Below, piece after piece: positions 1 to 36,019 of a stretch of DNA of 36,019 nucleotides (position 1 is the stretch's first letter; the number at the start of each line of letters is the position of its first letter). The position numbers and the translations under genes are program-made. The notes under the pieces were generated by a model. The model searched no databases. It was given only the letters and a program-made list of their open reading frames with translations, and had not been told where the DNA came from. The stretch is taken from the NCBI GenBank assembly GCA_003331875.1, contig QOQA01000017.1:1-36019 (forward strand), given 5' to 3'. The stretch comes from Cryomorphaceae bacterium. Its GTDB lineage: Bacteria > Bacteroidota > Bacteroidia > Flavobacteriales > Flavobacteriaceae.

Positions 1-108
1 ACAACAGCTGCGAAGAAAACAACAGCTGCGAAGAAAACAACAGCTGCGAAGAAAACAACAGCTGCGAAGAAAACAACAGCTGCGAAGAAAATAACAGTTG
101 CAAAGAAA
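1..108 (+). repeat. 18-bp tandem repeat acaacagctgcgaagaaa: five perfect copies (1-90) plus one degenerate copy (91-108), encoding TTAAKK
   Basis: Direct reading; copies at 1, 19, 37, 55 and 73 are identical; the copy at 91 (ataacagttgcaaagaaa) has 3 substitutions. The array starts at or before the window edge. Confidence 0.97.
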
Positions 109-1899
109 ATATCTGCTGAAAGTAAAACTAAATCAGAAAAAAAAGCAGATTCTAAGTCTAAATCAAAAAAATTGAAAGTAGAAAGTCCCGATGATTTTGA
201 TTGGTCTATGTTTGAGGAAGGGATTGAGGTTATAGAAGAAAAGAAGATTATTGAATTTGAAAAATTAATAGATGAGAATTTTGTTGATACTTATGACGAA
301 AATGTAATTCAAGGTACTGTTATTAATATTACTGAAAGAGAGGCAATTATTGATATCAACGCTAAGTCTGAAGGCGTTATTTCTTTAAATGAATTTAGAT
401 ATAATCCTGGCCTCAAGGTTGGAGATAAGGTTGAGGTAATTGTTGATATACAAGAAGACAAAACTGGTCAACTTGTTTTGTCACACAGAAAGGCAAGAAC
501 AATAAAAGCTTGGGAGAGGGTTATTGAAGCACACGATAAAGAAACTGTTGTTACCGGATTCGTTAAATGCCGAACAAAAGGTGGGATGATTGTTGATATT
601 TTTGGTTTAGAGGCATTTTTGCCAGGATCCCAAATTGATGTTAAACCAATACGTGATTACGATCAATATTTGAATAAAAACATGGAATTCAGAATCGTAA
701 AAATAAATCATGAGTTTAAAAATGTTGTAGTCTCTCATAAAGCTTTAATTGAGGCTGACATTGAAGAACAGAAAAAAGAAATTATTTCACAACTAGAAAA
801 AGGACAAGTTCTTGAGGGTATTGTTAAAAATATTACCACATATGGTGTTTTTGTTGATCTTGGAGGAGTAGATGGATTAATTCATATCACCGATTTATCT
901 TGGAATAGAATTAATCATCCTACTGAAATATTAGAGTTAGATCAAAAATTAAATGTAGTAATTTTAGATTTTGATGATGATAAATCAAGAATACAACTAG
1001 GCGTAAAACAATTGAGTGATCATCCTTGGGAAAATCTTGATTCAAAACTAAAAGAAGGTGACAAAGTTAAAGGTAAAGTCTCCGTTTTGGCTGATTATGG
1101 AGCATTTATTGAGATTGCTGAGGGAGTAGAGGGTTTGGTTCACGTTTCTGAAATGTCTTGGTCAACTCACTTAAGATCTGCTCAAGATTTTGTTAATGTT
1201 GGTGATGAGGTAGAAACTGTTATACTTTCAATTGATAGAGAAGAAAGGAAAATGTCACTAGGCATTAAACAGTTGTCATCAGATCCATGGACTGATATAA
1301 CCGAAAAATACCCAACTAAGTCTAAACACAAAGGAAAAATTAGAAATTTTACAAATTTTGGAGTCTTTGTAGAACTTGAAGAAGGTATCGACGGGTTGGT
1401 TTATATTTCTGACTTATCGTGGACAAAAAAAATTAAACATCCATCGGAACTTTTCCAAATTGGAGACGAAATTGAAGTTATTGTACTTGAACTTGATGTT
1501 GACGAACGAAAGTTAAGCTTAGGACATAAGCAGACAACTAAAAATCCATGGTTGATTTACGAAAAAACCTATGCTATTGACACCATTCATGAATTAAAAA
1601 TTGATTCCATAACTGATAGAGGAGCCAACATAATTTTAAGTAAAGAACTTTTAGCTTTTGTCCCAAAAAAACATATGTTAAAAGAAGATGGTTCATTACT
1701 AAAAAAGGAAGATGTTGCAAATTTTAATGTTATTGAGTGTAATAGTGAATTTAAAAGAATTGTTCTATCGCATTTAGCAACATACTCTAAAAAGAAAGAA
1801 ATATCGGGTAAGGTGAAAAAAGAAAAGATTGATAAATCAACTTTAGGTGATTTGGAAGTTCTAGTAGACTTGAAAAAGAAAATGGATGACGAAGATTAA
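1..1899 (+). CDS. rpsA: 30S ribosomal protein S1 (5' end outside window), with Lys/Ala/Thr-rich N-terminal repeat extension
   Basis: ORF track starts at TTG 172, but the frame is open to base 1, giving (TTAAKK)n-ITVAKKISAESKTKSEKKADSKSKSKKLKVESPDDFDW. Multiple S1 repeats (e.g. GIVKNITTYGVFVDLGGVDGLIHITDLSW, GKVSVLADYGAFIEIAEGVEGLVHVSEMSW). Confidence 0.95.
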   Translation, partial: TTAAKKTTAAKKTTAAKKTTAAKKTTAAKKITVAKKISAESKTKSEKKADSKSKSKKLKVESPDDFDWSMFEEGIEVIEEKKIIEFEKLIDENFVDTYDENVIQGTVINITEREAIIDINAKSEGVISLNEFRYNPGLKVGDKVEVIVDIQEDKTGQLVLSHRKARTIKAWERVIEAHDKETVVTGFVKCRTKGGMIVDIFGLEAFLPGSQIDVKPIRDYDQYLNKNMEFRIVKINHEFKNVVVSHKALIEADIEEQKKEIISQLEKGQVLEGIVKNITTYGVFVDLGGVDGLIHITDLSWNRINHPTEILELDQKLNVVILDFDDDKSRIQLGVKQLSDHPWENLDSKLKEGDKVKGKVSVLADYGAFIEIAEGVEGLVHVSEMSWSTHLRSAQDFVNVGDEVETVILSIDREERKMSLGIKQLSSDPWTDITEKYPTKSKHKGKIRNFTNFGVFVELEEGIDGLVYISDLSWTKKIKHPSELFQIGDEIEVIVLELDVDERKLSLGHKQTTKNPWLIYEKTYAIDTIHELKIDSITDRGANIILSKELLAFVPKKHMLKEDGSLLKKEDVANFNVIECNSEFKRIVLSHLATYSKKKEISGKVKKEKIDKSTLGDLEVLVDLKKKMDDED

Positions 1900-1902
1900 A
1901 AT

Positions 1903-2964
1903 TTAAAGATCAAAAATTTTTTTCACAATCCAATCTCCTAACTCACTTGTTGTCACATAGTTTGCTTGAGATAAATCCTTTGTTAATTTTCTGTTTTTGA
2001 TTGACTCTCTAACAGCATAATCAATTAGATTTGATTCTTGAATTAAACCAAAGTCTTTGAACATCATAGAACATGATAATATAGTAGCTATAGGGTTAGC
2101 AATGTTTTTTCCAGTAGCTTCGGGATATGATCCATGTATTGGTTCATAAACAGATGTTTTTTCTCCAATTGATGCAGAGGGCATTAAACCAATAGAACCA
2201 GAAATCACTGATGCTTCATCAGTTAAGATGTCACCAAATAAATTACTAGTTATCAAAACATCATATTCAGATGGATTTTGAATAAGTCTCATGGCAACTG
2301 CATCTACAAATTCGTATGTAATATTGACCTCAGGATAGTTTGATTCCATTGATTGTATTGTTTCTCTCCATAATCTTGAGGATTCTAAAACATTAGCTTT
2401 ATCTATACAACATAGTTTTTTAGACCTTTTCATAGAGAGATCAAATCCAACCTTTGCAATCCTTTCTATTTCATCTCTATTATAATAACAAGTGTCAAAT
2501 GCAGAATTTCTATCGGAGGATCTGCCTCTATCTCCAAAATATATTCCGCTAGTTAGTTCTCTAACAAAAACAATATCGGTCCCCTCAATAATTTTTCTTT
2601 TTAATGGTGACATGTCAATTAATTCTTTAAAAGTAAATGTAGGACGAATGTTGGCATAAAGACCAAGCTTTTTTCTCATAGATAAAAGTCCTTGTTCTGG
2701 CCTAATTTTTAAACTAGGATCCTTATCAAATTTTGGATCTCCAATTGCTCCAAACAAAACTGCATCAGAATCTAAACATTTAGTATGAGTTTCATCAGGA
2801 TAGGGATTGCCAACCTTTTTAATAGCATCTGCTCCAACAATTCCTTCATTCCAAGTAATTTTATGATTGTATTTTTTACAGATTGCGTCACAAACTTTTA
2901 CAGCCTCATTTATAACTTCAGGTCCGATTCCATCACCTGATAATTTTGTAATCTTTAGATCCAT
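1903..2964 (-). CDS. leuB: 3-isopropylmalate dehydrogenase
   Basis: Isopropylmalate dehydrogenase motifs (KLSGDGIGPEV, NLFGDILTDEAS, EPIHGSYPEATGKNIANP); leu operon context. Confidence 0.95.
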   Translation of the reverse strand: MDLKITKLSGDGIGPEVINEAVKVCDAICKKYNHKITWNEGIVGADAIKKVGNPYPDETHTKCLDSDAVLFGAIGDPKFDKDPSLKIRPEQGLLSMRKKLGLYANIRPTFTFKELIDMSPLKRKIIEGTDIVFVRELTSGIYFGDRGRSSDRNSAFDTCYYNRDEIERIAKVGFDLSMKRSKKLCCIDKANVLESSRLWRETIQSMESNYPEVNITYEFVDAVAMRLIQNPSEYDVLITSNLFGDILTDEASVISGSIGLMPSASIGEKTSVYEPIHGSYPEATGKNIANPIATILSCSMMFKDFGLIQESNLIDYAVRESIKNRKLTKDLSQANYVTTSELGDWIVKKIFDL

Positions 2965-4478
2965 TAAATTATATTTAACATTTTTTCAGTTGCTTTTATT
3001 GCTGATACAGTTTGATCAGAATCTAAACCTCTAGTAACAAACTCTTTGTTATCAGATTTTTTCCATGTGATAAAAGTCTCACATAGAGCATCTGAGTTAC
3101 TGCCTGGTGGAATTGTAACTGAATAATCGATAAGTAGTGGAAGTTCTAAATTAATTTTTTTATAAAGTTTATTTAATGCTGACATGAATGCATCGAACTG
3201 ACCATCACCTTTCCCATTCTCTTTATAGATCGTTCCATTACAATTAACCTCTATCATTGCAGATGGTTTATTATTTTTCTTGTGTTTAAGGTAATATGAC
3301 TTGATTATTATTTCTTTTTTAAAATTAACTGTTTTTAATATATCGGATATAATGTAAGGTAAATCATCAGCAGAAACTTTTTCTTTTTTATCCCCTAATT
3401 CAATAACCCTGGCCGTAACCTTTTTAATTTCATCATCTGATAAGTTTAAACCTAAATTTTCTATATTTTTTTTGATGTTAGCTTTTCCAGAAGTTTTACC
3501 TAAAGCATATTTTCTTTTTCTTCCAAATCTTTCTGGAAGTAATTCGTTGTAGTATAAGTTATTTTTACTGTCTCCATCTGCATGAATACCAGCAGTTTGA
3601 GTAAAAACATTTTCACCAATAACGGGCTTATTTGGAGGTATTCTAAAACCACTGAATGTTGAAACCAATTTACTTACGTTATACAGGTTTCTTTCATTAA
3701 TTTTTATACTATAATCTTTTAAAAAATCATTATTTGCAGCAATTATGCTAGCTAACGGCGTATTTCCAGCTCTTTCCCCCATTCCATTAATAGTTGAGTG
3801 GATACCATTACATCCAGCCTTAATTGCTTCTAAAGTATTAGCAACACTCAAATCATAGTCGTTGTGCCCATGAAAATCAAAATGTAGGTCGGGAAACTCA
3901 TCACATAGACTATTTATGTATGAATACGTCATTGTAGGATTCAGAATACCCAATGTGTCAGGTAGCATAATCCTTTTAATACTAGTTCCGCTAAGTATAT
4001 TAATAAATTCAAAAATATAATCGAGAGAACTTTTCATTCCATTACTCCAGTCTTCTAAATAAATATTAGAGCTTATTTTATTTTTGTCGGCCAATTCAAT
4101 CATTTTTTTTACGTCACTAAAATGATCATTTTTTGATTTTCTTAATTGATACTTAAGATGATTTATAGATCCTTTTGCCAAAATATTTTGAACTTTTCCC
4201 CCACATTTTTTTAACCAATCAATTGATATTCCGTTGTCAATAAATGTGAGAACCTCAACTCTATCAATTAAATTATTTTTTTTTGACCACTTCATGATAG
4301 ATTTGACAGCATCAAATTCTCCAGACGAAACTCGTGCTGATGCAACTTCAATTCGATCAATCTTTAGTTCGTTAATTAGAAGTTTTGTAATGGCTAGTTT
4401 TTCACTAGCCGAAAATGACATTCCTGAGGTTTGTTCACCATCTCTTAGGGTTGTATCCATAACCTCGATATTTTTCAT
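2964..4478 (-). CDS. 2-isopropylmalate synthase / citramalate synthase family protein with C-terminal LeuA regulatory domain (LeuA2-type)
   Basis: [55 protein letters not shown]; about 130 aa C-terminal extension resembling the LeuA dimer/regulatory domain; lies between leuD and leuB. Confidence 0.85.
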   Translation of the reverse strand: MKNIEVMDTTLRDGEQTSGMSFSASEKLAITKLLINELKIDRIEVASARVSSGEFDAVKSIMKWSKKNNLIDRVEVLTFIDNGISIDWLKKCGGKVQNILAKGSINHLKYQLRKSKNDHFSDVKKMIELADKNKISSNIYLEDWSNGMKSSLDYIFEFINILSGTSIKRIMLPDTLGILNPTMTYSYINSLCDEFPDLHFDFHGHNDYDLSVANTLEAIKAGCNGIHSTINGMGERAGNTPLASIIAANNDFLKDYSIKINERNLYNVSKLVSTFSGFRIPPNKPVIGENVFTQTAGIHADGDSKNNLYYNELLPERFGRKRKYALGKTSGKANIKKNIENLGLNLSDDEIKKVTARVIELGDKKEKVSADDLPYIISDILKTVNFKKEIIIKSYYLKHKKNNKPSAMIEVNCNGTIYKENGKGDGQFDAFMSALNKLYKKINLELPLLIDYSVTIPPGSNSDALCETFITWKKSDNKEFVTRGLDSDQTVSAIKATEKMLNII

Positions 4479-4480
4479 TT

Positions 4481-5077
4481 TTATATGGGTGTATTTTTTG
4501 AAAAATTAATGATGGAGTCTTTAATGTTCAATAAATAATCAATATCATCAAATCCATTCAGCATATTATTTTTTTTGTATTCATTTATATTAAAATTTTC
4601 TGTCAATTCTGAATTTTTAATAGAAACACTTTGACTATTTAAATTAATGTTAACAATAGTCTCAGGATTTGTATAAACAAGTTCAAAGATTTTTTCTAAA
4701 AATGTTGAACTAACTTGAACAGGTAAAACACCAATATTTAGACAATTGTTTTTGAATATATCTGCAAAAAAACTAGAGATCACACATCTAAAGCCGTAAT
4801 CATATATTGCCCAGGCAGCATGTTCACGTGATGATCCTGATCCAAAGTTTTTTCCAGCAACAAGAATATTTCCAGAAAATTTCTGATTATTGAGAACAAA
4901 ATCTTTCTTTTTTTTATTGTTTTCATCATATCTCCAATCTCTAAACAAATTATCCCCGAAACCATTCCTCTCTGTTGCTTTTAAAAATCTAGCAGGAATA
5001 ATCTGGTCTGTATCGATATTTTCAATTGGTAATGGAACTACAGTACTACTCAGCTTAACAAACTTATCGTAACTCAT
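4481..5077 (-). CDS. leuD: 3-isopropylmalate dehydratase small subunit
   Basis: PIENIDTDQIIPARFLK, GKNFGSGSSREHAAWAIYDYGF. Start reassigned to ATG 5077 (MSYDKFVKLSS), downstream of the ORF-track start at 5131, which lies inside leuC. Confidence 0.95.
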   Translation of the reverse strand: MSYDKFVKLSSTVVPLPIENIDTDQIIPARFLKATERNGFGDNLFRDWRYDENNKKKKDFVLNNQKFSGNILVAGKNFGSGSSREHAAWAIYDYGFRCVISSFFADIFKNNCLNIGVLPVQVSSTFLEKIFELVYTNPETIVNINLNSQSVSIKNSELTENFNINEYKKNNMLNGFDDIDYLLNIKDSIINFSKNTPI

Positions 5078-5078
5078 T

Positions 5079-6470
5079 TTATATTTTTCTTGGGTCAGTA
5101 ATTTTTCCAGTAACAGCTGCCGCTGCTGCAACTACTGGACTTGCTAAAATTGTTCTTGCTCCAGGACCTTGTCTTCCCTCAAAATTTCTATTTGACGTAC
5201 TTACAACATATTTTCCATTGGGGATTTTATCTTCATTCATTGCAAGACAGGCCGAGCAACCGGGTTCTCTTATTTCAAAACCAGAGTTTATAAGTATATC
5301 AAAAATACCCTCCTTTACAATTTCTTTATGAACATTGTGAGAACCAGGAACCAGCCATGCGGTAACATTTGGAGATTTTTTTTTACCCCTCACAAATTTG
5401 GCAAATTCTCTAAAATCTTCAATCCTTCCATTAGTACAACTACCCAAAAAAACATAATCAATTTTTTTACCAATCAAATTATCACCCTCATTAAAATTCA
5501 TATATTTTAACGATTTTTCAAATGTTTCTTTATTTACATTTAGGTCTCTTGAAAAAGGTATTTTATTACTGATTGAAATACCCATACCAGGGTTTGTTCC
5601 ATAAGTTATCATTGGTTCAATTTGATTTCCATCAAAAAGGTATTCCTTATCAAATAAGGCATTTTTTTCACTTCTGAGACTAATCCAGTATTTAGATAGT
5701 TCTAAAAATTCATCACCTTGAGGTGTAAACTCTTTGCCCTTTACATAATCAATTGTTTTTTTATCTGGCGCAATCATACCTCCTCTTGCTCCCATTTCAA
5801 TACTCAAGTTGCAAACAGTCATTCTTCCCTCCATACTCATTTGCTTAAAAACATTACCAGCATACTCAACAAAATAACCAGTAGCACCAGATGTAGTAAT
5901 TTGTGAGATAATATAAAGAGCTACATCTTTTGGTGTCACATGTTCTTTCAGATTACCATTAATGGTAATTCTCATCTTCTTCGGTTTAGGCTGTAAAACA
6001 CACTGTGTTGATAAAACCATTTCAACCTCAGAAGTTCCAATCCCAAAAGCAATTGCTCCAAATGCTCCATGCGTTGAGGTGTGCGAATCACCACACACAA
6101 TTGTGGCTCCTGGTAATGTAATTCCATTTTCTGGTCCAATGACATGAACTATACCATTTTTTTTGTGTCCTAATCCCCAAAAAGGTATTTCGTGTCTTTT
6201 AGCATTTAGTTTTAAGGTTTGTAGTTGTTTTGCAGATAAAGGATCTTTAATCGGTAGATTTTGGTTTTTTGTGGGTGTGTTATGATCTGCTGTGGCAAAA
6301 GTTTTCTCTGGAAACAGAACATTCAGCTTACGATTAGTTAACCCTAAAAATGCGACTGGACTTGTCACTTCATGTACTAAGTGTCTATCAATAAATAGGA
6401 CATCTGGTCCATTTTTAATTTTTTTAACGACATGAGAATCCCAAACTTTATCAAATAATGTATTAGACAT
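5079..6470 (-). CDS. leuC: 3-isopropylmalate dehydratase large subunit
   Basis: Aconitase-family motifs ([63 protein letters not shown]). Confidence 0.96.
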
Positions 6471-6473
6471 ATT

Positions 6474-7628
6474 TTATATTAATGCTTGTTTTATTATTCC
6501 TGGCAAATCTGTGTCCTTAACCTCTTTGTTCATATCAGCAAATTTTAAAAAAAATTTATAAACTTTATCTAATTCAATTTTACTTAAATTGAATCCTACT
6601 TTTTTAGATCTATATGCAACTGCAGCTCTACCACTTCTTGCTGTAAGAACAATTGAAGATTCATTAACTCCAACATCATTTGGATCCATTATCTCATATG
6701 TCTCTCTTTTTTTAATAACTCCGTCTTGATGAATTCCTGAGCTATGCGAGAAGGCATTAGAACCAACTATGGCCTTATTTGGTTGAACAGGCATACCCAT
6801 AATTTCTGATACCATTTTACTTGTGCTATAAAGTAATTTTGAATTAATTTTTGTATCAAAACCAAGTTCACTATGCTGTCTCATTACCATGACAACTTCT
6901 TCAAGCGATGTATTTCCAGCTCTTTCCCCAATACCATTTATAGTACATTCAATTTGCCTTGCTCCGCTGATTATACCTTCTATCGAATTTGCTGTAGCTA
7001 AACCTAAATCATTATGGCAATGACACGAAATAATTGCCTTATCGATGTTTGGAACATTATTCATTAAATATTCAATTTTTTTAGCGTATTGATTTGGTAG
7101 ACAATAGCCAGTTGTATCAGGAATATTTAAAACGGTTGCACCTGCATTAATAACTTTTTCACAAATACTTGCTAGAAAATCATTATCAGTTCTCCCTGCA
7201 TCTTCTGCATAAAACTCAATATCTTCAACAAAGTTTCTAGCATATTTTACAGCATCAACTGCTCTTTTAGATATTGTTTTCCTGTCGGATTTAAATTTAT
7301 ATTTAATATGGCTATCAGATGTTCCAATACCTGTATGGATTCTGGGTTTTTTTGCTTTTTTAAGAGCATTAGCAGCAACTTCAATATCTTTTTTGACTGC
7401 TCTTGATAATCCACAAACAGTCGAATTTTTTATAACTTGAGAAATTTCTTCGACAGATTTATAATCCCCAGGGCTAGAAATAGGAAATCCAGCTTCAATT
7501 ATATCAACCCCTAATTCATCCAATCTTAAAGCTATTTCAACTTTTTTTTTAGTCTCTAGCTTACAGCCAGGAACTTGTTCACCATCTCTTAGTGTTGTGT
7601 CAAAAATCTTAACTATTTCTTTACTCAT
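6474..7628 (-). CDS. leuA: 2-isopropylmalate synthase, short form lacking the C-terminal regulatory domain
   Basis: [52 protein letters not shown]; 384 aa, ending soon after the catalytic/communication region. Confidence 0.9.
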
Positions 7629-7672
7629 TTTTAAAGTAAGCCGATAAAAGTAGTAATAAAATTTTTTTAAAC

Positions 7673-8335
7673 TTATAATTTTGACAGGAATTCATCAGGT
7701 GGGCTACATTTTAGATTAATCAATTCATTATTTACAGGATGTTCGAACTCTATTTCTCTCGAATGTAAACAAATACTTTTATCATTTAATGCTCTTTTTG
7801 CTCCATATTTTACATCACCACGTACAGGAGCCCCAATATTGGAGAATTGTACTCTAATTTGGTGATGTCTACCAGTTACAAGAATAACCTCTAAAAAAAG
7901 GTAATTTTTTAATTTTTTTAGAGTTTTATATTCCAAGATTGCTTCCTTACAATTATTAGATTTTTCCTCAACAACAAAAGATTTATTTTTTTTTGAATTT
8001 TTTCTCAAAAAATTTTTCAAAATATCTTTCTTTTTTATATTACTCTTCTCTACTAATACCCAGTATTTTTTCTTGATTTTTCTTAATCTAATCTTTTCGT
8101 TCATCCTCCTAAGACATTTACTTGTCTTGGCCATTATAACAATCCCGCTTGTTGGTCTATCAATTCTATTTACTAATCCTAAAAAAACATTACCCTTTTT
8201 ATGGTATTTGTTTTTAATATATTCTTTAGAGTGTTCAAGCAGACACTTGTCACCCGATATATCTGATTGTACTGGAATTGTAGATTTTTTACCAACTATA
8301 AATAGATGATTGTCTTCAAAAATTATATTTTCCAT
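7673..8335 (-). CDS. RluA-family RNA pseudouridine synthase
   Basis: [16 protein letters not shown] catalytic region, [32 protein letters not shown]. Confidence 0.9.
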
Positions 8336-8341
8336 TGGGCA

Positions 8342-9145
8342 TTAATACATTTCATCTTCATTAGGAAAATTTAGTTTTTTAATATCTGAAACATAAGATT
8401 TTACAGCATCAATGATTTGTTGACTGAGATTTAAATATCTGCGAATAAATCGAGGGTTGAATTCAGTAGTCAAACCTAATAGGTCATGCATTACTAAGAC
8501 TTGTCCATCAACCTGGTTACCAGCACCAATTCCAATCAATGGATATTTTACTTTTGACGATACCTTTTTAGCTAATTCCGATGGTATTTTTTCAAGTACT
8601 GTTGCAAAACACCCAATTTCTTCAAGGAGTATGGCATCATTAATTAGCTCATTAGCTTCATTTTTTTCTTTAGCTCTCACTGAGTATGTTCCGAATTTAT
8701 AAATTGATTGAGGAGTTAAACCAAGATGTCCCATTACTGGAATACCCGCCCTAATTATTTTTGATACGGAGTCTTTAATTTCACTACCACCCTCTAATTT
8801 GACTGCATGTGCCCCAGATTCCTTCATGATTCTTATTGCTGATTTCAAGGCTAGCTTTGGGTTGGATTGATAAGTCCCAAATGGTAAATCAACAACAACT
8901 AATGCTCTTTTTACAGCTTTAACAACAGATTTAGCATGATAAATCATCTCATTAAGAGTAATTGGAACAGTTGTTTCATTACCAGCGATAACATTTGATG
9001 CTGAGTCACCAACAAGAATAACATCAATATTAGACTGATCAATAATTTTTGCAAAAGTATAATCGTATGCTGTCAACATTGAAATTTTTTCATTATTGTT
9101 TTTCATTTCTAACAATGTTTTTGTGGTAATTCGCTTGTATTCCAT
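8342..9145 (-). CDS. panB: 3-methyl-2-oxobutanoate hydroxymethyltransferase
   Basis: [48 protein letters not shown]. Start placed at ATG 9145 ([15 protein letters not shown]); the ORF-track start at 9223 adds 26 non-homologous residues. Confidence 0.95.
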
Positions 9146-9193
9146 AATTAATCTGTGTGATGTAAAAATAAATAAATAAAAAATCATTACGAC

Positions 9194-9206
9194 TGCCAAA
9201 GTGTCA
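9194..9206. promoter_or_regulatory. Candidate paired regulatory site TGCCA-AAG-TGTCA in the panB/dnaK divergent region
   Basis: Two TGnCA half-sites spaced by 3 nt upstream of dnaK; a further TGGCA at 9218-9222. Confidence 0.3.
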
Positions 9207-9253
9207 CTAATTTTCAATGGCATAAGAATTGCTCAATATTAAAAAAAATAATT

Positions 9254-11158
9254 ATGAGTAAAATAATTGGTATAGACTTAGGTACAACGAATTCATGTGT
9301 TTCCGTTATGGAGGGAAATGAACCTGTTGTAATCCCTAATGCTGAAGGAAAAAGAACAACTCCCTCTGTTATAGGTTTTGTTGATGGTGGCGAAATTAAA
9401 GTAGGGGATCCTGCTAAAAGACAAGCTGTAACTAACCCAACAAAGACTATTTCATCAATCAAAAGATTTATGGGTAGTAAGTTTTCTGAGTCAAAAGAAG
9501 ATGCAAAAAGATCACCTTATAAAGTTGTGAAAGGTGATAATGATACTGCAAGGGTAGATATTGATGGAAGATTATACACTCCTCAAGAGCTTTCTGCAAT
9601 GATTTTACAAAAAATGAAAAAAACTGCAGAGGACTATCTTGGAACTACTGTTAGTGAGGCGGTGGTTACTGTTCCAGCCTATTTTAACGATGCTCAAAGA
9701 CAGGCAACTAAAGAGGCAGGGGAAATCTCTGGATTAAAAGTTCAAAGAATAATTAATGAACCAACAGCTGCAGCACTTGCCTATGGTTTAGATAAGTCAG
9801 GCAAAGATCAAAAGATTGCAGTTTATGATCTTGGTGGAGGTACGTTTGATATTTCAATTTTAGAGCTTGGTGATGGTGTTTTTGAAGTACTATCTACTAA
9901 CGGTGATACTAGACTTGGTGGTGATGATTTTGATGATGCAATTATACAATGGATGTCATTTGAATACGAAGAAGAAGAAGGTGTAGATTTAAGGAAAGAC
10001 CCTATGGCATTACAAAGGCTTAAAGAGGCTGCTGAAAAAGCAAAAATAGAACTTTCAGCCTCTACTCAAACTGAAATTAATCTTCCATACATAACAGCTA
10101 CAGGCTCTGGCCCAAAACATCTTGTTAAAACATTAACAAGGGCAAAGTTCGAGCAATTGAGTACTGATTTAGTTAAGAGGTCAATGGAGCCTGTAAAAAA
10201 GGCTTTAAAAGACGCTTCTCTAAACAAGAGTGATATTGACGAAATAATTCTTGTAGGTGGATCAACTAGAATACCTGTTATTCAAAACGAGGTCGAAAAG
10301 TTTTTTGGTAAAAAACCCTCTAAAGGTGTAAATCCAGATGAGGTTGTGGCCGTTGGTGCTGCAATACAGGGTGGAGTTTTAACAGGTGATGTAAAGGATG
10401 TTTTACTTTTAGATGTTACTCCACTTTCTTTAGGTATAGAAACTATGGGTGGGGTTATGACAAAATTGATTGAATCTAATACCACGATTCCTGCAAAAAA
10501 ATCACAGATTTTCTCAACAGCTGCTGATAATCAGCCATCTGTTGAGATTCATGTTTTACAGGGAGATAGAGCAATGGCCACTGATAATAAAACAATTGGA
10601 CGATTTCATCTAGATGGGATACCCCCATCACCAAGAGGAACACCACAGATTGAAGTTACATTCGATATAGATGCCAATGGACTAATACATGTTACAGCAC
10701 TTGATAAGGCTACAAATAAATCACAAGACATAAGAATTGAAGCATCTTCTGGTTTAACGGAAGAAGAAATCGAAAAAATGAAACAAGAAGCCGAGGCAAA
10801 TGCTGATTCTGATAAAAAGCTGAAAGATGATGCTGATACTGTTAATAGTGCGGATGCAATGATTTTTCAAACTGAATCTCAACTTAAGGAACATGGTGAT
10901 AAGCTCCCAGATGAAAAAAAGAAGGCAATTGAGGATGCGCTAAAATCTCTGAAAAAAGCTCATGAATCTAAAGAAGTTGATAAAATAAAGTCAGAACTAG
11001 AGAAGGTTAATGAGGCTTGGAAAAATGCATCTGAGGAACTATATAAAGCTCAAGCAGAAAATCAAGCTCCAGAAAACCCACCAAATGATCAAAAAAAATC
11101 ATCTAAAAAAGATGATAATGATGATGTTCAGGATGTTGATTTTGAAGAAGTTAAATAA
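9254..11158 (+). CDS. dnaK: Molecular chaperone DnaK (Hsp70)
   Basis: [53 protein letters not shown], acidic tail [11 protein letters not shown]. Confidence 0.98.
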
Positions 11159-11194
11159 TTTATTAATTTATCAAAATAATACTATTATATATCA

Positions 11195-11202
11195 TAAATT
11201 TG
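11195..11202 (+). promoter_or_regulatory. Bacteroidetes-type -7 element TAAATTTG upstream of the PAS-UbiA gene
   Basis: Exact match to TAnnTTTG, 17 nt before ATG 11220. Confidence 0.5.
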
Positions 11203-11219
11203 CACTTTAAATCTAAATA

Positions 11220-12584
11220 ATGAAAAGTGTTATTATTTGTGATATGGAGGGTGTCATTGAGACTATAAATTCCGATGGCGAAAAATTATTTGGTTATAGC
11301 AATGAAGAACTTGTTGGAAAAAAAAGAGTATCCCTATTCTCTGCTGGAGAAATAGTAATTCAAAATGTAGGAATGTGGTTATCACAGGCTAATAAAAAAG
11401 GTCAGTATTCCACCAAAACATTTTTTATTAATAAAAACGGGAAAAAGTTTAATGCTCAAATTAAAATAACACCAACATTTGCAAATGGAAAAAATAATCC
11501 TCAAACAGGATACTGTGGTATTACTGTCCCAATTAAAGAGGAGGTAGAAATTCCCATAAAATTTTCTACAATCTTTATAAAATGGGCTTTTGCTATAACA
11601 AGGGGAGGTTTTACCAGTGCATCACTCTTTCCTATTTTTGCTGTTGCTGCCTTTCTGGCTGGGTCAGGGGATAATTTATTTAGCCCCTTATCTTTGTTAT
11701 TGTGCTCTGTGGGAATAGTTTTCTTACATGTTTCTTCAAATTTATTTAATGATTATTATGATGTCAAGGATGGTACAGATGGAGCTAATACTGAATACTT
11801 TAATGCAGGTCTAAACTCAACAGTGCTTGAGGGTGCTCAGCTATCGGGTGGAAGTAGAGCAGTTGAATTGGGATTAATCACTCATACTGGAACTCTTTCA
11901 TTAGCAAGAAAAATGTTAATTGCAGCCATGTTGGTAACGTTAGGTTTGATGGTTAATAGCTTTTACGTTACAGGTGAATTTTCAAATGCCTTAAACGCAC
12001 TATTTGTAGGTATTTCTGGAGGATTATTAGGTTACTTTTATACAGCAAGGCCATTAAGATTAGTAGCTAGAAGAGGCTTAGGTGAGTTAGCCATATTTTT
12101 ATCATTTGGCCCCTTGATGACCTTAGGAGCTCTGCTCGCCATTTCATCATCAACAATTGAAGTCTTTTCTGATCAATTTTACCTAGCATTATTATTAGGA
12201 ATTCCTCATGGATTATTAACCACAAATATCCTTTACATAAATCAATATCCAGATAGCTCAAGTGATGCCATTACTGGAAAAAATCATTTAGTTGTGACTT
12301 TTGGTAAAAAAAATGCTCGCTGGGGTTATTTGATAATTTTATGTGCAGCATTTTTATCATCAATATTGCTAATACCTATTTTAGAACTTTATTTAGTTTC
12401 TTTTAATAAAAATATTTTCTTAGTCGGAAATATTCTTCTATTTGCATATGGATTATATGCCTTCTCTAATTTGTATAAAAATTACAATAAAAGGGAACTA
12501 ATTAAATCTAACCTTATGACTATTTACCTTCAAATTTTCTATGGTTTATTCACTATTTTTATACTAAATTTATTTTTTATATAA
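11220..12584 (+). CDS. N-terminal PAS domain fused to a UbiA-superfamily prenyltransferase (MenA-like)
   Basis: Residues 1-100 resemble PAS (VIICDMEGVIETINSDGEKLFGYSNEELVGKK...NKNGKKFNAQIKITP...TGYCGITVPI). The rest is polytopic with UbiA motifs NLFNDYYDVKDGTDG and YPDSSSDAITGKNHLVVTFG. Confidence 0.85.
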   Translation: MKSVIICDMEGVIETINSDGEKLFGYSNEELVGKKRVSLFSAGEIVIQNVGMWLSQANKKGQYSTKTFFINKNGKKFNAQIKITPTFANGKNNPQTGYCGITVPIKEEVEIPIKFSTIFIKWAFAITRGGFTSASLFPIFAVAAFLAGSGDNLFSPLSLLLCSVGIVFLHVSSNLFNDYYDVKDGTDGANTEYFNAGLNSTVLEGAQLSGGSRAVELGLITHTGTLSLARKMLIAAMLVTLGLMVNSFYVTGEFSNALNALFVGISGGLLGYFYTARPLRLVARRGLGELAIFLSFGPLMTLGALLAISSSTIEVFSDQFYLALLLGIPHGLLTTNILYINQYPDSSSDAITGKNHLVVTFGKKNARWGYLIILCAAFLSSILLIPILELYLVSFNKNIFLVGNILLFAYGLYAFSNLYKNYNKRELIKSNLMTIYLQIFYGLFTIFILNLFFI

Positions 12585-13501
12585 TGTTTATAGAAAACGT
12601 TAAAAATACGCAAAATGAGTGGTGGAGATATCTATTAGTTGGTCCATTAATAATAGTTGTCTTTTGGCAATTTTTAGGTGCTATCCCATTGTTAATTGGT
12701 CTATTTTCTGTTGCAGATTTAGATAAATTACAAACCTTGAACGAATCAAATTTTTTAAGTGCATTTCCTAACTATAATATTGGTTTCGCACTCTTCTGTA
12801 TAACCTTTTTGGTAGGTCTGATTGGAATTTTCTTTACTGTTAAAGTTGTTCATAAACAAACAATAAAAACCCTAACAACATCAAGAAATAAGGTTGATTT
12901 TAAAAGAATTTTAACTGGTTTTTTTGTGATTGCAACCGTCAATGCTATTGGAATTATAGTTGCCTATTTATACGATCCAAGTGTTTATGAGTTTAACTTT
13001 AAACCAGAATCTTTCTTTTACCTATTTTTAATAGCAATTTTTTTATTACCCTTTCAAACCAGTTTCGAAGAGTATCTTGTTAGAGGTTATTTATTACAAG
13101 GAATAGGTATTACAACTAAAAGTAGACTTCTTGCACTTTTAATTCCTACTTTATTGTTTGCCTTATTACATCTGGCCAATCCTGAGATAGATAAAATGGG
13201 CTATGGTTTTCTTGGTGCATACTTTATTATGGGACTTGTTTGGGGAATATGCACACTAATGGATGATGGCCTAGAACTTGCGTTAGGTATGCATTTTGGG
13301 AATAATTTCATTGGTATTTTGCTTATGACTGCTGATTGGACTGTTCTTCAAACAGATTCTATATTCAAATATGTGGGTGAACCGAATATGTCAATCATGT
13401 TTTTTACATCAATTCCTTTACAAATTTTAATTCTTCTTTATTTTTCAAATAAGTATAAATGGACTAACTGGAGAGAAAAACTGCTTGGAACTTTAAATTG
13501 A
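12584..13501 (+). CDS. CPBP family intramembrane metalloprotease (Abi/CAAX-like)
   Basis: Polytopic protein with FEEYLVRGYLLQG, LLHLANPE and MHFGNNFIG motifs; start overlaps the preceding stop by 1 nt. Confidence 0.88.
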   Translation: MFIENVKNTQNEWWRYLLVGPLIIVVFWQFLGAIPLLIGLFSVADLDKLQTLNESNFLSAFPNYNIGFALFCITFLVGLIGIFFTVKVVHKQTIKTLTTSRNKVDFKRILTGFFVIATVNAIGIIVAYLYDPSVYEFNFKPESFFYLFLIAIFLLPFQTSFEEYLVRGYLLQGIGITTKSRLLALLIPTLLFALLHLANPEIDKMGYGFLGAYFIMGLVWGICTLMDDGLELALGMHFGNNFIGILLMTADWTVLQTDSIFKYVGEPNMSIMFFTSIPLQILILLYFSNKYKWTNWREKLLGTLN

Positions 13502-13507
13502 AGTGTA

Positions 13508-13681
13508 ATGAATAAAAATACCATATTTGCTTGGGGATCTTTTATAATGACCTTACTTGGAATAGCCCTGATATTATTAGGCGTCTTAAAATATTCAGAA
13601 TATGCAATTGGTTTTTCTGTTGTTGGTGTCGGATTTATTGCTATTGGCTGGGCTTTTAATGCCCTCAAAGGTAGGATTTAA
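13508..13681 (+). CDS. Small two-TM membrane protein, 57 aa (resembles the flavobacterial CAL67264-type family)
   Basis: Not in ORF track (below length cut-off): MNKNTIFAWGSFIMTLLGIALILLGVLKYSEYAIGFSVVGVGFIAIGWAFNALKGRI*. Two hydrophobic segments, 7 nt after the upstream gene. Family recognised from memory. Confidence 0.75.
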   Translation: MNKNTIFAWGSFIMTLLGIALILLGVLKYSEYAIGFSVVGVGFIAIGWAFNALKGRI

Positions 13682-15066
13682 ACCATGTCCTCAGGTTTTA
13701 CCCAATCTTTAAATTGTTTTTTAGTAACAAAACCTGACTTGATTGCCTCCTCTTCCAGTGTAGTACCATTTTTGTAGGCTTTATTGGCGATTTCGGCTGC
13801 TTTGTAGTATCCTATTCTTTTGTTGAGTGCTGTTACAAGCATTAGTGAGCTATTAAGATGTTGGTTGATTTTTTCTTTATTAGCCTTTAAACCGCTCAGA
13901 CAGTTTTTACCAAAGCTTTCGATAGAATCAGACAACAAGTGAATGGATTCAATTAATTTATGAGCAATAACAGGCTTGAATGCATTAAGTTCTAAGTGAC
14001 CTTGACTTGCTGCAAAACTTACTGTTGTATCGTTTCCGAGAACTTGTGTACAAACCATAGATACAGCTTCACATTGAGTTGGATTAACTTTTCCAGGCAT
14101 AATCGAACTTCCAGGTTCATTTGCTGGTAGGATTAGTTCTGCAAATCCGGATCTTGGACCGCTTCCCATTAGCCTTATATCATTAACGATTTTAAAAAGA
14201 GAGACAGAAATTTGTTTTAATGCTCCATGAGTTTCAACTAAGGCATCTTTTGATGCTATTGCTTCAAATTTATTTTCTGCAACCTCAAATTTAATTTTTG
14301 TAAAATTAGAAATATTTTTCACCACACTTTTATCAAACCCAACAGGCGCATTAAGTCCAGTGCCAACTGCAGTTCCACCAATTGCCAACTGCTTTAAATG
14401 TATTAGACTATTTCTCAAAGCTTTTAATCCAAATTTCATCTGAGCTTCATAACCAGAAAATTCTTGACCGAGTCTGATTGGAGTTGCATCCATCATATGT
14501 GTCCTGCCAATTTTAATATCGTTATTAAATTCTTCTTTTTTTATTTTAAGAATTTTTATAAATGATTCAACTGATGGAATAAACTTTTCATTTAAGAGCT
14601 TCATTACAGCAATATTTATTACCGTTGGAAAAGTATCATTAGATGATTGGGACATGTTAACCTCATCATTAGCTTTAATATATTTTGAATCATCAAGCGT
14701 TTTACCTATTAATAAGTTTGCTCTATTTGAAATTACTTCGTTGATATTCATATTAGTTTGTGTTCCAGAACCTGTCTGCCAAATAACTAATGGAAATTCA
14801 AGATTATGTTTGTTGTTTAAAATTTCATCACATATTTCTGATATTAATTTCATTTTTCTTTCATCAAGGTTAATTAATTCATTGTTTGAGATTGCACAAC
14901 ATTTTTTTAGAATTGCGAATGAATGAATAATTTCAATAGGCATTGAATAAGGCTGGCCAATTTTGAAATTATTTATTGACCTTTGAGTTTGAGGCCCCCA
15001 GAGAGCATTTTTTATTATCTTAACTTGACCAAGAGTGTCAGATTCAATTCTAAATTTTTTTTCCAT
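13678..15066 (-). CDS. fumC: Fumarate hydratase class II
   Basis: GPQTQRS, QTGSGTQTNMNINEVISNRA, GSSIMPGKVNPTQCEA signature. Confidence 0.97.
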   Translation of the reverse strand: MEKKFRIESDTLGQVKIIKNALWGPQTQRSINNFKIGQPYSMPIEIIHSFAILKKCCAISNNELINLDERKMKLISEICDEILNNKHNLEFPLVIWQTGSGTQTNMNINEVISNRANLLIGKTLDDSKYIKANDEVNMSQSSNDTFPTVINIAVMKLLNEKFIPSVESFIKILKIKKEEFNNDIKIGRTHMMDATPIRLGQEFSGYEAQMKFGLKALRNSLIHLKQLAIGGTAVGTGLNAPVGFDKSVVKNISNFTKIKFEVAENKFEAIASKDALVETHGALKQISVSLFKIVNDIRLMGSGPRSGFAELILPANEPGSSIMPGKVNPTQCEAVSMVCTQVLGNDTTVSFAASQGHLELNAFKPVIAHKLIESIHLLSDSIESFGKNCLSGLKANKEKINQHLNSSLMLVTALNKRIGYYKAAEIANKAYKNGTTLEEEAIKSGFVTKKQFKDWVKPEDMV

Positions 15067-15070
15067 ATTG

Positions 15071-15078
15071 CAAATTTA
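15071..15078 (-). promoter_or_regulatory. -7 element TAAATTTG, 4 nt upstream of the fumC ATG
   Basis: Plus-strand caaattta at 15071-15078; the reverse complement matches TAnnTTTG. Confidence 0.55.
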
Positions 15079-15132
15079 CGAATTGTTGATAAAGTATTTT
15101 TTTTTCTGTAAAATTCTTTAATCCTTATTACT

Positions 15133-15140
15133 TATCTTTG
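15133..15140 (+). promoter_or_regulatory. -7 element TATCTTTG, 5 nt upstream of a 51-aa small ORF
   Basis: Exact TAnnTTTG match; ATG at 15146. Confidence 0.45.
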
Positions 15141-15145
15141 AGTAA

Positions 15146-15301
15146 ATGTTTGAATTCGATCAATATCTTGGTTTTCTACTTTTCATGACTGTTGTTACAA
15201 TGGGGTTCTGGTTAATGATTCTCCTACTAACATTCATAATTCCATATTGGGTGACTGGTTCCCTTTTTGAATGGCTAAAAGAAAGAAAAAAAATTAAATA
15301 A
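15146..15301 (+). CDS. Putative small membrane protein, 51 aa
   Basis: Not in ORF track: MFEFDQYLGFLLFMTVVTMGFWLMILLLTFIIPYWVTGSLFEWLKERKKIK*. Hydrophobic core, basic C-terminus, -7 element just upstream; fills the fumC-prfB gap. Confidence 0.55.
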   Translation: MFEFDQYLGFLLFMTVVTMGFWLMILLLTFIIPYWVTGSLFEWLKERKKIK

Positions 15302-15303
15302 AT

Positions 15304-16387
15304 TTAGTTTAAACTTAGAAGATAAGATTTTAAAAACCTTTCAATATTTCCATTTAGAACTCCCATTGCATCTGTTGTTTCAGTGTTTGTTCTAACATCT
15401 TTAACCATTTTGTATGGATGAAGTACATAATTCCTAATTTGAGATCCCCATTCAATTTTCTTTTTGTTTTGTTCGATTTCTTTCCTCGCTTGCAGCTTTT
15501 TATTTAATTCAATTTCATACAGTTGCGATTTAAGTAATAAAATTGCTTTATTTTTATTGTCAAGTTGAGATCTTGTTTCGGAGTTTTCGATAATTATTCC
15601 AGTAGGTTTGTGTGTTAGTCTTACAGCTGTCTCAATTTTATTAACACTTTGTCCACCTGCTCCACTAGATCTCATAGTTTCCCACTCAATTTCAGAATTA
15701 TTGATTTCAATTTCTATACTATCATCCACTAACGGATAGACATAGACTGATGCGAATGAAGTATGTCTTTTTGCATTACTGTCAAAGGGTGAAATTCTAA
15801 CTAATCTATGTACACCATTCTCGCCTTTAAGCCATCCAAAGCCATATTCCCCATCAATTTGGATTGTAATTGTTTTTATGCCGGCAACATCCCCATCAAT
15901 ACAATTTAATTCTTTAGTTTTAAAGTTTCTTTTTTCACACCACATCAGGTACATTCTTGAAATCATTTGAGCCCAATCACAACTTTCAGTCCCTCCGGCA
16001 CCTGCTGTTATTTGAATAATTGCTGACATTTCATCACCTTCGTTTGAAAGCATATTTTTAAATTCAAGGGACTCCAAACTTTCTTTTGCTTTTTCATAAG
16101 CATTATTAATTTCTGCTTCATCAATTTCTTTATTTTTAAAAAACTCATAAAGTACTTCCAACTCATCACAAAATTCTGATGTTTCTTTAAATTCAGACAC
16201 CTTATTTTTTGTTAAACTAAGTCTTTTTAAAATCAGCTGAGCTTTCTTAGAATCTTTCCAAAAGTTGTCTTTAATGGTTTTGTTTTCTAGTTCAGAAATT
16301 ATTTTATTTTTTTCATTTAGGTCAAAGATACCTCCTTAAAGCACCAAGGCGTTCAATTAAATCTCTGATTAGGTCTGATGTTACCAC
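15304..16387 (-). CDS. prfB: Peptide chain release factor 2, expressed via programmed +1 frameshift (zero frame GTG 16387 to TGA 16324-16322; +1 frame to 15304)
   Basis: [21 protein letters not shown] (GGQ) and [15 protein letters not shown] (SPF). Upstream zero-frame peptide (GTG)[20 protein letters not shown] ends at CTT TGA preceded by AGGAGG; skipping one T continues [51 protein letters not shown]. Confidence 0.95.
16321..16336 (-). promoter_or_regulatory. prfB programmed +1 frameshift site AGGAGGTATCTTTGAC
   Basis: Reverse complement of 16321-16336 (gtcaaagatacctcct): SD-like AGGAGG, TAT spacer, CTT slippery codon, in-frame UGA followed by C. Confidence 0.95.
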
Positions 16388-16444
16388 TTAGTAAATTTAA
16401 ATAATTAATTGTTTTTAAAATCATCATAAATTATATTTACTGTT

Positions 16445-17485
16445 ATGGAAATTAATTTAATTAGCGATACTGTTACAAAACCATCCACTGGCATGCTAAA
16501 TTTTATGTATGATTGTAATGTCGGTGATGATGTTTTTAAGCAAGATCCAACTGTAAATGAACTTGAAAAAAAAGTATCTTCTTTATTTGGAATGGATCGT
16601 GCCTTATTTTTCCCCTCAGGAACTATGGCAAATCAATCTGCAATTAATATCCTTACAAATCCCGGAGATCAATTGATTTGTAGTAAATATGCTCATGTAT
16701 ATAATTACGAGGGCGGTGGGGTAAGCTTTAATTCTGGTGTTTCTTGTAAATTAATTGATAAACCTAGGGGTTTATTTAATGATGCAGATGTTATTGATGC
16801 AATAAATCCACCTGATTTTTACCATAGCCCAAGCACTTCGCTTGTTTGTATTGAAAATACAACCAATAAAGGAGGGGGGGCGTGTTGGGATTTAGACGAA
16901 ATAAAAAAAATAAAGAAAGTTTGTAGTGAAAATAATTTGAAACTTCACCTTGATGGTGCTAGAATATGGAATGCATGTGTAGAAAAAGGTTATGAGTATT
17001 CTGATTTTGGGAAATTATTTGAAACAATATCAGTTTGTTTAAGTAAAGGGCTCGGATGTCCTGTTGGATCAATTTTAATTTGTAAGGAAAAATACTTTCA
17101 GAAAGCATTAAAAATCAGAAAAATATTTGGTGGAGGTATGAGACAATCTGGATATCTAGCAGCATGTGGAATATATGCCCTTGATAATAATATTAAAAGT
17201 CTAAGTCATGACCACATTAGAGCCAAAGAGATATCAAATTTGCTTAAAAGATCATATTTTGTTGAGGAGGTTTTTCCAGTCGAAACCAATATTATTATTT
17301 TTAGAAATAAAGATCAATTTTCCACAGTAGACTTTATTAATTTTATGGATAATAATGATGTTAGATTGATAAGTATGGGAGATAATAAACTAAGACTCGT
17401 TACCCATTCAGATTATACAGATAATCATCACGAAAAATTCATGAATTTACTATCAAAAATCAATGCAGAAAATCTTTTGAAGTAA
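16445..17485 (+). CDS. Low-specificity threonine aldolase-like PLP enzyme
   Basis: NLISDTVTKPSTGMLNFM, VGDDVFKQDPTVNELEKK, LFFPSGTMANQSAI, LHLDGARIWNA, SVCLSKGLGCPVGSI. Confidence 0.88.
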   Translation: MEINLISDTVTKPSTGMLNFMYDCNVGDDVFKQDPTVNELEKKVSSLFGMDRALFFPSGTMANQSAINILTNPGDQLICSKYAHVYNYEGGGVSFNSGVSCKLIDKPRGLFNDADVIDAINPPDFYHSPSTSLVCIENTTNKGGGACWDLDEIKKIKKVCSENNLKLHLDGARIWNACVEKGYEYSDFGKLFETISVCLSKGLGCPVGSILICKEKYFQKALKIRKIFGGGMRQSGYLAACGIYALDNNIKSLSHDHIRAKEISNLLKRSYFVEEVFPVETNIIIFRNKDQFSTVDFINFMDNNDVRLISMGDNKLRLVTHSDYTDNHHEKFMNLLSKINAENLLK

Positions 17486-17500
17486 CTAATTTTTTTTACC

Positions 17501-17508
17501 TAAATTTG
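17501..17508 (+). promoter_or_regulatory. -7 element TAAATTTG upstream of the PLP gene pair at 17529
   Basis: Exact TAnnTTTG match, 20 nt before ATG 17529. Confidence 0.5.
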
Positions 17509-17528
17509 CTGACAGATTATGTTCTTGT

Positions 17529-18569
17529 ATGAAACAAGATTTTGATGTACATGAAAATATACTTTCCCTCATAGGAAAAACACCCCTAATAAGATTAAAT
17601 AAAGTAACTAAGGGGATAGCTGGTTCACACTTTTGTAAATATGAAGCTTACAACCCTGGACATTCTAACAAGGATAGAATTGCTCTACACATAATTAAAA
17701 ATGCTGAAGAATCAGGTTTAATTGATAATGATTCAACTATAATTGAGACTAGTTCAGGTAATACTGGATTCAGTCTTTCAATGATTGCAATGGTTAAAGG
17801 ATATAAATGTATTGTTGCTGTATCCTCAAAATCATCACCTGATAAAATTGATATGTTGAAATCTATGGGTGCAAAAGTCTATGTTTGTCCATCAAATGTA
17901 CCTGCTGATGACAGTCGATCCTATTATCAAGTTGCAAAAAGACTAAATGAAGAGATAAAAGATTCTTTTTATGTAAATCAATACTTTAATCATTTGAATA
18001 TAGATGCTCATTATCAAACAACAGGACCAGAAATATGGAATCAAACAAATGGTAAAATAACCCATCTCGTGGCTAGTAGCGGAACTGGTGGTACAATTTC
18101 CGGAATTGGTCGATATTTAAAAGAAAAAAATAGAGGCATTAAAATTATTGGTGTGGATGCTTATGGTTCAGTGCTTAAAAAATTCCATGAAACTGGTGAG
18201 TTTGATGAATCTGAGATTTACCCTTATAGAATTGAGGGAATGGGAAAAAATTTAATTCCAACCTCGACTGATTTTAACGTAATTGATCATTATGAAAAAG
18301 TTACTGATGAAGAAAGTGCACATTGTTCAAGAGATATTGCAACTAAAGAGGGTTTATTTGTTGGATATACATCGGGAGCTTGCTTACAGGCTTTAAAACA
18401 ATTGAATAAAAAAAATGTATTTGAAAAAAATAGTTGTGTTGTATCAATTTTTTGTGATCATGGATCGAGATACATGAGTAAAATATATAGTGATAAATGG
18501 ATGGAAGAGCAGGGCTTTAATTTAAAAACTAGTAAAGAACAATTTTCTTCAATAGAATATATAAAGTAA
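17529..18569 (+). CDS. PLP-dependent cysteine synthase/cystathionine beta-synthase-like enzyme; candidate cysteate synthase
   Basis: [24 protein letters not shown] (PLP-lysine region), [29 protein letters not shown]. Functional refinement is from adjacency to an AOS-family gene. Confidence 0.8.
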
Positions 18570-18572
18570 AAG

Positions 18573-19823
18573 ATGTCTGATTTATTTGAAAAATTTAGTA
18601 AAAGTATGGGCCCACTAGGTAAATGGGCTAGTATAGCTGAAGGTTATTTTGTGTTTCCAAAATTAGAAGGCAAGATTTCTAATAGGATGAAATTTAATGG
18701 AAAAGAAGTTATTACTTGGAGTGTCAATGACTACTTAGGACTTTCTAATCATCCGGAGGTTCGAAAAATTGACTCTGAGGCAGCTGAAGAGTATGGTTCT
18801 GCGTATCCAATGGGTGCCAGAATGATGTCAGGACACACTTCTATGCATGAAAAATTAGAAAACCAACTTGCAGATTTTGTAAATAAAGAAAGTGCATATG
18901 TGCTTAATTTTGGTTACCAAGGTATTTTATCAATCGTTGACACTCTAGTGTCTAAAAATGATGTTATAGTTTATGATGTTGATGCGCACGCTTGTATAGT
19001 TGATGGTGTTAGATTACACCTTGGAAAAAGGTTTACTTTTAAGCATAATGATATAGAAAGCCTAGTAATCAATCTTAAAAGAGCTGAAAAAATCGTAGAA
19101 AAAACTGGTGGAGGTATCTTAGTGATTTCTGAGGGGGTTTTTGGAATGCGAGGTGAACAAGGAAAAATTAAGGAAATTGTAAAACTTAAAAATGATTATA
19201 ATTTTAGACTTCTTGTTGATGACGCACATGGTTTTGGAACCTTAGGAGAAACTGGTTCTGGTGTAGGTGAGGAGCAAGGCGTTATGGATGAAATTGATGT
19301 ATACTTTGCCACATTTGCAAAGTCTATGGCATCCACCGGGGCATTTGTTGCTGGCTCTAAACAAGTTATCAAATTTCTAAAATATAACATGCGTTCGCAG
19401 ATGTTTGCCAAATCATTGCAAATGCAGCTAGTAGTAGGAGTCTTAAAAAGATTAGAAATCCTTAAAAATGAACCAAATCACAAAGCAAAACTGTGGGATA
19501 ATGTTGAAATACTTCAAAATGGATTAAAGGATAAAGGATTTGATATTGGTAAAACACAAAGTTGTGTTACACCCGTTTTTCTTAAAGGTGATGTCCCTGA
19601 AGCAATGGTTTTAGTTAAAGATCTAAGAGAAAAATATAATATTTTTTGCTCTATTGTTGTCTACCCAGTAATACCTAAAGGTTTAATTCTTCTTAGATTA
19701 ATTCCAACAGCCACTCACACTGTTGAGGACATCAAAGAAACATTAAATTCATTCTCTGAAATTAGAGAAAAATTAGCTGGTGGATATTATAAAAAAATAT
19801 CAGAAAAATTTAAAGCAGACTGA
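18573..19823 (+). CDS. Alpha-oxoamine synthase family PLP enzyme (SPT/KBL/AONS-like); candidate cysteate C-fatty-acyltransferase
   Basis: WSVNDYLGLSNHPEV, SGHTSMHEKLE, FGYQGILSIVDTLV, VDDAHGFGTLGETGSGVGEEQG, TFAKSMASTGAFVAG; starts 3 nt after the preceding stop. Confidence 0.82.
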   Translation: MSDLFEKFSKSMGPLGKWASIAEGYFVFPKLEGKISNRMKFNGKEVITWSVNDYLGLSNHPEVRKIDSEAAEEYGSAYPMGARMMSGHTSMHEKLENQLADFVNKESAYVLNFGYQGILSIVDTLVSKNDVIVYDVDAHACIVDGVRLHLGKRFTFKHNDIESLVINLKRAEKIVEKTGGGILVISEGVFGMRGEQGKIKEIVKLKNDYNFRLLVDDAHGFGTLGETGSGVGEEQGVMDEIDVYFATFAKSMASTGAFVAGSKQVIKFLKYNMRSQMFAKSLQMQLVVGVLKRLEILKNEPNHKAKLWDNVEILQNGLKDKGFDIGKTQSCVTPVFLKGDVPEAMVLVKDLREKYNIFCSIVVYPVIPKGLILLRLIPTATHTVEDIKETLNSFSEIREKLAGGYYKKISEKFKAD

Positions 19824-19838
19824 TATTTAAATTTTTGT

Positions 19839-19846
19839 TACATTTG
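19839..19846 (+). promoter_or_regulatory. -7 element TACATTTG, 7 nt before pyrR ATG 19854
   Basis: Exact TAnnTTTG match. Confidence 0.5.
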
Positions 19847-19853
19847 CGCTTTG

Positions 19854-20408
19854 ATGTGCGCATTTAATGCAAAAAAAATCCTAAACACTTCAAAACTGTC
19901 TTTAATTCTAAGACGTCTTGCCAGTCAGCTCTATGAAAATCACAATCATTTTGAAGATGCTGTATTAATTGGCATTCAACCTAGAGGAAAAATACTTTCT
20001 GAAAAATTAAAAGAAATTTTAATTAATGAGTATGAAATCAAAAAAATCAATTTAGGATTACTTGATATTACTTTTTTTAGAGATGATTTTGGAAGAAAAA
20101 ATAAAATTCTTAGCCCTAATAAGACCTCAATTGAATTTACTGTAGAGGGTAAATCAGTTATTTTAATTGATGATGTATTATATACAGGAAGAAGTGTTAC
20201 TGCCGCCTTGGCTGCAATTCAATCATTTGGTAGGCCTAAAAAGGTTGAGTTATTAAGTCTAGTTGATAGACGTTTTTCCAGACACTTACCAATTCAACCT
20301 GATTATTATGGAATAAAGATTGATTCAATAAATAATCAAAGGGTAGAGGTTAAATGGGGTAAAAAAAATAAAGAAGGTTCAGTTTATATATTACAAAATG
20401 AAAAGTAA
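19854..20408 (+). CDS. pyrR: PyrR-like bifunctional pyr operon regulator / uracil phosphoribosyltransferase
   Basis: VLIGIQPRGKILSEKL, VILIDDVLYTGRSVTAAL (PRPP loop), LVDRRFSRHLPIQPDYYGI; overlaps pyrB. ATG at 19854 preferred over track TTG 19851. Confidence 0.92.
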   Translation: MCAFNAKKILNTSKLSLILRRLASQLYENHNHFEDAVLIGIQPRGKILSEKLKEILINEYEIKKINLGLLDITFFRDDFGRKNKILSPNKTSIEFTVEGKSVILIDDVLYTGRSVTAALAAIQSFGRPKKVELLSLVDRRFSRHLPIQPDYYGIKIDSINNQRVEVKWGKKNKEGSVYILQNEK

Positions 20409-21324
20409 ATTATCAGTTTCGAATTTATTAGGCATAAAATATATGAGTTTGGAAGATGTATATTCGATATTTGAAGCAGCTGAAAATTTTAAGGAAGTTA
20501 TTAATAGAAAAATAAAAAAAGTTCCAAGTTTAAGAGATGTGACTATTGCGAATTTATTTTTTGAAAATAGCACAAGAACTAAGATTTCATTTGAATTAGC
20601 GCAGAAAAGACTATCAGCTGATGTTGTGAACTTTAATTCAACTGGATCATCTATCAAAAAAGGAGAAACATTAACAGATACAGTAAATAATATTTTATCA
20701 ATGAAGGTTGATATGATTGTTATTAGACACCCAAGCCCTGGAGCAAGTGTTTTTTTATCTAAAAATATTAAATCATGTATAATTAATGCTGGTGATGGTT
20801 GTCATGAACATCCAACCCAAGCAATTTTAGATGCTTTTACATTAAAATCGAAACTCAAGGAATTTTCAAATAAAAATATTTTAATAGTTGGTGATGTCCT
20901 TCACTCAAGGGTAGCTCTATCTAATATTCTTCTTTTCAAAAAGCTTGGAGCTAATGTAAAGGTTTGTGGACCACTATCATTAATCCCTAAATATATTGAA
21001 ACCTTGGGTGTTAAATACGAATCATCATTGGATAATGGATTAAAATGGTGTCATGTAGCAAGTATGTTAAGAGTTCAAAACGAAAGAATGAATCAAAGTT
21101 ATTTTCCAACAACCCGCGAGTACGCCAAACAGTTTGGATTAAATCTTAATAAATTAAGTCAACTTGATAAGGATATTATAATAACACACCCTGGTCCAAT
21201 AAATCGTGGTGTTGAACTTTCAACTGACTTAATTGACTCAGGAAGAACTGTAATTTTAGATCAAGTTGAAAATGGCGTTGCTGTTAGGATGGCAGTTTTA
21301 TATCTCCTAGCATCGAAATTATGA
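20398..21324 (+). CDS. pyrB: Aspartate carbamoyltransferase catalytic subunit
   Basis: FFENSTRTKISFELAQKRL, GDGCHEHPTQAILDAFTL, ITHPGPINRGVEL. Confidence 0.97.
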   Translation: MKSKLSVSNLLGIKYMSLEDVYSIFEAAENFKEVINRKIKKVPSLRDVTIANLFFENSTRTKISFELAQKRLSADVVNFNSTGSSIKKGETLTDTVNNILSMKVDMIVIRHPSPGASVFLSKNIKSCIINAGDGCHEHPTQAILDAFTLKSKLKEFSNKNILIVGDVLHSRVALSNILLFKKLGANVKVCGPLSLIPKYIETLGVKYESSLDNGLKWCHVASMLRVQNERMNQSYFPTTREYAKQFGLNLNKLSQLDKDIIITHPGPINRGVELSTDLIDSGRTVILDQVENGVAVRMAVLYLLASKL

Positions 21325-21614
21325 GTTTAAATTTTGAGGTCATATCAATAAAAAAGAGTTTAAAAAAAGAAGACTTTAAGGCTTTTGTTTTCCAATTTTC
21401 TAAAAACTTAATTATTAAATACCAAGACTTCAATGATTTTAATTTATCTCACACAAAAATCTACAACTCATTTGTGAATTTGAAAAATAAATCAATTGTC
21501 ATAATATCGGAAAAATTTGAAAATACAGATAAATTTAAATTTTCATTTTCTCCTACATATCAAGAGGCTAAAGACATAATTGAAATTGAAGAAATTGAAA
21601 GAATAATTGATTAA
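21321..21614 (+). CDS. Conserved hypothetical protein (97 aa) of the flavobacterial pyrB neighbourhood
   Basis: Start overlaps pyrB stop by 4 nt; C-terminus TYQEAKDIIEIEEIERIID resembles the small protein usually next to ribonuclease Z in Flavobacteriia (recalled, not searched). Confidence 0.7.
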   Translation: MSLNFEVISIKKSLKKEDFKAFVFQFSKNLIIKYQDFNDFNLSHTKIYNSFVNLKNKSIVIISEKFENTDKFKFSFSPTYQEAKDIIEIEEIERIID

Positions 21615-21625
21615 TTTTAATATAA

Positions 21626-22264
21626 GTGAAAGATTTTTCAGATTATAGAAAAAATTATTCAAAATCTAGTCTTTTGGACCATGAGATAGTCAAAGATCCA
21701 TTTGTCTTATTTAAAAGTTGGTTAAAGATGGCTGAAGACGATAGTCAAATTGATGAGCCAAATGCAATGACACTTAGTACTGTTAACGATAAAAATGAAC
21801 CTAGAAATAGAGTTGTTTTAATGAAAATGCTAAAAAAAAATGGAATAGTTTTTTTTACAAATTATGAAAGTAAAAAAGGAGATGCAATAAAAAAAAACCA
21901 TAATGTTTGTATATCTTTTTTTTGGCCTTCATTAGAAAAACAGATTATAATTAATGGAATATGTTCAAAAATTTCTAAAAAAGAATCGGATGATTATTTT
22001 TATTCAAGACCTTTAGATAGTCAATTAGGAGCAATAAGTTCTGATCAGAGTAAGGAAATCCCTAGTAGGGAATACTTAGAAAAAAAGTTTAACGAAATAA
22101 AGATAAATTCATCAAATATTATAAGACCTAATAATTGGGGTGGATTTTTTATAAATATAAATGAGTTTGAATTTTGGCAAGGCAGAAGTAATAGATTGCA
22201 CGACAGAATTGTTTTTTCTAAATCGAATAATGATTCTTGGATTACGAAAAGATTAAGTCCTTGA
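21626..22264 (+). CDS. pdxH: Pyridoxamine 5'-phosphate oxidase (GTG start)
   Basis: NAMTLSTVNDKNEPRNRVVLMK, RPLDSQLGAISSDQS, WGGFFININEFEFWQGRSNRLHDRIVF. Confidence 0.95.
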   Translation: MKDFSDYRKNYSKSSLLDHEIVKDPFVLFKSWLKMAEDDSQIDEPNAMTLSTVNDKNEPRNRVVLMKMLKKNGIVFFTNYESKKGDAIKKNHNVCISFFWPSLEKQIIINGICSKISKKESDDYFYSRPLDSQLGAISSDQSKEIPSREYLEKKFNEIKINSSNIIRPNNWGGFFININEFEFWQGRSNRLHDRIVFSKSNNDSWITKRLSP

Positions 22265-22749
22265 AAAAGCTGATCATTATTCGTCATGCAAAATCTGATT
22301 GGTCAAAACACGTTTCTGACCTCGATAGACCAATATCAATAAGAGGGATCAATGATGCAGAGACAATTTCAGATATTTTTAATTCTAAAAATTTAAAGCC
22401 TGAGATCATATATACAAGTATTGCAAAAAGAACAATCGAAACTTCAGAAATATTTATAGATAGATGTGGTTTTTTACAGGATTTGGAATGTTTAAAATCT
22501 GAGAAACTATATGACTTTAGAGGAAATAATGTAAAATCATTTATTAAAAATTTACCTAATAACCTCTCAACAGTATTAATTTTTACTCACAATAACTCTT
22601 GTAATTTCTTAGTAAATGATTTTTCTGATAAATTCAATTTACATGTGCCAACGTGTGGAATGTTAATTTTTGAATTTAGTGTATCTTTATGGGCTGAAAT
22701 TGAAAAATCCAATAATTTTTCTTTTTTCTTCCCAAAAGAGTACAGGTGA
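22261..22749 (+). CDS. SixA-like phosphohistidine phosphatase (TTG start)
   Basis: LIIIRHAKSDWS (RHG motif), DLDRPISIRG, IYTSIAKRTIETSEIF, FTHNNSCNFLVND. TTG 22261 overlaps pdxH stop (ttga). Confidence 0.88.
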   Translation: MKKLIIIRHAKSDWSKHVSDLDRPISIRGINDAETISDIFNSKNLKPEIIYTSIAKRTIETSEIFIDRCGFLQDLECLKSEKLYDFRGNNVKSFIKNLPNNLSTVLIFTHNNSCNFLVNDFSDKFNLHVPTCGMLIFEFSVSLWAEIEKSNNFSFFFPKEYR

Positions 22750-24794
22750 ATAAGTTTGAATTTAAAAATCGTGAGTTAAGTTGGCTTGAATTCAATGAAA
22801 GAGTATTACAAGAAGCTCAGGACAAAACAGTTCCCATAATAGAAAGAATCAGATTCATTGGAATTTTTTCTAACAATTTAGATGAGTTTTTTAAAGTTAG
22901 GTACGCCACTGTCAAAAGAATTGCAGTTTCTCCCCAGAAAAACAAGAAATTATATAAGGGACTCACAGCAAAAGATTTATTGATTGAGATTAATAACAAA
23001 ACTATTGAAATTCAGAATAGAAGTTCTAAAATTTTAAATTCCATAAAGTCTGATCTAAAAAAAGAAAATATTTTTTTTGTTGATGAAAAAACAATACCAA
23101 GCACACAAATAGATAAGATTTATTCTTTTTTTTCAGAGAAGATTTTACCTCAAATGGAGGTAATTATTTTTGATAAATCAAATTCATTTCCAGTTTTAAA
23201 AGATTCAAACTCATTTCTCATAGTCAAAATTCAAATAGGAACTAAATCTATAAAGTATGCTTTAATAAAAATTCCTGAACAATTAAATAGATTTTTTGTT
23301 ATTGATGAATTGGATAAAAAATATGTAATCTTTATCGATGATATTATTAGGTATCACTTAGTTGATATTTTTAAAATTTTTAATCCTAAAAAGATCTCAG
23401 CTTTTAATATTAAAATGACTAGGGATGCAGAATTGGACTTTGCTTATGACATCTCGAAAAGTTATCTGGAAAAGATTTCTCAGAGTTTAAAAAAGAGACA
23501 AAGAGGAAAACCTGTTAGATTGGTATATGACTCTTCAATTCATGATGACACATTAAGTTTTCTCATTAGAAAAATAGGTATTAATAAAAATACTGATAGT
23601 ATAATTCCTGCGGAAAGATATCATAATAGACGTGATTTTATGAAATTTCCTGATTTTGGAAAGGTTCATTTAACTTATTCAAAAAGAAAGCCTTTAAGTA
23701 TCATGCTATTTGATGTAAATGAAAGTGTTTTTCAAACAATAAAAAATAAAGATGTTTTACAACATACACCTTTTCATAAATTTATATATACTTTAAGATT
23801 TTTGTCTGAAGCTTCAATTGATCCAAATGTAAAGTCCATTTCAATAACTATATATCGACTTTCAAAACTATCAATGGTTGCAAATACGCTCATTAATGCT
23901 GCTAAGAACGGGAAATTGGTTACAGTCCAAATTGAACTTCAAGCAAGGTTTGATGAGAAAGCAAACATCAAATATGCGAAATTATTTGAGGAGAATGGTA
24001 TTAGACTAGTTTTTGGTTTACCAAATCTTAAAGTACATGCAAAAATTTGTGTTGTTGAAAAGAAAAATGGAAGAAAAATTGAGAAATATGGTTTTATAAG
24101 TACTGGCAATTTTAACGAATCAACTGCTCAAATTTATACTGATATCACATTATTTACATCGAATAAAGAGATTTTAGATGATGTTTCCAAGATATTCGAT
24201 TTTATAGAAATCAACTATAAAAAAACTAATTATAATCAATTGTTTATATCCCCATTTAAAACCAAGTCTGTATTCAAAAAACTGATAAAAGATGAAATTA
24301 AAAATGCAAAAAAGGGTAGAGAAGCATGGATTAAAATTAAATTAAACAGCATCACTAATTATGAAATGATTGAAGAACTATATAAGGCAAGTATTGAGGG
24401 TGTTAAAATTAAAATGATTATCAGAGGAATATGTTGTTTAATACCAGAAAATACAGAATATAGTGCAAATATTGAAGCTAAAAGTATTGTAGATAAGTAC
24501 TTAGAACATACGAGATTTTTTATTTTTTGCTCAGGAAATAAAAATAAGACCTATATTTCATCTGCAGACTGGATGACACGAAACTTGGAAAATAGAATTG
24601 AAGTTACCTGTCCAATTTTTGATAACGATAATAAAAAAGAGATTTTGGATATATTTGATATTTATTGGTCTGATAATACAAAATCACGAAAACTCAATTC
24701 TTCAATTATAAATGAGTATTCAAAAAATGTAAAAGAAACCTCACGATCACAAAACTCAATTTATAATTATTATTTAAAAAAAATTGAAAAGTAA
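22746..24794 (+). CDS. ppk1: Polyphosphate kinase 1 (GTG start)
   Basis: NRELSWLEFNERVLQEA, IGIFSNNLDEFFKVR, LKVHAKICVVE, ISTGNFNESTAQIYTDITLFT, SADWMTRNLENRIE. Confidence 0.97.
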   Translation: MNKFEFKNRELSWLEFNERVLQEAQDKTVPIIERIRFIGIFSNNLDEFFKVRYATVKRIAVSPQKNKKLYKGLTAKDLLIEINNKTIEIQNRSSKILNSIKSDLKKENIFFVDEKTIPSTQIDKIYSFFSEKILPQMEVIIFDKSNSFPVLKDSNSFLIVKIQIGTKSIKYALIKIPEQLNRFFVIDELDKKYVIFIDDIIRYHLVDIFKIFNPKKISAFNIKMTRDAELDFAYDISKSYLEKISQSLKKRQRGKPVRLVYDSSIHDDTLSFLIRKIGINKNTDSIIPAERYHNRRDFMKFPDFGKVHLTYSKRKPLSIMLFDVNESVFQTIKNKDVLQHTPFHKFIYTLRFLSEASIDPNVKSISITIYRLSKLSMVANTLINAAKNGKLVTVQIELQARFDEKANIKYAKLFEENGIRLVFGLPNLKVHAKICVVEKKNGRKIEKYGFISTGNFNESTAQIYTDITLFTSNKEILDDVSKIFDFIEINYKKTNYNQLFISPFKTKSVFKKLIKDEIKNAKKGREAWIKIKLNSITNYEMIEELYKASIEGVKIKMIIRGICCLIPENTEYSANIEAKSIVDKYLEHTRFFIFCSGNKNKTYISSADWMTRNLENRIEVTCPIFDNDNKKEILDIFDIYWSDNTKSRKLNSSIINEYSKNVKETSRSQNSIYNYYLKKIEK

Positions 24795-25671
24795 AATAAA
24801 TTATAAAAGAGTTGCAACAATTGATATTGGATCAAATGCAATAAGAATGTTAGTTTCTAATGTTTATAATATCAACGGAAAAAAAATAAGTACAAAAAAT
24901 AATATCGTTAGGATTCCTCTGAGATTAGGTAAAGAATCTTTTTCTGATTCAACCCTTTCTGAGTCCAGTCTTGAAAAATTAATCAAATCCTTCAAAGCTT
25001 TCAAACTTTTGATGGAGGTTAATGGAGTAGATTTACACCTTGCATACGCTACATCTGCAATTAGAAATATAAAGGATTCGCAGGAAATAATAAAACGTAT
25101 TTTTGAAGAGACAGGAATTAAATTAGATGTAATTTCAGGAAAAAAAGAAGCTCAAATCACCTCTAAACAAGATATATCTGATCATATTGGTAAATCAAAA
25201 AATTATTGCTTTGTAGATGTTGGTGGTGGGAGTACTGAGGTTATTATTTTTAAAAACTCAAAAATATTTAAGCTAAAATCATTTAAAATTGGTTGTGTTA
25301 GACTTTTGGATGACAGCGTCAATAATCAAACCTGGAGTAAATTTGAATATTGGCTAACTGAAAATACAAAAGAACTGAAGAAGCTCAAGATTGTTGGTAT
25401 TGGGGGAAATATTAATAAAATTTTCAAAATATCAGGTACAAAATATTCAAAACCATTAGGTAAAAAAAGCTTTTTAAAAACACTTAAAAAGATTGAAAGT
25501 ATGTCTATCTCTGAGAGACTGACGGTTTTAAAACTTAATCCTGACCGTGCTGATGTTATAGTTCCAGCTGGAAAAATTTATTATTTTATTTTAAAAACAT
25601 TAAAAGTAAAAGATATTTATGTTCCAAAAATTGGATTAGCTGACGGAATGGTTAATGAGCTTGTAAAATAG
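24784..25671 (+). CDS. ppx: Ppx/GppA family exopolyphosphatase (TTG start)
   Basis: VATIDIGSNAIRMLVS, YATSAIRNIKDSQEI, CFVDVGGGSTEVIIF, GIGGNINKI; overlaps ppk1 by 11 nt. Confidence 0.93.
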   Translation: MKSKINYKRVATIDIGSNAIRMLVSNVYNINGKKISTKNNIVRIPLRLGKESFSDSTLSESSLEKLIKSFKAFKLLMEVNGVDLHLAYATSAIRNIKDSQEIIKRIFEETGIKLDVISGKKEAQITSKQDISDHIGKSKNYCFVDVGGGSTEVIIFKNSKIFKLKSFKIGCVRLLDDSVNNQTWSKFEYWLTENTKELKKLKIVGIGGNINKIFKISGTKYSKPLGKKSFLKTLKKIESMSISERLTVLKLNPDRADVIVPAGKIYYFILKTLKVKDIYVPKIGLADGMVNELVK

Positions 25672-27342
25672 TTATAAATCCAATTTTAAATCATCTTTAA
25701 ACTTTCCAACTAGTGGATTAATTTCCACCAACTTTGCTAATTTTTCATTAGGAGATGAATAATATTCTTGATTTTTTTTCTCTTCAATCTTTGCTAGAAT
25801 TTTTATTTCATAGTTATTAAGCTCAGTCCTTAAAAACTTAGTAAAATATTCTTTGTCAATTTCAAATTCATTTAAACTTGCTTTTGAGGGTAGAGTAAAA
25901 GTAACAGAGTTGTTTTCAATAGTGGGATCATTTATTAAAATAATACTTGAGAGGCTTTTTTTGCCCATTTCATTGATCTTTTTTGAGTATAAATCAACCT
26001 TATTTTTGAGGTCATTTATATCAAATTCATCAGTTGATTTCTTCTTTTCAGCTTCAATAAAATCTTTCTCTTCTTTTGCTTGTTTTTTTAGTTTTAAACT
26101 TGATATTGAAAGTGCAGAAATATTCTTTATATCGTCAACACTTTTTTTGTTAGTAGATTCAGTAGGTTTTATTGATCTAAACTTTTTTTCTTCCTGACTA
26201 TTTTCGTCAGACAAGTTTTTTTCAGAGGTTTTTGCTAATTCTGAATTTAGAATTTTATTTTTTTTTTTTGGAACTAATGAATTTTGAGATTTATTTTTAT
26301 TACATATCTTCATTAGTAATATTTCAACTACCAATTTTTTATTTTCAAAATTTGATAAATTTATTATTGAATTTTCAATAATTTCTATTATTTCAATAAG
26401 TATATTTTGTCCGATAAGTTTTGATTGAATTAAAACTTTTTCAAATTCATAATCTTCATCATTTAAGTTATATGAGTTGGATGCTTTTGCAACCACTAGG
26501 TCTCTAAAATGTTGAGCAAGACCCTCTAAGAAATCTTTTTCACCAAATCCTTTATTCGAAAGATCATTAAAGCATACAATAGCCTCGTTTATACTAGATT
26601 TTAAAATTAATTCTGAAAATTTTAAATAAGTATCTGTATCAAGAACATTTAAAATCTGAGATGTCATCTCTAATGTAATATTTCCATTGGTATAGTTTAT
26701 CACCCTGTCTAATATTGTTAGTGAATCTCTTAGTGATCCAAAAGCTTTTTTAGCAATGATAGATATTGCTTTTGGTTCATATTTATAACCTTCAGATCTT
26801 ATAATTTCCTCTAAATAATTTTTACTGTCTTGATCAGAGATTTTTTTAAAATCATAAATCTGACATCGGGATAAAATAGTAGGTAAGATTTTATTTTTTT
26901 CTGTTGTAGCTAAAATGAATACAATGTGTGATGGAGGTTCCTCCAAAGTTTTTAGAAAAGCATTTTCAGCCTCTTTTGTCAACATGTGAACTTCATCAAT
27001 AATATATACCTTATATTTTCCAATTTGCGGTGGTATTTTCACTTTTTCAAGTAAATCTCTTATATCATCAATTTTTCTGTTAGATGCAGCGTCAAGCTCA
27101 AATATGTTGAAGGCATGATCATATTTTTCTAATTCAATAGAATCTTTATTAATTTCTTTTGCATATATTCTGGCACAAGTTGTTTTGCCTACTCCTTTTG
27201 GTCCACAAAATAAAATAGCTGATGGAATCTTATTTTCTTTTATAGAGTTTTTTAAAGTATCAGTAACATGATTTTGACCTATTACTTTATTGAATTCATC
27301 AGGTCTATATTTTAAGGCCGATACTTTGTATTCCATGATCAT
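25672..27342 (-). CDS. dnaX: DNA polymerase III subunit gamma/tau
   Basis: LKYRPDEFNKVIGQNHVTDTL, FCGPKGVGKTTCARI, YIIDEVHML, AFLKTLEEPPSHIVFILATTE, LSRCQIYDFKKI. Start is ATG 27342 or ATG 27336. Confidence 0.96.
   Translation of the reverse strand: MIMEYKVSALKYRPDEFNKVIGQNHVTDTLKNSIKENKIPSAILFCGPKGVGKTTCARIYAKEINKDSIELEKYDHAFNIFELDAASNRKIDDIRDLLEKVKIPPQIGKYKVYIIDEVHMLTKEAENAFLKTLEEPPSHIVFILATTEKNKILPTILSRCQIYDFKKISDQDSKNYLEEIIRSEGYKYEPKAISIIAKKAFGSLRDSLTILDRVINYTNGNITLEMTSQILNVLDTDTYLKFSELILKSSINEAIVCFNDLSNKGFGEKDFLEGLAQHFRDLVVAKASNSYNLNDEDYEFEKVLIQSKLIGQNILIEIIEIIENSIINLSNFENKKLVVEILLMKICNKNKSQNSLVPKKKNKILNSELAKTSEKNLSDENSQEEKKFRSIKPTESTNKKSVDDIKNISALSISSLKLKKQAKEEKDFIEAEKKKSTDEFDINDLKNKVDLYSKKINEMGKKSLSSIILINDPTIENNSVTFTLPSKASLNEFEIDKEYFTKFLRTELNNYEIKILAKIEEKKNQEYYSSPNEKLAKLVEINPLVGKFKDDLKLDL
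26258..26269 (-). repeat. A12 homopolymer on the dnaX coding strand (candidate slippage site)
   Basis: Plus strand has 12 consecutive T; coding strand reads cca aaa aaa aaa aat aaa (P358 K K K N K) after domain III. Confidence 0.95.
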
Positions 27343-27344
27343 TA

Positions 27345-27352
27345 CAAATATA
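27345..27352 (-). promoter_or_regulatory. -7 element TATATTTG immediately upstream of dnaX
   Basis: Plus-strand caaatata; 2 nt from ATG 27342 and 8 nt from ATG 27336. Confidence 0.5.
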
Positions 27353-27393
27353 TATTAGACTATTAATTTTTCATTATTTTTTTCAAAATATAT

Positions 27394-27401
27394 TACTTTT
27401 G
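27394..27401 (+). promoter_or_regulatory. -7 element TACTTTTG upstream of rnpB
   Basis: Exact TAnnTTTG match, 4 nt before the predicted P1 5' strand (27406). Confidence 0.55.
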
Positions 27402-27405
27402 ATCC

Positions 27406-27689
27406 GGCAGGTCTCCTTATCGCTTTTTTATAAGAGGAAAGTCCGGACACCAAAGAGCTTTGTAGCGGGTAACACCCGTCGCTATAAATTATAGTAGGAA
27501 TAGTGCAACAGAAAGTATGTACAGTTTGGCTGTAGTGGAATCGTGTAAACTCTACAAGGTGTAACGCCAAGTAAATCAACGTTTGAGGGTTGCTCGTCCG
27601 ATGTTGAAGGGTAGGCGGCTAGAGTTTAGTAGCAATACTAGACCAAGATAGATGATAAGGCTTGACAGAATCCGGCTTATAGACCTGCC
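27406..27689 (+). ncRNA. rnpB: RNase P RNA, bacterial class A type, compact (about 284 nt)
   Basis: Conserved core gaggaaagtccggacacc, gtgcaacagaaagtat, gggtaggcggctagag, ttgacagaatccggcttat; terminal P1 pairing ggcaggtct (27406-27414) with agacctgcc (27681-27689). Confidence 0.96.
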
Positions 27690-28285
27690 TTTATATAATC
27701 TTTAGTTTTCGGACCACAATTAAAAATCATATCCAAAATGCTTAAACCATCTATAAATCCATTTTTATCCTCGAAAGTTTGAATATACTTGATATTCGAT
27801 TTTTTTTTAATTTCCCTATTATCAATCTCTTTAATATTTTTACTTTGTTTATAAGTTTCTATGTTAAAATCAATGTTTCGATTGGCAGTGCCCAATTCTA
27901 ACCATTTTAAAACTAATTCAATTGATTTTAAATTAAAATTATATAAATTACTGGTTTTAACTTGATAAAAGTTCTTCAAATCAGTTTCATAAAACTCAAA
28001 ATAAGGAGATGATTGATATGCGATTTTTATTGATTTAAAATGATTTTTTTTCCAGTTAGATGATGGGTCTATTGAAACATCATCATAGAACCTTTTTTGG
28101 TTTATACCACTATGTAGTATTGGAATTGAAAGCATTAACCTACCGTTTGCTCCATGAATGAACATTCTATTTCGAAGTGTTTGTTTTTTGTAATAAGATT
28201 TTTTCATCCAGAAAAAATCATTTTTTAAAATTATTTTCCAAAATAAGATTGAAGGAAAATAAGTAGGCAATAAAATTGATTTCAT
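27677..28285 (-). CDS. WbqC-like family protein
   Basis: LLPTYFPSILFW, RNRMFIHGANGRLMLSIPI, WKKNHFKSIKIAYQSSPYFEFY; adjacent to lepB/dapB as commonly seen in Flavobacteriia. Confidence 0.82.
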   Translation of the reverse strand: MKSILLPTYFPSILFWKIILKNDFFWMKKSYYKKQTLRNRMFIHGANGRLMLSIPILHSGINQKRFYDDVSIDPSSNWKKNHFKSIKIAYQSSPYFEFYETDLKNFYQVKTSNLYNFNLKSIELVLKWLELGTANRNIDFNIETYKQSKNIKEIDNREIKKKSNIKYIQTFEDKNGFIDGLSILDMIFNCGPKTKDYIKAGL

Positions 28286-29973
28286 TTTTTATTTTTTGAA
28301 ATAAAAAATTTATTCGCAATCCAACATATTATGCAAAAAACTATGAAATGAATCAAATAAGATCTTGGTTCACCATCTTCATGAATTGTTGTAAAAACAC
28401 GGTCCCATCGTATTTTCCAATTAATAATTCCATTATTAATCCCATCAATACTCATCCAAATAAAAATTGGGCGGCCAACAACATGATTCTCTGGAACATA
28501 TCCCCAGGCTCTGCTGTCCTCACTGTTATAACGATTATCACCCATCATCCAGAAATAATCCATTTTAAACTTGTAAGAATCAGTTTCATTGCCATTTATA
28601 AATATTTTATCATTAATTAATTGCAATTTATTTTTTTCATAATCTCTGATAATTTTTTTGTAGAGTGGTAGGTTTTTCTTGCTTAATTCAATCACTTGAT
28701 CTTTACTAGGAATAATAATTGGACCAAAGTTATCTTCATTCCAATCATATTTAATATCATTTGGAAAAAAACTAGTATTATATGATTTTTTGGATTTAAA
28801 AACTCTATAAATAGTGTCAAAAATGTTTTTATTTTCTAAAATATTATACTCTTCATTAGTAATTGAAATAGTTTTTTCTAACTCCTTTATTTCAGTAATT
28901 CTTAACCTATTTTCAGCTATTATTTTTGATGGTATCCCCTTATATCCAGTTGAAACTCTAAAATTATTAATATCTGAATTTATTAAGCCTGACACATAAG
29001 GTCTTATTGCTTCAAATTGTTGATTACTATTAATTCCAGAAATTTTGAATTTTCTGTTAAACCCATTAATCTTTTCTCTTAGTAAATCCTTAGTTGATAT
29101 TCCACTCAAACTCTCTATTTTATAATTGAATAAGGGTTTAGCTCGTTGTGGAAGTATGCTTGGTTCATTATTAATAAAAAGTATACCATCAATAATTTCC
29201 AATTTATCGCCTGGAATTGCTACACATCTTTTAACATAATTCGATTTCTTATCAATGGGTTTTATGACACCTGCCTCTTTTACAAAAAACTTCCGCACTG
29301 TATCAGCTGGCCAATTGAATGTGACTAGATCATTTCTTTCAATTTTTTTTATTGCAGGAATTCTTAGGTAAGGTAATTGAGGCTTATTTAAATAAGACCT
29401 TATGCCAGTGCCCACAATTGTGTCGTGTACCATTGGAAAAGCGGCAACAGTTTTTGGTACTCTTGCTCCGTAATGATATTTACTAACAAACAAAAAATCT
29501 CCGACTAAAAGGGTTTTTTCAAGAGATCCGGTTGGTATAATAAAAGGTTGAATAAAATACGTGTGAACAATTGTTGCAAGTATTATGGCAAAAACAATTG
29601 ATCCTAATGTGGATTCTTTTCTTTCAAGGCTAGAGAGACTTTCTCTTCTTGTTGATTTTGAAAGATTTATTGAATAAATATAAAGGCCAAGAGTTATTAC
29701 AGCAAAAAAACTGGATATAAATGATTTTTTTCCAAAATTTTTACAAATCTCAATCCAAATGACTGGGAACATGAGAGTATTAACAATAGGAATGAATAAT
29801 AAAATTACCCACCACCAAGGACGATGAATTATTCGCATCAAAATTAAAGCATTGTAAATTGGGATAAATGCTGATAATTTTTTAAACCCTGCTAAACTGT
29901 AGAGTCTATATGTACCTAGTCCATGAATTATTTGAATTAAAATGAAAAATAAAAACCAACCTAACCAACTCAT
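28282..29973 (-). CDS. lepB: Signal peptidase I (large, Bacteroidetes-type with N-terminal membrane region and long insertion)
   Basis: FIIPTGSLEKTLLVGDFLFVSKYHYGARVP, RNDLVTFNWP, YVKRCVAIPGDKLEI, WMMGDNRYNSEDSRAWGYVPENHVVG. Confidence 0.94.
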   Translation of the reverse strand: MSWLGWFLFFILIQIIHGLGTYRLYSLAGFKKLSAFIPIYNALILMRIIHRPWWWVILLFIPIVNTLMFPVIWIEICKNFGKKSFISSFFAVITLGLYIYSINLSKSTRRESLSSLERKESTLGSIVFAIILATIVHTYFIQPFIIPTGSLEKTLLVGDFLFVSKYHYGARVPKTVAAFPMVHDTIVGTGIRSYLNKPQLPYLRIPAIKKIERNDLVTFNWPADTVRKFFVKEAGVIKPIDKKSNYVKRCVAIPGDKLEIIDGILFINNEPSILPQRAKPLFNYKIESLSGISTKDLLREKINGFNRKFKISGINSNQQFEAIRPYVSGLINSDINNFRVSTGYKGIPSKIIAENRLRITEIKELEKTISITNEEYNILENKNIFDTIYRVFKSKKSYNTSFFPNDIKYDWNEDNFGPIIIPSKDQVIELSKKNLPLYKKIIRDYEKNKLQLINDKIFINGNETDSYKFKMDYFWMMGDNRYNSEDSRAWGYVPENHVVGRPIFIWMSIDGINNGIINWKIRWDRVFTTIHEDGEPRSYLIHFIVFCIICWIANKFFISKNKK

Positions 29974-30638
29974 GAAAAATCATTTAAAAAATCATCCATC
30001 TCAAAATAACCATTTTTACTAATCAGCCATTCAGCACATAGAATTGATCCCATTGCAAAACTATCTCTGTTTTTAGCGGTATGTGAAAGTCTTATTGTGT
30101 CTGACAGTGACTCATAAATTATTTCGTGAGTTCCCTTGTTTGATCCAATTCTTTTTGATTTAATTGGTGTGGCTTTTTTTAGTATTGCATCAATATCCTC
30201 TTTAATTTTTATAGCTGTTCCGCTTGGAGAGTCAATTTTCGAAGTATGATGAATTTCATTAATTTTTGAATTAAATTCATCGTGGTGCTTCATAATTTTA
30301 CTAATTGAATTATTAATTTTGAAAAAAAGATTTACTCCAAGACTGAAATTTGGGGAAAATAAAAAAGTAGATTTATTTAACTTACAATATTTTTTAATTT
30401 TATCAATGTCATCCAGCCAGCCTGTAGTTCCGCAAACTACAGGTATTTTTTTTTCAAAACATTTAATAATGTTTGAATATGCACTTCTAGGTGTCGAAAA
30501 TATAATTGCAATATCAGAGCCATCTTCAACCTCTTTGTCTGGAGAATCTATTAATTGACTTATTGAGTGTCCTTTTGATTTGGCAATCTTCTCAACCATT
30601 TTACCCATTTTACCATAACCAATGATGCAGATTTTCAT
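29970..30638 (-). CDS. dapB: 4-hydroxy-tetrahydrodipicolinate reductase
   Basis: ICIIGYGKMGKMVEKIA, VVCGTTGW, SPNFSLGVNLFF, IHHTSKIDSPSGTAIKI. Confidence 0.94.
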   Translation of the reverse strand: MKICIIGYGKMGKMVEKIAKSKGHSISQLIDSPDKEVEDGSDIAIIFSTPRSAYSNIIKCFEKKIPVVCGTTGWLDDIDKIKKYCKLNKSTFLFSPNFSLGVNLFFKINNSISKIMKHHDEFNSKINEIHHTSKIDSPSGTAIKIKEDIDAILKKATPIKSKRIGSNKGTHEIIYESLSDTIRLSHTAKNRDSFAMGSILCAEWLISKNGYFEMDDFLNDFS

Positions 30639-31169
30639 TTAAAAATTATAATTTATTTTTATTCCAATAGATAGCCCAATTTCACTTGATAAATCTAATA
30701 TGGATGGTTGAAAACTTAGATTTTCATCCACATTATAGTCTAGCAAATGGGCATCAATATTTGCATCTAAAATATTCAAAAAATAAAATCCAACTAAAAA
30801 AACCATTGATAAATCTTTATTTTTTCTATAAAAATCTTGACCATCTAGCAGTCTTTCATTGTTTAGAATTAAACCTTGAAATTCATCATCATTAAATCCT
30901 GCTAGTCTTCTTTTGTATGCATTTCTGTAGGAAAAATATTTTTTCTTATTGAAGTCATATGCATAACCAGAAATCCCAATAGCAGAAAAAACTATCGGAA
31001 CTTTCCAAGCTTTTCTGTTGTATACTTGACCAAGACCAGGAAATACTGCGGAGTAAAATGCAGCTTTTGAAGGTCTTAGAATATTGATATTTTTTTTATT
31101 TAGTTGATCTTGGGCTATTGTAATCAAAGAAAAATTTAAAAAAATGATAATTATAAAATTATTTCTCAT
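30639..31169 (-). CDS. DUF5683-like membrane protein
   Basis: RPSKAAFYSAVFPGLGQVYNRKAWKVPIVFSAIG; located between dapB and parB. Confidence 0.8.
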   Translation of the reverse strand: MRNNFIIIIFLNFSLITIAQDQLNKKNINILRPSKAAFYSAVFPGLGQVYNRKAWKVPIVFSAIGISGYAYDFNKKKYFSYRNAYKRRLAGFNDDEFQGLILNNERLLDGQDFYRKNKDLSMVFLVGFYFLNILDANIDAHLLDYNVDENLSFQPSILDLSSEIGLSIGIKINYNF

Positions 31170-32022
31170 TTAATTGTTTTAAAAAACTTTTAAGTTTCTC
31201 CTCACTTTGAAAATCGAAACTTACTGATTTGGTTTTTTTATTAAAATTAAACTTCACTATGGTTTCAAAGTTTTTTTGTATTTGATCTTTAATGTCTAAG
31301 TAGTATTTTGACATTGGTTTTTTTATTGTGGACTTTCTTCCCCTTATTTGAGAAACAAGCTTTTCTGTATCTCTGACAGATAATGATTTTTTCACAATTT
31401 TTTCATAAACAGATAGTTGTTCTGAAAATGAGTTAATATTTATCAAAGCCCTTCCATGACCCATTGAAATAAAATTATCTCTTAAACCACTTTGAATAAT
31501 AGGATCAAGTTTTAATAGTCGAATGTAATTTGTAATTGTTGTTCTATCTTTTCCTACTCTCTTACTCATCTCTTCATGAGAGATTTTTAATTCCTCAGTT
31601 AGTCTACTGTAGGATATAGCAATTTCAATTGGATCTAGATTTTTTCTTTGAATATTTTCTACAAGTGCCATTTCCAATGATTCTTGATCATTTGCCAATC
31701 TTATATATGCTGGAATGGATTTCTTTGATAATTTTTTGAATGCCTTTAATCTTCTTTCACCCGAAATCAATGTAAATCGACCATTATTCTTTTTAATTGT
31801 AATTGGTTGAATCAATCCTAATTTATCAATTGATGAAGTAAGTTCTTCAAGATCGCTAGTATTGAAATTTGTTCGTGGCTGAAATGGGTTAAGATCAATT
31901 AAGTCAATTTCAATTTCATTGAAAAGTCTATTATTTTTTTGATCAAGTATGTTGTTTTCATCATCATTAAGAATTGAGGATAGTCCTCTTCCTAAACTTC
32001 TTTTTTTGTAAGCCTTTGCCAT
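31159..32022 (-). CDS. parB: Chromosome partitioning protein ParB
   Basis: LGRGLSSIL, LNPFQPRTNF, LISGERRLKAFK, ALVENIQRKNLDPIEIAISYSRL, HTH VGKDRTTITNYIRLL. Confidence 0.96.
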   Translation of the reverse strand: MAKAYKKRSLGRGLSSILNDDENNILDQKNNRLFNEIEIDLIDLNPFQPRTNFNTSDLEELTSSIDKLGLIQPITIKKNNGRFTLISGERRLKAFKKLSKKSIPAYIRLANDQESLEMALVENIQRKNLDPIEIAISYSRLTEELKISHEEMSKRVGKDRTTITNYIRLLKLDPIIQSGLRDNFISMGHGRALININSFSEQLSVYEKIVKKSLSVRDTEKLVSQIRGRKSTIKKPMSKYYLDIKDQIQKNFETIVKFNFNKKTKSVSFDFQSEEKLKSFLKQLNEK

Positions 32023-32023
32023 A

Positions 32024-32788
32024 TTAATTTAAATTTACTATTTCTTGTGCAAACTTTAAATAACTTTTTGATCCCTTGCTTGTTGCATTGTACACTAAAA
32101 TACTTTCACCATGACTTGGTGCCTCACCCAAACTAACATTCCTTGGAATGATTGTATTGAAAACTACATTACCAAAATGTTTTCTAACATCTTGTTTAAC
32201 TTGATTTGATAGTCTTAGTCTGGAATCAAACATGGTTAATAAAATACCCTCTAACGATAAATCAGGGTTGTGAACTTTTTGAACTCCTTTGATTGTGTTT
32301 AGAAGTTTGCCTAGACCCTCCAACGCAAAATATTCGCATTGTATTGGAATTATTACAGAGTCTGAGCAAGTCAGAGCATTTAGTGTTATCAATCCAAGAG
32401 ATGGTGGACAATCTATTATAATAAAATCATATTTTTCTTTAATACTTTTTAAAGCATTTTTAAGTAGGTATTCTCTGTTAGATTTACCAACAATCTCAAT
32501 TTCAAGCCCAACTAAATCAATTTTAGCCGGTATTATGTCTAGGTTAGGACTACTTGTTTGAATTATTAGTTTAGATGCTTTAGAATTACCATTAATAAGA
32601 TCATAAGATGATAGATTTGCTTCATTGGAATCTATACCTAAGCCAGATGTTGCATTTGATTGAGGATCAATATCAACTAATAAAACTTTTTTTTCGAGCA
32701 CTCCAAGTGCAGCAGACAAACTTAATGACGTGGTAGTTTTACCAACCCCACCTTTTTGATTAGATACTGAAATAATTTTACCCATCAA
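32024..32788 (-). CDS. parA: Chromosome partitioning ATPase ParA/Soj
   Basis: ISVSNQKGGVGKTTTSLSLSAAL (deviant Walker A), VLLVDIDPQSNATSGLG, IIIDCPPSLGLITLNAL. Confidence 0.96.
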   Translation of the reverse strand: MMGKIISVSNQKGGVGKTTTSLSLSAALGVLEKKVLLVDIDPQSNATSGLGIDSNEANLSSYDLINGNSKASKLIIQTSSPNLDIIPAKIDLVGLEIEIVGKSNREYLLKNALKSIKEKYDFIIIDCPPSLGLITLNALTCSDSVIIPIQCEYFALEGLGKLLNTIKGVQKVHNPDLSLEGILLTMFDSRLRLSNQVKQDVRKHFGNVVFNTIIPRNVSLGEAPSHGESILVYNATSKGSKSYLKFAQEIVNLN

Positions 32789-33096
32789 TCCTCAATTTCT
32801 ATGATATATATTTCTTCATTTTGTTTTTTCATAAAATGTATTTCTCTACCATATTTTTCCAAACTATCTAAGTTTTTCAAATTGGATATAAGTTTTTGAT
32901 CTTTATCTATTTCTTTTTGAAGATGGTTTATTTTATTTTCTAGTTCATTAATTTGTGATTTCAGTTTAATATTTACTGTAAGTGAATTTGAATCAATGAA
33001 AATGATCCATATCAAAAAAACAGTAGTTATTAAAATATATATGTTACTAAAAAACTTTAAAAATTTAGAATTTTTTATTTTTTCAATAAACTTCAT
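32785..33096 (-). CDS. Septum formation initiator (FtsB/DivIC) family protein
   Basis: One N-terminal TM segment then a coiled-coil (LKSQINELENKINHLQKEIDKDQKLISNL) and LEKYGREIHFMKKQNEEIYIIE. Confidence 0.85.
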   Translation of the reverse strand: MKFIEKIKNSKFLKFFSNIYILITTVFLIWIIFIDSNSLTVNIKLKSQINELENKINHLQKEIDKDQKLISNLKNLDSLEKYGREIHFMKKQNEEIYIIEIED

Positions 33097-33688
33097 TTAT
33101 TAATACTTCAACTCTTGAAGCTATGGATTTAAATGAATAATCTTTTTTTATTATTAGGTCAGCACATTTCTTTGTTGTTTCAACAAATTTTTTATGCATT
33201 GGTATAATCATTTTTTCAAACCTGTTTTCAACTTCATTTTTTGTTCTTGACCTTTCAATAATATCTCTGCTTATCCTACGATGTTTCCTTACTTCAGTTT
33301 TAACATCCAAAAATATGGCTAAATCAAAGAGTTTTCTAATATTTTTTTTTAACAAAACGTAAATTCCATCAACTATCAAAATATCACAAACATTAATTCT
33401 CTTATTTTTTGACAATCTTTTATGGGTTTTATATGAGTAAGTAGGACTGTTTATGGCATTACCCTCTTTGAGTGTTTTTAAATGTTGATAAAATAATTCA
33501 AAATCAATGGAATCAGGGTGATCAAAATTAATTCCACACCTTTTTGAAAAACTTAGTTCTGAATAATCTTTGTAATAAGAATCAAGGCATAGGTACTCGA
33601 CTTTATATTTATTAAATTTTTTTATTATTCTGTTAGACAAAAAGGACTTTCCGGAACCTGTTCCCCCACAAATACCTATAACAACCAT
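33083..33688 (-). CDS. udk: Uridine kinase
   Basis: IGICGGTGSGKSFLSNRI (P-loop), LDSYYKDYS, NFDHPDSIDFELFYQHL, RRISRDIIERSRT. Confidence 0.94.
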   Translation of the reverse strand: MVVIGICGGTGSGKSFLSNRIIKKFNKYKVEYLCLDSYYKDYSELSFSKRCGINFDHPDSIDFELFYQHLKTLKEGNAINSPTYSYKTHKRLSKNKRINVCDILIVDGIYVLLKKNIRKLFDLAIFLDVKTEVRKHRRISRDIIERSRTKNEVENRFEKMIIPMHKKFVETTKKCADLIIKKDYSFKSIASRVEVLINEVY

Positions 33689-34794
33689 TATTCACTTTTT
33701 GGATTCAGTCTAAATATTCCTTTATTTTCGACTGCTATGTAAATTAGGCCTTCTGGACTTAATTTAACATCTCTGACTCGGCCAACATTTTTTGCGATTT
33801 TTTCTCTGTAAGTAACTTTTCCATCATTCAATTCTAATCTCTCTAAGTACATGTATTTTAGAGAACCAACAAGTAAACTACCTTTCCAATTATCGTAATT
33901 TTCACTCCAAACATATTCAAAACTACTTGGAGCTATAGATGGCACCCAATAGTAAAGTGGTTGTTCCAGTCCGGGCAGTGACTTATTTTTTGTGATAGTT
34001 GTTCCAACATAGTTAATACCATAAGTTATTTTGGGCCACCCGTAGTTTTTGCCAGCTGATACAATATTTATTTCATCACCACCTCTTGGCCCATGCTCGT
34101 TTGTCCAAATTTTCCCAGTTTCAGGATGTAAGAATATTCCTTGTGGGTTTCTATGGCCATAAGAATAAATGGCTTTTTTTGTATCAACATCATTTATGAA
34201 TGGATTATCATCAGGAATTGAACCATCTATATTTATTCTATAAACTTTTCCACCATCTTTTTTCAAATCTTGAGGATTAACGTCTCTATTTCCTCTATCT
34301 CCAATAGTAAAATATAAGAAACCATCATTATCTAACTGTATTCTAGATCCAAAATGCTGACCTCTTGTTGTATTTTCTTCTCCTTTATATAAAACTTTAA
34401 GGTTAATAAGTTTACCATCAACAAGTTCAGCACTTGCAATTGCGGTATTTCCGCCTCTTTCTCTATCTCCAGATGCATATGAAAGAAAAATGAGATTATT
34501 TTCTTTAAAATCAGGATGAAGCTCAATATCCATTAGACCACCTTGACCTCTTTCATAAATGGAGGGTATTCCCATAACTTCAACGATATCATTATCACTT
34601 ACAATAAAAATATTACCTCTTTTTTCTGTGTAAATAATTGTTTTTTCATCTATGAACTCTAAACTCCATGGAATATTTTTTGTTGGATGAATAAGCTCAA
34701 GTTCATATATTTTATTTTGAGGATCATTAATTGTTGAATCTTCTTGGGCGCAAGAAAAATTTATGATTAAAAGCAGTAATATAATTTTTTTCAT
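33688..34794 (-). CDS. PQQ-dependent aldose/sorbosone-type sugar dehydrogenase, predicted lipoprotein
   Basis: Signal MKKIILLLLIINFSC; RGQGGLMDIELHPDF, HFGSRIQLDNDGFLYFTIGDRGNRDVNPQDL, SYGHRNPQGIFLHPETGKIWTNEHGPRGGDEIN. Confidence 0.92.
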   Translation of the reverse strand: MKKIILLLLIINFSCAQEDSTINDPQNKIYELELIHPTKNIPWSLEFIDEKTIIYTEKRGNIFIVSDNDIVEVMGIPSIYERGQGGLMDIELHPDFKENNLIFLSYASGDRERGGNTAIASAELVDGKLINLKVLYKGEENTTRGQHFGSRIQLDNDGFLYFTIGDRGNRDVNPQDLKKDGGKVYRINIDGSIPDDNPFINDVDTKKAIYSYGHRNPQGIFLHPETGKIWTNEHGPRGGDEINIVSAGKNYGWPKITYGINYVGTTITKNKSLPGLEQPLYYWVPSIAPSSFEYVWSENYDNWKGSLLVGSLKYMYLERLELNDGKVTYREKIAKNVGRVRDVKLSPEGLIYIAVENKGIFRLNPKSE

Positions 34795-34812
34795 ATTTCT
34801 TGATTAAGAAAG

Positions 34813-34886
34813 TCGGGATGACAAGATTTGAACTTGCGACCCCACGCACCCCATGCGTGTACGCTACCAGACTGCGCCACATCCCG
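34813..34886 (-). tRNA. tRNA-Pro (anticodon GGG), CCA not encoded
   Basis: Acceptor CGGGATG/CATCCCG, anticodon stem CACGC-[ATGGGGT]-GCGTG, T-arm GTTCAAATC. Confidence 0.93.
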
Positions 34887-34905
34887 AATAATGAGTAAAT
34901 ATACT

Positions 34906-35325
34906 TTAATGACAGCTAACATTATATTTTTTAAGTCTCCAATAATTATAGGGTAGAGGTGTATAAAATCCAACTACAAGCATTATTGGAATTACCCACC
35001 AAGTCAGTATGGCACCACCAGTCAAAAATAAATCTGTAATATTCATAGATATTTCCATTGCAACCATGGAAATGAAAGACATACCTAAAGCTGTTTTTAG
35101 TGATGAATAAAAACTCATCTGTTTTAAAAGAATTATAGTTTCTAAAACTATTGATGTTATCAAGCCATTTAAAATTGCTAATCCCATGACTTCAAAATTA
35201 GACCAATAATGATCAATGTTTTGGAAATAAAATATTGTTCCAAAGTCACCAATTGAACAACCTAATAAACACCATAATGTATTTTTTTTTGATTGTCTCC
35301 ACGTGGATTTGCAATTCCAATTCAC
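34906..35325 (-). CDS. DUF4396-like membrane protein (start uncertain; GTG 35325 preferred)
   Basis: WCLLGCSIGDFGTIFYFQ, ALGMSFISMVAMEISMN, C-terminal LPYNYWRLKKYNVSCH. The track TTG start at 35364 lies in a predicted terminator hairpin. Confidence 0.78.
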   Translation of the reverse strand: MNWNCKSTWRQSKKNTLWCLLGCSIGDFGTIFYFQNIDHYWSNFEVMGLAILNGLITSIVLETIILLKQMSFYSSLKTALGMSFISMVAMEISMNITDLFLTGGAILTWWVIPIMLVVGFYTPLPYNYWRLKKYNVSCH

Positions 35326-35352
35326 TGATGCAAAATTATTTATTTTGTAAAT

Positions 35353-35388
35353 AAAAAAAACCAATTAACTAAAAATTAACTAATTGGT
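35353..35388 (-). terminator. Candidate intrinsic terminator of tRNA-Pro(TGG)
   Basis: 8-bp stem ACCAATTA (35360-35367)/TAATTGGT (35381-35388), followed on the minus strand by a run of about 8 T. Confidence 0.7.
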
Positions 35389-35399
35389 CTTAAATTATG

Positions 35400-35474
35400 T
35401 CGGGGTGGCAGGATTCGAACCTACGACCTCCGCGTCCCAAACGCGGCGCGATAACCGGGCTACGCTACACCCCG
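35400..35474 (-). tRNA. tRNA-Pro (anticodon TGG), CCA not encoded
   Basis: Acceptor CGGGGTG/CACCCCG, anticodon stem CCGCG-[TTTGGGA]-CGCGG, T-arm GGTTCGAATCC. Confidence 0.95.
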
Positions 35475-35530
35475 AAAATGGGTGCTAATATAAAACTCTT
35501 TACATTAACCTCAAACACAAATTTTTGTAT

Positions 35531-35538
35531 TAATTTTG
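35531..35538 (+). promoter_or_regulatory. -7 element TAATTTTG, 5 nt upstream of trxB ATG
   Basis: Exact TAnnTTTG match. Confidence 0.5.
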
Positions 35539-35543
35539 ACTGA

Positions 35544-36019
35544 ATGTCAACTGATATTATTAAAACACTTATCATTGGTTCTGGCCCTGCTGGATACACG
35601 GCTGCAATTTATGCGTCAAGAGCAGATTTAAAGCCAGTATTATATACTGGTATGGAGCCTGGTGGCCAACTTACAACCACTACTGAAGTTGATAATTTTC
35701 CAGGATATCCGAATGGAATAGATGGTCCAAAAATGATGGAGGAATTAAAGGCCCAAGCTGAACGATTTGGAACAGATGTTAGAATTGGCGAAGCAACCAG
35801 TGTTATTTTAAGTAAAGATTTGAATAAAAACCATGAAATAATCATAGATCACGAAAAAAAAATTTTTGCAAAAACTGTTATTATATCCACTGGCGCAAGT
35901 GCAAAATATTTAGGTCTTGAAAGTGAGCAGAAACTAATTGGTGGTGGGGTTTCTGCGTGTGCAGTTTGTGATGGATTCTTTTATAAAGATCAAGATGTTG
36001 CTATTGTTGGTGGCGGTGA
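35544..36019 (+). CDS. trxB: Thioredoxin-disulfide reductase (truncated by window end)
   Basis: Absent from ORF track (no stop in window): MSTDIIKTLIIGSGPAGYTAAIYASRADLKPVLYTGMEPGGQLTTTTEVDNFPGYP...VSACAVCDGFFYKDQDVAIVGGG, with CxxC and two GxGxxG/A regions. Confidence 0.97.
   Translation, partial: MSTDIIKTLIIGSGPAGYTAAIYASRADLKPVLYTGMEPGGQLTTTTEVDNFPGYPNGIDGPKMMEELKAQAERFGTDVRIGEATSVILSKDLNKNHEIIIDHEKKIFAKTVIISTGASAKYLGLESEQKLIGGGVSACAVCDGFFYKDQDVAIVGGG

Follow-up and report, generated by a model that had tools for sequence, protein, structure and literature searches.

A compact capA-capB gene pair for probable sulfonolipid synthesis in a streamlined flavobacterium, with candidate genes for the two later steps

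We propose that two adjoining genes, capA and capB, at positions 17529-19823 of a 36,019-base contig (hereafter the window, meaning the whole stretch of DNA that was analysed) form a two-gene transcription unit for sulfonolipid synthesis. Family models, structure matches, a diagnostic lysine and two trees make it highly probable that the pair encodes a sulfonolipid cysteate synthase and a cysteate fatty-acyltransferase, which is how the original prediction had read it. In the pathway that we suggest, CapA would convert O-phosphoserine and sulfite into cysteate, and CapB would convert cysteate and acyl-ACP/CoA into 3-ketocapnine and CO2; a KdsR-like SDR encoded elsewhere in the genome (G000:C27:19313-20116) would then reduce 3-ketocapnine to capnine, and a tandem GNAT (G000:C3:12022-13146) would N-acylate capnine to give a sulfobacin-type lipid. 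The activities, the lipid itself and which of the last two steps comes first are inferences, while sequence family, tree position, active-site residues, linkage of the genes and their co-occurrence are directly observed. The pair adds another instance of the already known CapA-CapB system, and what this analysis contributes beyond it is likely genes for steps three and four.

Results

Gene layout and candidate promoters

The gene capA, for a PLP fold-type II protein of 346 aa, occupies 17529..18569 on the forward strand, and capB (sulA), for a protein of 416 aa, occupies 18573..19823 on the same strand; both open reading frames start with ATG. The capA stop codon (18567-18569) is followed by AAG and then by the ATG of capB, giving the 3-nt gap that had been described between a cysteine synthase/CBS-fold enzyme and an alpha-oxoamine synthase (AOS). 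Pfam places the two products in PALP (PF00291, 4e-76) and Aminotran_1_2 (PF00155, 2e-35), respectively. By profile match, the gene 5' of capA encodes a threonine aldolase-type beta-eliminating lyase, and a pyrR-pyrB unit, whose pyrR was likewise assigned by profile match, lies 3' of capB. No reductase was recognised among the identified genes of the window, in agreement with the earlier expectation that the enzyme of the third step is encoded outside it.

The Bacteroidota -7 promoter consensus is TAnnTTTG. About 20 bp 5' of the capA ATG, at 17501..17508 on the forward strand, TAAATTTG matches this consensus and is a candidate -7 box of the capA-capB unit; it is the element that had been proposed to set the pair apart from the upstream threonine aldolase gene. 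Taken alone within the window, TAAATTTG is weak promoter evidence. TAnnTTTG is found within 100 bp upstream of 6 of the 33 window genes against ~2.9 expected (Poisson P = 0.08), and its density is roughly twofold higher between genes than overall (counting both strands, 10 of the window's 69 sites fall in its 2,456 intergenic bases), an excess that base composition could partly explain. The candidate box gains weight from its conservation within the genus, where most genomes keep a TAnnTTTG match before capA in one of two spellings, TAAATTTG in those near the window and TATTTTTG in more distant ones. A further match, TACATTTG (19839..19846, forward strand), lies 5 bp before the pyrR open reading frame as a candidate -7 box of the pyrR-pyrB unit, and since it precedes pyrR, capA-capB reads as a unit of its own with a boundary downstream.

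Identity of CapA and CapB

The superfamilies of the two proteins are shared, and Pfam alone is unable to separate CapA and CapB from CBS and SPT. The genes could hence be read as serving cysteine/cystathionine metabolism together with an SPT-type or Kbl/BioF-type reaction, with a sphingoid base or some other amino ketone as the product and not a sulfonolipid. Against the NCBIfam models, CapA scores 595.8 bits on NF053679 (CysteaSynCapA), 368 on the CBS model TIGR01137 and 262 on CysK. The first value lies 4.2 bits under the NF053679 cut-off of 600; CapA proteins from the capA-capB clusters of sister families reach 474-555 bits on this model, so that the clade extends well below the cut-off and a shortfall of 4 bits speaks little against CapA membership. 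The nearest solved chain is PDB 9k2p, deposited only as a PLP-dependent beta-subunit protein (PDB entry), at 468 bits against 254 for the best CBS structure.

The same genome has a separate CBS-like gene (L007, contig C6), whose product is 53% identical to CapA and scores 451 bits on the CapA model and 423 on the CBS model. A tree of 39 proteins sets the window protein in the CapA branch (98/94) and this paralog in another (99/96); the latter branch also holds a protein whose match to the CBS model extends past the catalytic domain. The CapA-type residues I55, S82, M85, N241 and T281 are present in the window protein, whose activity would be that of the characterised family. A CBS or CysK identity for CapA is rejected on the model scores and the tree.

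The evidence for CapB is of the same kind. The protein matches two structures over its own full length, 28eh at 658 bits, deposited as a cysteate-C-fatty acyltransferase (PDB entry), and 7u7h, the Alistipes SulA, at 561 bits, with SPT structures at 249; on the SPT model it reaches only 302 bits, where the cut-off is 640. The AOS active-site set is complete in CapB (N52, H139, D216, H219, the PLP lysine K250 and R375) and corresponds by alignment, with an offset of one, to N53, H140, D217, H220, K251 and R376 of SulA. Lys281 is reported as the only active-site difference between SulA and SPT, which has alanine there (Radka et al., PMC9304779), and K280 of CapB aligns with this SulA-diagnostic lysine. 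The position holds lysine in 71/72 aligned rows; the one row with alanine is consistent with the SPT-like protein of genome G048, a protein that scores best on the SPT model (545 bits). In a maximum-likelihood tree of 41 AOS proteins, CapB, 28eh and SulA form a 100/100 clade on a long branch, and SPT, Kbl and BioF lie outside it.

An SPT, Kbl or BioF identity for CapB is rejected on model scores, key residues and tree, and its activity, too, would be that predicted from the characterised family. The two trees, the diagnostic lysine and the matches to models and structures all speak against the reading as CBS plus SPT, Kbl or BioF, which seems to us very improbable. The phylogeny that had been suggested as a check on the original prediction thus sets the AOS protein with 28eh and SulA, and the PALP protein with CapA-type sequences apart from the genome's own CBS-like paralog, and the assignment as cysteate synthase and cysteate acyltransferase stands.

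We note three observations on these families beyond the window. A capA-like gene adjoining capB in genome G036 (L086 7442-8467 = L029 2871-3896) is only 42% identical to the window capA, and its product sits on a very long branch (1.77), while the CapA of G418, from the same genus, is a normal one. Large plasmids of two Cytophagales, Bernardetia and Aureibacter, carry CapB-type genes (L270 4998-6242 and L271 4998-6245), and the products of these genes, 62% and 59% identical, are placed inside the CapB clade. PAPS reductase/CysD (PF01507) gave no match in the window's own genome (75% complete) and was present in 14/14 control genomes; if this absence is real, the sulfite for CapA would need a source other than assimilatory sulfate reduction.

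Host and distribution

The assembly comprises 1.08 Mb at an estimated 75% completeness, and the window has 30% G+C. Its nearest named relatives, judged by a gene outside the pair, are uncultured flavobacterial single-cell genomes and metagenome-assembled genomes of marine type, a habitat that is partly read from record names. The uncultured host is apparently a genome-streamlined marine flavobacterium, and these features fit the guess that had been made from the DNA alone.

We surveyed 250 genomes of one family, taken from its named relatives to be the Flavobacteriaceae, namely the window's own and 249 at >=90% completeness. CapB is found in 243/250 and CapA in 237/250, so that capA-capB is a family-wide trait and ordinary in the Flavobacteriaceae. 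All 237 CapA-positive genomes are CapB-positive, and CapA occurs in 0/7 CapB-negative genomes (Fisher 1.5e-10; this test and those given below for the SDR and the GNAT against CapB ignore shared ancestry, and the seven CapB-negative genomes come from six genera).

What is particular here is compaction. The gap between capA and capB measures ~36-322 bp elsewhere in the family; in the window's streamlined genus it has shrunk to -1 to 3 bp. In larger genomes the threonine aldolase gene, sometimes with prfB, lies a few kilobases 5' of capA, and its place directly 5' of capA in the window would hence be what is left of an ancestral arrangement from which intervening genes were lost. CapB is present in 20/23 genomes of the genus, the window's included, and most of these are incomplete, which suggests that sulfonolipids matter to the cell; a genome-reduced, apparently open-ocean flavobacterium keeps the genes for their synthesis. 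Sulfonolipids have been linked to gliding motility, to rosette induction in choanoflagellates and to mammalian immune signalling (PMC10191378, PMC3463246, PMC11211663), and because of these links the distribution of their producers has ecological weight.

In five families (f6, f8, f13, f14 and f15; L072, L074, L075, L077 and L079), capB has no adjoining capA, and the PALP proteins found in the members searched are CBS-like or more distant; these families may use another cysteate synthase, as reported for Alistipes (PMC10191378). A typical Flavobacteriaceae block of capA, capB, GNAT and threonine aldolase genes is filed under Candidatus Rokubacteria (L229) and probably represents a misbinned contig.

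A candidate 3-ketocapnine reductase

Four PF00106 SDRs were found in the window's genome, 75% complete as it is. A search for an SDR outside the window, proposed together with the original prediction, led to a plausible reductase among them at G000:C27:19313-20116, which is our candidate for the third step (CapC/KCR). Its best model is the 3-ketodihydrosphingosine reductase KdsR, at 242 bits and so below the cut-off of 400, and it is the only one of the four for which this is the case; the other three give weaker scores, against general or unrelated SDR models. Orthologs occur in 236/243 CapB-positive and 2/7 CapB-negative genomes, one of these two at threshold (Fisher 2e-6).

The C27 gene is not adjacent to capB in its own genome. 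Clusters of the form capA-SDR-capB are seen in families f3, f9 and f10, and SDR-capB-GNAT in f7; in the SDR tree these operon SDRs form a different subfamily from the C27 SDR, and f6, f8, f13 and f15 use a third. The presence of three subfamilies across families agrees with the published observation that several different SDRs of one genome reduce 3-ketocapnine, none of them linked to the capA-capB-type pair (PMC11211663). That several SDRs of one genome can do so, and that capB is adjoined by other SDRs in different families, gives some room to the alternative that the true reductase is the SDR on contig C5, C14 or C1, or one encoded in the missing 25% of the genome. We consider this possible but the less probable of the two, given that KdsR is the best model for the C27 SDR only and that its orthologs track CapB over 250 genomes. 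Our preferred reading, a plausible one, is that the C27 SDR is probably the 3-ketocapnine reductase.

In the capA-SDR-capB cluster of genome G045, a Cupin_8/JmjC-like protein (L071 4402-5268) is inserted between capA and the SDR, and it might modify a pathway intermediate.

A candidate capnine N-acyltransferase

N-acylation of capnine has been described without naming an enzyme (review PMC10191378), and we found no published gene for a capnine N-acyltransferase in the open-licence literature. A gene for a protein of 372 aa is convergent with capB in many Flavobacteriaceae, and the ortholog in the window's own genome lies on contig C3 (G000:C3:12022-13146). The protein has no family match in Pfam or NCBIfam, and a sequence search of the PDB returned nothing above noise. 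An AlphaFold2 model, built on a 95%-identical protein (L167; pLDDT 88.5), has a tandem GNAT fold (7q3a, E 1.6e-14), and the sequence aligns from end to end with E. coli YghO (24.7% identity, 2e-26). Through YghO it is tied to Caulobacter CC_1154, which is needed to form dihydroceramide and has been proposed as the N-acyltransferase of that step; yghO is listed with CC_1154 in that function, as its ortholog (PMC9386255).

The distribution of the GNAT follows that of CapB. It occurs in 229/243 CapB-positive against 0/7 CapB-negative genomes (Fisher 1e-8), absence in one of the latter, G446, being deduced from its not appearing in the positive list; as 14 CapB-positive genomes do not have it at the threshold used, it is not universal. 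In a wider set of 60 relatives, seven genomes from other genera than the window's had no CapB match at full strength, and none of the seven had the GNAT. In 26 of 80 named loci, capB lies within 10 kb of the GNAT. Relatives of the GNAT adjoin SPT-like genes in G048 and on a Rubrobacter plasmid, and lie within several kilobases of such genes on Sphingomonas and Rahnella plasmids. The additional AOS proteins sampled in Flavobacteriaceae are Kbl or BioF, not SPT, and CapB is therefore the only long-chain-base synthase seen in those genomes. Because the GNAT occurs with CapB instead of SPT, its acceptor would be capnine and not a sphingoid base.

From homology, fold, linkage and co-occurrence, we lean toward this YghO/CC_1154-family GNAT being the capnine N-acyltransferase. 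It is also conceivable that the pair makes cysteate and 3-ketocapnine, that the pathway ends in free capnine or some different derivative, and that the GNAT serves some other N-acyl lipid, such as an aminolipid. The function of the GNAT is predicted from sequence and fold, the 14/243 CapB-positive genomes without it fit such a separation, and other N-acyl amines are made in Bacteroidota via separate acyltransferases (PMC10191378). Weighing against this, every sampled CapB-negative genome is without the GNAT, in many genera the gene and capB are convergent, in f7 it joins the SDR and capB, and relatives of the family stand beside or near SPT-like genes in the four cases above. In addition, the N-acylated sulfobacin A has been reported, by tentative MS identification, for a cultured marine flavobacterium, Leeuwenhoekiella (PMC9859067), and members of this genus carry the GNAT. 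We thus regard a different role for the GNAT as rather unlikely.

Should the GNAT indeed act on capnine, the base acylated by this ceramide-synthase-type enzyme in the Flavobacteriaceae would be a sulfonate and not a sphingoid base. The candidate genes for steps three and four make the missing N-acylation step testable in culturable relatives.

A second, distant GNAT subfamily (G043 type; L153, L154, L155 and L156) is divergent to an SDR in f6, f8 and f15, all of which are CapB-positive. An open reading frame of ~262 aa beside capB in the same three families was considered as a possible acyltransferase and dropped, since by eye it resembles a repeat-containing lipoprotein of the BamD kind; similar-sized open reading frames in f13 and f14 are unrelated to it. 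On the plasmid of Rubrobacter radiotolerans (Actinomycetota; L267 3707-7074), genes for an AOS, a YghO-like GNAT and an NAD(P)-dependent oxidoreductase follow one another in an arrangement like that of a compact ceramide-type cluster.

Discussion

The closest precedent is the CapA-CapB-CapC capnine pathway of Ornithobacterium and Capnocytophaga (Liu et al. 2022, as cited in PMC10191378 and PMC11211663). As far as that pathway is described there, the window pair is like it in combining a CapA-type PLP cysteate synthase with CapB, with the same predicted chemistry in the same order, and differs from it in being one very compact unit, with a 3-nt gap and no adjoining SDR. Chryseobacterium gleum has the same two enzymes, a cysteate synthase and a CFAT, and its reductase is likewise unlinked; for this species 33 SDR homologs are reported (PMC11211663), against the four PF00106 SDRs of the window's genome.

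With SulA of Alistipes finegoldii (alfi_1224; 7u7h, PMC9304779), CapB shares the AOS fold, the catalytic lysine and the lysine at position 281 in a 561-bit match over the whole protein, whereas the cysteate of Alistipes reportedly comes from an archaeal-type synthase and not from CapA (PMC10191378). The cysteate-C-fatty acyltransferase of PDB 28eh/28fa is the closest solved structure (658 bits) and lies inside the Flavobacteriaceae CapB clade, and no difference from the window CapB was seen in the diagnostic residues. The GNAT, finally, resembles the bacterial ceramide synthases CerS/bCerS (CC_1154; E. coli YghO) in its full-length similarity to YghO, its tandem GNAT fold and its association with an AOS; unlike them, it occurs with CapB instead of SPT.
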